Source: Candidatus Aminicenantota bacterium
GTDB lineage: Bacteria; Acidobacteriota; Aminicenantia; Aminicenantales; Aminicenantaceae
Length of the DNA: 64,000 nt
Assembly: GCA_014727835.1 (NCBI GenBank)
Contig: WJMT01000041.1
Location: 22,106-86,105, forward strand
Reading direction: 5' to 3'
The notes under the pieces were generated by a model that was given only the letters and a program-made list of their open reading frames with translations, was not told the origin of the DNA and ran no database searches. Position numbers and translations under genes: made by a program. Positions 1-64,000 of this stretch are shown piece after piece (the stretch's first letter is position 1; each line of letters opens with the position of its first letter).

Positions 1-4
1 TAAA

Positions 5-895
5 ATGAAAAACAAATATTCTGAGATCAAAATTCCTGAATTGAAGTTATTCAAAAAGGGAAAAGTCCGAGATATTTATGAGCTCGAGGATCAGCTTCTT
101 TTTGTGGCCTCAGACCGAATATCTGCTTTTGACTATGTGTTGCCTTCCTTGATCCCTGATAAGGGTAAAGTGCTGACGCAGCTGTCAAGGTTCTGGTTTG
201 AATTCACTTCTCTGGTCTGCCCCAATCATATGATCACTTCTGATTTCAAGGAATTTCCTGAAATACTGCAAAAATATCAGAGTGTACTGGACAAAAGGTC
301 TATGCTGGTGAAAAAAACCAAAGTGATCCCCATTGAATGCATTGTCAGGGGATATATATCAGGATCAGCATGGAAAGAATACTTGAAAGAAGGAAAAACA
401 AGCGGGATCAAGCTTCCCTCAGGGCTTAAAGAATCAGACAGACTGGATGATGTGATTTTCACTCCATCTACAAAAGCAGAGCTAGGACAGCATGACGTTA
501 ACATCTCATTCAAACAGATGCAAAAAGAAATAGGAGCCAAACTGGCAAAGAAAATCAAAGAGGTTAGCCTCGAGCTTTATCAAAAGGCCTCTCTTCATGC
601 TCTGTCCAAGGGAATATTGATTGCTGATACAAAGTTCGAGTTTGGATTGGGTGATGATGAGCTGATCCTCATAGATGAAATTTTTACCCCTGACTCATCA
701 AGATTTTGGCCTGTTGAGAGTTATTCTCCGGGAGGACCCCAGCCCAGCCTGGACAAGCAGTTTGTAAGGGATTATCTTGAAAGCACAGACTGGGATAAAA
801 ATTCGCCTCCTCCGGAACTGCCTGATTCTATAATCGAGCAGACCTCTCAGAGATATAGAGAAATCTATTCCAAATTAACTGGAAATGATCAATGA
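5..895 (+). CDS. purC: Phosphoribosylaminoimidazole-succinocarboxamide synthase
   Basis: 296 aa ORF; SAICAR synthetase motifs (GKVRDIYEL, ECIVRGYISGSAWKEY, LIDEIFTPDSSRFW). Confidence 0.97.
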   Translation: MKNKYSEIKIPELKLFKKGKVRDIYELEDQLLFVASDRISAFDYVLPSLIPDKGKVLTQLSRFWFEFTSLVCPNHMITSDFKEFPEILQKYQSVLDKRSMLVKKTKVIPIECIVRGYISGSAWKEYLKEGKTSGIKLPSGLKESDRLDDVIFTPSTKAELGQHDVNISFKQMQKEIGAKLAKKIKEVSLELYQKASLHALSKGILIADTKFEFGLGDDELILIDEIFTPDSSRFWPVESYSPGGPQPSLDKQFVRDYLESTDWDKNSPPPELPDSIIEQTSQRYREIYSKLTGNDQ

Positions 896-971
896 TAACC
901 TCAGATTCTGATGACCTTTATTATCAATGGAATCGACAGGAGATTAGGGGATTGAGAGACAGGAGGGATAT

Positions 972-1508
972 ATGGTTTTGAATTGGCTGGATGTGATACT
1001 TTTGATCATTCTCTTGATTACAGTTATTCTCGGGTTGATCAAAGGCCTGGTGAGACAATTGATCGGAATATTGGCCGTTATTCTGGGAGTGATCCTGGCT
1101 TTGGCTTATTATCCCTATGTGTCCCAAATCATAAATCCTCTTTTTTCTAACGAAGCTATGACCAATTTTTTAGGATTTTTTTTGATATTCATGATCACTC
1201 TTGTTTTGGGATGGATTCTAGGGCGAGCATTTTCCAAAGCAATGAAAGGGTCTTTAAAATTTTTCAACCATGTGTTTGGAGGGGGCTTGGGATTTTTAAA
1301 AGGAGTCCTGATCTGCGGCATCGTTGTTTTTGCGCTGCTTGTTTTTCCTGTTCAGAACAAAGCGCTGGAGGAGTCGAGGCTGGCTCCCTACTGCCTTCAG
1401 GTCACTCAGTTTGCCATTGATTTGATTCCCTTAGAGCTGAAGGAAAAGTTTAACAAATCTTATGATGAGATTATCAATAAAGGAGAGAAAGATGCAGAAA
1501 AAGTTTGA
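972..1508 (+). CDS. CvpA family membrane protein
   Basis: 178 aa, four predicted TM segments, CvpA-like N-terminus (NWLDVILLIILLITVILGLIKGLVRQL); RBS aggagg upstream. Confidence 0.85.
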   Translation: MVLNWLDVILLIILLITVILGLIKGLVRQLIGILAVILGVILALAYYPYVSQIINPLFSNEAMTNFLGFFLIFMITLVLGWILGRAFSKAMKGSLKFFNHVFGGGLGFLKGVLICGIVVFALLVFPVQNKALEESRLAPYCLQVTQFAIDLIPLELKEKFNKSYDEIINKGEKDAEKV

Positions 1509-1719
1509 GGATCTTTCTCTTCATCATAAAATGGAGATTTTGACTGAAGAATTAGTGGAAAATGAGATTCAGATAAAGGAAGCCCTCAAAGAGTTTGAAA
1601 AAATATATATCGAAACAGCAACCAAAAAACACAACGGAAACAAGACCAAAACAGCTGAAGCCCTGGGGATTCACCGGAATACTCTGTACAATTTGTGCAA
1701 AACACTCAAAATAAAGTAA
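1492..1719 (+). CDS. Fis-type helix-turn-helix protein (small)
   Basis: Start moved to ATG 1492 with aggaga RBS; C-terminal Fis HTH (NKTKTAEALGIHRNTLYNLCKTLKIK); overlaps the end of cvpA. Confidence 0.75.
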   Translation: MQKKFEDLSLHHKMEILTEELVENEIQIKEALKEFEKIYIETATKKHNGNKTKTAEALGIHRNTLYNLCKTLKIK

Positions 1720-1774
1720 CCTGGACTATTCATAAAAAAATGACACCGCAATCTTGACTGGTGAATAATCCAGG
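1720..1774. repeat. Short inverted-repeat element, copy A (about 55 bp)
   Basis: CCTGGACTATTCA (1720-1732) facing TGAATAATCCAGG (1762-1774), 12/13 complementary; ends shared with copy B at 11952-12144. Confidence 0.75.
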
Positions 1775-1801
1775 GTTATCAGGATCGGTTTTTTGTAAGA
1801 A

Positions 1802-1828
1802 TCAGCAGCTTTTTGAAGAGACTGCTAA
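1802..1828. promoter_or_regulatory. Degenerate second CIRCE-like operator
   Basis: TCAGCAGCT-N9-GACTGCTAA; right half identical to the downstream operator, left half 6/9 identical, same 9-bp spacer. Confidence 0.5.
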
Positions 1829-1845
1829 ACAATATTCTTTTCCTC

Positions 1846-1874
1846 TTGACATCACCCTTTTTTTTCGTTATATT
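1846..1874 (+). promoter_or_regulatory. Sigma70-type promoter of groESL
   Basis: TTGACA (1846-1851), 17 bp spacer, TATATT (1869-1874). Confidence 0.85.
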
Positions 1875-1899
1875 AGCAGTCTCTTCTTAAGACTGCTAA
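1873..1899. promoter_or_regulatory. CIRCE-type (HrcA) operator variant
   Basis: Perfect 9-bp inverted repeat TTAGCAGTC-N9-GACTGCTAA immediately upstream of groES, overlapping the -10 element; canonical CIRCE is TTAGCACTC-N9-GAGTGCTAA. Confidence 0.9.
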
Positions 1900-1921
1900 A
1901 CAATCAAAAAAGGAGGTTTAA

Positions 1922-2206
1922 ATGAAAGTCAGTCCTTTATATGACAGAGTTCTTTTAAGGCGTCTCGAAGAAAAAGAAAGCAAGAAAGGCGGGATCATCA
2001 TCCCAGATACAGCCAAAGAAAAACCGCTCGAAGCAGAAGTCGTAGAAGTCGGAAAAGGCCGGATTGAAGGAGAAAAGACAGTTCCCCTTGAAGTAAAGAA
2101 AGGTGACCGGGTTCTGGTCGGAAAATTCAGCGGGACAGAGGTCAATATTGATGACACCGAATATCTCATTGTTCGAGAAGAAGAAATATTGGCAAAAATC
2201 AAATAG
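1922..2206 (+). CDS. groES: Co-chaperonin GroES
   Basis: 94 aa; [38 protein letters not shown] aggaggt. Confidence 0.98.
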
Positions 2207-2223
2207 TTTATGGAAAGGAGTGA

Positions 2224-3852
<1,629 letters not shown>

Positions 3853-3878
3853 TCCCCTTTAGTTGAGAAAGATAAATC

Positions 3879-3914
3879 AGCCCCTTTCCCTCCAGGGAAA
3901 GGGGCTTTTTTTTT
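3879..3914 (+). terminator. Intrinsic terminator after groEL
   Basis: agcccctttccc-tcca-gggaaaggggct followed by a T run. Confidence 0.9.
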
Positions 3915-3951
3915 GCAGCACCCAGGACCGCTACTAGAACCATAAGAATGA

Positions 3952-6312
3952 TTGTGGTATAAGAAGCATGTGCTGAAACTTTTTGATCGATATATCTTAA
4001 AGGAAATCCTTCCTCCCTTTTTGATCGGGATCACTGCGTATACCTTTGTGTTGCTGATGAATCAAATATTACTCCTCTCTGAGATGTTCATTGCCAGGGG
4101 AGTTCCTGCAGAGACTGTTTTGTCCCTTCTTCTCTACCTTGTCCCATCTATCCTTGCCTTCACTATTCCCATGTCAGTGTTAATGGGAGTTCTGGCCGGT
4201 TTGAGCCGTCTTTCATCAGATGTGGAAATCACCGCTTTTCGCACTCTTGGGATCGGCCAGGGACACATACTAAAGCCGGTTTTGATCTTTTCAATTTGCG
4301 GCTGGCTGGTCACTTCTTTTTTTTCTCTTTATTTAGCTCCTCATGCCAATTATAAGTGGATTAAAACACTTTCCCAGTCTGTGAAAGCAGAAGCTCAATT
4401 CAGTATAAATCCGAGGGAGTTTTATGATCGGGTCCCTCAAACAGCAATTTTTATCCAGGATATCGGTGATAACGGTTTATGGGAGAATATATTTGTTCAT
4501 TTTTCTCAACCCCGCAAGGAGCCCAGGATCATATTTGCGGAGAAGGGAAAGATGAATCTATTCCCAGAAAAGAAAAGAGCCACCCTAGAGCTCCAAAACG
4601 GAATCATCCATTCTTATCATATTTCAAAGCCTGAAAACTACAGTATGACATCTTTTAAAAAGCTGGAGGAAGAGCTGAATGTCCAAAACCTGTTTGCAGG
4701 GATCACGGCTGAAAAAAGGGCCAGAGAAAAGGATATCAAAGAATTGCTTGTGGATATAAAGAAAACCAAGCATGACCTGAAGAGACTTTTTCATTCAGAC
4801 ACAGATTCCATGGAATTCAAGCAGAACAAGAGGGCTCTGACCAAATATCAAGTTGAAGCCCATAAGAAATTCGCTCTCCCCTTTGCATGCATCATATTTT
4901 CCTTTTTAGGGATTTCTTTGGGGGTTTCCACCAAAAAAGGAGGGAGAACAAGTGGGTTTACCCTCAGCATTGTCATTATTGTGGTCTATTATATTTTGAT
5001 CACAGCAGGGGAAAATTTATCGGTCAATGGAAGTCTGGTTCCCTGGTTAGGCATGTGGGGTCCTAACCTTTTATTGGCTGCTCTCAGTGTTGGGGCGTTC
5101 ATTTACTCTCGCAGAGAAAGTGGTGTGATGAAGTCATTGACTGATTTTTTCCCCAAAAAAAGCCGGTCTGAAGTAAAGAAAAAAAAGTCTCGGATGGGCT
5201 CTGCAGCCACAAGGATCCCTATCCGTTTTCCAAACATTATGGATCGTTATATTTCCAAAAAATATCTGGCCATATTTTTACTGGTGTTTGTTAGTCTGAT
5301 CTGTGTTTTCATCATCATCACTTTTTTTGAAAGTATTGACAACGTCTATGAGCATGGAAAATCTTTGAATCTTTTTTACACCTATCTGTGGTATCGCCTC
5401 CCTGAATTCATCCACTATGTCCTCCCGGTTGCTGCTCTGTCTTCTGCCCTTCTCTGTCTTGGGATATTGACTAAATTTAATGAAGTGACAGCAATGAAGA
5501 CTTCAGGCATGAGTGTATTTCGGATCATTGTTCCTGTCTTGATATTATCTGCACTCATAAGTCTATTTTCTTTTTATATCCAGGAATACGTACTGCCGTT
5601 TTCCAGCAAAAAAGCGGAAGTGACCTGGAATGAGATCAATGATATCCCGCCCCGCAGCACCAATCGGCTGGACAGAAGATGGATCATGAGTTCAGATGGA
5701 AACAGGATGTATCACTACACATATTTTGACCAGGATCGTTCTGTTTTTAAAGGCCTGACCATACTGGATTTGAATGTAAACCAATGGACTCTAAACAGGA
5801 GGATTTATGCTGAAAAGGCGCGTTTGAATGGAAAGACACTTATTCTCAATGACCTGTGGCAGAGAGAATTTCAACAGAAGAGGCCCGTTCACTTCAGACA
5901 GCAGGATGAATTGAAAATGAGAATAGATGAAGATAAAGGCCATTTTGTAAAAGGGATGAAAAAGGCAAGCCAGATGCATTACAATGAGCTCAAAGAATAC
6001 ATATATAAATTAGAGGAAAGCCATTTCCAGACATCCCGGTATAAGGTGGACCTGCATAACAAGATATCATTTCCTCTCGCCAGTTTTGTGGTCGTCCTCT
6101 TGGGGATTCCATTTGCGTTCTCAATGGGAAAAAGAGGGACTTTAGTGGGGATAGGGATCTCCTTTATCATTGCCATCATTTATTGGGGAGCCATCGGTAT
6201 TTTTAAGAGCCTGGGATATGCCGGATACATGAGTCCTTTTTTCGGAGCATGGGGGCCTAATCTGATTTTTGGCCTTTTAGGGATTTATCTGATACTGAAT
6301 TTAAGGACCTAA
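3952..6312 (+). CDS. Fused LptF-LptG (YjgP/YjgQ) LPS-export permease
   Basis: 786 aa; two consecutive YjgP/YjgQ modules, FDRYILKEILPPFLIG... and MDRYISKKYLAIFLLVF... (second begins near nt 5239). True start uncertain (TTG 3952 or GTG near 3970). Confidence 0.88.
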   Translation: MWYKKHVLKLFDRYILKEILPPFLIGITAYTFVLLMNQILLLSEMFIARGVPAETVLSLLLYLVPSILAFTIPMSVLMGVLAGLSRLSSDVEITAFRTLGIGQGHILKPVLIFSICGWLVTSFFSLYLAPHANYKWIKTLSQSVKAEAQFSINPREFYDRVPQTAIFIQDIGDNGLWENIFVHFSQPRKEPRIIFAEKGKMNLFPEKKRATLELQNGIIHSYHISKPENYSMTSFKKLEEELNVQNLFAGITAEKRAREKDIKELLVDIKKTKHDLKRLFHSDTDSMEFKQNKRALTKYQVEAHKKFALPFACIIFSFLGISLGVSTKKGGRTSGFTLSIVIIVVYYILITAGENLSVNGSLVPWLGMWGPNLLLAALSVGAFIYSRRESGVMKSLTDFFPKKSRSEVKKKKSRMGSAATRIPIRFPNIMDRYISKKYLAIFLLVFVSLICVFIIITFFESIDNVYEHGKSLNLFYTYLWYRLPEFIHYVLPVAALSSALLCLGILTKFNEVTAMKTSGMSVFRIIVPVLILSALISLFSFYIQEYVLPFSSKKAEVTWNEINDIPPRSTNRLDRRWIMSSDGNRMYHYTYFDQDRSVFKGLTILDLNVNQWTLNRRIYAEKARLNGKTLILNDLWQREFQQKRPVHFRQQDELKMRIDEDKGHFVKGMKKASQMHYNELKEYIYKLEESHFQTSRYKVDLHNKISFPLASFVVVLLGIPFAFSMGKRGTLVGIGISFIIAIIYWGAIGIFKSLGYAGYMSPFFGAWGPNLIFGLLGIYLILNLRT

Positions 6313-6335
6313 GGACTTGACCATCCTTGTTGCCT

Positions 6336-6821
6336 TTACATTTTATATTTTCCGAAATCTTCGGGCTTGAGATTTTCCAGCCATTTTTTAAGCTTTTCAG
6401 AATCTTCCAGCTTTTCATCAAATTTTAGACTCTGAGCTTTTTTGATAACCTGGTCTTCCACATAGATAGGGGTTTTTGTCCGGAGAGATAAAGCGATGGC
6501 ATCAGAGGGACGAGAGTCAATTTGTATGGTGATGTTGTTGGTTTGGCAGTATATTGTGGCATAGAAAGTGTTGTCTTTGATATCATTGATGACCACTTTA
6601 TTCAGTTTTGCATTCAGGTCGCTGAGGATATTTTTTATGAGGTCATGGGTCATGGGTCTCGGTGTTTCAATGTTTTCTATTTGCAAAGATATGGCATTGG
6701 CTTCAAAAACTCCAATCCAAATGGGAAGCATTCTTTCCATCTTCGGATCTTCCAGAACAACAATAGGCATTTTTGATATGGGGTCTATAACGAGCCCCTT
6801 AACTTTCATTTTAATTTCCAT
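6336..6821 (-). CDS. Bifunctional nuclease family protein (DUF151/BFN)
   Basis: MEIKMKVKGLVIDPISKMPIVVLED...LPIWIGVFEANAI...RPSDAIALSLRTKTPIYV; start placed at ATG 6821 behind a ggagga RBS. Confidence 0.9.
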   Translation of the reverse strand: MEIKMKVKGLVIDPISKMPIVVLEDPKMERMLPIWIGVFEANAISLQIENIETPRPMTHDLIKNILSDLNAKLNKVVINDIKDNTFYATIYCQTNNITIQIDSRPSDAIALSLRTKTPIYVEDQVIKKAQSLKFDEKLEDSEKLKKWLENLKPEDFGKYKM

Positions 6822-6867
6822 AGATTCCTCCGGAACCAAATTGTAATATAAGACCTGAGGTGGCAGT

Positions 6868-6896
6868 TGTCAAGAGGAGGCCCTTATATGGGTTTC
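6868..6896 (-). promoter_or_regulatory. Sigma70-type promoter of the DUF151 gene
   Basis: Minus strand TTGACA-N17-TATATT (cttgacaactgccacctcaggtcttatatt); coordinates approximate to a few bp. Confidence 0.65.
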
Positions 6897-6958
6897 CCTA
6901 TATACTTTTCCTTCATTCAATGGGAGTCAAATGAAGTCGCAGATGGAATGATTTGAAC

Positions 6959-8032
6959 TTATTTGATGTTGATTTCAACGTCCTTAGTGGCTGTTGCTCC
7001 TGAAATATTGTCTTTGATATCCAACCGAAGAATGTACTGACCGGGTTCGATGTCTCTTTTCTCTCTTTTTTCTTCGATGACTTCATCTCCTTTTTTCTTC
7101 TGAACCAGTACGGTCCTTTCGAACTTCAAAGGTTGAATGATAATGGGAGAATTGTAATTTCCTTCTGCAAAGCGAATCAAAGGTTGTTCTTCGCCTTCTT
7201 TGAGAACCTGGTAATTAACAGAAAAATCAAATCTCTGCGTGTTGGGATCTGGAGTGCCTCCCATAACGTATAAGAAGATCTCAGAGGTCTGTCCAGAGTT
7301 GAATGTGTTTTTGAGGATCGGTTTGATCTTGAGAATGGAATAAGTGAAAAAGCCTTTGTGAATATAGGTTTTTGTTTCCGGCTGTTCCATTTTTTGGGTG
7401 TCATCAATGAAAAAGGCAGGAGCGGCTTTGATTTCGTCCTTGAGCGCCGCAGGATCAGGAAGCTCGAATTCAAAGTATTGAGTCCCTATTTTCTGGTAAT
7501 TGTTTTGAGTGATGCCCATGGCAAGCTGATATTTTCCAGCCGGAAGAATGTATCCAGTGGAATACATTTCTATCTTTTCCGGATCATAGGTATCTTTATT
7601 GACCTGAAAACCTGCGGGGATGAACACTTCCTTTTGAAAATCCCCATCTACCTGTTTGAACATAAGAAAAACATTGAACCGGCATTGGAGCAATTCTTGG
7701 GTTTTCTCAACAAAAGCTTGCTGTTCTTGTGTTTCCTCTGTTTCAGGAGCTCCGACCGGTGTATAGCCGATGTCTGCATTTTTAGCGTCGAACAACAAAA
7801 TAAAATAGACATTTTGACTTGCAGGGAGATAATAATGATCTGTGATGGTGAATGGAATATCCATTCTGGCTTCTCCGGATTCCATACCTTGTTCTAAAAC
7901 TGATTTCACTTCATCAGGAATGGTTCCTGTCTGTTTTTCCTGTTCTTGTTTTGCCTGCAGCTCTGATGTGAATAAGGCTCCGAGCAACACAAACATGATG
8001 AGTATCGGAATAACAAAATTTCTTGCTTTCAT
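6959..8032 (-). CDS. Hypothetical secreted protein
   Basis: 357 aa with N-terminal signal peptide (FVIPILIMFVLLGALFTSELQA); RBS aggagg; family not recognised. Confidence 0.75.
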   Translation of the reverse strand: MKARNFVIPILIMFVLLGALFTSELQAKQEQEKQTGTIPDEVKSVLEQGMESGEARMDIPFTITDHYYLPASQNVYFILLFDAKNADIGYTPVGAPETEETQEQQAFVEKTQELLQCRFNVFLMFKQVDGDFQKEVFIPAGFQVNKDTYDPEKIEMYSTGYILPAGKYQLAMGITQNNYQKIGTQYFEFELPDPAALKDEIKAAPAFFIDDTQKMEQPETKTYIHKGFFTYSILKIKPILKNTFNSGQTSEIFLYVMGGTPDPNTQRFDFSVNYQVLKEGEEQPLIRFAEGNYNSPIIIQPLKFERTVLVQKKKGDEVIEEKREKRDIEPGQYILRLDIKDNISGATATKDVEINIK

Positions 8033-8168
8033 CTTTCCTCCTTGATTGAAAGGGTTCTTTTTCTTTGGTCAATGAATATTAAATTATATCATTAATGAAT
8101 ATAAAAACAATAATATACCAAAAATGGCCAAGGTTTTCCATAAAAATATTATGAAGAATCCGTTCATG

Positions 8169-9188
8169 TTATTTATTGATTTGGTATTTGATCACAGCTT
8201 TTTGGTGTTCTTTGAAAGTGGAACTGAATTGATGAGTTCCATCGTTTTTTGAAACAAAATAAAGATAGCTGCTCTTTGATGGATACAACGCGGCTCGAAT
8301 GGATTTTTTTCCCGGATTGGATATAGGGCTTGGGGGGAGGCCGCTGTATAAATAGGTGTTATAAGGGGAGTTGAGCTGGAGGTCCTTATTCCTCAGTCTT
8401 CCTTCATACTGTTCTTTTTTCTTCAATGCATAGATAATGGTGGGATCGCAGTCCAGCTTCATACCTAGGTTCAGACGATTATGGAAGACCGAAGAGACCA
8501 GTGATTTTTCTTCAGAAACTGAGGTTTCTTCTTCGATCAAGGAAGCCAGTGTGACCACTTCCCGAATGGTCATATCAATGTCTTGGGCTCTTTGTTTCCA
8601 TTTCTGGTTAAAAGCGGCTTTAAACTGGCTGACCATGATGCTGATCATTTCTTTTTCCGAAGTATTTTTTGGGAGGTGATAAGTCTCAGGAAACAAATAT
8701 CCCTCTAAATCCTCAGCTTCAGAATCGAATGAGGATATAAGCTGTGTGTTCTGACTCTGATGGATCAATTTTTGCTTGTTCATAGAGTATTTCTGAGATA
8801 AGAGATCAGCGGTTTCCTTTAAGGTCAGTCCTTCCGGAATGGTGACCGGATGAAGGATGATCTCTCCATTGATTATTTTTTTGAGGGCCTGTTTTGCGGA
8901 CACCGAACAATGGAATCGGTATTCTCCTGCAATCAAGTTTTGTGGCGAATAAAACAATTTGTAAGCAAGGAGAAAAGGCCACTTTTTCTTTATGATGTTT
9001 TCGTTTTTAAGTTTTCGGGCTATGGATGACACAGAGCTTCCCTTTTCCACTTCGAATGCGGTTGTGGGAGACAGACAGTTTTTGGGGAGATTGTATTCAT
9101 GCCAAAACCAGCTGAATCCAAAAACAAAAACAATAATAAGAAAAATAAGCGCTGAGGTGGCGATTTTTTTTATCCGCATTGAATTCAT
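8169..9188 (-). CDS. mltG: Endolytic murein transglycosylase MltG
   Basis: 339 aa; YceG/MltG motifs (EGYLFPETYHL, VVTLASLIEEET, LDCDPTIIYAL, SPYNTYLYSGLPPSPISNPG). Confidence 0.95.
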   Translation of the reverse strand: MNSMRIKKIATSALIFLIIVFVFGFSWFWHEYNLPKNCLSPTTAFEVEKGSSVSSIARKLKNENIIKKKWPFLLAYKLFYSPQNLIAGEYRFHCSVSAKQALKKIINGEIILHPVTIPEGLTLKETADLLSQKYSMNKQKLIHQSQNTQLISSFDSEAEDLEGYLFPETYHLPKNTSEKEMISIMVSQFKAAFNQKWKQRAQDIDMTIREVVTLASLIEEETSVSEEKSLVSSVFHNRLNLGMKLDCDPTIIYALKKKEQYEGRLRNKDLQLNSPYNTYLYSGLPPSPISNPGKKSIRAALYPSKSSYLYFVSKNDGTHQFSSTFKEHQKAVIKYQINK

Positions 9189-9592
9189 AAACTGTCCAAA
9201 TAGCTGGAAAGGATCAAAACCGCAGAGATCTGGTCAACCAGTTCTTTTTTCTTGTCATGGCTCAATCCTTGTTTTCTCATGATTTGGGAGGCTTGTTTTG
9301 TGGTCAGGCGTTCATCCCAAAAAACAATTGGAATGTTCAGAGCTTGTTTCAACCAGGCCGCGAATCTTTTTGTTTTTTTCACTCGGGACCCTTCTGTACC
9401 GTCCATTCTCAAAGGAAGTCCCATGACGATTTGAGTGATGTTGTATTTGGAAGTGAGGTCTTTAAAAAACCGGATATCTTCGTTCTTGCTTTTGACTGTA
9501 TAACTTCTCAGAGGCTGAGCCGTGATCGACATCTCATCACTCAAAGCAAGGCCGATGTGCTTATCACCATAATCGATTCCCAATATTCTCAT
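9185..9592 (-). CDS. ruvX: Putative pre-16S rRNA nuclease / Holliday junction resolvase YqgF
   Basis: MRILGIDYGDKHIGLALSDE...VMGLPLRMDGTEG...WDERLTTKQA. Confidence 0.95.
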   Translation of the reverse strand: MRILGIDYGDKHIGLALSDEMSITAQPLRSYTVKSKNEDIRFFKDLTSKYNITQIVMGLPLRMDGTEGSRVKKTKRFAAWLKQALNIPIVFWDERLTTKQASQIMRKQGLSHDKKKELVDQISAVLILSSYLDSL

Positions 9593-10647
9593 GCGTCTTG
9601 TGTTCTTTTTTTATCAGCATGCTTTTCCACAGCTAAAGTGACTAATTTTTCAATAAGAGAAGGAAATTTGATTCCGCTGATTGCCCATAATTTGGGATAC
9701 ATGCTGATCTCTGTAAATCCGGGAATGGTGTTGATTTCGTTCAAGTAGATTTTACTGTTGTGTTCTTGATAAAAGAAATCAATTCTTGCCATGCCGGAAC
9801 ATTCAATGGATTGAAAGGCATGGATGGAGATCTCTTGGATTTTTTCTTTAACTGATTCAGGGATCTGGGCAGGAATCCCAAATTTGGTTTTCCCTTCTCT
9901 ATATTTGTCTTGGTAATCGTAAAAACTCCTGAAGGGGATGACTTCTCCGGGAAGAGAGCTTATGGGATGATCATTGCCCAGGACACTGCATTCGATTTCC
10001 CGTCCTTTAATCCCTTGTTCAACCAAAATCTTAGAGTCATAACGGAATGCAACATCCAGAGCCCTTGATAACTGGTCAATGGATTGAACTTTGGTGATTC
10101 CAATACTGGACCCAAGATTGGAGGGTTTGACAAACAAAGGAAAACTGTATTCCTTTTTGATTTGTCCCTTTATTTTGGTTTTGTTTGGGATAAAGTCTTT
10201 CTCATGGATCACCGTGTGCTTGACGATCGGAAGGCCTTTGGATTGAAAGATCGATTTAGCCACGGCTTTATCCATGCCCAGTGCAGAGGACATGACCGTG
10301 GCTCCAACATAGGGAACATCGGCAAGTTCCAAAAGCCCCTGAATGGTCCCGTCTTCACCATAAGGGCCGTGAAGCACAGGAAAATAAACCGAAGATTTTG
10401 GAAGGCCCATTGATTTTTCAGAATTCCAGGGAAGAAAAGAATAAAAAGCCCCCTTTTCCATTTGTTCTTTGCGAATATGAGGGGAATCAACCAAGCTCCA
10501 CCTTCCGTTTTTATGGAAATAAATGCATTGAGTTGTGAACTGGTTTGGATCCAGATGGTCAAAGACAGCTTCTGCAGACTTGATAGAGACTTCATGTTCT
10601 GCGGACCGGCCTCCAAAAAGAATCACGATGTTTCTTTTTTTATCCAT
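9589..10647 (-). CDS. ddl: D-alanine--D-alanine ligase
   Basis: 352 aa; ILFGGRSAEHEVSIKSA, VLHGPYGEDGTIQGLLEL, FVKPSNLGSSIGITKV, NEINTIPGFTEISMYPKLW. Confidence 0.97.
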   Translation of the reverse strand: MDKKRNIVILFGGRSAEHEVSIKSAEAVFDHLDPNQFTTQCIYFHKNGRWSLVDSPHIRKEQMEKGAFYSFLPWNSEKSMGLPKSSVYFPVLHGPYGEDGTIQGLLELADVPYVGATVMSSALGMDKAVAKSIFQSKGLPIVKHTVIHEKDFIPNKTKIKGQIKKEYSFPLFVKPSNLGSSIGITKVQSIDQLSRALDVAFRYDSKILVEQGIKGREIECSVLGNDHPISSLPGEVIPFRSFYDYQDKYREGKTKFGIPAQIPESVKEKIQEISIHAFQSIECSGMARIDFFYQEHNSKIYLNEINTIPGFTEISMYPKLWAISGIKFPSLIEKLVTLAVEKHADKKRTQDA

Positions 10648-10724
10648 AATGCCCCTCTATTCTATAAGAATTGTTTCATTATGTCTAACCTGAAGAGGTG
10701 CTAAAATTCAATTCATTTTAACAT

Positions 10725-10753
10725 TTGACACTGGTGTTTCGACTAAATATAAT
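10725..10753 (+). promoter_or_regulatory. Consensus sigma70-type promoter
   Basis: TTGACA (10725-10730), N17, TATAAT (10748-10753). Confidence 0.85.
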
Positions 10754-10797
10754 AAATGGAAACAAGTCATATGATAATCAAGGCAAGAGGTGACAAA

Positions 10798-11589
10798 GTG
10801 AATAAAAAACATAATACAGGTGGGAGATTCATTTTTAATCTTATTTTGATTTTGATTTCTGTCAGTATCATTGGATTTGGAATCCAGCAAGAGGGCATCA
10901 AGAAGGCAAAGATCTATGAAGATGACTATCAATTGATCACAGAATCTGATTTGTATTGTTCGTTTTATGCCTTGGATGGAAAACTTCCTGAGCTCAAAAT
11001 AATCGGTGCTGAAAGACAATACGAGAGGGACATGTTCAGTGATGAAGATGTTGTTTATTTGAACCATGGATCTAACCATGGATTGAATAAGGGGCAGGTC
11101 TTTATGGTGATCGAAGTCAGGAAGGACATCCCAAAAGTAGGCGCTGTTGCGTTCAGGAGAGGAATGGTTCGGATCCAGGACCTGGATGATTCCAAGTCCA
11201 CGGCCAGGATTGAGAATTCCTGTGGATGGATCATGCAGGGGTATTATCTGGTTCCTTTTCAGCCCATGGAAGGAGTTGTGGGAAAGGACCTTGGCTTTGA
11301 TATTCCCCCCTTTGAAACCGATGCAGCCAAAGGAGAGGTGTTGTTTCTTGAGGTTGATTTTAATCAGATCGGAAGCGGTCATTGGGCTCTTATCAGTATG
11401 GGAGAGCAGCAAGGAATCACTTTGGGACAGCAGCTCATTTTATATCGGACAGTGGAAAAAGACGCTCCCATACAAGTTTTTGGAAATTGTGTGGTGATCG
11501 ATGTTCAGCTGGAGACATCCACTATCAAAGTTCTCTCTTGCAGGGATGCAGTGAGAATTGGTGACCAAGTGATGGTGAGGCCGGAATAG
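10798..11589 (+). CDS. Hypothetical membrane-anchored/secreted protein, possibly FlgT-C-like repeats
   Basis: GTG start at 10798 with agaggtg RBS; N-terminal hydrophobic segment; two regions of the type 'LNHGSNHGLNKGQVFMVIE' and 'ISMGEQQGITLGQQLILYR'. Confidence 0.65.
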   Translation: MNKKHNTGGRFIFNLILILISVSIIGFGIQQEGIKKAKIYEDDYQLITESDLYCSFYALDGKLPELKIIGAERQYERDMFSDEDVVYLNHGSNHGLNKGQVFMVIEVRKDIPKVGAVAFRRGMVRIQDLDDSKSTARIENSCGWIMQGYYLVPFQPMEGVVGKDLGFDIPPFETDAAKGEVLFLEVDFNQIGSGHWALISMGEQQGITLGQQLILYRTVEKDAPIQVFGNCVVIDVQLETSTIKVLSCRDAVRIGDQVMVRPE

Positions 11590-11701
11590 ACAAAAGAGGC
11601 AAGTCCATTCACTGATAATTGTTTTTTCGCATCAAGTGTCAAAGCGTTTCTTATCTGAGCGGATTTGAGAGAAGGGTCTTTGGGGGTAGCCAAGATTTTT
11701 T

Positions 11702-11778
11702 TGGAGGCGCGGGTCGGATTCGAACCGACGAATCGAGGTTTTGCAAACCCCTCCCTTAAGCCGCTTGGGTACCGCGCC
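11702..11778 (-). tRNA. tRNA-Cys (GCA)
   Basis: Minus strand ggcgcggtacccaagcggcttaaggg-aggggtttgcaaaacctc-gattcgtcggttcgaatccgacccgcgcctcca; cloverleaf stems fold, anticodon GCA, encoded CCA. Confidence 0.92.
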
Positions 11779-11807
11779 GGTTTTCCTTATGAGCCCTCAA
11801 ATAATTT

Positions 11808-11882
11808 TGGAGCGGACGATGGGATTTGAACCCACGACCTTCTGCTTGGCAAGCAGACGTTCTACCCCTGAACTACGCCCGC
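11808..11882 (-). tRNA. tRNA-Gly (GCC)
   Basis: Minus strand gcgggcgtagttcaggggtagaacgtctgcttgccaagcagaaggtcgtgggttcaaatcccatcgtccgctcca; anticodon GCC, encoded CCA. Confidence 0.95.
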
Positions 11883-11951
11883 TCTTTATGTTCCAAAACA
11901 GGCACTAGGATAGAGCTAAATTACCAGAAACTATAAAATCTGTCAACCTAA

Positions 11952-12144
11952 CCTGAACTCTTCATAAAAAAATGGCGATATTTTATTATTAATTTCATTT
12001 CAGCGATATACAAGATTTTTTTTAGAAACAATTATCTGAACATTTTTCTTGTTTATATTTTCAATTTTAATCGCCATTTTTTTACCATTAAGGCGAACCG
12101 ATCTTACGGCATCTGCAGCAAGCTTGATTTGTGAATAATCCAGG
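11952..12144. mobile_element. MITE-like element, copy B (about 193 bp), flanked by CTAA direct repeats
   Basis: Ends CCTGAACTCTTCA / TGAATAATCCAGG; second nested inverted repeat aaaaaaatggcgat / atcgccattttttt; CTAA at 11948-11951 and 12145-12148. Confidence 0.7.
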
Positions 12145-12245
12145 CTAATTGATCATTTCCTATTTCCATGATCAATCCTGTTTCCCTTATCCATCAAATA
12201 AGCTTAACTTCGGAATTAAATATACTCACATTCTTATAATGTTTA

Positions 12246-12274
12246 TTGACACACTCGAGGGAAAATTATATATT
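12246..12274 (+). promoter_or_regulatory. Sigma70-type promoter of the Yip1 gene
   Basis: TTGACA (12246-12251), N17, TATATT (12269-12274). Confidence 0.8.
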
Positions 12275-12308
12275 TGAACCAATCAATCACAACACAAGGA
12301 GAATAAGG

Positions 12309-12890
12309 ATGGAATTAATACCTCGGATACAGGGAATACTTTTGAAACCTAAGGAAGAATGGGAAAAAATCAAACAACAGACTTTGAGTGTCTCTGATTT
12401 GTTCACCAAATATGCATTGATACTGATTGCTGTACCTGCTGTAGCCCAATTCATTGGGCGTGGCATCATTGGCTACAGTGTTCCTTTTGTAGGATGGGTT
12501 CGGTCTGGTATAGGAAGAGCACTGCTTCACGGTATTTTTTACTATGTATTGACAGCTGCTTCTGTCTATGTTTTGGGGATCATTATCAATGCGCTCGCTC
12601 CGTCATTTGATTCCAAACAAGACCAAGAAAAGGCCATGAACCTTGCTGTCTTCAGTATGACTCCTGCCTGGGTAGCCGGAGTGCTCTATATCATTCCTCA
12701 ATTATCCGTGCTGGTTCTGTTAGCTTCTCTCTACGGCATTTATATTTTTTACCTTGGATTTTCCTCTTCTATCATGGAAACCCCCAAAGAAAAAGTAGTG
12801 GGTTACTTTGCGGTTACTGTCATCGTTTCCATTGTTCTTTATGCTGTTATAGGACTGGTTCTGGGTGCTGTTTTTGCAGTGAGTGGGGGT

Positions 12891-12905
<15 letters not shown>
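12309..12905 (+). CDS. Yip1 family membrane protein
   Basis: ATG 12309 with aaggag RBS; MELIPRIQGILLKPKEEWEKIKQQ followed by five hydrophobic segments. Confidence 0.85.
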
Positions 12906-13616
<711 letters not shown>

Positions 13617-13632
13617 GCGGTTTCCTTTTCTT

Positions 13633-14559
13633 TCAAGAATCAATATCAAGGGTTCTTATGAGGTCTTCGACCTTTTTTATGTGGTTATCTTCACAAAAAG
13701 CATTGATTTCATCGATGATTTGGAGTGTTGCATCCGGAGAAATGAAGTTGGCTGTTCCCACCTGAACGGCTCGGGCTCCTGCAATGAGATATTCCACTGC
13801 ATCACGGCCGGTCTGGATGCCGCCCATTCCAATAACCGGAATCTTGACTGCCCTGACCGCCTGATAGACCATTCTCAAGGCAATGGGCTTGATGGCAGGA
13901 CCGCTGAGCCCTCCCATGATATTTCCCAGTTTTGGTTTTCTTGTCACTGCGTCGATGTCCATAGCCAGGAATGTATTCACCAGGGATAGGGCGTCAGATC
14001 CTCCTTCCTGGGCACTCAAAGCGATCTCGGAAATGTCTGTGACATTGGGAGATAATTTTGTGATCACAGGAGTCGAGCAGGAATTTTTTACCAGTTTTAC
14101 GGTCTCATAAGTGTCTTCAGGATTTTGAGCCGGGCAGATCCCGCCTTTTTTAACATTTGGACAGGAGATATTCAGTTCATAAGCAGATATTTCCTCATGC
14201 TTGTCCAAATAATCGGCCACAGATGCGTATTCTTCTCTGTTTTCTCCGCAGATATTAATGATGACAGCTGTTTGAAGTCCTGTTAACTTGGGAAGAATTT
14301 CATGTGAAAACTGTTTCACTCCGATTCCTGGAAGCCCTATGGAATTGATCAGCCCGCAGGAGGTTTCAGCCAGCCTGGGAGGCGGATTCCCCTGCCGGGG
14401 AGAGAAATACAAACCTTTGACCACAAATCCACCCAGACGGTTCAAATCCAGGGCCTGAGAAAATTCGAGTCCGTATCCAAAAGTGCCGGAGGCAGCGATC
14501 ACAGGATTATGGAGTTTCAGAAAGCCTAAATCAACAGAAACATCGATCATTTCATTCAT
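13633..14559 (-). CDS. pyrD: Dihydroorotate dehydrogenase B catalytic subunit
   Basis: MNEMIDVSVDLGFLKLHNPVIAASGTFGYG..., SCPNVKKGG, PVIGMGGIQTGRDAVEYLIAGARAVQVGTANF. Confidence 0.96.
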   Translation of the reverse strand: MNEMIDVSVDLGFLKLHNPVIAASGTFGYGLEFSQALDLNRLGGFVVKGLYFSPRQGNPPPRLAETSCGLINSIGLPGIGVKQFSHEILPKLTGLQTAVIINICGENREEYASVADYLDKHEEISAYELNISCPNVKKGGICPAQNPEDTYETVKLVKNSCSTPVITKLSPNVTDISEIALSAQEGGSDALSLVNTFLAMDIDAVTRKPKLGNIMGGLSGPAIKPIALRMVYQAVRAVKIPVIGMGGIQTGRDAVEYLIAGARAVQVGTANFISPDATLQIIDEINAFCEDNHIKKVEDLIRTLDIDS

Positions 14560-15352
14560 CCCAAACGATCTCATGAGCCCAAAAAACAGGGCCTTCCTCA
14601 CATATTTTCTGCCATTGTTTGATGTTTTCTTTTTTGATTTTTTTCACACATCCCCAGCAAGCGCCGAATCCACATCCCATGATCGATTCAAGGGATAATT
14701 CAGCAGGGATATGGTTTTTTTCAGAGATCTGAGAGACCTTTTTGAGCATTCCGTCTGGCCCGCAAGCGCAAATCAATGAGGGGGGCTCGGAGTTCATCTC
14801 TTGTTCGAACAATTCTGTGACCAGGCCTTGAAACCCTGTTGAGCCGTCTTCAGTTGAGCAAAGAGTTTCTATGTTTTCTTTTTTGAATTTAGACAAGAGG
14901 GGAATGTCCTTTGAGGAGCGTCCTCCGTAAAAAATCCTGACCTTTGACTGGTTCTTATTCAACTCTTGTGCAAGAAAATAGAGAGGAGCGATTCCTCGGC
15001 CTCCTCCAATGAGACTCACTTTTTTTGATTCGGTTCCGTCTTCCAGGAGAAATCCGTTTCCTAAAGGACCCAGGATTTCAAGTGGGTCTCCCTTTTGCTT
15101 TTGGCTGAGCAGAGAGGTCCCGATCCCTGTCTTTTGAAAAAAGATGTCTATATGGGAACCGTTTCTCCCATGAATGCTGAAAGGGCGGCGCAGCAGGGGA
15201 TACGGATCAGTGGATGTTCGGACCATAACAAATTGTCCTGGTTGGGATTCTCTGGATATGTCAGGGGCTTCCAAAGAAAGCAGGAAATAATCATCTCCCC
15301 AAATCTCTTTTCTGGTGATTTTTCCTGTGTGATTCTTTAGCATGGACAACAT
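14552..15352 (-). CDS. pyrK: Dihydroorotate dehydrogenase electron transfer subunit
   Basis: 266 aa; FAD/NAD-binding ferredoxin reductase fold (PYPLLRRPFSIHG, GGGRGIAPLYFLAQEL) and C-terminal Cys cluster MGCGFGACWGCV. Confidence 0.93.
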   Translation of the reverse strand: MLSMLKNHTGKITRKEIWGDDYFLLSLEAPDISRESQPGQFVMVRTSTDPYPLLRRPFSIHGRNGSHIDIFFQKTGIGTSLLSQKQKGDPLEILGPLGNGFLLEDGTESKKVSLIGGGRGIAPLYFLAQELNKNQSKVRIFYGGRSSKDIPLLSKFKKENIETLCSTEDGSTGFQGLVTELFEQEMNSEPPSLICACGPDGMLKKVSQISEKNHIPAELSLESIMGCGFGACWGCVKKIKKENIKQWQKICEEGPVFWAHEIVWDE

Positions 15353-15470
15353 TCGGTAAGGTCCAACCTAAAATACCAGAATTGATTTTATTGAGCAATA
15401 AAAACTTTGACATAAATTTGGGTTTTTGAAATAATCAAAATCTTCATGATCGAATAGGGAGGAGGTTTGG

Positions 15471-16664
15471 ATGCAAATATCACGGCGAGCCCAGGAAATT
15501 CAGGAATCTCCCATTCGAAAGCTCAAGCCTTATGCTGACCAAGCGATTTCAGAAGGAGTCCGGGTTTATTTTATCAATATTGGACAGCCTGACATCACCA
15601 CACCAGAAACAGTATGGGATGCCTTTAAAAAAGGAAAAGAGGATGTCCTTGAGTACGGACCGGCTCAGGGAACATTGGATTTGAGAAAGTCCATAGCCAA
15701 ATATTTCAATGCGTATGATATTCCGATCACGCATGAAAATGTGATCATCACCATCGGAGGTTCCGAAGCCATTCATTTTTCTTTTTCTGCGGTCTCAGAT
15801 ACAGGGGAAGAGATCCTCATTCCCGAGCCTTTTTACACCAATTATAATGGATATGCGGCTTTTGCGAATGTCAACATTGTTGCTTTGACATTAGATGTGA
15901 AAGAGGGTTTCAGACTTCCTTCTAAAAACGAAATCGAGCGCAGGATCACTCCAAAAACAAAAGCAATTTTGTTGTGTTCTCCCAATAATCCCACTGGTAC
16001 GGTATACACCGCAAAAGAATTGGAAAGAGTGGTTTCTTTAGTTAAAAAACATGATTTGTTTTTGATCGCCGATGAAGTGTACAAAGAATTTGTGTATGAC
16101 GGAAACAGACATAAAAGTGTCTTGGAGTTTGAAAGGATCAAAGAAAGGGTCATAGTTGTGGACAGCATCTCCAAGCGTTTCAGCTGCTGTGGAGCGAGAA
16201 TCGGGGCTGTGATCACCCGAAATCCGGACGTCTACAATGGGATTCTGAAATTTGCTCAGGCCCGGTTGTGCCCCCCAACCCTAGAGCAGAAAGCTGCGCT
16301 GGCTGCGTATCAAATGGGAGTCGATTATTTCGAACCAGTGAGAAAGGAGTACCAGAAGAGAAGAGATATTTTGTATGAGGGATTAAAGGATATTCCGGGC
16401 ATTGTGATGCACAAACCCCAGGGAGCCTTCTACATTATTGTCCGGCTTCCTATCAAAGATTGTGAGCATTTTGTGCGGTGGATGTTGACAGATTTCAGGT
16501 TTGAGAACGAAACGGTCATGGTGGCTCCGGCTCAAGGTTTTTATCGGACGCCTGGAAAGGGAAAGGATGAGATCCGAATCGCTTACGTACTCAAAGAAGA
16601 GAATCTGAAGAGGGCCATTCATGTCTTTAAAGCAGGCCTTGAAAAGTACATGTCCTTGTTTTAG
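15471..16664 (+). CDS. PLP-dependent aminotransferase class I/II
   Basis: 397 aa; LCSPNNPTGTVY, LIADEVYKEFVYDG, VDSISKRFSCCGARIGAV. Confidence 0.94.
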   Translation: MQISRRAQEIQESPIRKLKPYADQAISEGVRVYFINIGQPDITTPETVWDAFKKGKEDVLEYGPAQGTLDLRKSIAKYFNAYDIPITHENVIITIGGSEAIHFSFSAVSDTGEEILIPEPFYTNYNGYAAFANVNIVALTLDVKEGFRLPSKNEIERRITPKTKAILLCSPNNPTGTVYTAKELERVVSLVKKHDLFLIADEVYKEFVYDGNRHKSVLEFERIKERVIVVDSISKRFSCCGARIGAVITRNPDVYNGILKFAQARLCPPTLEQKAALAAYQMGVDYFEPVRKEYQKRRDILYEGLKDIPGIVMHKPQGAFYIIVRLPIKDCEHFVRWMLTDFRFENETVMVAPAQGFYRTPGKGKDEIRIAYVLKEENLKRAIHVFKAGLEKYMSLF

Positions 16665-16896
16665 CCATTCTTTTCCATTTTGATGAATCGTTCAAGCGAA
16701 ACATTTGACCTGGGATTCAGACTGCTTTAAAATAATAACCTGCTGCTTGTTATCCCAGAATTTTGTGCTGTGGGAATTTGAGTGCCTGCAGAAAAAAAAC
16801 AAAGGATAAAAAAATCTTGTTGTTCGTTAAAATTGAAATCAGTATAACGCACCTGGAGTGTATGATGAGTTGATCTTATCAGAAAAGGAGGACAAA

Positions 16897-19602
16897 TTGA
16901 CAAAAAAATATGTGTATTATTTTGAAAAGAACAATGCAGAAGGCAATAGAGACATGAAAGCACTGCTTGGCGGAAAAGGAGCCAACTTGGCAGAAATGGC
17001 AGGCATCGGGCTTCCTGTTCCTCCAGGATTTACAGTCACTACAGATGTGTGCAGCTTGTTTTTGGAAAAAGGCAAGCAGCTCACTGAAGAGGTCAAAGAT
17101 GAAATAATCAAAAACTTAACAAGGCTTGAGGAAACAGCAGGCCAACAATTCGGACAGAAAGAAAACCCATTGTTGGTATCGGTCCGTTCAGGGGCCAAAT
17201 TTTCCATGCCCGGAATGATGGACACCATCCTGAATCTGGGGCTGAATGATGAAACCGTGGAGGGATTGGCCCAGAAAAGCAATGACAGGAGATTTGCTTT
17301 AGACTGCTATCGACGCCTGATCCAGATGTTCGGTGATGTGGTTTTGGAGATCCCCAAAAAAAAGTTCGAGCAGATATTGAAAGAACAGAAAAAAGAGCAG
17401 GATATCAAAATCGATTCCCAGCTACCGGAAGACACCTTGGGAAAAATACTGGATGAGTACAAGAAAATCATCAAAGATCATACAGGAAATGAATTTCCCC
17501 AGGATGTCAAGGAACAATTGTTTCTGGCCATATCAGCGGTGTTCAGCTCTTGGGACAATCCGCGGGCTGTGACTTACAGGAATCTCCATCATATTCCGGA
17601 TGACCTCGGTACAGCTGTGAATATTCAGCTGATGGTGTTCGGCAATTTTGGAGAGACTTCTGCCACAGGAGTCGGTTTCACCAGAGATCCGGCAACAGGA
17701 GAAAAAAAGCTATATGGTGAATACCTCATCAATGCACAGGGTGAGGATGTGGTGGCTGGAGTCAGGACTCCTTCTCCATTGAATGAATTGGAACAAGACA
17801 TGACAGAGGTTTTTCAACAGCTTGTTGAGGTGACCGAACATTTGGAAAAGCATTATCATAATGTTCAGGACTTTGAATTCACTATTCAGGAAAATGAGCT
17901 CTTTATGCTTCAGACCAGAGACGGCAAAAGAACAGGACAGGCTGCTGTGAAGATAGCTGTGGACTTGGTGGAAGAAGGAATCGCCACCAAAGAAGAGGCC
18001 TTGATGATGGTGGAGCCTGATGCGTTGGATCAGCTTCTTCATCCTGTTTTTGATCCCAAAGAAAAGGAAAAACACGAGGTGCTAGCTAAAGGCCTGGCCG
18101 CATCGCCGGGAGCAGCTGCAGGACAGGTGGTGTTTTCTTCGGATGATGCTGTGGAATGGGAATCAAAAGGAAAAAAAGTGATTTTGGTCCGGGAGGAAAC
18201 ATCTCCGGATGATATACATGGAATGAGTGCTTCCCAAGGGATTCTCACAGCCACTGGAGGAATGACTTCCCATGCTGCAGTGGTGGGAAGGCAGATGGGA
18301 AAACCCGCAGTGGTGGGCTGTGGAGATATCGCTCTGGACGAAGAGGGAAAGACTTTTAAAGTGAGAAATGAAGTGGTGAAAGAGGGAGAAGCGATATCCA
18401 TTGATGGGGCTACAGGTGAGCTCATAATAGGAGAAATTGAGACCAGGCCCTCAGAGATCATCCAGGTCATAAGGGGAAACAAAAAGTCTGAAGATTCGAA
18501 GCTCTATCAGTATTTCAAAAAATTTCTGAGCTGGGCAGACGATGTGAGACAGATGAATGTCAGAGCTAATGCCGATACACCGGAGGATGCCAATATGGCG
18601 TTTGCTTTTGGAGCTCAAGGTATCGGATTGACCCGAACCGAACATATGTTTTTTGAAAAAGAAAGGCTGCCCTTTATAAAAAATATGATTTTATCAGAAT
18701 CCGAGAAAGACCGACGGGAGTATTTGGACAAACTGCTGCCTTTCCAGAGACAAGATTTCTATGATCTGTTCAAAGCCATGAAAGGAAACCCGGTGACCAT
18801 CCGCACCTTGGACCCTCCCCTCCATGAATTTTTACCCAATAAAGAGGATCTGATGCTGGAGATTGCTGAGCTGAAGCGGTCCAAAAAGCAAAACAAAGAA
18901 GAAATCAAACAAAAAGAAAAAATATTGGAAAGAGTCAAAGCTCTCTCTGAATTCAACCCGATGCTGGGACACAGAGGCTGCCGATTGGGAGTCACTTTCC
19001 CTGAAATCATAGAGATGCAGGCTTCTGCTATTTTTGAAGCAGCTTGCCAGGTAGCGAGTGAAGGGGAGGATGTGTTTCCAGAAATCATGGTTCCTTTGAT
19101 CGGTTCGGTCAACGAATTGGCAAATCAAAAAGAAATCATTGTGAATGTTGCTGAAAAATTGATCAACAAGTATGAAGTGAAGTTTGATTATACGGTGGGC
19201 ACCATGATAGAGATTCCGAGAGCAGCCATCACTGCGGATCAAGTGGCTTATGAAGCTGATTTTTTCTCTTTTGGGACCAATGACTTGACACAGACCACTT
19301 TTGGCATATCCAGAGATGACGGGGCTTTGTTCATCAATCATTATCTAACTCATGGTCTTTGGAAGGATGATCCATTCACCACTGTTGATATTGAGGGAGT
19401 CGGAGAATTGATGAAGTGGGCTGTGAACAAAGGAAGAAAGACAAAACCAGATTTGAAAATCGGTATCTGTGGTGTCCATGGAGGAGATCCTCGATCCATA
19501 TTCTTTTGTCACAAAATCGGGTTGAACTATGTCAGCTGTTCGGCATACCAGATCCCTATAGCCAGATTAGCGGCAGCCCAGGTGACTCTAATGGAGAAGT
19601 GA
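16897..19602 (+). CDS. ppdK: Pyruvate, phosphate dikinase
   Basis: About 900 aa; GGKGANLAEMAGIGLPVPPGF, GGMTSHAAVVGRQMGKPAVVGC, GIGLTRTEHMFF; TTG start at 16897 preceded by aaggagg. Confidence 0.97.
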   Translation: MTKKYVYYFEKNNAEGNRDMKALLGGKGANLAEMAGIGLPVPPGFTVTTDVCSLFLEKGKQLTEEVKDEIIKNLTRLEETAGQQFGQKENPLLVSVRSGAKFSMPGMMDTILNLGLNDETVEGLAQKSNDRRFALDCYRRLIQMFGDVVLEIPKKKFEQILKEQKKEQDIKIDSQLPEDTLGKILDEYKKIIKDHTGNEFPQDVKEQLFLAISAVFSSWDNPRAVTYRNLHHIPDDLGTAVNIQLMVFGNFGETSATGVGFTRDPATGEKKLYGEYLINAQGEDVVAGVRTPSPLNELEQDMTEVFQQLVEVTEHLEKHYHNVQDFEFTIQENELFMLQTRDGKRTGQAAVKIAVDLVEEGIATKEEALMMVEPDALDQLLHPVFDPKEKEKHEVLAKGLAASPGAAAGQVVFSSDDAVEWESKGKKVILVREETSPDDIHGMSASQGILTATGGMTSHAAVVGRQMGKPAVVGCGDIALDEEGKTFKVRNEVVKEGEAISIDGATGELIIGEIETRPSEIIQVIRGNKKSEDSKLYQYFKKFLSWADDVRQMNVRANADTPEDANMAFAFGAQGIGLTRTEHMFFEKERLPFIKNMILSESEKDRREYLDKLLPFQRQDFYDLFKAMKGNPVTIRTLDPPLHEFLPNKEDLMLEIAELKRSKKQNKEEIKQKEKILERVKALSEFNPMLGHRGCRLGVTFPEIIEMQASAIFEAACQVASEGEDVFPEIMVPLIGSVNELANQKEIIVNVAEKLINKYEVKFDYTVGTMIEIPRAAITADQVAYEADFFSFGTNDLTQTTFGISRDDGALFINHYLTHGLWKDDPFTTVDIEGVGELMKWAVNKGRKTKPDLKIGICGVHGGDPRSIFFCHKIGLNYVSCSAYQIPIARLAAAQVTLMEK

Positions 19603-19635
19603 GATTCCAACTGTTTATGGAATCAACCAGAATAG

Positions 19636-20622
19636 GTGATGGCGGTTCTTAAAAATATCATCAAGCGTTTCCAAAAGGATAAGTTTCCTTTCCAATTTGT
19701 TTACAGCGATTCTTACTGTTTGGGGGACCTTAAAAATCATGTTTTTCCCGTGGAAAAATACAGATTGGTGTATGAAAAACTGTTGGCAATCGGAGCAGAG
19801 AAAAAGAATTTTATTGAGCCCTTTGTTCCTGCGGAGAAAGATCTTCTAAGGGTGCACTCCTCTAAATACATCAAAAAGATCAAATCAGGCCGGCTGTCAT
19901 CTTCAGAACTGATGGCCCTTGAACTCCCTTTTTCTAAGCAGGCCATGAATTTTTTTTTTCTGACTGCCGGCGGCACCATCCGCGCTTCTGAAGCAGCGCT
20001 GAGAGACGGATTGTGTGTTCACATTGGGGGAGGATTTCATCATGCCTTCTCAGATCATGGAGAAGGTTTTTGTGTCTTGAATGATGTGGCGATAGCTTTG
20101 GAAAAGATGATGGCAGAGAAGAAAATCAAGAAAGCCATGGTAGTGGATTGCGATGTCCATCAGGGAAACGGCACAGCTGCTATTCTTAAAGAAAAAAAGA
20201 ATGTGTTTACTTTTTCCATACATCAAATGGATATCTATCCGGCAGAAAAAGCCTCCAGTTCTTTGGATGTGGGATTGTGGTCCGGAGATGGAGATGATGA
20301 ATATCTGGCTGCTCTGAGTCTTCATATTCCCCGGATTTATGAACAGCACCAACCCGACTTGATTTATTACCTTGCCGGGGCAGATCCCTACCAAAAAGAC
20401 AAATTGGGAGATTTGAATCTCACTCAAAAAGGGCTGGAACAAAGAGACCAGCTGGTCATTGAACAGGCCCAGAAAAGAGGATACCCTCTGGTCATTCTTT
20501 TTGCCGGGGGATATGCCCTGGATGTCCGTGATGTGGTCTCCATTCATTTGAATACCATAATGGAAGCGCGAAAAAACCACAAACGTTGGAGAAAGAAAGG
20601 AGTTTTAGGAATCCTGAAGTAA
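19636..20622 (+). CDS. Histone deacetylase-like (AcuC/HDAC family) protein
   Basis: 328 aa; GGGFHHAFSDHGEGFCVLNDVAIAL, VVDCDVHQGNGTAAI, LAGADPYQKDKLGDLNLT. Confidence 0.92.
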   Translation: MMAVLKNIIKRFQKDKFPFQFVYSDSYCLGDLKNHVFPVEKYRLVYEKLLAIGAEKKNFIEPFVPAEKDLLRVHSSKYIKKIKSGRLSSSELMALELPFSKQAMNFFFLTAGGTIRASEAALRDGLCVHIGGGFHHAFSDHGEGFCVLNDVAIALEKMMAEKKIKKAMVVDCDVHQGNGTAAILKEKKNVFTFSIHQMDIYPAEKASSSLDVGLWSGDGDDEYLAALSLHIPRIYEQHQPDLIYYLAGADPYQKDKLGDLNLTQKGLEQRDQLVIEQAQKRGYPLVILFAGGYALDVRDVVSIHLNTIMEARKNHKRWRKKGVLGILK

Positions 20623-21837
20623 CACATGAGCGAAGACTTTGGCGTCTCCAATCATGTTATCGATCACACAATACTCATCAGGCTGGTGAGCGGTTTCCTC
20701 GATTTTAGACCAGCAGGCTGCTTGATAGTGGGCTTTGCGCAAAAAGGAAGCAGCTGTTCTCACCCCGATCCCCACTGGTTTTGCTTTTTCTCCGTAGATG
20801 TCTTTGACGGCTTTTTTCAAACTCAGCACCACCGGAGCGTCAGGCTGGGTTTGGGGACTGGTTGATTCTTTTTGAACGTCCTCTAAAATGATGTTGACGT
20901 GGAATTTTTTTTCAATTTTTTGAGCTGTTTTCTTTATTTCTTTTTTGACTCTTTCAATACTGTGTTTGGGGATGAGACGGCAGTCCATAAAGAAAATATC
21001 TTCTCCGGGAATGGTGTTAATATTGGGCACATTGGCCTCTTTTTTGGTGGGTTCAAAAGTGGAAATAGGGGGAGAAAATATGGAGTCCTTTTCTGGGAAT
21101 CTCTGATACAGTTTGCTGAGTTCTGTGATCAAATAGGAAGCGGCTTCTAAGCTGTTGATCCCTTTTTCTGGTGTGGAGCCTTGGGTCTGCTTTCCTACTG
21201 TCTTCACCTTGATCCAGTAAATGCTTTTTTCAGCGATCTCTATCATGGTCCCGTATTTGTTTCCCACTCCAGGGACAATGATCAGGTCCTGTTTGTGGAA
21301 GGGATTGGATTTTTTCAGAATGAATTCGATTCCTTTCTCATTTCCCGTTTCCTCGTCAGATACAAACATCAATCCCACATCGTATTTGGGCTTGATCCCT
21401 CTGTTTTGGAATGCTTTCAAGGCATATATGGAGGCGATCAAGTCCTGCTGATTGTCTTCCACTCCTCTGCCGTATATTTTTCCAGCCTCAACATATCCTT
21501 TAAAAGGATTTCCTTTCCACAGAGCGGGTTCACCAGGGGGAACCACATCCATATGAGTCAGGATCCAGATTGTTTTTTTTGAACTCTTTCCCTTATATGT
21601 GGCCATGATGTTGGGTCTGTATCCATAGGAGGCATCGATATCAGGAGCTTTGATCAACTGTGTGCTTTCAAAGTCTATGTCTTGAAGAAGATCTAAGATC
21701 AGCTCTGCTTTTTTGGCTTCCCCTTGCCCGCCGTTGATAGGAGCAATGGCAGGAACAGAACAGAGCTTTATCTGCATGTCAACCATCTCATTGCGGTATC
21801 GATCAATTCTTTGAGTGATCTTTTCCAGTTCTGTCAT
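20605..21837 (-). CDS. M20 family metallopeptidase (dipeptidase-like)
   Basis: WILTHMDVVPPGE, YGRGVEDNQQDLIA, FVSDEETGNEKGI; start MTELEKI more likely than the ORF maximum at 21942. Confidence 0.9.
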   Translation of the reverse strand: MTELEKITQRIDRYRNEMVDMQIKLCSVPAIAPINGGQGEAKKAELILDLLQDIDFESTQLIKAPDIDASYGYRPNIMATYKGKSSKKTIWILTHMDVVPPGEPALWKGNPFKGYVEAGKIYGRGVEDNQQDLIASIYALKAFQNRGIKPKYDVGLMFVSDEETGNEKGIEFILKKSNPFHKQDLIIVPGVGNKYGTMIEIAEKSIYWIKVKTVGKQTQGSTPEKGINSLEAASYLITELSKLYQRFPEKDSIFSPPISTFEPTKKEANVPNINTIPGEDIFFMDCRLIPKHSIERVKKEIKKTAQKIEKKFHVNIILEDVQKESTSPQTQPDAPVVLSLKKAVKDIYGEKAKPVGIGVRTAASFLRKAHYQAACWSKIEETAHQPDEYCVIDNMIGDAKVFAHVLLQDS

Positions 21838-21928
21838 GGCAAACTCCGGGGAAGCAAATGATAACACCCCTTTCTTGAAGAAGCAAGACAGGTTGAGGGA
21901 TTCTTTTGCTGGATGGATTATGACCGGC

Positions 21929-21957
21929 TTGACATTTGACACGATAGAGACTACATT
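21929..21957 (+). promoter_or_regulatory. Sigma70-type promoter of the glycosyltransferase cluster
   Basis: TTGACA (21929-21934), N17, TACATT (21952-21957); ATG at 21966. Confidence 0.75.
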
Positions 21958-21965
21958 GAGCCAAA

Positions 21966-23102
21966 ATGAAGATAGGAATTGACTTGAGGCCGTTTCTGAG
22001 ATTTGAGACCGGCGTGGGAACTTACATCAAAAATCTGCTTTTTTCTCTTTCCAGCATTGATATGAAGAACGACTACTATCTTTTCTCATCTTCCTTCAAG
22101 CAGAGATTTTCACCTTCCAAGATTCCATTTTTGAACAAAATGCATTTCCGGGATTACCATTATCCTGTGAAATTGTTGAATTTTCTTTGGTACCGGCAGG
22201 GTTGGCCGCCTCTTGATTTTTTTTTCAAAACCAGACTTGACCTGACTCACTCTCCCACACCGCTGATTTGCCCCACTAAGGGGAAGGCCATTATAACTGT
22301 TCACGATTTGTTTTTTATGGATTTTCCATATAAGGCCAATCCCGAAGCCCGGAGATTTTTTTATAAGAACATACACAAATCTCTCCAGGATTCCGACGGA
22401 ATCATTGTGGTCTCCCATTTCATAAAGAATCAGCTTCTCGAAAAATTCAAGCTTCCTAAGGAAAAGATCAAGGTTATTTATCATGGAGTGGATTCTGGAT
22501 TCAGTTCTGATATATCATTAGAGGAGATCAATAATTTCAGAGAGTCTCATTCTTTACCTTCCAGACTCATTGTGTTTGTGGGAGCTATGGATCCGAGGAA
22601 AAATCTATTGAACCTGATTCAGGCCTTTCAAATCGTTCATAGCAAAGAACCGGAAGTCTCCTTGGTGATCGCCGGCAAAAAAGGGCAGGATTATTTGGCT
22701 TTGAAAAAAAAGATCCACAAAAGCAGCTTGGATGAAAACGTGAAGATATTGGATTATCTGTCTCTCAGGGATTTGAAGCGGTTGTATAGAGCGGGCACAC
22801 TCTTTGTTTTTCCTTCTTATTGTGAAGGCTTTGGGCTTCCTCTTCTTGAGGCCATGGTGAGTGAGATGCCGGTGGTGGCTTCCAACAGGACCGCACTTCC
22901 TGAAATAGCGGGAAGTGCGGCTCTTTATTTTGATCCTGAGCAGCCTGAAGATATGGCTTCAGCCATTCTGAAGCTCCTATGGGATAGTGATCTAAGGAAC
23001 AAATACATTGGTATGGGAAGAGAAAGGGTTCGACAGTTCAGCTGGGAAAGCACTGCCAAAAGCACCTTGAACTTCTACCAGCATGTGGCTCAACAGAAGT
23101 GA
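21966..23102 (+). CDS. Glycosyltransferase family 4 protein
   Basis: 378 aa; VFVGAMDPRKNLLNLIQAF, FVFPSYCEGFGLPLLEAMVSEMPVVASN. Confidence 0.93.
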   Translation: MKIGIDLRPFLRFETGVGTYIKNLLFSLSSIDMKNDYYLFSSSFKQRFSPSKIPFLNKMHFRDYHYPVKLLNFLWYRQGWPPLDFFFKTRLDLTHSPTPLICPTKGKAIITVHDLFFMDFPYKANPEARRFFYKNIHKSLQDSDGIIVVSHFIKNQLLEKFKLPKEKIKVIYHGVDSGFSSDISLEEINNFRESHSLPSRLIVFVGAMDPRKNLLNLIQAFQIVHSKEPEVSLVIAGKKGQDYLALKKKIHKSSLDENVKILDYLSLRDLKRLYRAGTLFVFPSYCEGFGLPLLEAMVSEMPVVASNRTALPEIAGSAALYFDPEQPEDMASAILKLLWDSDLRNKYIGMGRERVRQFSWESTAKSTLNFYQHVAQQK

Positions 23103-23133
23103 AGCAAAGAGGGAATAAAGGTCAGAAATAAGA

Positions 23134-24237
23134 TTGAAAGTAGCTGTTGATTGTTATGAAGTGACAGGACAATCAAAGGGTGTGGGAAGAGTGATCCAAA
23201 ACCTCCTTCTTTCTTTATGCCAGGAAGAAAAAGAACATATTTTTTTGGCGTATTCCCGGGAGAAAAACAAAGAATTTTCCAAATGCCCCAACATCAAGCA
23301 GTCCTGTTTTCCCAGGGACAAAGGATATTTCAGATGGCAGAACGGCCCTTTGTCAAAGGAATTGAAAAAAGAAAAGCCTGACCTTTTCATTGCTCCCAAC
23401 TACACGCTTCCTCTTTTTATCAGATCAAAGTCCATCCTTTTTGAACATGATGTCTCTTTTGCCTCTCACCCAGAGTGGTATTCGAAAAAAGAAGTGCTGA
23501 AAAGAAAATATTTGGTGAAAAGGAGTCTCCAGAAGGCTTCACTGGTCATCACTTTATCAGAATTCTCCAAGCATGAAATCACTTCTCATTTTTTGGTGTC
23601 TCCTGAAACAATCAAAGTGATGCATCTGGGAGTGGAAAACAAATTCAGAGCCGCTGAAAGCACAGAGGTTTTGTCCTGGAAACGCAGAAACGGATTGGAA
23701 GGGAAGCAGATCGTGGGATATCTCGGGTCCCTCTTCAACCGGAGAAACATCCCTCTCCTGGTTGAATCAGTAAGGCTTCTAAGAAGAGAATTTCCAGATG
23801 TGGTCCTCTCTATTGTGGGGGAAGACCTGAGTTATCCTCCGCAATCTCTGAATCAGATCCTAGAGGAGAAATGGATTTTTTGGGAAAAGAGAATCCCTGA
23901 GTCTGAACTCCCCCTCTACTTATCTTCACTGGACGTGTTTGCCTATCTGTCTGAATATGAAGGCTTTGGCCTTCCTCCTCTTGAAGCTTTGGCTTGTGGA
24001 ACGGTCCCTGTTCTGTTCAAGAAGGGGGCTTTAGAGGAGGTCTACTCTGGGATTTCCGTGATGGTGGATCGATTGGAAACAGACCTTGTTAAGAAAGCCT
24101 TGAGAAAAGCACTGATGGATCAAAGCAGAGTCGATTCCATAATGAACCGGTTTGAATTGGAAAAAGACCATTTTTCCTGGAAACGGGTTGCTCGAGAGTT
24201 CAAAACTTATATGCAAGAGGTCGCCTGTGAAGACTAA
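23134..24237 (+). CDS. Glycosyltransferase family 4 protein
   Basis: 367 aa; VGYLGSLFNRRNIPLLVESV, AYLSEYEGFGLPPLEALACGTVPV; TTG start. Confidence 0.92.
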   Translation: MKVAVDCYEVTGQSKGVGRVIQNLLLSLCQEEKEHIFLAYSREKNKEFSKCPNIKQSCFPRDKGYFRWQNGPLSKELKKEKPDLFIAPNYTLPLFIRSKSILFEHDVSFASHPEWYSKKEVLKRKYLVKRSLQKASLVITLSEFSKHEITSHFLVSPETIKVMHLGVENKFRAAESTEVLSWKRRNGLEGKQIVGYLGSLFNRRNIPLLVESVRLLRREFPDVVLSIVGEDLSYPPQSLNQILEEKWIFWEKRIPESELPLYLSSLDVFAYLSEYEGFGLPPLEALACGTVPVLFKKGALEEVYSGISVMVDRLETDLVKKALRKALMDQSRVDSIMNRFELEKDHFSWKRVAREFKTYMQEVACED

Positions 24238-25144
24238 TCCCAGCACAGAACTGCCCACTCCCAAAGGTGACAGAGACCTCTCTGTCATCCTGGTTAATTA
24301 TAACGGAAAAGACATCATTGAAAGATGTTTGGATTCGATCCTGGAAAATGTTCAGGAAATCAATCATGAAGTCATTGTGGTGGACAATCATTCCACTGAT
24401 GGCAGTGAGGCACTCATACAGAACAATTATTCTCAAATCCGTTTGTTGTGCAATTCAGATAATCTGGGTTTCTCAAAAGCCAACAACCAAGGTATTAAAG
24501 CCAGCCAAGGACATTACATACTCATACTAAACACAGATACTTATGTGCCCTCCCATTCCATCAAGGCGCTTTTAAAATTGATGAAACAAAATTCTGAAGT
24601 GGGAGCTGTGGGCCCGGCACTACTCAGAGGAGAACAGGATTATCAGATCTCGTTTGGAGGAAAGGTCAGCTTTTTTTCCGAATGTGCCAAAAAACTTTTC
24701 TTAAATCATTATTACAGACTTAAGCTCAGGAAAGACCTTTCAGAAAGAGATGTCACTTGGCTGAGCGGTGCCTGCTTAATGACCCGGAGAGACATCCTGG
24801 AATCCGTGGGGATGTTTGATGAACGATTTTTTTTGTATTTTGAAGATATAGACCTGTGCATGAGAATCAAGGAACAGGGATGGAGATTGGTGTATTTTCC
24901 GGCTGCTAAGATCTTTCACAGAGGAGGAGCAAGCACGGAACTGAACAAACTGGACAGCCGGTATCATTATAGAAAGAGCCAGATCTATTTCTATTCAAAG
25001 CACAGCAGTTCATTATCTTGTGTTTTTCTCAAATTGTATTTGAGCGTCCACTTTGTTTTGGGCGTCTTTCAGGGGATTTTGGGAAAGAAAGATGACCTGA
25101 AAAGAAGGATTCGGTTTTTTAGATTATTGGGTTTCAAAGGATGA
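24227..25144 (+). CDS. Glycosyltransferase family 2 protein
   Basis: GTG start at 24227; DLSVILVNYNGKDIIERCLDSIL, VVDNHSTDGS, LNTDTYV, WLSGACLMTRRDILESVGMFDERFFLYFEDIDLCMRI. Confidence 0.93.
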   Translation: MKTNPSTELPTPKGDRDLSVILVNYNGKDIIERCLDSILENVQEINHEVIVVDNHSTDGSEALIQNNYSQIRLLCNSDNLGFSKANNQGIKASQGHYILILNTDTYVPSHSIKALLKLMKQNSEVGAVGPALLRGEQDYQISFGGKVSFFSECAKKLFLNHYYRLKLRKDLSERDVTWLSGACLMTRRDILESVGMFDERFFLYFEDIDLCMRIKEQGWRLVYFPAAKIFHRGGASTELNKLDSRYHYRKSQIYFYSKHSSSLSCVFLKLYLSVHFVLGVFQGILGKKDDLKRRIRFFRLLGFKG

Positions 25145-26304
25145 GAACAATAAAAGTCTTGGAGGTCATTGATAAGACCTTTCTTGGAGGGGGGCAGAAA
25201 AACCTTATCAGTTTGGTTGAAAACCTGGATAAAGAAACATTCGATGTCTCTGTTTGTTCCAATCCCAAGGGCCGTTTAGTGAATAAACTAGAGATAAAAA
25301 ATATCCGTCATTTCCCAGTTTTTATGAGCAAGCGCTTCAGCCTAAAGCCGGTAAGAGAGATCCAAGAAGTGCTGAGGAGAAACAAGATAGATATTATCCA
25401 CACTCATGGAGGAATAGCTGGTTTTTATGGAAGATGGGCTGCCCGCAGATTCAAACACTGCGCGGTTGTCCATACTTTGCATGGGATCCATTACCTCAAT
25501 TATAGAAATGCACTGCTCAAGTCAATGTATGTGTGGATCGAGCGGATTTTTTCAAAATTCACGCATGCAGTGATATTTGTCTCCCATGCTGATAAAAACA
25601 AAGGAGTGAAATACAAGCTGGCATCAAAGGAGAAAAGCAAACTCATAGAGAACGGGATTGATTTTACAGGAATTCCCCAAACAAAAAGCAAAACAAAGAA
25701 TTCAGAAAGGAAAAACAGCGTTCCTGTTATTGGAACTGTGGCCAGACTGCATAGGCAGAAAAACATCTCATTGCTGCTCCAGGCAGGTGCCCGGATCAAA
25801 AATCAGTGTCCTGAGTTGAAAGTGTATGTGGTGGGGGATGGCCCTCTTCGGAAAAAATTAGAAAAGCAAAACAAAAAACTCGGGACTCAAGAGGTCATCA
25901 GTTTTCTCGGGGAAAGAGAGGATGCAAGAAGGATCATGTCTGAATTTGACATCTTTGTGCTTCCTTCTTTATGGGAAGGGCTTCCCTATGTTTTATTGGA
26001 GGCGGCTGCTCTTAAGAAACCTGTTATAGGAACCCATGTGGATGGAATCAAAGAGATGATCACACATGAAAAAACAGGACTCCTCGTATCTCCTGAAAAA
26101 TCCGACGAATTGGCTGAGGCGGTCCTGAGACTGGTGAACGATAGAAAGCAAGCTGAAAAATTAGGGGCTGCCTTTTACCAGAGTGCCCAAAGAAAATATT
26201 CCATCTCCCGGATGGTGGGTAAAGTCCAGGATCTGTATGTTGATTTGTTCCGCGGAAGGTATGCGGGTCCAGCTCGAGAAATGACATTCAGCAAGAGGCG
26301 TTGA
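25141..26304 (+). CDS. Glycosyltransferase family 4 protein
   Basis: 387 aa; IGTVARLHRQKNISLLLQAGARI, FVLPSLWEGLPYVLLEAAALKKPVIGT. Confidence 0.93.
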   Translation: MRTIKVLEVIDKTFLGGGQKNLISLVENLDKETFDVSVCSNPKGRLVNKLEIKNIRHFPVFMSKRFSLKPVREIQEVLRRNKIDIIHTHGGIAGFYGRWAARRFKHCAVVHTLHGIHYLNYRNALLKSMYVWIERIFSKFTHAVIFVSHADKNKGVKYKLASKEKSKLIENGIDFTGIPQTKSKTKNSERKNSVPVIGTVARLHRQKNISLLLQAGARIKNQCPELKVYVVGDGPLRKKLEKQNKKLGTQEVISFLGEREDARRIMSEFDIFVLPSLWEGLPYVLLEAAALKKPVIGTHVDGIKEMITHEKTGLLVSPEKSDELAEAVLRLVNDRKQAEKLGAAFYQSAQRKYSISRMVGKVQDLYVDLFRGRYAGPAREMTFSKRR

Positions 26305-26329
26305 CAATCAGCCCCCCCCTTCCTATAAT
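26301..26329 (+). promoter_or_regulatory. Perfect consensus sigma70 promoter (predicted leaderless)
   Basis: TTGACA (26301-26306), N17, TATAAT (26324-26329); ATG at 26338. Confidence 0.85.
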
Positions 26330-26337
26330 CAATTCCA

Positions 26338-27456
26338 ATGGATAATGTCAAAGTCGCACTGGTTCATGACTGGCTCACTGGAAGAAGAGGAGGAGAAAAA
26401 GTTTTAGAGGTCCTCTCTGAATTGTTCCCGGACGCTTCTCTATTCACTCTGGTTCATTTTCCGGGAACCCAGATCAAAGAACTTGAACAAAAACAGATCA
26501 TCACCAGTTTTATCCAGAAAATGCCTTTTCTCAAAACAAAATACAGATCCTATCTCCCCTTATATCCCATTGCTTCCGAGCTTTTTGACCTCCAGGATTA
26601 TGACTTGATCATATCCAGTTCGCACTGTGTGGCTAAAGGAATTATACCCAGACCTGATGCCCTTCATATCAGTTATGTTCATTCTCCCATGAGATATGCC
26701 TGGAATCAGTATTTTTCTTATTTTTCAGCTCATAGACTGAATGTTTTTTCCAGATTGTTGATTCCTCCCATCATGCATTGGTTGCGAATCTGGGATGAAT
26801 CTTCTTCACAGAGAGTGGATCACTTCATTGCCAATTCAAAGACAGTGGCCCAGAGAATCCGAAAGTATTACGGCAGGAATTCTGATGTGATCAATCCCCC
26901 TGTCAACACGGATTTTTTCCAACCCGGCTCTCAGACCAAAGATTACTATCTGATTGTTTCAGCTCTGGTTCCTTACAAAAGAATTGACCTTGCTGTGGAA
27001 GCATTCAACCGGACCGGAGATATCCTTTATATTGTGGGAACAGGACCGGATAGAAAAAAATTGAAAAAAAAAGCCCGGGACAACATTCATTTTTTGGGGA
27101 AAGTTTCTGCCGAAGATCTTCTGAGAGTTTACCAGCAGGCCAAAGCGCTGATCATACCCGGGGAAGAGGACTTTGGGATCAATTCACTTGAAGCTCAGTC
27201 ATGTGGAGTTCCAGTTATTGCTTTTGGTCGGGGAGGAGCTACAGAAACCGTTATTCCCGGATCAACCGGGTTGTTTTTCAGACAATTGAATGTGAAAAGC
27301 CTGATGAGTGCTCTTGACAAGTTCAAGAAGTTGACATTTAATAAAACGGAGATAAGAAAAAACACTATCGGATATTCCAGGGTGAGATTTAAAAAGAGGA
27401 TTTCTTCCTTCATCCAAGAGAAATGGAATGATCACCGAGAAAAAAACAAATCATGA
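26338..27456 (+). CDS. Glycosyltransferase family 4 protein
   Basis: 372 aa; VHDWLTGRRGGEKVLEVLSELFP, YIVGTGPDRKKLKKKA, IIPGEEDFGINSLEAQSCGVPVIAFGRGG. Confidence 0.94.
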   Translation: MDNVKVALVHDWLTGRRGGEKVLEVLSELFPDASLFTLVHFPGTQIKELEQKQIITSFIQKMPFLKTKYRSYLPLYPIASELFDLQDYDLIISSSHCVAKGIIPRPDALHISYVHSPMRYAWNQYFSYFSAHRLNVFSRLLIPPIMHWLRIWDESSSQRVDHFIANSKTVAQRIRKYYGRNSDVINPPVNTDFFQPGSQTKDYYLIVSALVPYKRIDLAVEAFNRTGDILYIVGTGPDRKKLKKKARDNIHFLGKVSAEDLLRVYQQAKALIIPGEEDFGINSLEAQSCGVPVIAFGRGGATETVIPGSTGLFFRQLNVKSLMSALDKFKKLTFNKTEIRKNTIGYSRVRFKKRISSFIQEKWNDHREKNKS

Positions 27457-28901
27457 TAAAAAAGCATAGAACCAGATTGATTGGCCTTTTTGTTTTCAGT
27501 GATATCATAGGAATTCTTATCTCATATTTTTATTCTTACGGATTCCGTTTTTATGGATATATCATCCCTGTCAATCCCATAAAGGGAATTCCGCCCATTA
27601 AATCCTATATTTTCATTTTCCCTTTATTTCTCATCATCCATATGGGCATATTTTTTGTTCAGGGATTTTACAGGACTCGCCTGAAAAGAACCGGGGTGGA
27701 AGATTTTTTCATGATCACGCTCAATACAGTGTTTACTGTCATTGTGGTGATGGGCTTTTTGAATTATCTCAATGCCTACAGTCAGGGGCCGGCTCCTCTG
27801 TTTCGGATCGATTTCAAATTGTCCCATGGTTTTCTGGGAGTCTATGTCATCAGTGTCATCTTTGTTCTGTCTTTTTTGAGAAACCAGATTTACTATTTCA
27901 TGAAAAGACGCTATGCCAGAGGATTGGACCTCCAGAGCGTATTGATTGTTGGAGCAGGAAAGATGGGGCAGACAATTGCCGAAAAATTGTCTGAATACAA
28001 GGACCTGGGTTTTATAGTGAAAGGATTTCTGGATGATGAACGGAAAAAGGGAGAGTTCATTCCTGTAGGAGAAGGGATCGAGGTTTTGGGATCGGTCAAG
28101 GACTTGGAGGAGGTGATCCAAGAAAGGGGCATCTCTGATGTGTATGTGGCGCTTGATTTGAACAATTATCCTAAAATCTTGGATATATTGAAAAGCATCG
28201 ACAAATACATGGTCAAAGTGAGGTTGATACCAGACCTGTTCCAACTCTTGACTCTCAAAGCAAGAATCGAAGATTTGGATGGATTTCCGGTTATCAGCAT
28301 TGATGAGCCGCCTATGAGAGGTGTGATGCTGTTTGCTAAAAGGGCTATTGATGTGCTGGTATCCTTTGTTTTATTGATTGCATTGACTCCTGTATTCGTG
28401 ATAATCGCCATTCTGATCAAATTGGATTCCAGGGGGCCCATCCTGTATCATCAGGAAAGAGTGGGCCTGGATGGAAAAAAATTTGTGATGCATAAGTTTA
28501 GAACCATGGTCTCAGGAGCAGAGAAAAAAACAGGCCCTGTCATGTGCCGGCCTGATGATCCCAGAGTCACTCGTATTGGAAAACATTTGAGAAAATTCAG
28601 TTTGGATGAACTGCCTCAAATCCTCAATGTCCTGTTGGGAGAGATGAGTCTCATTGGGCCCAGACCTGAAAGAGAGGTCTTCGTGGAAAATTTCAGGGAA
28701 AAAATGCCCAAGTATATGTTGAGGCACAAAGTCAAAGCAGGAATCACCGGATGGGCACAAGTTCATGGGTTGAGACAGAATACAGATTATGACAAACGGC
28801 TTGAATATGACTTTTATTATATTCAGAATTGGTCGCTTCTTCTGGATATGAAAATATTTTGGAAGACAATACAAAGGGGATTTATAGATAAAAGAGCTTG
28901 A
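27453..28901 (+). CDS. Undecaprenyl-phosphate sugar phosphotransferase (polyprenyl glycosylphosphotransferase, WcaJ/ExoY family)
   Basis: 482 aa; N-terminal TM bundle, FAKRAIDVLVSFVLLI, GPILYHQERVGLDGKKFVMHKFRTM, DELPQILNVLLGEMSLIGPRPE, KAGITGWAQVHGLR. Confidence 0.95.
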   Translation: MIKKHRTRLIGLFVFSDIIGILISYFYSYGFRFYGYIIPVNPIKGIPPIKSYIFIFPLFLIIHMGIFFVQGFYRTRLKRTGVEDFFMITLNTVFTVIVVMGFLNYLNAYSQGPAPLFRIDFKLSHGFLGVYVISVIFVLSFLRNQIYYFMKRRYARGLDLQSVLIVGAGKMGQTIAEKLSEYKDLGFIVKGFLDDERKKGEFIPVGEGIEVLGSVKDLEEVIQERGISDVYVALDLNNYPKILDILKSIDKYMVKVRLIPDLFQLLTLKARIEDLDGFPVISIDEPPMRGVMLFAKRAIDVLVSFVLLIALTPVFVIIAILIKLDSRGPILYHQERVGLDGKKFVMHKFRTMVSGAEKKTGPVMCRPDDPRVTRIGKHLRKFSLDELPQILNVLLGEMSLIGPRPEREVFVENFREKMPKYMLRHKVKAGITGWAQVHGLRQNTDYDKRLEYDFYYIQNWSLLLDMKIFWKTIQRGFIDKRA

Positions 28902-28914
28902 AAAACGAGCGGTT

Positions 28915-29517
28915 TTATTCCAGGCTTGTGTTTTGAGCTCTGGATTTGCTTTGGTGGATCCATTTGATTCCAATGTAAGTGTAATGGATCCCGGAGATGA
29001 GAGTTGTCACCAGAGTCAATACAAACAAAAGGTAGAGATATGCTGTTTCCAGCTGGATCAGATTAAAGAAAAGCACAACTAATGGAACAGCCATCTGAAA
29101 AACAGTGCTGGTTTTTCCGGAAAAAGTGGGAGGAAAATTTTTCCGACCTAAGGTTTTAAAAGCCGCCAGAGCACCCAGGACAATGTAGATGTCCCGTCCG
29201 ATCACAGCTAGGGTCAACCAGAGGGGGATGACATTTGGAGTATTGAGGGAAGGGATGGAAAGAGCAACATATGATACGGTCATTAAAATTTTATCTCCGA
29301 TGGGATCGAGCAGTGCACCGAGGTTTGATTTTTGATTGAAGATCCTTGCCACGGCTCCGTCAAAAAAGTCAGTGGAAATCGCGATGATGAAGATAAGGAA
29401 AGCTTCGCGTGTTTTCCCAGCCAGGATAAAGTAGAGGAAAAAAGGACTTAAAACCAAGCGAAAAAAGGATATGATATTGGGGGCGGTGATGATGGCGTGT
29501 TCTTTTTTGTTTTTCAC
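28915..29517 (-). CDS. pgsA: CDP-alcohol phosphatidyltransferase (PgsA-like)
   Basis: 200 aa; NIISFFRLVLSPFFLYFIL, STDFFDGAVARIFNQKSNLGALLDPIGDK. Confidence 0.92.
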   Translation of the reverse strand: MKNKKEHAIITAPNIISFFRLVLSPFFLYFILAGKTREAFLIFIIAISTDFFDGAVARIFNQKSNLGALLDPIGDKILMTVSYVALSIPSLNTPNVIPLWLTLAVIGRDIYIVLGALAAFKTLGRKNFPPTFSGKTSTVFQMAVPLVVLFFNLIQLETAYLYLLFVLTLVTTLISGIHYTYIGIKWIHQSKSRAQNTSLE

Positions 29518-29518
29518 T

Positions 29519-30841
29519 TTATTTTATCAGGGAGAGCAAAGTATTGACAGCTTTGAGTGCATCCTGGCCTGATACAGGATTTTCAGGATTGAAATTTCCT
29601 CCCATAGAGGTGTTGAGGATTCCATATGATAGTGCCATGATGATAGGCCTGTAGTAAAAATTATTCGGCGATACATCTGGGAGCTGTATGGATTGCGGGG
29701 GGATCTGTTGAATCAGAGAGTATCCGTTTTGCTTGAGGTGATTGATGAGCCGGAAGATGATTTCAGCTAACTGGGCTCGGGTCACTATGTTTTTGGGTTT
29801 GAATGTGTGGTTGGGATAGATATCCAGTATTTCCATGGAAGTCAGCTTGAGGATGTATTCGGAAGCCCAGGATGTTGAAATGTCTATGATTATAGGAGGC
29901 TCTGCACGCGTATCTGGCAGGTATTTCTGGAACTTCACTCCAATAAGGGCGGCCATGTCTTCATTGGTTGCCGTCTCACGGGAAGGAATGGAGTCATATT
30001 GGCTGGGAAGCTCAAAAATCCCTAATCTGTTTTTCAACTGTTGGATGCGGTTTTCGATTTCTTGGTCTTCTGGACTTAATTTTTTCAAATCTTTATAGGC
30101 TTCCAGGCTTCTCTTGAATTCTTCTTTGCGGAATAATGCATCAGCATATAATTTGAGGGCCTCTTTGTTTTCTGGCTTCTGGGACAGCAAAGTTTTGAGA
30201 TGAATGAGAGCATTATCATATTTTCCCTCTTTGAGGTATAAATCGGCAAGTGCTGAGTGGGCTTCTTCTGAGTCAGGAGAATAATAAAGAGCTTTGAGAT
30301 AAGCTCTTTCGCTGGCCTGAGTATTTCCCTGGTTCAGGTGGTCTTTGGCCTCCTGGAGGGTATCCATGGTTTTTTGTGTTTTGATTTGTTCGTATCTGGA
30401 TTTGGCCCATGTTTGATTGGGTTCCCTTTTCAGGACTTCCCTGTATTGGATAAAAGCGAGTTCATCTCTCTGTGTTTTCTGGTAGAGCTGGGCAAGGCCC
30501 AGATGTGTGAGAGCAATGTCCGGGCCTTGCTGGAGAGCTGTTTTGAAATATTGTTCGGCTCGCTGGAAATCATTGAGCAGAAAATAGGCATAGGCTGTAA
30601 TGGTGTAATAAAAGGGATTTTCCGGGCTGACTTTTGAGACCTGGTTCAAAGCCCTTCGTCCGTCTCCTCTTTTGATGTCATTCCAGGCTTCTTCAATAAC
30701 AATCCGTTCATCGAGAGAAAGTTCTGATATTTTTGACTGGGGCAGTGTTCCAGTGGAGATTTGGGGGCTGGGGATTTGTTCTATGCGACAGGACCAAATC
30801 AATAACAGAGCTAATAATGAGATTAATATTATTTTTTTCAT
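29519..30841 (-). CDS. TPR-repeat lipoprotein with C-terminal SLH-like domains
   Basis: 440 aa; lipobox-like LLIWSC, several TPR units, C-terminal SLH-type sequences (MEILDIYPNHTFKPKNIVTRAQLAEIIFRLI; ALSYGILNTSMGGNFNPENPVSGQDALKAVNTLL). Confidence 0.8.
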   Translation of the reverse strand: MKKIILISLLALLLIWSCRIEQIPSPQISTGTLPQSKISELSLDERIVIEEAWNDIKRGDGRRALNQVSKVSPENPFYYTITAYAYFLLNDFQRAEQYFKTALQQGPDIALTHLGLAQLYQKTQRDELAFIQYREVLKREPNQTWAKSRYEQIKTQKTMDTLQEAKDHLNQGNTQASERAYLKALYYSPDSEEAHSALADLYLKEGKYDNALIHLKTLLSQKPENKEALKLYADALFRKEEFKRSLEAYKDLKKLSPEDQEIENRIQQLKNRLGIFELPSQYDSIPSRETATNEDMAALIGVKFQKYLPDTRAEPPIIIDISTSWASEYILKLTSMEILDIYPNHTFKPKNIVTRAQLAEIIFRLINHLKQNGYSLIQQIPPQSIQLPDVSPNNFYYRPIIMALSYGILNTSMGGNFNPENPVSGQDALKAVNTLLSLIK

Positions 30842-32100
30842 TACTTTTGATCTCCTTTTTGTATAAAAGGTAAAAAATTCATCATTTTTTTGGGTTCAGC
30901 TAATATTTTCAAAAAAAAGCAGTCACGATGTTCTCTCTTTTTTAGCACAATTGACCATTTAGGGAAAGAATGAATTAAATTTTTTTTGGATTTTGGGAGG
31001 CGAAGCTCAAATGTCTGGAGGTCTTTGAAGATAATGGAGCTGATTTTTTCTTTCAGGCTATTGATTCCCAGGCCTTGTTTGGCAGAAATATAGGCAGAGT
31101 CTGAGTTCGATTCCCTATTTTTGGCCAGCAGTTCCTGTTTGTTATTAAGAAGATCGATCTTGTTATACACTTTGATCACAGGGATATCCTGTACACCGAT
31201 TTCAGCCAAAGTTTTTTCCACTGCAGTGATTTGTGAAGTCAAATACTCTGACGTGAAATCGATCACATGACAGATGCAGTCGGCTTGGTTCACTTCTTCC
31301 AGGGTCGCTTGAAAGGCGGTCTTCAGTTCAGATGGAAGATTTCGTATAAAACCGACAGTGTCGCTTAGAAAAAAGAAGCTCCCATCCGAAAGATTCACCC
31401 GTCGGATGACGGGATCAAGGGTGGCAAAGAGCTGTCTGGATACAAATTTGTTCTCATGAGTCAAAAGATTGAATAAGGTGGATTTTCCTGCGTTGGTGTA
31501 TCCCACAATAGATGTGACAGGAATCGGTCCTTTGGACCGTCTTTGTCTTTGATTCCGCCTGCGCTTTTGGATTTTTCTGATATCATTGTTTATCTTGGCA
31601 ATTCTGTCTTGAATCCGGCGGCGGTCTTCTTCTAATTTTTTTTCTCCGGGGCCTCTTGTTCCGATTCCTCCCCCCAATCGGGAAAGCGCTGTCCCTTTTC
31701 CCGTCAGCCGGGGCAGCATGTAATTGAGCTGCGCGAGTTCGACCTGGAGTTTTCCTTCATTGCTGTGTGCCCGCTGCGCGAATATATCAAGAATGAGCTG
31801 AGTGCGGTCAATGACTTTGCACTGGATTTTTTCCTCCAGAGCATGTTGCTGGACAGGAGATAAAGCTTGGTCAAAGACAATGAGATTGGCATTCAGTTGG
31901 TCCTTGAGTTTTTTGAGTTCTTCGGCCTTGCCTTCTCCTATAAAGAATTTGGGATTGATTTGGGGCTTGTGCTGTCTTTGTTTTTTGATGGTTTGAGCTC
32001 CGGCTGCTTTGACCAGTCCGCTGAGTTCTTTGAGAGATTCCTCAGATTTTGTTTTTTCCTTTTTGTTTTTGGATAAATTGATGATTATTGCTTTTTCCAT
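30841..32100 (-). CDS. hflX: GTPase HflX
   Basis: 419 aa; [56 protein letters not shown]. Confidence 0.96.
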
Positions 32101-33023
32101 TTTTTGAGTCTGTCTGATATGTATTGTTTTATGCTTTTATAGTCATAGGGAGAGAACCATTTGATCCCTTCCATTTTGTTGAACCAAGTGATTTGGCGTT
32201 TGGCATAATGGCGGGTGGATTTTTTAGTGGATCGGATGGCTTGTTTGAGTGTGATCTCATTGTTTAAAAATTTGAGGATGTGTTTGTAGCCGATGGCTCT
32301 GAATGGAGGAGAATCTTCTTTGACTCCCGATTCCAGCAGGGCTTGGACTTCTTTAACCATCCCTTTTTCAAACATTCTGTCAACTCTGTTTTCGATCCTT
32401 TGATAGAGACTCTTCCTGTCTGTGATGAGTCCGATTTTGATCACATCAAAATCTTCAACAAAAGATGTGGTGTTGAGAAAATGTTCGGACAGCGGTTTTT
32501 TGGTGGCACGGTACACTTCAAGTGCTCTGATAATCCGCAGTCGATCATTTTTGCCTATTTTATCATGATATTCGGGATCAACTTTTTTGAGCTCCCTCCT
32601 GAGTTTTTCAAGTCCGAATTCATCCGCTTCTTTCTCAAGCTGGCTTCGCTGAGTATGGTGGGTTTCTTTTTCTGGATACAAGCCATTCAAAAGCGCTTTG
32701 AGATAAAGACCTGTCCCTCCGGTTATTATGGGAAGTTTTTTTCGTTTTTGGATTGATTGAATGGCCTCCAGGCTTTTTTTTACAAAATCCGCAGCTGTGA
32801 ATTGAGTGGAAGGCTTGATAATGCTTATCAGATGATGGGGAATATTTTCCCTGTTTTCAGGAGGGATTTTATCTGTACCGATGTCAAAACCTTGATAGAC
32901 CTGCATGGAATCACAGTTGATGATCTCAGCGTTGAAATCACGGGCGCACTTCAAGGCTGTGGCGCTTTTTCCCACACAAGTGGGCCCGAGAATGACCAGA
33001 AGGTTTTTATCTTTAAATTCCAA
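32085..33023 (-). CDS. miaA: tRNA dimethylallyltransferase
   Basis: 312 aa; [48 protein letters not shown]. Confidence 0.96.
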
Positions 33024-33071
33024 TTTTTACCATAAGCCCTATTGCCAAAACTGTCACAAGTATCAAAAGAC

Positions 33072-34190
33072 CTATGATTTGGTTTTTTTTGAATTCCATT
33101 TGCCGATATTTTTTAAGTTTTTTGTGATTCTTGACTCGTGATCATCTCCCAGAGTTTTTTTAACAGCCAAGACTTCTGCAGCCAGGATCTCATTGAGGGC
33201 ATTCAGAAACAGCTTTAATTTGATTTCTCCGGGAAGTCCGGGATTTGTGGAAGGAGTGGAACTGATATGGACGGTTCCGTCCTGTGAAAGGCGGATGTTC
33301 TGGAGCTGGGGAGGGAGGTGCGGTTTGATGTCTTTGATGCATTTTTCAAGAACACTCAGGGCAACAGGGCCGATTTCTTTGGATATGTATTTGAAAATGC
33401 AAACACATTTTTGATTGAATGAATCGAGCAGCCGGTTGAGTTCGACTTTGGATAATTCCTGTGTGAGATGATTCAGTGCTTTGTGAGGGGGACCTGCGAT
33501 CCTTAGACATGAAAAAAGATAAATCAGACGATTGACCTCATTTTGTCCTATTTCAGAGTGCTGATACAGCTGGTCTCGTTTCATTTTATCTCCGATGAGA
33601 TTCAAAAGATATTTTTCGTTGGGATTCAGTTCTTTATTCAGAAACGATTTGTTGGGATATTGATGGATGTATTGGTCTTGAGCAGGAAGTTGCGAATCGA
33701 TGATTTTCTGGTTTTTCATTTGATAAATACCTTTTTTTATGACCTTGATGGTTGAGACTGAGGCTAGGATTTCTGACTCGTTGAGTTCCTGGGTAGGATC
33801 AAAGAAAAATTCAGCTTCTTGTTGGTCAAACAGAGGAAACAGGTCAAAGGCCATAAACGTTTTCAGAAAGCTCCATAATTTTAAGGAAGACAGGGCATTG
33901 AGCTCAGTTATGGATTTGAACAGGGAAATTTGTTTAGACTGGGCTAATTTCTCACATTTTTTGATACTTGTTGAGGAGATTTTTTTTTCATCATGCAGAA
34001 ATTTAGCAAAGCTCCTTTGATCCCAGGAAGAAGCAAAAGCTGTGACATCTCCGTTAAAGAAATCTATTTTTTTGGGATGTTTCTGTGTTTTGATTTCAAG
34101 GCGGCCTGTTCGTTTCGAATTCCAGATCCGGTAAAGCACATAGGGAAAAGGGTTATCTGAAAGATTTCCATTCAGCCAAAGTTTTTCCAT
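33072..34190 (-). CDS. DUF4388-like domain protein
   Basis: 372 aa; N-terminal 'NPFPYVLYRIWNSKRTGRLEIKTQKHPKKIDFFNGDVTAFASS' resembles DUF4388/PATAN-type domains. Confidence 0.65.
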   Translation of the reverse strand: MEKLWLNGNLSDNPFPYVLYRIWNSKRTGRLEIKTQKHPKKIDFFNGDVTAFASSWDQRSFAKFLHDEKKISSTSIKKCEKLAQSKQISLFKSITELNALSSLKLWSFLKTFMAFDLFPLFDQQEAEFFFDPTQELNESEILASVSTIKVIKKGIYQMKNQKIIDSQLPAQDQYIHQYPNKSFLNKELNPNEKYLLNLIGDKMKRDQLYQHSEIGQNEVNRLIYLFSCLRIAGPPHKALNHLTQELSKVELNRLLDSFNQKCVCIFKYISKEIGPVALSVLEKCIKDIKPHLPPQLQNIRLSQDGTVHISSTPSTNPGLPGEIKLKLFLNALNEILAAEVLAVKKTLGDDHESRITKNLKNIGKWNSKKTKS

Positions 34191-34253
34191 AGCTATACTT
34201 TATAAATGAATGGAAATGATGTCAAACAGTTCAACTCCGGAGGATCTGGAATG

Positions 34254-34961
34254 TCATCCCATAAAACTCAGGCTCAGCACGCCTATGCCGATGTTTAACA
34301 GGCTTTTGAGGAGCCAAAATCCGTATGATATGAACAATGCTTTTTTGAGCTTGATGTTGAAAACAGAAGAAAGGCCGTAACTCAAAACCCCAAACATCCA
34401 CAGCTGAAAAAAATCGATTTGGCTTAGCACCACAAATTCGAGAGACAGGGCTTCGAGTTTTGGAAACAATAATGCCATGCTTGTGGTGGTTCCCATATAG
34501 GATTTGCTGGTGATGATCATAAGGAGTCTGACTCCAGCTCCGAGAATTTTGTCAATCAAGCTGGCATGAAGAAATGTGGAAAAGATTTGAGCATATCTTC
34601 CTTCAGTGGAAGTCAGGCGTCCTAAAACCATAATGACAGCAGCAGATAATAAAAAACCCAGCAGAACAACAAGAGGGGTGAATACAAATGATTGGAGCAG
34701 GACCTGGATTTTGGAGGGATTTTGCATCCTGTCCAGCATTTGATTGAACCGCTCTTCTCCGATTCTTTCTTTCAGCTCCAGATTGTTTTTAAAGGTGTTG
34801 ATGCTGTCCTGCTGAGAATAAGGCTGAACAAAAATGGTGAAAAGGGATGCGGCGATCAGCACGACAATGAGAACATCTTTCCAGGGAGCGTTTTTGGCTA
34901 CAGAAGCGAATGTTTCTTGGGGATTAAAGAAAACACCTTGGATTCGATTTATTAAGTTCAT
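34254..34961 (-). CDS. Yip1 family membrane protein
   Basis: 235 aa; [40 protein letters not shown] and further TM segments; overlaps the ATPase gene by 4 nt. Confidence 0.82.
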
Positions 34962-35662
34962 GAAGAATCACCTCTTTTGACATCTTTTTCAATCATGCCG
35001 TCTTTTATGTGAATAACCCTTTGGGCATGCATAGCAATGTTGGGATCATGAGTCACCATGATCACTGTATTCCCCTGGGAATGAATTTTATTAAACAACT
35101 TAAGAATTTCTTGTCCGGTTTTTGAGTCGAGGTTTCCTGTGGGCTCATCAGCCAGAAGGATGGAGGGTTCATTGGAAAGAGCCCGAGCAATGGCCACTCT
35201 TTGCCTTTCCCCTCCGGATAGTTCAGAAGGACGGTGGTCTTTACGGTTGAAGATTTCAACCATTTTCAAAGCATTTTCCACTTTTTTGACTCTTGATTTT
35301 TTGTTTTCTCCCTTGTAAATCAGGGGAAGCTCCACATTATGGAAAGCAGTGGCTCTGGACAACAGGTTGAATACTTGAAAGACAAAGCCGATCTCTTGAT
35401 TTCTGATAAAGGCAAGTTCGTTATCATCCATAGAGCTGACCAGTTTGTTTTTCAAATAATATTTTCCTTTGGAGGGAGTGTCCAAACATCCGAGTATATT
35501 CATAATGGTTGATTTTCCTGAGCCGGAAGGCCCCATAATAGCCAGGAATTCATTTTTTTTGACTGTGAATGTGACTCCACACAGAGCTTTGACTTCTTGT
35601 TTGCCCAGTTGATAAATTTTCCACAGGTTTTCAGCTGAAATGATGACATGGTTGTCAGTCAT
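34958..35662 (-). CDS. ABC transporter ATP-binding protein (MacB/LolD type)
   Basis: 234 aa; [51 protein letters not shown]. Confidence 0.96.
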
Positions 35663-36888
35663 GAGTCATTCTCTTTCTTTTGTTCTGTTTTAACCAACAT
35701 GTCATCAGAGAGCTGACGCAGGGAGCTGTAAGGTCCTACGGCCACCAGTTCATCTTGGCTGAGACCCGAAGTGATCTCGATCTTCAGCTCTCCCATGATC
35801 CCTTTTTCCACTGCACGGAACTGGGCTCGGTCATCCTTGATCACAAACACGCCTTCTTCCTGTCCTGTCTCAGAGCTTTGATTCTGTTCATTTAATTCCT
35901 TAAGCACCAGGGCGGAGATGGGAACAGTGAGGACACCGCTCTTCTCTGCAGTGATGATATCAGCGGTGGCTGAGAGACCAGGCTTTAAGTCCGGAGGTGG
36001 ATTTTCCAGGGTGATAACCACTTTGAAATCTTTGGATTCTTCTGTTCCGGACAGAGATTGGAGTGCAGAGCTTCCGATCTCTGTCACACGGCCTCGAATG
36101 ATCTGATCTGGGAACGCATCCACTCGGACTTCTGAATCTTGACCCAGCTGGACTCCCACCACATCTGTTTCATCCACTTCAACGTCGACTTCCATGACAG
36201 AAAGGTCAGCAATGGTCATGAGGACTGTTCCCGGATTGTTCATGGTGCCAACCAGGGCAATTTCTCCTTCCTCAACATTTAGGCTTGTGATGATCCCGTC
36301 TATCGGCGAATTGTAGACGGTCTTTTCCAAATTATCCAGAGTGCTTCTGAGAGACGCTTGGGCTTGTTTGATTTGAAAATCGATGGCCTCCAAACTGGCT
36401 TTTGATATCTCATACTGTGCCTGAGCGGATTCAAGCTCTTCTCTGGAGATCAATTTTTTTTCATACAGGCTCTGTTTTCGGTCATAGACTCTTTGGTCAT
36501 TTACCAGCTTGGCTTTGGTTTTGATTTTTTCAGCTTGGAGGGAGCGGATGTAAGCTCTATCTCTATCCGCACTTGCCTCGTATTGAGTGGATTCCAGTTT
36601 AAGGAGGAAGTCGTCTTTTTTTACCTCTTGCCCCTCTTCCACTCCGATTTTTATGATTCTTCCCGCTATATGAGCGCTGATGTTCACATTTTTTTTGGGC
36701 TTGACCTCCCCGGATGCAGATATTTTGGAAGTGAGGTCCTCTTTGACGGCTTTTTCTACGGTCACATTGATGCTTTGTTCGCGTTGAGCTTGAAGATTTA
36801 TGAAGATGATCAAAGCAATCAGAAGGATGACTGCACTGATTATGATGAATTTTTTTTTGCTTTTTTTGGGTTTTTTTTGTTCGTTCAT
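35659..36888 (-). CDS. Periplasmic adaptor / membrane fusion protein (MacA/HlyD family)
   Basis: About 409 aa from [59 protein letters not shown]. Confidence 0.92.
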
Positions 36889-37070
36889 TTGGTCTCTTTC
36901 TTGGACGGTTTTTATCATAATACAGTACGTGCTTTTTGGCAAAGAGTTTATACTAATCAAAAAGCAGGAGAAAAAAGAGTCAATCGAGGATTGAATGGAA
37001 GTTTCAGAATAAGGGAAAAACTTATATTGCCCTCTATAAGTATAATTGGTAATATAGCCAGGATGATCAA

Positions 37071-37856
37071 ATGGACTTAGACAGATATTTGGAAACTGCA
37101 GTATTGGCAGCCAAAAAAGCGGGTTTGATGCTCGTCCAGAATATCGGTTCAGAGAAGGATATCTCTTTTAAAGGGGATGTGGACTTGGTCACGAATTTTG
37201 ACAAACGATCTCAGGATATCATTCATCATACCATATGGGATGCCTTTCCTGAGCATGATATCATCGCAGAGGAAGGTCTCAGCAAAGACAAAGGATCAGA
37301 TTTCAGATGGGTCATAGATCCTATAGACGGCACCACTAATTTTGCTCACAGGTTTCCTGTTTTCTGCATCTCTATTGCCCTTGAGAAAGAGGGCCAACCC
37401 TTAGTGGGGGCTGTGTTTGATCCTTTGCGAAATGAGCTGTTCTCAGCAAAAAAAGAGGGGGGAGCTTGTCTCAATGAAAAAGAGATCAAGGTCTCAGATA
37501 TTCAAGAACTGGATAAAAGTCTTCTTGCCACAGGTTTTCCTTACGACATCCGGGAGAGCGAGATGAATAATCTGGACCATTTTTCTCGTTTTGCTGTCAG
37601 ATGCCAGGCAATACGGCGGTGCGGTTCAGCAGCTCTGGACCTCTGCTATGTGGCCTGCGGACGAGTGGATGGGTTTTGGGAGCTTAAGCTGTCTCCTTGG
37701 GATACTTCGGCAGGAGCTTTGATGGTCCAGGAAGCCCAAGGGTATGTGACGGATTTTCACAACAACATTTTCCATTCAAGCAGGCATCAGGTTCTCGCCT
37801 CCAATGGAAAGATCCATACCCAGATGCTGGAGGTCCTGAAGCTGGGGAACATATAA
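37071..37856 (+). CDS. Inositol monophosphatase family protein
   Basis: 261 aa; DLVTNFDKRSQD, WVIDPIDGTTNFAHRFPVFCISIAL, WDTSAGALMVQEAQG. Confidence 0.95.
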   Translation: MDLDRYLETAVLAAKKAGLMLVQNIGSEKDISFKGDVDLVTNFDKRSQDIIHHTIWDAFPEHDIIAEEGLSKDKGSDFRWVIDPIDGTTNFAHRFPVFCISIALEKEGQPLVGAVFDPLRNELFSAKKEGGACLNEKEIKVSDIQELDKSLLATGFPYDIRESEMNNLDHFSRFAVRCQAIRRCGSAALDLCYVACGRVDGFWELKLSPWDTSAGALMVQEAQGYVTDFHNNIFHSSRHQVLASNGKIHTQMLEVLKLGNI

Positions 37857-38398
37857 TGAAAAACAGGATTTGCGGAACAGGAGTTTTGATTTTTTTGATT
37901 TCAGGGTGTTTTTTCATCGGTCTATGGGCTTTTCAAGAGCTTGAAATTCAGAGGCCCCGGTTGGAATCCAATCGAATCTACTGGCTGGAGGTGAATGCAG
38001 ACAGCCATTGGATGAGTACAGGATATGATGTTGAGAAGGGAGACATCATTGATTTCAATGCTGAGGGCACCATTTCACTTCAACAAGGAAATCCCAAAGC
38101 TTACTGTGACCCTGATGGGTACAATTTGATGACCATGCAGCAGCCAATAACCGATCAAAACCTCGGGGCACTTATTGGAAGAGTGGTTCTGCTCATTTCC
38201 ATAGAAGAAGATGAGGAAACAGGTGAAGAAGTCAGAAATGAGATCATAAAGGAGTTTTATATCGGGAAGAGAAACCAGATCATGATGCCGATTGGAGGTG
38301 AACTTCAGCTCGGGATCAATGAGCTGGTGGTTGAAGACAATGAGGGATCGTTCCAAGTCAAGATGAGGTCCATAGATGAGCGGTCCTTAATTCAATAA
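37856..38398 (+). CDS. Secreted protein with LecA/PA-IL-like galactose-binding domain
   Basis: ATG overlaps the previous stop (taATG); signal peptide; GDIIDFNAEGTISL...LGALIGRVVLL...FYIGKRNQIMMPIGGELQLGINELVVEDNEGSFQVKM. Confidence 0.7.
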   Translation: MKNRICGTGVLIFLISGCFFIGLWAFQELEIQRPRLESNRIYWLEVNADSHWMSTGYDVEKGDIIDFNAEGTISLQQGNPKAYCDPDGYNLMTMQQPITDQNLGALIGRVVLLISIEEDEETGEEVRNEIIKEFYIGKRNQIMMPIGGELQLGINELVVEDNEGSFQVKMRSIDERSLIQ

Positions 38399-38407
38399 TT
38401 CTGGTTT

Positions 38408-39757
38408 TCACGAAGAAGTTTTTTTGGCGATGAGATCTTCGAGAAATTGGGTGTCATACGTTCCTTTTAAAAAATCCGAATTGGATAATACATTGAGTTG
38501 AAGAGGGATGTTTGTTTTGACTCCCACTAATGTGGTCATTTCCAGTGCCGTGATGGCTTTTTTTATGGCTTGTTGGCGCGTGGGGGCATGTGAGCTGACT
38601 TTGGCGATGAGAGAGTCATAGAAAGGGGGAATCGTCCATCCCTGATAAGCGGCAGAGTCGATGCGGATTCCTTCTCCTCCCGGGAAAACAAGAAATTCGA
38701 TTTTTCCGGGAGAAGGAGCAAACGAATCCGGATCTTCTGCATTGATCCGGCATTCAATGCTGTGCCCTCTGAACTCTATGCCCTGGCTGATTTTTAAGTC
38801 CTGCCCAGCTGAGATTTGGATTTGTTCTTTGATCAGATCAATCCCGTAAACCATCTCAGTTATGGGGTGCTCGACCTGGACTCGAGTGTTGGCTTCCATG
38901 AAATAGAAGTTTTTCTTGCGGTCTACCAAAAATTCAAAGGTTCCCAGACTTTGGTAATCTATGAAGTCAGCTGCTGATTCCGCAGCTTTGATCATTTTCT
39001 TGCGCAGTTTGGAATCAATATATGTGGAAGGAGTTTCTTCCAGGATTTTTTGATGCTTTCTCTGTACAGAGCATTCCCTTTCTGCAAATCCTATCACATG
39101 TCCCTTGGAATCCCTGGCCACTTGAATCTCAATGTGTCTTGCATTTTCAAAGTATTTCTCTATATATAAATCCGGATTTCCAAAGGCAGAATTGGATTCG
39201 TTTTGGGCAATATTGAATTGGTTCTCCAGGCTGGGTAAAGATCGGACGATCCGCATGCCTTTCCCACCCCCACCAGCTGCTGCTTTGAGTATTATGGGGA
39301 ATCCGATTTTTTTCGCTGTTTTTTCAGCCGAACTGAAGTCTTTGATGATCCCGTCTGATCCAGGAAGGATAGGAAGTTTGGCTTTTTTCATTTCCTGGCG
39401 GGCCCTGTTTTTATCTCCCATGATTCTCATGACAGAAGCAGGGGGCCCCACAAAAGCCAATCCTTCTTGTTGGCACACTTCTGGAAAACGGGGATTTTCG
39501 GCCAGAAATCCGTATCCCGGATGGATGGCATCGGTTTTGGTAATGAGTGCTGCACTGATGATATTCGGAATGTTCAAGTAACTTTCACTTGCTTTAGCTG
39601 GTCCGATGCATATTTTTTCGTCTGCCAGCGAGGCATGAAGAGAATCTTTATCTGATTCTGAAAAGACGGCAACGGTTTTGATTCCCAGTTCCTTAGCCGC
39701 CTGCATGATCCGGAGGGCGATCTCTCCCCGATTCGCAATCAGTATTTTTGAGAACAT
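38408..39757 (-). CDS. accC: Acetyl-CoA carboxylase biotin carboxylase subunit
   Basis: 449 aa; KILIANRGEIALRIMQAAKELGI, KAAAGGGGKGMRIV, FMEANTRVQVEHPITE. Confidence 0.96.
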   Translation of the reverse strand: MFSKILIANRGEIALRIMQAAKELGIKTVAVFSESDKDSLHASLADEKICIGPAKASESYLNIPNIISAALITKTDAIHPGYGFLAENPRFPEVCQQEGLAFVGPPASVMRIMGDKNRARQEMKKAKLPILPGSDGIIKDFSSAEKTAKKIGFPIILKAAAGGGGKGMRIVRSLPSLENQFNIAQNESNSAFGNPDLYIEKYFENARHIEIQVARDSKGHVIGFAERECSVQRKHQKILEETPSTYIDSKLRKKMIKAAESAADFIDYQSLGTFEFLVDRKKNFYFMEANTRVQVEHPITEMVYGIDLIKEQIQISAGQDLKISQGIEFRGHSIECRINAEDPDSFAPSPGKIEFLVFPGGEGIRIDSAAYQGWTIPPFYDSLIAKVSSHAPTRQQAIKKAITALEMTTLVGVKTNIPLQLNVLSNSDFLKGTYDTQFLEDLIAKKTSS

Positions 39758-40231
39758 TTAAGTTTTTCTTATGGAAAACAATTTTTGCCCATACTCAACC
39801 GGTTCGCCGTTTTCAACCAAGATATCCTCAACCATCCCAGCCGCATCAGATTCGATTTCATTCATTAATTTCATAGCTTCTATGATACACAGAGTTTGAT
39901 TCTGTTTGATATCCTCTCCCACTTCGATAAAAGGAGGCGAGGAGGGGTCCGGCGCTCTGTAAAAAGTGCCCACCATGGGAGATATGATATAGTGAAGGTT
40001 GTTGTCTTCTGTCTGGTGAGGGGTTGTGTCTTCCTTGTCTTTCTCCGGAGTCGTTGGTCTTGATTGGATGGATTCAGGAACGACAGTCACTTCTCTGATC
40101 TTTGGTTTGGATGGCTCCCTGCTGATTTTGATTTTGAAATCTTCCAGTTCCAGTTCGAAATCAATGAGATTCTTTTTTTCGAGCAGATCGATCAGCTTAG
40201 ATATTTCTTTATAATCGATTTTTGATTTCAT
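39758..40231 (-). CDS. accB: Acetyl-CoA carboxylase biotin carboxyl carrier protein
   Basis: 157 aa; biotinylation motif CIIEAMKLMNEIES; directly abuts accC. Confidence 0.95.
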   Translation of the reverse strand: MKSKIDYKEISKLIDLLEKKNLIDFELELEDFKIKISREPSKPKIREVTVVPESIQSRPTTPEKDKEDTTPHQTEDNNLHYIISPMVGTFYRAPDPSSPPFIEVGEDIKQNQTLCIIEAMKLMNEIESDAAGMVEDILVENGEPVEYGQKLFSIRKT

Positions 40232-40439
40232 AGCGAATCTCCCTACAAGCCGGAATCGTTCTCTTTTTGCAGAAAATAAGTATTAAAGTAATCGCTCTGG
40301 ATGCAAATGTCAAGCAGGGATGAGACAACTGAAACAGTTTGGATAGGATGAGGTTGGAACTTTTCTCGGTTGTGATATAATGAGAAACAACAATTTATCT
40401 ATATCAATCATTGGTATGATTTGAGGTGACAGTGAGCCC

Positions 40440-41771
40440 ATGTTAGAACAAATATCTGAACGGCTTCAGGATGTGATGAAATTTCTCCGCGGAGAAGGGA
40501 AAGTCACAGAAAAGAATATGCAGGAAGCCCTCAAAAGAATGAGAATGGCTTTTCTTGAAGCGGATGTCAATTACAAAGTGGTCAAGGATTTTGAGGCAAG
40601 AGTTAAGAACAAGGCCTTGGATGAAAAAGTCCTGGCGAGCCTGACTCCGGCGCAGCAGGTCATAAAGATCGTCAAAGATGAGCTGACTGCTATGCTGGGA
40701 GACAAGGAACAAAAGTTGCGGTATTCAGAGTCCCCTCCCTCTGTATTTATGCTGGTGGGGCTACAGGGTACGGGAAAGACCACAACCTGTGGAAAACTGG
40801 CCAAAAAAGAGATGGAACTCAATCACCGTCCCCTGCTGGTCTCTTTTGATTTGAAAAGACCTGCAGCCCAGGAACAGCTCAAAACCATTGCCGCGTCTCT
40901 CCATGCAGCTCATTATGAATTCTCAAAAAAGCAGTTGGCATCTCCGCACAAGGCACTCAAGCAAGTGGTGCAGTATGCAGAGAAGCAGCGCCACAATCCT
41001 CTGATTGTAGATACAGCGGGGAGACTTCACATCGATGATGAGCTGATGGATGAATTGGAGCTGGTCAAAAAGCAGTTGGACCCGGACGAAGTCATCTACA
41101 TCGGAGATTCCATGACTGGTCAAGATGCTGTAAGAAGTGCTTCGGCTTTTGAGGAGCGAATCGGATTGACCTCCATCATTTTAACCAAACTGGATGGAGA
41201 CACCAGAGGAGGAGCCGCTTTATCAATAACGGCAGTCACAGGAAAGCCCATTAAATTTATTGGGGTCGGAGAGAAATTTGATAAGCTGCAAGTGTTTCAT
41301 CCGGACAGAATGGCATCGCGGATCATTGGGTTGGGCGATATGTTGAGTCTTATTGAAAAAGCAGAAAAAGAAACCGATGTCAAGCAAGCTGAAGAGCTCG
41401 CTGAAAAGATGAAAAGAGATGAGTTCACACTGGAAGATTTCAAAAAACAAATCGAACAGGTCAAAAAAATGGGTTCCTTATCCCAGCTTCTCAAAGGGCT
41501 TCCCACTGGAGGTGCTTTCAAAAATATCAATAAGATGAACATTGATGATAAAAAAGTCCATTATTTTGAAGCCATCATCAATTCCATGACCCCAGAAGAA
41601 AGAATCAATCCAAAAATAATTAATGGAAGCAGACGAAAGAGGATCGCTAGGGGGAGTGGAAGACCTGTTTCCGAAGTCAACCAGTTGATCAAACAATTTT
41701 TTGACATGAAGAAAATCATGAAGAAACCCGGTTTTAAAAAAATGATGTCCTCTTTTCCTTTGTCACATTAA
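40440..41771 (+). CDS. ffh: Signal recognition particle protein Ffh
   Basis: 443 aa; VGLQGTGKTTTCGKLA, VDTAGRLHIDDELM, C-terminal M domain (SRRKRIARGSGRPVSEVNQLIKQF). Confidence 0.98.
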   Translation: MLEQISERLQDVMKFLRGEGKVTEKNMQEALKRMRMAFLEADVNYKVVKDFEARVKNKALDEKVLASLTPAQQVIKIVKDELTAMLGDKEQKLRYSESPPSVFMLVGLQGTGKTTTCGKLAKKEMELNHRPLLVSFDLKRPAAQEQLKTIAASLHAAHYEFSKKQLASPHKALKQVVQYAEKQRHNPLIVDTAGRLHIDDELMDELELVKKQLDPDEVIYIGDSMTGQDAVRSASAFEERIGLTSIILTKLDGDTRGGAALSITAVTGKPIKFIGVGEKFDKLQVFHPDRMASRIIGLGDMLSLIEKAEKETDVKQAEELAEKMKRDEFTLEDFKKQIEQVKKMGSLSQLLKGLPTGGAFKNINKMNIDDKKVHYFEAIINSMTPEERINPKIINGSRRKRIARGSGRPVSEVNQLIKQFFDMKKIMKKPGFKKMMSSFPLSH

Positions 41772-41843
41772 AACGAGTTGACTTTAAAAAGAAATTTAGC
41801 TATCATCACAGGACATATTATGAGTAGGAGTTGAATTCCATAA

Positions 41844-42107
41844 ATGGTAGTCATAAGATTAAGAAGACACGGAGCAAAGAAACAGCCCTTCTATCGAATT
41901 GTGGTTACAGATTCAAGAAAACCGCGAGAAAGCAAGGCAAAGGAGACGATCGGATATTACAATCCTATCCAAGATCCTCCTGAAATCAATATTGATTTAG
42001 AAAGAGCCAAATATTGGATGAATAAGGGAGCTCAGGCTTCTGATACAGTGCGGTCTCTTTTGAATAAAGTTTCTAACTCAGGGAAACAATCAGATAAACA
42101 AGCTTAA
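41844..42107 (+). CDS. rpsP: 30S ribosomal protein S16
   Basis: [40 protein letters not shown]. Confidence 0.98.
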
Positions 42108-42118
42108 AGGAGGTTACA

Positions 42119-42352
42119 GTGCAAGAACTAGTTGAAATGATAGCTAAGTCATTGGTTGACAATCCGGAGAAGGTGGTCGTTTCTCAATTAGAAGGGGAAC
42201 AGACTACGATTCTGGAACTCAAAGTTGCGCCGGAAGATTTGGGAAAAGTCATCGGCAAACAGGGAAGAACTGCTCGGGCTATAAGAGTCATCCTCGGTGC
42301 AGCTGGAATGAAGTTGAAAAGAAGATTCAATCTAGAAATCATTGAAAAGTAA
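42119..42352 (+). CDS. khpA: KH-domain RNA-binding protein (KhpA/YlqC)
   Basis: 77 aa; GTG start; [29 protein letters not shown]. Confidence 0.93.
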
Positions 42353-42555
42353 AGAATGAGTTAGTGAACTGATAAAGCAGTTCAAAATCAAAGGAGGAAA
42401 GGCAGACAGAGGGTAGCAATCATTTAGAAAGGACCCAAAAAAAGGTCCTCGGCTGAGAAAGAGTCCAGGGGAAGGGAACTCTATAAGTAAAAAAATTGGT
42501 TGTATTCTGTCAATCGGGGAGCCGTCATTCCTCCAAAAAAGGATTTGAGAAAGGG

Positions 42556-43308
42556 ATGAGGTTTGATATAATCACCATATTTCCGGAGATGTTTGAGAGT
42601 TATTTTTCTAGAGGAGTTATAGAAAAAGCGATCAAAAAGGAAATCATAGAGGTTTGCATTCACAATTTGAGAGATTATGCCAGAGACAAGCACAAACAGG
42701 TCGATGACCGGCCGTTTGGAGGAAACCAAGGAATGGTGATCAAACCAGAACCTGTATTTCATGCGGTTGAAGCTGTAAAGAAGAAGGAACAGGCATGTGT
42801 CTGTCTGTTGTCTCCGAAAGGAAAAAATCTAACCTCCCAGATGGCCAAAGATTTTACAAAATGCCCCCAAATCATACTGATTTGCGGGCGTTATGAAGGA
42901 GTGGACGAAAGAATTGCCCAATACTTAGCTACACATGAAATATCTATAGGAGATTTTGTTCTGACCGGCGGAGAACTGGCTGCAATGGTTTTTGTGGACA
43001 GTGTTTCGCGGTTTCTTCCTGGAGTGGTTGGCAAGAGAAAGTCTGTTGAGCAGGATTCTTTTTCCTCAAATTTATTAGACCATCCTCAATACACCAGGCC
43101 GAGGTCATTCAGGGGAATGGAAGTTCCCGAAGTGTTGTTTTCAGGAGATCACAAGAAAATAAGGTATTGGAGACAAAAAAAAGCATTTGAGAAAACATTG
43201 GCCCTGCGGCCTGATTTGCTGGAATGCAAAAAAACAGCCAAAGAAAATCAAAATGATTTGGAGCAACCAAGAACTCAAATGAAAGGGAAAGACAATGAAT
43301 CTAATTGA
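42556..43308 (+). CDS. trmD: tRNA (guanine-N1-)-methyltransferase
   Basis: [59 protein letters not shown]; start set at 42556. Confidence 0.97.
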
Positions 43309-43636
43309 TTTGGTAGAGAAAAATGAAGTAAAGGAAGACAGAGACCACTTTAAAGTCGGAGATACCATTGAAGTCCATGTTATTATCAGAGAAGGGGATA
43401 AAGAAAGAATCCAGGTTTTCAAAGGCAATGTGATTTCAAGAAGAGGTTCTGGTGCAAAAAAGATGTTTACAGTCAGGAAGATCTCTTTTGGAGTGGGAAT
43501 CGAGAGGATATTTCCTCTATATTCCAAAAGCATAAAAAAAATAAAAGTCCTGAAAAAAGGAAAGGTCCGAAGGTCAAAGCTGTATTATTTGCGCAGCTTA
43601 AAGGGAAAAGCAGCCAGTATCAAAGAATCTAGATAA
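43295..43636 (+). CDS. rplS: 50S ribosomal protein L19
   Basis: 113 aa; [33 protein letters not shown]...[17 protein letters not shown]. Confidence 0.98.
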
Positions 43637-43679
43637 AAGAGGTGTTGAACAGGTCTTCTTTATGTTATGATGATATAGA

Positions 43680-44303
43680 GTGGCTGATTTTCATATAGAA
43701 AAGCAGATAGCACAAAGAGGATTCAATCGCATTGCAGGGATAGATGAAGCTGGCAGAGGAGCTTTGTTTGGTCCGGTGGTTTCTGCAGCTGTCATGTTTC
43801 CATCTTCTTTGTACAGAAGTCCTTATGGGTGGGTGAATGAAATCAATGATTCAAAACTTCTTTCTGTGAGAAAGAGAGAACAGCTTTTTCCATTGATATT
43901 AACCGGGGCAAAGTCTGTTGGGATTGGATTTTCAACAAACCTGGAAATTGACAGAAATGATATTTTTTGGGCAACCCTGAAATCCATGAAAAGAGCTGTC
44001 CATCAAATGACCATTGATGCAGACTTTGTTTTAGTTGACGGATGTGAGCTTAATGATGTAAATTGTCCTCAGAAGAGAGTTGTTAAAGGAGACCAAAAGA
44101 GCATTTCAATTGCAGCGGCCTCTATTGTGGCCAAGGTATTGAGGGATCAAGTGGTCATTGGGTTGAGCCAAATATTCGATGGATATGCTTTAGAAAAAAA
44201 CAAAGGCTATGGAACAAGGGAACATTACACGGCCTTGAAGAAAATGGGGGCCACTGTTTTTCATAGAAAAAGCTTTCATTTGAACTGTGGAATAACAAAA
44301 TGA
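43680..44303 (+). CDS. rnhB: Ribonuclease HII
   Basis: 207 aa; IAGIDEAGRGALFGPVVSAAVMF, KGDQKSISIAAASIVAKVLRD, GYGTREHY; GTG start. Confidence 0.96.
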   Translation: MADFHIEKQIAQRGFNRIAGIDEAGRGALFGPVVSAAVMFPSSLYRSPYGWVNEINDSKLLSVRKREQLFPLILTGAKSVGIGFSTNLEIDRNDIFWATLKSMKRAVHQMTIDADFVLVDGCELNDVNCPQKRVVKGDQKSISIAAASIVAKVLRDQVVIGLSQIFDGYALEKNKGYGTREHYTALKKMGATVFHRKSFHLNCGITK

Positions 44304-46405
44304 TGGACAAAGCAGAAAGAGAGAGAATCGAGACAAAGGCAAAAAAGCTGATCAAAAAGGGGAAAACCGGAGAAGCTGTCATAGAGTACAAGAAATTACT
44401 TACAGGAAGCGAACAGGACATTCCCATCAGAAATATCATCGGGGACCTCCTTGTGAAGTCTGATCAAAAAGAGAAAGCTGTCCAAGAGTTTGAACAGATT
44501 GCAGACCTTTATGAAGACAAAGGAATCTATTCCAAGTCTATCGCCACTCTCAAAAGGATCTCCAGGATAGATCCGGATAACCTCAAAATATCAAAAAGGC
44601 TTGCGGATCTCTATAACAGCCGAGGATTTAAGTCTGAAGCCTTGGTTGAATATTTCAAGTTAGCAAAGGAACTGAAAAAAAACAAAAAAAACAAACAAGC
44701 GATCCAGATGTATGAAGCAGTGCTCAAGCTCAATGCAGATGATATGGATGCAAGAGAAACTTTAGCGGAATTGTATGAGAAAGAAGATAAAGTTGATGAA
44801 GCGATCGAGGAATTGAACGAAGTCGCTGAGCATAAAATCAGCAAAGAGGAATTGAAAGACGCTTATAAAATGCTGGAAAGAGCAAAAAAATTGAAAGCCG
44901 GCTACCCCCGAACGTTGACCAATATTATTGAGATTTATAAAAAGGAGGACAAAAGAAAGGAAGCCTTTAAACTGATCCATGAAATCCTGAAAAAAGATCC
45001 CAAAAATTTGAAGGGGCTATATATATTGGGAAATCTCCATCTGGAAGAAGAAGAAACGGATAAAGCCAAAGAGGTTTTCCTGCGCATTGTGTCTGAAAGC
45101 CCAAAGGATATCAATGCAAGAGTTAAACTGGGTAAGATGTATATCCAAGAAGGTGATCTGGACAAAGCTTTTGAATATTATGGTCCTATTGTCGATTTTC
45201 TGACTAAAAAAAAGAAGGAAGACAAAGCCATCGGTCTTTTGGGCCTTATATTGTCTGAAAGAAAACCTCATCTGAAAACACTGGAAAAATTGGCCAGTCT
45301 CTACAGGTCAAAGGGAAACAAAGACAACCTTGAAATCGTCAATAGGTTGATCTTAAAGGTATGCCGGAGCCAAAATCTGAAAGAAAAAAAGATGTCTGTG
45401 CTTGGAGAGCTGTTAAATCTTTTTCCGGAAAATGAAGAATATTTCAATGAGTACAAGAGGACCAAAAAAGAGCTGGGTTTGCTTGAGGAAGAGGAAGACG
45501 CATCTTTAAGCATGAATGAGATCGAAGAAACTGTGGATAAGACCCTTGCTAAAGTCGATCTGTATAGAGAGCAAGGACTGATAAAAAATGCAAAGAGGAT
45601 CCTTCAAAATTTGAATATCAAATACCCAGACCATGAAAAAATCACAAAAAAGATCAAAGAGGTTGAACAAGTGGCCTCAGAAGCTCAGGCTGGTGACATT
45701 GCTTCACGACTGGGAGAAGTGAAGAAAAAGGAAACGGAATTATTTGGGGAGATGAAGCAGCCTCCCAGTCCAACCGAACCTTCGTCACTGGAGCCGGATT
45801 CAGGGGAAAAATTGACAGCGGCAGATGTTTTTGCAGAAACAGATATCATTCCAATGGCTTCTCCTGACGAGGGGCAAAAAAGATATTATGACCTTTCCAA
45901 CCGGCCAGATGAAGAGATTGAGGCAATTAAGGATATTTACAACTATCAATTGAGAGGTGACACCACCATTGTAGAGAAAGCTCTCTCTGATATTGTATCT
46001 GATTTCCGCAAAGCCCTGAATGAAAAGGTAGGGGATGAAGATTATGACAATCATTATAATCTTGCTGTTGCCTTTATGGAGCAGGGATTGTTTGATGAAG
46101 CCATTGAAGAAGCCAAAGTGGCATCCAAAGACAAAAAGACAGCTCCGGATAGTTTTTTGGTGATCAGCACTTGTCTTTTTCAGAAAGGGGATTTCAAGGA
46201 AGCTTTGAAGTGGCTGAAAAAAGCCCTTGAATTGACCAAAGAAGGAACCGAATCAGCCTTTTCTGTCAAATACGAAATGGGTTTGGCTTATGAGAAGCTG
46301 GGTGATTGGAAAAAAGCGCTGGAGATATATAAAGAAGTGAAGCAATGGGATAAAGACTACAGGGATGTGACAGGAAAAATCAAAAAAATCAAAAAGAAGA
46401 CCTAA
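44300..46405 (+). CDS. Large TPR-repeat protein
   Basis: 701 aa, consecutive TPR units over most of its length; overlaps rnhB by 4 nt. Confidence 0.88.
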   Translation: MMDKAERERIETKAKKLIKKGKTGEAVIEYKKLLTGSEQDIPIRNIIGDLLVKSDQKEKAVQEFEQIADLYEDKGIYSKSIATLKRISRIDPDNLKISKRLADLYNSRGFKSEALVEYFKLAKELKKNKKNKQAIQMYEAVLKLNADDMDARETLAELYEKEDKVDEAIEELNEVAEHKISKEELKDAYKMLERAKKLKAGYPRTLTNIIEIYKKEDKRKEAFKLIHEILKKDPKNLKGLYILGNLHLEEEETDKAKEVFLRIVSESPKDINARVKLGKMYIQEGDLDKAFEYYGPIVDFLTKKKKEDKAIGLLGLILSERKPHLKTLEKLASLYRSKGNKDNLEIVNRLILKVCRSQNLKEKKMSVLGELLNLFPENEEYFNEYKRTKKELGLLEEEEDASLSMNEIEETVDKTLAKVDLYREQGLIKNAKRILQNLNIKYPDHEKITKKIKEVEQVASEAQAGDIASRLGEVKKKETELFGEMKQPPSPTEPSSLEPDSGEKLTAADVFAETDIIPMASPDEGQKRYYDLSNRPDEEIEAIKDIYNYQLRGDTTIVEKALSDIVSDFRKALNEKVGDEDYDNHYNLAVAFMEQGLFDEAIEEAKVASKDKKTAPDSFLVISTCLFQKGDFKEALKWLKKALELTKEGTESAFSVKYEMGLAYEKLGDWKKALEIYKEVKQWDKDYRDVTGKIKKIKKKT

Positions 46406-46499
46406 TAGCCTAGACCTTGGCCTTTTGTTTTTTGGCATTCCATCAGAAGTGAGAAAATGCGCGGTGTGAATCGTTATCTTTTTTGGAGAAGAAAAGGTA

Positions 46500-47492
46500 A
46501 TGACCGGAGCCGGAGAGACTCACAGACAGGATGCACAGGCCGTATCTCCTTATTATCAGATCATTGGTAAAAGTTTGGCCGTTCAAAGAGTTTTCAGATT
46601 CATTCATAAAGTGAAAAACATCCATGCTCCGGTTTTTATCAGCGGAGAAAGCGGGACAGGAAAAGAACTGGTAGCAAGAAACATCCATTCAACAGGATCC
46701 AAAAGAAAACAAAATTTTGTTGCCATCAACTGTGGAGCAATTCCTGAGAACCTTTTGGAAAGCGAGCTGTTCGGTTACAAAAAAGGATCATTCACCGGGG
46801 CTTTCCGGGATAAGCTGGGACTTATTGAAGAAGCCCATGGAGGCGTTTTATTTTTGGATGAGATCTGTGACCTCTCTCCTCTGCTGCAATCAAAACTTCT
46901 CCGAGTTCTCCAGGAAAAAGAAATCAGAAGGATTGGTGAGAACAGACCGCATCCCATTGATATCAGAGTGATCAGTGCAACCAATAAGGATATTGATCAG
47001 GAGCTGGAAAAAGGGCAGTTTCGAGAGGATTTGTATTATCGTCTTAAGATTCTTTCTATTGAACTGCCCCCTTTAAAAGAAAGAGGATGTGACATTTTGT
47101 ATCTGGTGGAATATTTTTCAAGTCAATTCAAAAAAGAGATGGGTTTGAAAAACCTCACTTTCTCTCCTGACGCCATGAATTGTCTTTTGAGCTACTCTTG
47201 GCCGGGAAATGTCAGGGAGCTGAAAAATGAAGTGCTGAGATGCATGGTTTTATGTCAGGATTCTGATGTCATCTCCAAAGAAAAGCTTTCACAAAGGATC
47301 TGCATGAGTGCTCAAAGGGCCAGTCCGATTTCATATGATTTTTTTGCAGCGAGGGCTCATTTTGAGAAAAGATACTTGAATCAGGCTTTAGCCCGGTTCA
47401 ATTACAACCAGACTCAAACAGCGGAACAGATCGGCCTGAGTCGGCAGGGTCTTTTTAAATTGATTAAAAAACATCAGATTGAGATGCCGTGA
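46500..47492 (+). CDS. Sigma54-dependent activator lacking a receiver domain (AAA+ plus Fis HTH)
   Basis: 330 aa; GESGTGKELVARNIH, GYKKGSFTGAFRDKLGLIEEA, LFLDEICDLSPLLQSKLLRVLQE, C-terminal TQTAEQIGLSRQGLFKLIKKH. Confidence 0.92.
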   Translation: MTGAGETHRQDAQAVSPYYQIIGKSLAVQRVFRFIHKVKNIHAPVFISGESGTGKELVARNIHSTGSKRKQNFVAINCGAIPENLLESELFGYKKGSFTGAFRDKLGLIEEAHGGVLFLDEICDLSPLLQSKLLRVLQEKEIRRIGENRPHPIDIRVISATNKDIDQELEKGQFREDLYYRLKILSIELPPLKERGCDILYLVEYFSSQFKKEMGLKNLTFSPDAMNCLLSYSWPGNVRELKNEVLRCMVLCQDSDVISKEKLSQRICMSAQRASPISYDFFAARAHFEKRYLNQALARFNYNQTQTAEQIGLSRQGLFKLIKKHQIEMP

Positions 47493-47592
47493 ATTATCAG
47501 GACTGTTTGAAAGAGCTCGATCTTGCAGGATTATAGAGAGGCCATGAGCCTTGACTTGAATGATTTTTTAATTTCTGATAAATTTCATCAAC

Positions 47593-47883
47593 ATGGACAA
47601 GAACAGAAATAAGCAAGATTCAAAAATATTCCAAACAGAATGTCCCTGCTGTCATTCGATTTTGTGGATCGATTCCACTAATAAGGAAGTGATGAAATTT
47701 GAAAAAAAGAGAGGCAAAAAGGGAAACCTGGATGAGCTTTTAGAGAAAGAGAGAAAAAGGAAGGCAGGATTTGAGACCAGGTTTGATTCAACAGCGGAAC
47801 TGGCAGAAGAAAAAAAGAAAGATGCTCAAAAAAGATATCAGCAAGCGTTTATCCGGTTGAAAAAACAGGATGATAAAGACTGA
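47593..47883 (+). CDS. Small hypothetical protein with CxCC-type motif
   Basis: 96 aa; ECPCCHSILWID followed by a charged coiled-coil-like C-terminus. Confidence 0.6.
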   Translation: MDKNRNKQDSKIFQTECPCCHSILWIDSTNKEVMKFEKKRGKKGNLDELLEKERKRKAGFETRFDSTAELAEEKKKDAQKRYQQAFIRLKKQDDKD

Positions 47884-47892
47884 TGCAACCTG

Positions 47893-49326
47893 TCAGCTTC
47901 CGATTTGTGTTTCATCTTCTCTGATTTTTGGAGCCATGGATAATCCTGTGAATCCAAAAATGGCCAGAATAAGAACAGAAATATAATTCATAAAGGCCCA
48001 GGGAAGATAGGCAAAGGTGGAAACTCCGATTGTGCCTGTGATATAGACTCCGGCCATACTCCAAGGGATCAATGGGACGATAATGGCCCCGCTTTCTTCA
48101 GCGATCCGGGAAAGGTTTTTGGCGGCTAAATTTTTTCTTTTATAAATGGGAGCCAGCAGTTCTTCTGGGATGATCATAGACAGGTAAGAACTTCCTGTGA
48201 TCAGGGCGGTGACGATACAGGCTAATATAGTGGTGATCACGAGACTGGATACTTTGCGAGCAAACCTCATGACTTTATCCAGGATCACAGAAAGCATTCC
48301 TGTTGACTGCATGATGCCTCCAAAGCTGAAAGCAGTGAAGGCCACTAACTGTGTTTCCATCATGCTCATCAATCCGCCTCTGGATATCAATTGGTCGACT
48401 TGAGCCACTCCGGTGTTGGCTTTGTAACCTGTGTTGATGGCTGAGGCGAACTCTTGGACAGACACTCCCTGAAACACAACAGAAAGAATTCCTGCAACAA
48501 AAGAGGAGAGCAACATCCCGGGTATGGTTGGTTTTTTAGTGGCCGCAAAATAGAACACCACGATCATAGGGAGCCAAAGAAGAAGGTTGAAATTGAAATT
48601 TTCTTTTAAAGTTTGGGTGATGATTTCCATGCTTTCTGATCTGACTTCGCTGGCTCCGTACCTAAGTCCCACCAAAAAATAGATGAAAAGACCGATCAAC
48701 CAAGCAGGAGTTGCTGACCAAAGCATGTGCTTGATGTGGTCAAAGAGATTGGAGCCTGCAGCAACAGGAGCTAAGTTGGTGACATCAGAAAATGGGGACA
48801 TTTTGTCTCCGAAATACGCACCAGCCACAATCGCTCCCGCAGCCTGTCCCATGGGAATTCCAAGCCCCATAGCGATTCCGATAAAGGCCACTCCAAGAGT
48901 TCCTATGGTCCCCCATGATGTTCCTGTGGCCAGTGAAGTGAGGGAACAAATAAAACAGGCTGTGACCAGAAAAAATTGAGGAGATATCAGCTTTAGCCCA
49001 TAATAGATGACCATGGGAATGGTGCCTGAAGCGATCCATGATCCCACCAGAATTCCCACACACAGCATAATAAGGATGGCTGGCATGGCTTTATGGATTC
49101 CATTGACAATTCCCTTTTCCATTTCGCTCCATTTGAATTTGAGAAAAAAGCCGATACATCCGGTTAGGAATGCAGCTGCGACCAGCAGAACTTGGGGTCT
49201 GATTTGATACACTCCATAGCCAATACCAAGAAGAAGACCCATGGCAATCAAAGGTATCAAAGCCACTGCGAATTTTGGATTATCTACATGATTTGAATGA
49301 TTGTGTTGGTCTGTATTCATGGACAT
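47893..49326 (-). CDS. Na+/H+ antiporter NhaC family protein
   Basis: 477 aa, multiple TMs; GIGYGVYQIRPQVL, CSLTSLATGTSWGTIGTLG, AYFGDKMSPFSDVTNLAP. Confidence 0.9.
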   Translation of the reverse strand: MSMNTDQHNHSNHVDNPKFAVALIPLIAMGLLLGIGYGVYQIRPQVLLVAAAFLTGCIGFFLKFKWSEMEKGIVNGIHKAMPAILIMLCVGILVGSWIASGTIPMVIYYGLKLISPQFFLVTACFICSLTSLATGTSWGTIGTLGVAFIGIAMGLGIPMGQAAGAIVAGAYFGDKMSPFSDVTNLAPVAAGSNLFDHIKHMLWSATPAWLIGLFIYFLVGLRYGASEVRSESMEIITQTLKENFNFNLLLWLPMIVVFYFAATKKPTIPGMLLSSFVAGILSVVFQGVSVQEFASAINTGYKANTGVAQVDQLISRGGLMSMMETQLVAFTAFSFGGIMQSTGMLSVILDKVMRFARKVSSLVITTILACIVTALITGSSYLSMIIPEELLAPIYKRKNLAAKNLSRIAEESGAIIVPLIPWSMAGVYITGTIGVSTFAYLPWAFMNYISVLILAIFGFTGLSMAPKIREDETQIGS

Positions 49327-49351
49327 CTGCCTTTATTTTGAATCAAATGTT

Positions 49352-50533
49352 TCATTGGTTGGATTCTGGTGAAAAAGTGCCATGAACAGCCAGTTTTTGA
49401 TTATGGATCATTTTTTTCCCCATACACCATGAATGTATAAGGTTGAACTGAGAGTCAAAAATATTGATATCTGCATCACAGCCCGGGGAAAGTCTTCCTT
49501 TTTTGTCCAGGTTATAGAGGACCGCTGGATTCAGGGTGAACAGCTTCAGGGCATTGTCCATACCCAGGATTTTGTTTTCAATCAGAAAGACCAGATTATT
49601 CAAGAGGCTTTTCTGGTCTGCAATAGTCAGGCCGGTCAATTCTCCTTGTTCATTGAACACCGGAAGACTTCCATTGCCGTCAGAACTCACTGTGATCTGA
49701 TCGAGATGGGCACGGCAGTCTATGCATCTTTGAACAGTGTCTCGGATGCTGATCAGGCTTCCATTTTTCTGTTCCGGGTCTAGATCAGCTGTCAGGTCCA
49801 TGAATCCCCCCTTTTTGTTGAAACGGATGGCTTCTTCGAGAAGGTCAGGGTTTCTGTTGCAGTGAGTCGGAATGATTTGGCTGGGAGGGATCTCGGTCTC
49901 CTCAATAAGACGGAATAGCATATCCAATTTTCTTTGCCCATCCCCGAGGTGACAGTGAAGGATCCCTGCTTTTCCTCCCAGCATTCCCCCTACTCGGCAT
50001 TCAGCTGCGAGCCGGGCCAGTTCACTGAAGGAGGGCTGTGAAGAGCGGTGGTCGGATACAGCGATTTCTCCGGCCCCGATGACTTTGTCAATAAGGACCA
50101 GATCCCTTTTAATGCTCCCTGTCAAATTGGAGGTGGGGACTTCATAGGAACCTGAAAATATATATGTGGTGACGCCTTCATTTTCAAGTCCTTTGGCTTT
50201 GGCATACAGGGACTCCATATGGCGGGTGACGCTGTCTGTTCCCAGGCATCCAATGACAGTGGAGACTCCGCTGGAGATAATATCCTCGATCTTTATTTCT
50301 GGAGCTCTGGTTTTAGGCCCGCCTTCCCCTCCTCCCCCTAGAATGTGAACATGGCTGTCGATCAAACCAGGAGTGATGATTTGTCTCGAAGCATCGATTT
50401 CTTCCACTTCTGTTCCTTTAATAGTGATTTTTCCTGGATCTTCAATCCGGATGATCGTGCTTCCTGCGATCAAAATATCTTTTATCCCTAGGGGATGGGG
50501 AGAAAAAACCCGCCCTTGTTTTATCACAATCAT
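49352..50533 (-). CDS. iadA: Beta-aspartyl (isoaspartyl) dipeptidase
   Basis: 393 aa amidohydrolase; ITPGLIDSHVHILGGGGEGG, GILHCHLGDGQRKL, IIPTHCNRNPDLLEEA, VSSDGNGSLPVFNE. Confidence 0.93.
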   Translation of the reverse strand: MIVIKQGRVFSPHPLGIKDILIAGSTIIRIEDPGKITIKGTEVEEIDASRQIITPGLIDSHVHILGGGGEGGPKTRAPEIKIEDIISSGVSTVIGCLGTDSVTRHMESLYAKAKGLENEGVTTYIFSGSYEVPTSNLTGSIKRDLVLIDKVIGAGEIAVSDHRSSQPSFSELARLAAECRVGGMLGGKAGILHCHLGDGQRKLDMLFRLIEETEIPPSQIIPTHCNRNPDLLEEAIRFNKKGGFMDLTADLDPEQKNGSLISIRDTVQRCIDCRAHLDQITVSSDGNGSLPVFNEQGELTGLTIADQKSLLNNLVFLIENKILGMDNALKLFTLNPAVLYNLDKKGRLSPGCDADINIFDSQFNLIHSWCMGKKMIHNQKLAVHGTFSPESNQ

Positions 50534-50675
50534 TACGTCAACCTCCTTATCGAAAAAATTTCAAATGAAGTCCAGAAGAATTGGATTTTAAAGTAACATG
50601 TCAAAAGCAAATTTTCAAGATAAAGCAACCTTCATCAAATAATTACTTGAAAATTGCCGCCATGCAAGTGAAAAT

Positions 50676-51464
50676 ATGAAAAGAAACAATCAAATAAGTT
50701 CTGGGCCCATGGATTATGAACAAGAGCTGAGAAAATTAAGGCCGATCATTCATGCACTGGAAAATTTGTCCTTATTGGGAAAAAAGATGATTTTGATTGG
50801 GGAGGAAAATTTTGTCCGATCAGGACCCAATATCATCATTGGAAACCATGCCGGAAGCTTTAAAGACGTTGCGGTGTTGTTTAAAATCGTTCCTCGTCCC
50901 ATTATTTTTACAGCCAATAAGGAGATCTTCAACTACGATAGTCTGAATCAACTGATCAGGAATTATCTGAAAGTGAACCTAAAAGGTTTTGGAAGTTTGC
51001 TCAATTTTCTCTTAAAACCACTGAAGAGTCCTTTTGTCTACTTCATATCAAACAACATCTCAAAAATAGGGACCATTCCTGTGGATTTGGACTCAAAAAA
51101 AAGGTCAGCCATTGGAAAATGCGAGCTGAACTTACAAAAAGGCAGAGCCATCGTTCTCCTTCAAGGTTTTGGTATGGTCAAGGAAGACAGGGCCAATCCG
51201 TTTGTCAGCACATTCAAAAGAGGCCCCTCTATCATTACATATAATCTATACCAAAAACACGGAATGGTGGTCCCTGTGACTCCGATTGCTATCTATGGGG
51301 CTCAAAAGCCTTTTTTAACTCCTGGAAAAATCACAGTCAATGTAGGAAAACCGCAGCACATCACAGACTACATTGGCGGAAGCTTTGATCAGACTGTGGA
51401 CAGGTTCAAAAGGGCTTTGGAGGCAAAGGTCAAAACACTGCTGCTGGAGGCCATTCGTTTCTGA
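50676..51464 (+). CDS. 1-acyl-glycerol-3-phosphate acyltransferase family protein (PlsC-like)
   Basis: 262 aa; NIIIGNHAGSFKDVAVLFKI (NHxxxxKD variant of HX4D), GTIPVDLDSKKRSAIG. Confidence 0.75.
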   Translation: MKRNNQISSGPMDYEQELRKLRPIIHALENLSLLGKKMILIGEENFVRSGPNIIIGNHAGSFKDVAVLFKIVPRPIIFTANKEIFNYDSLNQLIRNYLKVNLKGFGSLLNFLLKPLKSPFVYFISNNISKIGTIPVDLDSKKRSAIGKCELNLQKGRAIVLLQGFGMVKEDRANPFVSTFKRGPSIITYNLYQKHGMVVPVTPIAIYGAQKPFLTPGKITVNVGKPQHITDYIGGSFDQTVDRFKRALEAKVKTLLLEAIRF

Positions 51465-51493
51465 CCCTTGTGAAACACTCTCTTTATTTGCTT

Positions 51494-53428
51494 TTAATTG
51501 TTTTCGCTTTGATATCTGGAAAAGATTTCAGAATTGATTTGGGAGAAAAGTTCATAATTTGTTTTGACTCCGACTTTTTCTCTCATCTTTAAATATATGG
51601 ATTGGAACAGTTTGTTTTTCTTCATATCCAATAGTTCGCTGCGAGTTTCCATGATATTTTCTTCAAACTCTTGTTTGGTGACCTTGGTTCTATCCAGCAC
51701 CCGAAGTATCACAGCGCCTTCATTAACCTTCACCGGTTCACTGAGTTCGTTCAGAGGGAGAGAGAAAGACAGTCGGTCTACTTCAGGATTTTCACCGATG
51801 AGACTCAAATACTGCTCTCTTTTATGATTTTGAGCAGTTTTGTATTCAAAGCTGTTTCTTTCTGCAATTTCTTTAAGACTCAAAGACGGGGACTCATTCT
51901 TCAGTCGCATGGCAGTGTCAAAAGCTTCTTGTTCTTTTTGTTTGTCCATAAAATCGGTTCTGACTTCCGGTTCCGCATTTGCAAAAGTGGCAGGTCTGGA
52001 AGGCTCTATCTTGATGAGCTGTGAGATGCCGACTCCTATGTATGTATTCAGCTGAGCAGAAATTTCATTTTCTTCCATGTTAAAGAGCATCTGACTCAAG
52101 GAACCGGAAGGGTTAACCTCCTCTATTCCTTCCCCCAGTTCAAGAGGCCCCGTGTTTTTGATTTTGTATCCTAGTTTTTGAGCTGCCACATCAAGGCTTT
52201 TTTCTTTTCTCGCCATTTTCTCTAATTGCGCCATTTGATTGTCCAGCATTTCTTCAGCTTTGCTGTCCTTTATTATGGCCTCTATTCGTGTCTTTACTTT
52301 TTCAAGAGGCAGCTGAACCTGGGGGATGATTTCATCTACTTTGAGGAATGACATTCCATTTTCCAGTTCTATGGGTTCAGAAACTTGACTTTCTTCCAGT
52401 TCCTGAATGACTTCCTGTTCTTTGGCCGAAAGTTGTTTCCACTCGAAATAGCCCCAGTCTCCCTTGTCTTCTGCGTGTTCATCTTGAGAATATTTCTGAG
52501 CCAGTTCTCCAAAAACGGCTCCATTTTCCAGCTCTTTGTTGATGGCTTCACTTTGGGCCAGCATTTCTTCTTTGTTCTCCTCATCAAATGAAAGGAAAAT
52601 TCGTTGAACGCTTCTTTTTTCAGGCTCTACGAAATGGCTTTGGTTGTTCTCATAATACTGTGATATTTCTAAATCCTTGATCTCTATGTGGTCTTTAAGA
52701 TCCTCTTTATTCAGGAACACGAATTCAGCTGTTCTCTTTTCCGGGATTTTGTATGCGTCCTTATTTTGGTTAAAGAATGATACTAAAGTTTCTTTAGAGG
52801 GTGGCTCATTGATTTCCATTTTTTCCGAGGGAACAAGCATATATTCCAGTTCCACGGATTCATTGCTTTTTTGGAAGTGTTCCCAAACTTCTTTTTCAGT
52901 CACAGAAGCTCCGGCTGTGAGGATCTGGATGGTTTTTTGTATGATGATATCTTTGGACAAGCTTTCTTCAAAGTCACTGACTGTGGTCCGGTTCCATTCC
53001 AGTATCTTTTTGTATTCGTCAAACCCGACAAACTTTCCCTCTTTCTGGAAAACCGGAAAACTGAGAACTTTCTCTCTGATTTCAAAGTCTGCAGCCTTCA
53101 CTCCCAGACGATGGGCAGTGTGAAGAAGGAGTTCTTGTCTGATGACTTCTTCTAACGTCTGCTGCGGAATATTCAGTTGCTGGATGAAATTGGAGTCCAG
53201 ATCATTGAACTGCTGTTTTAGAGATTCGATTTTCATTCTTAGGTTATTGATATATGCCTCAGCGGAGATTTTTTCTTTTCCCACATAGGCGATCACGTTT
53301 TGATCTCTGGATTCTCCTGAGCCGCCTCCTTTTCCCCATACAAAAAAGATGGAAATAACAAAAGCAATGATGACCAGCCAAAGTGCGGGCGCTAAGGATT
53401 TCAGATTTTTTCGCATTGATTTAAGCAT
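51494..53428 (-). CDS. SurA/PpiD-like peptidylprolyl isomerase with N-terminal anchor
   Basis: 644 aa; N-terminal TM, SurA_N-like region, PpiC-type rotamase (KRSVQRIFLSFDEENKEEMLAQSEAINKEL...AQKYSQDEHAEDKGDWGYF). Confidence 0.88.
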   Translation of the reverse strand: MLKSMRKNLKSLAPALWLVIIAFVISIFFVWGKGGGSGESRDQNVIAYVGKEKISAEAYINNLRMKIESLKQQFNDLDSNFIQQLNIPQQTLEEVIRQELLLHTAHRLGVKAADFEIREKVLSFPVFQKEGKFVGFDEYKKILEWNRTTVSDFEESLSKDIIIQKTIQILTAGASVTEKEVWEHFQKSNESVELEYMLVPSEKMEINEPPSKETLVSFFNQNKDAYKIPEKRTAEFVFLNKEDLKDHIEIKDLEISQYYENNQSHFVEPEKRSVQRIFLSFDEENKEEMLAQSEAINKELENGAVFGELAQKYSQDEHAEDKGDWGYFEWKQLSAKEQEVIQELEESQVSEPIELENGMSFLKVDEIIPQVQLPLEKVKTRIEAIIKDSKAEEMLDNQMAQLEKMARKEKSLDVAAQKLGYKIKNTGPLELGEGIEEVNPSGSLSQMLFNMEENEISAQLNTYIGVGISQLIKIEPSRPATFANAEPEVRTDFMDKQKEQEAFDTAMRLKNESPSLSLKEIAERNSFEYKTAQNHKREQYLSLIGENPEVDRLSFSLPLNELSEPVKVNEGAVILRVLDRTKVTKQEFEENIMETRSELLDMKKNKLFQSIYLKMREKVGVKTNYELFSQINSEIFSRYQSENN

Positions 53429-53493
53429 TGTTCACCTCAAAATTATCTTTTTCAGGATGTATATCCTGAGTTCTTGTTTTTTGCTCAGTTCAG

Positions 53494-54633
53494 TCATTTC
53501 AGAAGGTGTCTTGAAATGATGATTCTTTGGATTTCTGAAGTTCCTTCGTATAAAGAGAGGACCCTGGCATCTCTGTAGAGCTGTTCGATATAAAATTCTT
53601 TGGAATAGCCGTATCCTCCATGGATCTGAAGCGCTTCATAAGCTGTTTTGTTTGCGGTTTCTGAAGCAAAAAGTTTTGCCATGGCTGACTCCTTGGAAAA
53701 GGGCTGATTCTTATCTGAATAATCAGCCGCTCTGTACGTGAGCAGCCGGGCTGCGTCCAGATGAGTTGCCATATCAGCGATTTTGAATTGAATCGCTTGG
53801 AAAGAGGAAATGTTCTTTCCAAAAGCTTGTCTTTGATGGGAATATTTCACAGCTTCTTCAAGGCAGCGTCTCGCCAGTCCTACGGATTGAGCTGCAATTC
53901 CTATTCGTGAATAGTCCAGACACCTGAAGGCGATTTGGGCTCCTTGTCCTTCTTCTCCCAGGAGGGTGCTGGAAGGCACTGGGCAGTTATCAAGCGTGAT
54001 TTCCGTGGTTAGTGAGGAGTGAAGCCCCATTTTATCTTCGATTTTTGAAATTTCCAAGCCCGGAAAATTTTTCTCTACGATAAATGCATTCATTTTGTTT
54101 TTGTTTGATTTTCCTTTGGGTTTGGCAAATAAAATAAAAGCATCCGCATTTTGACCGTTGGTCACCCAAGATTTGATTCCATTGATGAGGTAGCCATCTC
54201 CTTTTTTCTCACAAGTGGTCTTCAGAGCAGTGGCATCTGATCCGGCTTCAGGTTCGCTCAGACTGAAAGCACCCAATATTTTTGCCTGAGCTGCCAAGGG
54301 CAGATATTTTTTCTTTTGTTCATGGGTGCCGAATTCATTTATGGAATAACAGAATAATGATGAGTGGACTGAAAAAACAACAGCGAGCGCAGGCAATGCG
54401 CGGCTGATCTCTTCGATGACCAGAGCCATTGACAGAGTATCGGTTTTAATTCCTCCGTATTCTTGAGGAACAGACATCCCCATGATGCCCAGTTCAGCCA
54501 TTTTTTTGATCAATTCCTTTGGAAAATCATGGTTATGTTCCAGCTCCCTTGCAACAGGTATGATTTCATGTTCTGCGAAATGATTTGCCATGTCCTTGAG
54601 CATGGTTTGTTCTTCATTCAGCTTTGTGTTCAT
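53494..54633 (-). CDS. Acyl-CoA dehydrogenase
   Basis: 379 aa; GAFSLSEPEAGSDATALKT, QAFGKNISSFQAIQFKIADM, YEALQIHGGYGYSKEF. Confidence 0.95.
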   Translation of the reverse strand: MNTKLNEEQTMLKDMANHFAEHEIIPVARELEHNHDFPKELIKKMAELGIMGMSVPQEYGGIKTDTLSMALVIEEISRALPALAVVFSVHSSLFCYSINEFGTHEQKKKYLPLAAQAKILGAFSLSEPEAGSDATALKTTCEKKGDGYLINGIKSWVTNGQNADAFILFAKPKGKSNKNKMNAFIVEKNFPGLEISKIEDKMGLHSSLTTEITLDNCPVPSSTLLGEEGQGAQIAFRCLDYSRIGIAAQSVGLARRCLEEAVKYSHQRQAFGKNISSFQAIQFKIADMATHLDAARLLTYRAADYSDKNQPFSKESAMAKLFASETANKTAYEALQIHGGYGYSKEFYIEQLYRDARVLSLYEGTSEIQRIIISRHLLK

Positions 54634-54648
54634 TGAAGCTCCTTTTTT

Positions 54649-55140
54649 CTAAAGGACCACGTCTTTAAAATGCCGGGATAATTTATCATAGGTTTGGCGG
54701 ATATCTTCGATCGTCAGTTTCGCTCTTGCCACTAAAGGCATAAAATTGGAGTCACCGGTCCATCTTGGAATGATGTGCATATGATAATGATAGGCAACTC
54801 CGGCTCCTGCGCTGTGACCGATATTCATTCCTGTGTTGAATCCGTGAGGATGATAAACTTTGCGGAGGATTTCAATGGATTTTTTCAAAATATCTGCCAT
54901 TTCATCAGAAGCTTTTTTTTCTGCTTTTTCAATGGAATCAAGATGATTGAAAGGAGCGATCATGAGATGTCCCGGGGAATAAGGATATTTGTTGAGAATA
55001 ACGAAATTATGATTACCCCGGAAGAGAATGAAGTCCTTTTGGTCATGATTTCTTTTTGAAGCCACGCAGAAGAAACACTGTTTCATTTTTTGTGCGTTTT
55101 TAACGTAATCTTTTCTCCATGGAACGGTGATGTATTCCAT
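54649..55140 (-). CDS. HIT family hydrolase
   Basis: 163 aa; NKYPYSPGHLMIAPFNH, YHYHMHIIPRW. Confidence 0.93.
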   Translation of the reverse strand: MEYITVPWRKDYVKNAQKMKQCFFCVASKRNHDQKDFILFRGNHNFVILNKYPYSPGHLMIAPFNHLDSIEKAEKKASDEMADILKKSIEILRKVYHPHGFNTGMNIGHSAGAGVAYHYHMHIIPRWTGDSNFMPLVARAKLTIEDIRQTYDKLSRHFKDVVL

Positions 55141-55415
55141 TATTGATTGATCATCTGTTTCAGGATTTTGCTTGGTTTGAAGTAAATCACTTTTTTGGCA
55201 GGAACTTTGACCGGTTCTCCGGTTCTGGGATTCCTTCCTGACCTTGAACTCCGTTTTCTAATTCGAAAGCTTCCAAAACCCCTTAGTTCGATTTCTTCAC
55301 CGTTTTTTATGGCATCCTTTATGGTATCGAAAAATATATTGATCCCCTTCTCTGCTTCCTGTTTGGTGATGTTCATATCTTTGGCTAATCTGTTGATTAG
55401 ATCTGCTTTTATCAT
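55140..55415 (-). CDS. HU/IHF family DNA-binding protein
   Basis: 91 aa; MIKADLINRLAKDMNITKQEAEKGINIFFDTI, GFGSFRIRKRSSRSGRNPRTGEPVKVPAKKVIYFKPSK. Confidence 0.95.
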   Translation of the reverse strand: MIKADLINRLAKDMNITKQEAEKGINIFFDTIKDAIKNGEEIELRGFGSFRIRKRSSRSGRNPRTGEPVKVPAKKVIYFKPSKILKQMINQ

Positions 55416-57154
55416 GATTTTTTCTCCTTTTCCTTTTTTGACATGCTGGGAGAAGTTGCAATACTATCCAGTTGATCTTTCATAATATCGCCAAGGGTGT
55501 GTTTGGTGTCTTGGCTTTTCATGTACTTTTTGTACTCCATTTTTTGCATTTCCAGTTGAGCTTTTTTAAAGCTTAAAGATATTTTTTTGTCTTTTTGGTT
55601 CATTTTTAAAATTTTGGCGGGTTTTTCTTCACCCACAGAGAAGGAGTCTGAAGGATCTTCGATTTTTTTCTCACTGAGCTCTGATAAAAACACAACTCCT
55701 TCGATGCCGGGGAGGATTTCAACAAAAACACCAAAGTCAACGATACGGACAATTTTCACATTGACAATATCGCCTGTTTTCTGACGTTTGAAGAAATCTT
55801 CCCAAATGTCACCTTCGAGCTGCTTGATGCCCAATGATAGTTTTTCTTTATCCACGTCTATATTGAGAATGACGGCTTTGATTTCATCACCCACACTCAA
55901 CACATCAGAAGGGTGATTGATTTTTTTCCAGCTGATATCAGAAATATGGATCAAACCTTCCACTCCTTTTTCAACCTCCATGAAAGCTCCAAAGGAAGTG
56001 ATATTGGTGATTTTGCCCTCTACCTGTTTTCCGATTCCATATTTGTCCTGTAAAGTTTCCAGAGGATGGGGCTGGACTTGCTTGAGACCCAGTGATATCC
56101 GTTTTTCGTCCGAATCTATATCCAGTATAGTGACGGTGACTTCTTCTCCCGGTGAGAGAATCTTTTTGGGATGAATTGTTTTTCGCGACCATGTCAGATC
56201 AGAAACATGAACCAGTCCCTCCACTCCTTTTTCCAATTCCACAAAAGCGCCGAAATCAGTGAGATTAACCACCTTTCCAGTGATTTTTTGCCCTTCACTG
56301 TATTTCTCTTCAATGTTTTCCCAGGGATCTTTGGTCAGTTGTTTATAGCCCAAGGAGATTTTTTCTTCTTTTTCGTCGAAATCCAGTATGACCACTTCTA
56401 TTTTTTGACCGATATCAAACAGCTCGGAGGGATGATTCACCTTTCCCCAAGACATATCGGATATATGCAAAAGCCCTTCGATTCCTCCTAAATCCACAAA
56501 AGCGCCGAAATGGGTCAGTGTTTTCACTTCTCCCATAAATGTTTTTCCCTTCTTCAGCTGAGAAAAGACCTGTTTTTTCTTTTTTTCTTTTTTGTCCATA
56601 AGGAATACTTTTCTGGACACCACAGCATTTTCGCTCCTGCGGTCGAATTTAATAACCTTGAACTTGAACCGGTTTCCCATGATCTGGTTCGGGTCTTTAA
56701 CAGATTTGATATCCGCATGGGAATCAGGAAGGAATGTTTTGATTCCCACATCGACCAGGTAGCCTTTGTTGACCTTATCTGTCACTTTCCCGATGATCCA
56801 GTTGTTGTATTTATAGGCTTTTTCAAGGTTATCCAGTGCTTTTATAGCGATCGCTTTGCTTTTGGATAGAGGCAGATATCCGTCCCTAGGACTGCTGCGT
56901 TCTAAGATAGCTTCGATCTCATCGCCGGTCTTGATTTTTTTCATGTTTTGGGGGTCGCTGAAGTCTTCTGCTGGAATCATGCCCTCTGATTTGGATCCGA
57001 TATCCACGAGTACAAAAGAGGAGGTGACTTTAAGAACCTTTCCCCTGACTAATTTTCCGGGACTCAGTTCTGCAGCTTTGAATTTGTATTTTTCAAGAAG
57101 CTCTTCATAATCTTTTGTTGTGATGCTGTTGTTATTCTTGGTTAGCTCTGACAT
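55412..57154 (-). CDS. rpsA: S1 RNA-binding domain protein (ribosomal protein S1)
   Basis: 580 aa, about six S1 repeats (GxVxxxTDFGAFVELEKGVEGLVHVSDL type). Confidence 0.95.
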   Translation of the reverse strand: MSELTKNNNSITTKDYEELLEKYKFKAAELSPGKLVRGKVLKVTSSFVLVDIGSKSEGMIPAEDFSDPQNMKKIKTGDEIEAILERSSPRDGYLPLSKSKAIAIKALDNLEKAYKYNNWIIGKVTDKVNKGYLVDVGIKTFLPDSHADIKSVKDPNQIMGNRFKFKVIKFDRRSENAVVSRKVFLMDKKEKKKKQVFSQLKKGKTFMGEVKTLTHFGAFVDLGGIEGLLHISDMSWGKVNHPSELFDIGQKIEVVILDFDEKEEKISLGYKQLTKDPWENIEEKYSEGQKITGKVVNLTDFGAFVELEKGVEGLVHVSDLTWSRKTIHPKKILSPGEEVTVTILDIDSDEKRISLGLKQVQPHPLETLQDKYGIGKQVEGKITNITSFGAFMEVEKGVEGLIHISDISWKKINHPSDVLSVGDEIKAVILNIDVDKEKLSLGIKQLEGDIWEDFFKRQKTGDIVNVKIVRIVDFGVFVEILPGIEGVVFLSELSEKKIEDPSDSFSVGEEKPAKILKMNQKDKKISLSFKKAQLEMQKMEYKKYMKSQDTKHTLGDIMKDQLDSIATSPSMSKKEKEKKS

Positions 57155-57346
57155 TGGACTGATTTCTCCCTGTGATATTGATGTTTTAAGCTGAGTTTTT
57201 TTTGATCATTGTTTTCTTTGTTTGTTTCCATTTTTTACCTAAGAATGAGTTGGTTATACTATATGAGAAAAATGTTTTTGTCAATGCTAAATAGTGGTGA
57301 AATATTGACTTAGACAGGTTTCTTTGGGATGATCTACCAATGAAGT

Positions 57347-57892
57347 TTAGTGTTCTTCGTCTTTGTCTTCGAGTATTTTTTCGATTTCTTCCTTACTGGG
57401 AAGGTCCTCAATGCTGTTGAGTCCGAAATATGCCAGAAATTCTTTGGAGGTTCTGTAAATCAGAGGTTTTCCAGGGCTTTTTTTTCTCCCCACAATTTTA
57501 ATCAACTTTTTTTCGAGAAGAGTTTTGAGGCAGTGAGTGGCATCCACTCCTCGAATAGCTGATATTTCAGCTAAGGTGATGGGCTGGTGATAAGCGACAG
57601 CGGATAGAGTTTCCAATGCCTCCCTGGAGAGCTTTTTTCTTTTTTCATCTCTCATCAATCTTTTCACATATTCATTATATTCTTTTCTGGTAGCGAACAG
57701 ATACCCACCAGAGGCTTGATGGATATGGATTCCTCTTTTTCCTTCTGAGTAGTCAAGGACAAGTTTTTGTGCAGCCTTTTCAATGTCTTCATCTGAAAAT
57801 TCTTTGAGGATCTCTTTGATCTTTTCCAGAGGCAGAGGCTCCAGAGAGACAAAAATCAATGCTTCGATGATGTTGTTCAATGTTTTGTTCAT
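57347..57892 (-). CDS. scpB: Segregation and condensation protein B
   Basis: 181 aa; LNNIIEALIFVSLEPLPLEKI, SREALETLSAVAYHQPITLAEISAIRGVD. Confidence 0.95.
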   Translation of the reverse strand: MNKTLNNIIEALIFVSLEPLPLEKIKEILKEFSDEDIEKAAQKLVLDYSEGKRGIHIHQASGGYLFATRKEYNEYVKRLMRDEKRKKLSREALETLSAVAYHQPITLAEISAIRGVDATHCLKTLLEKKLIKIVGRKKSPGKPLIYRTSKEFLAYFGLNSIEDLPSKEEIEKILEDKDEEH

Positions 57893-58632
57893 ATATTCAA
57901 ATCACCTCTTAACCAGACTTTTATGGTATGGAAGAGTTGTTCCTGCACAGCAATGACAATTTGCTCACTGATCAACTCCAGCAAGCAGAAAAAAGATACC
58001 ATAGCCTCTTCTAAGGTTTCTTGTTTGCTGAAATATTCGACAAAATCAAGATAAGATTGGTCGTTTAAAGTTTGCAAGATATCTTGTCTTTTTTCTTTCA
58101 CAGAAAACTCTTTTCCTGTGATGACTTTGATCGGCTCTTTCTGCTGCCTTTTCATAAGCTTAAAAAAAACTTCAGCCACATCAAACAAAGAGACCTCAAT
58201 AAAGTCAAGTTCTTGAAAAGACACTGATTGAGGAAGTGATTGTCTCTTCCATGTTTTGATCTGTTTATCCTCTTTTTCTCGTAAGATCTCACAGGCCGCT
58301 TTGATGTTTTGATAATCCAGCAGCCGGGCGACCAGATCTTTGCGCGGGTCTTGCTCTTGATCTTCAGAACTTTCTCTGGGAAGAAGCATCTTTGATTTGA
58401 TCTGGATAAGGAGAGCAGCCATGAGAAGAAATTCAGACTCTCTTTCCAGGTTGATGTGCTCTTTGTTCTCCAGATACTTGAGGTATTCCCTGGTGATGGA
58501 GGCAATGGGAATATCATGAATACTGATTTTCTTTTTTTTTATCAGGAAGAGAAGAAGGTCTAGAGGTCCTTGAAAAACTTCAAGGTTGATCTGATAATTT
58601 TGGGAGCTCTCCATTTTGCCTGGTCTATTCAT
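57889..58632 (-). CDS. scpA: Segregation and condensation protein A
   Basis: 247 aa; YQINLEVFQGPLDLLLFLIKKKKISIHDIPIASITREYL. ATG 58632 lies in a repeat end; MESSQN (about 58614) is an alternative start. Confidence 0.95.
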   Translation of the reverse strand: MNRPGKMESSQNYQINLEVFQGPLDLLLFLIKKKKISIHDIPIASITREYLKYLENKEHINLERESEFLLMAALLIQIKSKMLLPRESSEDQEQDPRKDLVARLLDYQNIKAACEILREKEDKQIKTWKRQSLPQSVSFQELDFIEVSLFDVAEVFFKLMKRQQKEPIKVITGKEFSVKEKRQDILQTLNDQSYLDFVEYFSKQETLEEAMVSFFCLLELISEQIVIAVQEQLFHTIKVWLRGDLNI

Positions 58633-58639
58633 AAAAAAA
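58619..58639 (+). repeat. Half copy (copy C) of the CCTGGaCTATTCATAAAAAAA repeat end
   Basis: CCTGGTCTATTCATAAAAAAA: 20/21 identity to the left end of copy A. Confidence 0.65.
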
Positions 58640-58682
58640 CAGTTTTATTCTGCCTGCAAGCCCGGATTTGATTTTTTTCATT

Positions 58683-59375
58683 TTAGAGAACAATGGAGTA
58701 GATCACGATTTGTATGGGTCTGATGATGAGGTCAAGAAGCCCTAGATAAAGGAGCCCTAAAATAATGATGAATCCAAAAGGGCGGATTTTTTCATAAGTT
58801 TGACTGGCTTCTTCTGATAGAAGTCCTGTGATGATCCCGCTTCCGTCCAAAGGAGGGATGGGAATGAGATTGAATACAGCAAGAAGCACATTCAAAAAAA
58901 CAGCATAAAACAAAATCACGGCCAGTCCTTCCAATGGTTGAAAGCCTGCTTGGATGCCGCTCCGCCCCATTAAAAAAGACCTTATGAAATAGCGGGTGTT
59001 GGGATTCAGTGCTTTGAGAAAAACAATGGCGATTAAAGACACAAGAGCAGCTAACAAATTAGCTCCCGGCCCAGCTGCAGATATGAGCATATTATCCCGT
59101 TTGGGATTTCTCAAATTTGCTGGATTGACAGGGACAGGCTTGGCCCATCCAAAAGGAGGGACTCCCATAATGATAAGGATAGCAGGCATGAGAACAGTGC
59201 CGATGGGATCTATATGAGGAACCGGATTCAAGGTGATCCGTCCCATGATCTGAGCCGTGGGATCGCCCATTTTGTAAGCTGCCCAGCCATGAGCTGCTTC
59301 ATGGATGGTGATCGCAAAAAGGATCACGAATAAGCTTACGATGATAGTGAAGATGTCCATTGGTTTAGAAAACAT
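58683..59375 (-). CDS. M50 family site-2-protease-like metalloprotease
   Basis: 230 aa; FAITIHEAAHGWAAYKMGDPTA (HExxH), NLIPIPPLDGSGI. Confidence 0.95.
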   Translation of the reverse strand: MFSKPMDIFTIIVSLFVILFAITIHEAAHGWAAYKMGDPTAQIMGRITLNPVPHIDPIGTVLMPAILIIMGVPPFGWAKPVPVNPANLRNPKRDNMLISAAGPGANLLAALVSLIAIVFLKALNPNTRYFIRSFLMGRSGIQAGFQPLEGLAVILFYAVFLNVLLAVFNLIPIPPLDGSGIITGLLSEEASQTYEKIRPFGFIIILGLLYLGLLDLIIRPIQIVIYSIVL

Positions 59376-59419
59376 TTATAGCATAACACGGATGTTCCGT
59401 AAAGTGATTTCAGCCTTAT

Positions 59420-60820
59420 TCAGAGGACAGGGAGGTATCTCTCGATTTCATATTCAGAGACCTGTTTGTCAAATTCTTTGGTCACTGATTTGTTGTACTG
59501 CTCGATTTCAAAGCTTTTGTTTTGGAGGAATTTTTCAAACATGTGGTTTCCCAGGAGTTCTTTAAGAATTTTGCTGTTTTTCATTTTATTCAACGCATTG
59601 TAGAGATTCGAGGGGAGTGTTTTGATATGGAGTCTTTTTTGTTTGCTCTGGCTCATATCAAAGATGTTATCCTCAACAGGTTTGGGCAGAATGTGTTTAT
59701 TTTGAATCCCATTGAGTCCGGCGCTGATCATGGACGCGAAACAGAGATACAGGTTACAGGCAGGATCCGGAGACCTCAATTCAATGCGTGTGGCCCTCTC
59801 TTTTCCCGGCTGGTATTCAGGAACTCTGATGTATGCGGATCTGTTTTTCTGGCCCCAGGCAATGTAGACAGGGGCTTCATAACCAATGATCAGCCTTTTA
59901 TAGGAATTGATCCACTGACAAAGGACTGCGGAGATCTGCTGTGCATTTTTCATAAGACCAGCCATATAATATTTGGCTGTATCTGACAAATGCAAGTGGT
60001 TGTTTTTCTGGAAAAAAATGTTCTGTCCTTTTCTCCACAAGGATTGGTGCACATGCATCCCATTTCCGTTTTGGCCGTTAAGCGGCTTGGGCATGAATGT
60101 GGCATAGAGATTATTCATTCGGGCCACTTTTTTGACCATATAACGAAACAGCATACACACATCTGCCATTTCGAGGGCACTCAGGTATTTGAGGTCGATT
60201 TCATGCTGTCCGTTAGCCACTTCGTGATGGTCATACTCGGATTCGATTCCCATTTCTCGCAATAAGATTTGAATTTCTTTTCTGATCTCTCCGTGAAGTC
60301 CTCCGAAGAAATATCCTCCTTCATCCAGGGGGGCAGGGGTCTTTTTGTCTGGGAAGAGAAAGAATTCCAGTTCAGGCCCCAGTTTGATATCGTCGATTTT
60401 GAATTCCTGTTGGGCTTTTTTGATCACTTTTTTCAGGACATATCTTGAGTCTCCTTCATAATGCTTTCCTTCCGGAGTCAAGATGTCTCCGAACATGACA
60501 GCTTCTTTCCATTTTGTCTTTTCTGCAAATCCCTGATAGTCCCATGGAAGAATCCGAAATGTGGAGGCCTCGGGTTTGATCACCAGGTCGCTTTCCTCCA
60601 CTCTCACAAAACCTTCAATGGAAGATCCGTCAAATCCTTTCCCCTGTTCAAAAGTGGCTTTCAGCTCCTGACTTGGAATGGTGAAATCCATATGACGACC
60701 CAGGATATCAGGGAATATGATCCTTATAAATTGGATGTGGTATTCCGGATTCAAGACGGTTTCGAGAACTTCCTGCTGCTCTTGATATCCGTGATTCTTA
60801 AGATGTTGTTTTTGAGGCAT
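59420..60820 (-). CDS. glnA: Glutamine synthetase
   Basis: FDGSSIEGFVRVEESDLV, NGNGMHVHQSLW; start set at MPQKQH with ggaggg RBS. Confidence 0.95.
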   Translation of the reverse strand: MPQKQHLKNHGYQEQQEVLETVLNPEYHIQFIRIIFPDILGRHMDFTIPSQELKATFEQGKGFDGSSIEGFVRVEESDLVIKPEASTFRILPWDYQGFAEKTKWKEAVMFGDILTPEGKHYEGDSRYVLKKVIKKAQQEFKIDDIKLGPELEFFLFPDKKTPAPLDEGGYFFGGLHGEIRKEIQILLREMGIESEYDHHEVANGQHEIDLKYLSALEMADVCMLFRYMVKKVARMNNLYATFMPKPLNGQNGNGMHVHQSLWRKGQNIFFQKNNHLHLSDTAKYYMAGLMKNAQQISAVLCQWINSYKRLIIGYEAPVYIAWGQKNRSAYIRVPEYQPGKERATRIELRSPDPACNLYLCFASMISAGLNGIQNKHILPKPVEDNIFDMSQSKQKRLHIKTLPSNLYNALNKMKNSKILKELLGNHMFEKFLQNKSFEIEQYNKSVTKEFDKQVSEYEIERYLPVL

Positions 60821-60972
60821 GGTTTCTGTCCCTCCTTTGGAATGATTTGATCGGCTCATGCTGAATATGTTTTTTAATACATGAAAAAACTATTAATGTC
60901 AATAAATAATTGAAAAAAAACGATAAATGATGTAAATTAGGAAATAAATAAAGACAAATAAGGGAGAACGCT

Positions 60973-61416
60973 ATGATTGATGATTTGGATCAGAAAATCA
61001 TCCGGGTTTTGAATGAAAATGCCAGAAAGAGCTACAGAGAGATGGCTAAGCAGCTGGATGTTTCTGTGACCGCAGTCATAAATAGGATCAAAAAATTGGA
61101 GAAAGCTGATGTCATAAAGGGCTATATTCCTGTTGTCAACAGGGACTATTTTGGGATTAAACTCACCGCCTTGATTGCTCTTCGTCTGGCACAGGGAAAT
61201 CTTTTGGAAACTCAAAAACAAATCGCCAGAGATAGCCGGATAGCTGCGGTGTATGATATCACCGGAGAATGGGACTCATTGGTTCTCGGTTATTTCAAAG
61301 ACCGGAAGGACCTGAATGATTTCATCAAATCTCTGCTCACTAAAAACAATATAGACAGGTCCATAACCCACATTGTATTGAATGTCGTGAAGGAGGAACG
61401 ACAGATTTTGGTTTAG
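60973..61416 (+). CDS. Lrp/AsnC family transcriptional regulator
   Basis: 147 aa; IDDLDQKIIRVLNENARKSYREMAKQLDVSVTAVINRIKKLEKADVIKGY. Confidence 0.96.
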   Translation: MIDDLDQKIIRVLNENARKSYREMAKQLDVSVTAVINRIKKLEKADVIKGYIPVVNRDYFGIKLTALIALRLAQGNLLETQKQIARDSRIAAVYDITGEWDSLVLGYFKDRKDLNDFIKSLLTKNNIDRSITHIVLNVVKEERQILV

Positions 61417-61431
61417 CCGGGTAGTTATCCA

Positions 61432-61459
61432 TAGACAAAATCAATGATTTTGTTATAAT
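61432..61459 (+). promoter_or_regulatory. Promoter of the M1 peptidase gene with a palindrome in the spacer
   Basis: TAGACA (61432-61437), N16, TATAAT (61454-61459); palindrome caaaatca-a-tgattttg at 61436-61452; ATG at 61467. Confidence 0.7.
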
Positions 61460-61466
61460 TGAGTTG

Positions 61467-64000
61467 ATGAAAATTACCTCTCTAATGATGGTCTTTTTAT
61501 TCCTGGGGCCAGGGCTGATTTTGGGCTTAAATAGGGATGAGGCCGGAACACAGGAGATCGAAGAATTCATTGCAGATTTGAAGCAATCCATAGAGAACAC
61601 GGATTTGAATTCTTTTCAGCAGGCCTTTTCATCAGATATTAGAAGCATTGAAGCTCAGAAGTTTCGAAATTTCATCCAGGATTTCTCCCTCAGCTCTGTC
61701 TCAGTTGAGAGTGTTTCCATAAACAAAAAGAATTCTTTTCAATCCAGGGTTTATTTAATTATCACTTTCCAAAATGTGTATTCCATTGTGTTTGACACAT
61801 GGCAATTGGATATGGCAAAAATCGAGGGAGACTGGAGAATTTTAAACAAAGAAGTCATTGGTCAGACTCAAACCCTTTATAAACTGGAAATTCCGTCAGA
61901 TAGAATAGAAAGGGTGAAAAAATTCAGGGTCAAGCATCAGGATATCTCATTCACTTTTGAAGATCCGGTTGTCTTTTATGACAATGCTCCTGGTTTGGAA
62001 ACAGGCATGATTGTAGTGGGAAGAGGTCAGGTTGAATTCACTCCTTCTTTGCCCAGGGAACAGCATCACTTGGAATTGATGTACAAAACCCGTTCTCTCA
62101 ACAGTCAGATCGATTCTCTTTATTTGAGATTCAGCCCTGATTTTTTTAAAAAGAACATAGAAATCATCAAAGGCGCGCTTTTGGAAAAACCCATCTATGA
62201 GTCTGATATCCATACAGCCCGTGAGATTTTTGAAAGAAATTATCCCCGATCTTTTACTGTGAGAAGTTCTCTCACTCAAGACTTTTTTTCAGTTCTGCCA
62301 AAAGGAGATGAGGTCAGTTTTGATTTTAAGGTCAAGAGAATCGGAGAATTGACCTATATTTTTTCTCCTTTTGCTTTTGAAGAAGTTCATCTCTATCAAT
62401 GGAAAAAGGACAAGATCATCTGCCTATATTCACCGCCGGTTGAAGAGGAAGGAAAGAAATTGTTCATTTCATTCGGACAGAAGTTTGATTTGAAAAATTA
62501 TCAACTGGATATCAATTACAATCCGGAACATCATCATTTTTCAGGTAAAGCCAATATCAGATTTGAGTCCAATGTGAGGAATCTCAGCAGTGTGAAATTC
62601 AAGTTGAATCCAAATCTAAAGATTTTGCGAATCAATGATAGAGATCAAAACAAATTGTACTTTTCTCAGGATGATTACAGGAGTACGGTCTATGTCTATC
62701 TTCTGGACCGCTTGTCCAGTGGGGAACTGGGAGAGATCGATATTTATTACAGAGGGACCGTACCTCCTCAAAAAAAAGCCTATGAAGCCATTGAAGCTCT
62801 GCAGAGAGAAGCACAGATTGAATTTGTAGAAAAAAGGGATCGGACCTTTTTCTACAGTCGTTCTTCCAACTGGTATCCGGCTCCTTCTGAGGAGGATTAT
62901 TTCACGGCCCGATTGAAATTAGCCCTCCCCTCTGGTTATTCTGCTGTTTCCAATGGAGTTTTGATCCCTAATGTGCCTGAAGAAAGAGGGGAAAAGAGAA
63001 GGGCCCGGGAAGGAGATCTGTTCTCCATACACACCTTTGAGGTCGAAAACCAGGTCAAATATCTTGCTTTTCTAGCGGGGAGGCTTTTGAAAGAAGCAGA
63101 GGTCAAAAATCCCATTCCCATGGATTACTATAGGGCCCCAAGAACACAGGCCTATACCAAAGGTGTCGTAGAAACAGCTGCTGATATCGTTAATTTTTAT
63201 CAAGACCGGTTTGGACCTTATCCTTTTGGCAAACTGAGTCTTGTCAGGCAAGTCGGAAAGAACAAAGGAGGGGCCAGCCCTCCCTCATTTGTGGTTATCA
63301 ACGACCTTCCCCGGATGAGCGGTGTGGTTTCTCGCAGAATGGCCAGAAGTCCGGTGGATTTATCCGGCTGGAAAGAGTATTTCATGGCTCATGAAATCGC
63401 TCATCAATGGTGGGGACAGGGTCTTTCTTGGGAATCCTATCATGATCAGTGGATCAGTGAAGGATTGGCGCAGTTTTCCTCCTCTCTATATTTAAAAAAA
63501 CGATATGGAGAGGATGCCTATGAAGAAATACTCAAGGATTTTTCAAGATGGACCAAAAAAAATTCACAATGGGGCGCCATAATAATGGGATCACGGATAA
63601 GCCATCTCAATTTTGAAGCTTATCAATCCGTGATTTACAACAAGGCATCACTGGTTTTGAATATGTTAAAGGACTTGCTTGGAGAGGATCTGTTTTTTCT
63701 CGGCCTGCAGAGGTTTTTTAGGCGCCATGTATACAGGGCAGCAGATACCAAGGCCTTCATTCGTATCTTTAATGAACTTTCAGAAGATGATCTGGAGCTT
63801 TTTTTTAAAGGATGGTTCCAAACTTATCATTTGCCTGAAGTCAAAGTCACTCATTCCATAGAAAGAAACAAATCTGGTTTCATACTCAGATTGAGTGTCA
63901 TTCAAAACAACCGCTTTTTTATGTTTCCCTTATGGCTGGAGTGGAAAGAAAACGGAGAAAAAGTGAGAAAAATGGTCATAGTGGACAGGAAAGTGGTCAA
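61467..64000 (+). CDS. M1 family (gluzincin) metallopeptidase, truncated at window end
   Basis: ORF open to the end of the window, so absent from the ORF track; AHEIAHQWWGQ (His at 63390, in frame with ATG 61467) and WISEGLAQFSS. Confidence 0.88.
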   Translation, partial: MKITSLMMVFLFLGPGLILGLNRDEAGTQEIEEFIADLKQSIENTDLNSFQQAFSSDIRSIEAQKFRNFIQDFSLSSVSVESVSINKKNSFQSRVYLIITFQNVYSIVFDTWQLDMAKIEGDWRILNKEVIGQTQTLYKLEIPSDRIERVKKFRVKHQDISFTFEDPVVFYDNAPGLETGMIVVGRGQVEFTPSLPREQHHLELMYKTRSLNSQIDSLYLRFSPDFFKKNIEIIKGALLEKPIYESDIHTAREIFERNYPRSFTVRSSLTQDFFSVLPKGDEVSFDFKVKRIGELTYIFSPFAFEEVHLYQWKKDKIICLYSPPVEEEGKKLFISFGQKFDLKNYQLDINYNPEHHHFSGKANIRFESNVRNLSSVKFKLNPNLKILRINDRDQNKLYFSQDDYRSTVYVYLLDRLSSGELGEIDIYYRGTVPPQKKAYEAIEALQREAQIEFVEKRDRTFFYSRSSNWYPAPSEEDYFTARLKLALPSGYSAVSNGVLIPNVPEERGEKRRAREGDLFSIHTFEVENQVKYLAFLAGRLLKEAEVKNPIPMDYYRAPRTQAYTKGVVETAADIVNFYQDRFGPYPFGKLSLVRQVGKNKGGASPPSFVVINDLPRMSGVVSRRMARSPVDLSGWKEYFMAHEIAHQWWGQGLSWESYHDQWISEGLAQFSSSLYLKKRYGEDAYEEILKDFSRWTKKNSQWGAIIMGSRISHLNFEAYQSVIYNKASLVLNMLKDLLGEDLFFLGLQRFFRRHVYRAADTKAFIRIFNELSEDDLELFFKGWFQTYHLPEVKVTHSIERNKSGFILRLSVIQNNRFFMFPLWLEWKENGEKVRKMVIVDRKVV

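Follow-up and report, generated by a model that had tools for sequence, protein, structure and literature searches.

A shortened MITE copy beside tRNA genes of an Aminicenantes bacterium: its family, probable IS1380 partner and conserved fold

The window analysed here, a 64,000-nucleotide stretch of a Candidatus Aminicenantota contig, contains a short non-coding element situated between two divergently oriented units, the minus-strand tRNA-Gly/tRNA-Cys genes and the gene of a Yip1-domain protein (Table 1). Each unit has a predicted promoter, and that of the tRNA genes is kept in a genome of the same genus. Judging by the sequence and this conservation, the insertion and the -35 box of the tRNA promoter would be 5 bp apart, with both promoters probably remaining intact. 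In the same-genus genome, the same tRNA-Gly/Yip1 locus (G001:C49) lacks the element: the likeness extends to the insertion-site CCT and restarts downstream. The left break is sharp and falls at the duplication; the right flank is too diverged for a base-exact second break.

The preliminary description of this locus reported CTAA on both sides and nested inverted repeats (11948-12148), which was borne out by direct reading of the sequence, as were the adjoining tRNA-Cys and tRNA-Gly genes and the absence of coding capacity, no ORF of at least 60 aa being found within the element. The terminal repeats, 14 bp long, are imperfect, as the reverse complement of the right one, CCTGGATTATTCAC, agrees with the left end at 10 of 14 positions. 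The inner inverted repeat, also of 14 bp, is perfect. No terminator was found in this copy. Thus, the element is short, non-coding and bounded by terminal inverted repeats, and, as there is no ORF inside and hence no encoded PF13701 transposase of the IS1380 insertion sequences, it is not an IS itself, being a presumed passenger.

The extent of 193 bp given earlier stands, but this value is not the length of the family unit, which is approximately 253 bp. The window copy equals 253 minus 60 bp: it has a single copy of the 8-bp repeat GCATCTGC, whereas full copies have two, 60 bp apart around the right hairpin. By this comparison, it is a shortened copy of the family unit with an internal 60-bp deletion.

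Table 1. Coordinates of the features in the window.
Feature	Position	Strand	Remarks
Minimal relative, 55 bp	1720-1774	+	both ends, CCTGGACTATTCATAAAAAAATG...TTGACTGGTGAATAATCCAGG; interior almost wholly deleted
tRNA-Cys gene	11702-11778	minus	
tRNA-Gly gene	11808-11882	minus	
Predicted tRNA-Gly/tRNA-Cys promoter	11946-11918	minus	TTGACA-17-TAATTT
Left target-duplication copy CTAA	11948-11951	.	read from sequence; fits family motif YTAR
Element, 193 bp	11952-12144	+	
Left terminal inverted repeat CCTGAACTCTTCAT	11952-11965	+	read from sequence; family consensus CCTGRNYTATTCAT
Left stem, 5' arm AAAAAAATGGCGAT	11966-11979	+	read from sequence; cross-genus covariation with partner arm (helix 3)
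Left stem-loop interior, AT-rich, 90 bases	11980-12069	+	little conserved between genera, mean identity 44%
Left stem, 3' arm ATCGCCATTTTTTT	12070-12083	+	read from sequence; covariation with 5' arm
Right-arm remnant, 47 bp	12084-12130	+	60-bp hairpin gone between GCATCTGC direct repeats; compared with full-length copies, e.g. L035:1243-1496
Right terminal inverted repeat GTGAATAATCCAGG	12131-12144	+	read from sequence
Right target-duplication copy CTAA	12145-12148	.	read from sequence
Predicted promoter ahead of Yip1-domain gene	12246-12274		TTGACA-17-TATATT
Yip1-domain protein gene	12309-12905		

In its own genome (3.1 Mb, 132 contigs) the element has 55 BLAST matches (best non-self E 1.9e-49), and there are 129 sites resembling the terminal repeats, compared to 20 for the reversed pattern used as a control; these numbers are well above chance and suggest that the genome holds roughly 50 elements. 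Among the relatives, matches were observed in 34 of 60 genomes, which represent 20 of 32 genera and belong almost entirely to the same taxonomic family; a second taxonomic family, f2, also carries members (G058). The named records with exact ends, among those listed, all belong to 'Candidatus Aminicenantes', and no copies were found in the collections of viral contigs, phages and plasmids searched. Thus, as far as the searched collections show, the family seems to be taxonomically confined. The literature searched (subscription papers and ISfinder aside) yielded no description of it; the one match that combined Aminicenantes and MITE was a general paper on underexplored prokaryotes.

The script picked out 88 long elements, of which 60 fall in the 251-254 bp range typical of full-length copies. 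Shorter modular variants are frequent, with lengths of 31, 40-56, 66-88 and 146 bp. The BOX and RUP repeats of Streptococcus pneumoniae are likewise modular, short and intergenic, with many internally deleted forms, but differ from the Aminicenantes MITE in sequence, ends, target site and partner IS family. Several other arrangements were also noted. A lone left end, CCTGGTCTATTCATAAAAAAA, at window positions 58619-58640 has no right end close by and is probably a decayed copy. At two loci, tandem copies share one common 4-bp flank (L035:1243-1496, GCCA; L006:1501-1754, CTCT), suggesting either duplication by unequal recombination or insertion beside a resident copy. The single-contig genome G014 (L207, L210, L211, L205) contains many elements of 34-40 bp with almost abutting ends at YTAR-like sites.

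An exact 4-bp duplication flanks 34 of 83 copies (flank permutation: mean 7.3, maximum 16), and YTAR is found in 80 of 166 flanks, compared to the background of 1.0% in loci at large. The preliminary description had interpreted the element as a MITE, a non-autonomous transposon, and had pointed to the number of copies, their target duplications, a partner transposase and an empty site as ways of checking this; the many dispersed copies, the fixed-length target duplication, the empty site in the same-genus relative and a partner family with matching ends in relatives support that interpretation. Bacterial MITEs such as QMITE2 of Coxiella burnetii have all of the following in common with it: they are short, AT-rich, intergenic and non-coding, with terminal repeats, target duplications and a foldable transcript (PMC10969869). 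A text search of that review turned up neither IS1380 nor Aminicenantes.

The transposase family had been left unassigned, and IS1380 fits best. PF13701 matches occur in 17 of 38 genomes of the taxonomic family. The genome G034 contains a complete IS1380 element (L221) of 1626 bp encoding a 446-aa transposase (NF033539, E 2e-119); its ends, CCTGAATAATTCATAAAAAAAGC / CCTGATTTATTCATAAATTG, match the MITE ends, and it has no clear target duplication itself. Ends of this kind also occur in IS1380 fragments of G021, G026 and G034, mostly beside TTAA, CTAA or TTAG, the exception being L240 (G021), preceded by TAGA. In the same-genus genome G001 there is a 233-bp IS1380 deletion derivative (L288) in which the transposase gene is kept over its first 26 codons (77% identity). 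As it has matching ends (CCTGGATTATTCAC / CCTGATTTGTTCAT) and CTAA on both sides, an IS1380 element with matching ends and target was evidently active in this genus.

The IS with these ends anticipated earlier as a partner is present in relatives (L221, L288 and L271, all IS1380) and absent from the own assembly, where no PF13701, PF13546 or PF01609 transposase was found and the search with the L221 transposase protein was also empty, so that an autonomous copy in this genome was rejected. MITE-rich genomes are mostly other than those with intact IS1380. Both this and the absence from the own assembly tell against IS1380 as partner, as does the lack of a clear target duplication at L221. Paired ends 0.4-3.5 kb apart were also collected from the relatives' loci (23 pairs), and the IS-sized ones, when checked, all flanked host genes.

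The MITE shares with the IS1380 insertion sequences of the same taxonomic family (PF13701 / NF033539) the outer 15-21 bp and YTAR-like targets, but it has no transposase gene and the remaining interior is unrelated. Since the likeness is limited to the outer 15-21 bp, the MITE did not simply arise by deletion from the IS observed. IS1247, an IS1380 element of Paracoccus, duplicates 5 bp (PMC3281130), in contrast to 4 bp in this MITE. IS1380 transposases form the outgroup in piggyBac trees (PMC10813416); the TTAA-type 4-bp target of the eukaryotic piggyBac elements resembles that of the MITE, although the presumed transposase is only distantly related to theirs, and the MITE target is YTAR, not strictly TTAA.

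Another family that duplicates 4 bp and prefers YTAR, such as IS5 or IS701, could be the partner instead. IS5 elements use and duplicate YTAR (PMC10359306), and PF01609 transposases are found in 22 of the 38 genomes. However, PF13546 is absent from all 38, hence IS701, the initial guess from YTAR, was rejected, and the PF01609 loci scanned (30 fetched), as well as the other PF13701 (IS1380) groups, contained no pair of such ends, except for the IS1380 loci L221/L333; no IS5 or IS701 element carrying such ends was seen in these genomes among the n = 30 loci. The one good end beside a PF01609 IS, a perfect left end at L330:631-667, belongs to a MITE into which this other IS had inserted. As both the ends and the target motif are present in IS1380 elements, an IS5 or IS701 partner is very improbable.

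Thus the feature in the window is very likely an internally deleted copy of an Aminicenantes MITE family served by an IS1380 transposase in trans, the IS1380 transposase being the most likely one to act on the 253-bp element. In this scheme, full-length IS elements would provide an IS1380-family DDE transposase in trans, these donors having since been lost from the lineage or their copies being absent from the assembly. The transposase would recognise the ends CCTGRNYTATTCAT and insert the element at a YTAR tetranucleotide with a 4-bp duplication, in this case CTAA next to the -35 box of the tRNA genes. Later, recombination or slippage at the two GCATCTGC repeats would have removed the 60-bp right hairpin from the window copy.

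For 28 full-length copies, RNAalifold predicts a three-way junction formed by the paired terminal repeats, the left stem, a small ACC-hairpin and a long right arm. Two-sided changes were observed in 25 of 54 pairs, with 105 such cells compared to 28.1 in shuffles (0 of 500 shuffles reach this value), and 94.9% of cells are paired, compared to 32-43% for slid partners, both controls ignoring phylogeny. With one copy per genus (14 genera), one Watson-Crick pair is replaced by another in 21 of 54 pairs. Compensated stems are exemplified by TGGCGAT/ATCGCCA, TGCCGAT/ATCGGCA and TGTCGAT/ATCGACA, and further by CAGGGCAT/ATGCCCTG, CAGCGCAT/ATGCGCTG and CAAAGGAT/ATCCTTTG, while L037 from the own genome has an entirely different yet complementary stem, TGCATGCAT/ATGCATGCA. 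Going by the sequence comparison, the fold is conserved over at least 14 genera despite the changes of letters. This covariation distinguishes the Aminicenantes element from the MITEs reviewed in PMC10969869.

Between genera, the ends are 92% identical, the left stem 76% and the left loop 44%; in the right arm, identity is 82% for the stems and 76% for unpaired positions. Free drift is thus seen in the left loop and not in the right arm. A single full copy has a folding z of -3.2 for the plus strand as RNA and of -5.3 for the minus strand as DNA, and that of the deleted window copy is -2.2. In genus g8 (L301:1388-1674, L306:1501-1787, L311:1361-1650, L319:1381-1672), another long palindrome (AAAAGAAGGGGTCAGAC/GTCTGACCCCTTCTTTT in L301) is situated in place of the right hairpin, the sequence being wholly changed and the palindromicity kept.

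As the stems covary between genera, the structure has been maintained in lineages that are still transposing, and the cross-genus covariation must stem from copies that kept transposing. We infer that the covarying fold was kept for its importance to such elements. There are three possible causes: selection for transposition at the DNA level, selection on a transcript, or correction of palindromes by template switching.

If imperfect palindromes were corrected by template switching in replication, the covariation would be mutational and the fold unselected. Copying from arm to arm would produce the observed excess of two-sided over one-sided changes (105 cells vs approximately 20), and short deleted variants (31-88 bp) are frequent, as this explanation would have it. 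On the other hand, conservation extends to the unpaired positions in the right arm (76% identity between genera, vs 44% for the left loop), and there are persistent bulges, neither of which would follow from correction by itself; hence we consider this explanation somewhat unlikely.

The preliminary description had set conservation as a transcribed structured RNA against the transposon reading. The two are not mutually exclusive: the element is both a MITE and, by covariation, structurally conserved. Taken further, that alternative would make the element primarily a structured RNA transcript (a regulator, an attenuator or an sRNA) carried by transposition, with the fold selected as RNA. Covariation spans the whole element and the predicted folds are stable. 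There are also two weak hints at the minus strand. In same-direction gene pairs, copies tend to be opposite to the genes (23 vs 11, the genes being uncurated ORFs picked by length), so that a strong orientation bias was rejected; and on the plus strand A.C mismatches outnumber variable G.U pairs (132 vs approximately 52, with a fixed U.G pair set aside), an excess dominated by few columns and related copies. However, G.U and A.C are balanced (18 vs 21) in the 14 genus representatives. No Rfam match exceeded the gathering score, and identity with a known RNA family was thus rejected. Moreover, no terminator was found in the window copy, which has also lost the best-conserved hairpin, and copies occupy divergent, convergent and same-direction gaps at about background rates. 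A primarily RNA-level role is accordingly unlikely.

What we tentatively propose, as one possibility, is to see the full-length 253-bp element as a mobile structured nucleic acid. Selection would act on its three-way-junction fold in copies still able to transpose, in many genera: the folded single strand could be recognised by the transposase or a host factor, or the transcript could work as an RNA thanks to which the element sits harmlessly between genes.

Overall, the MITE family is real, its partner is probably IS1380, and its conserved fold is unusually well supported. To our knowledge, a covarying fold of the whole element has rarely been shown for bacterial MITEs, and here it makes structural selection on such repeats testable. 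An uncultured bacterial group gains a testable non-autonomous transposon family with a likely IS1380 partner and the target motif YTAR, whose high copy number, together with contig breaks at the repeats, affects the assembly of Aminicenantes genomes.
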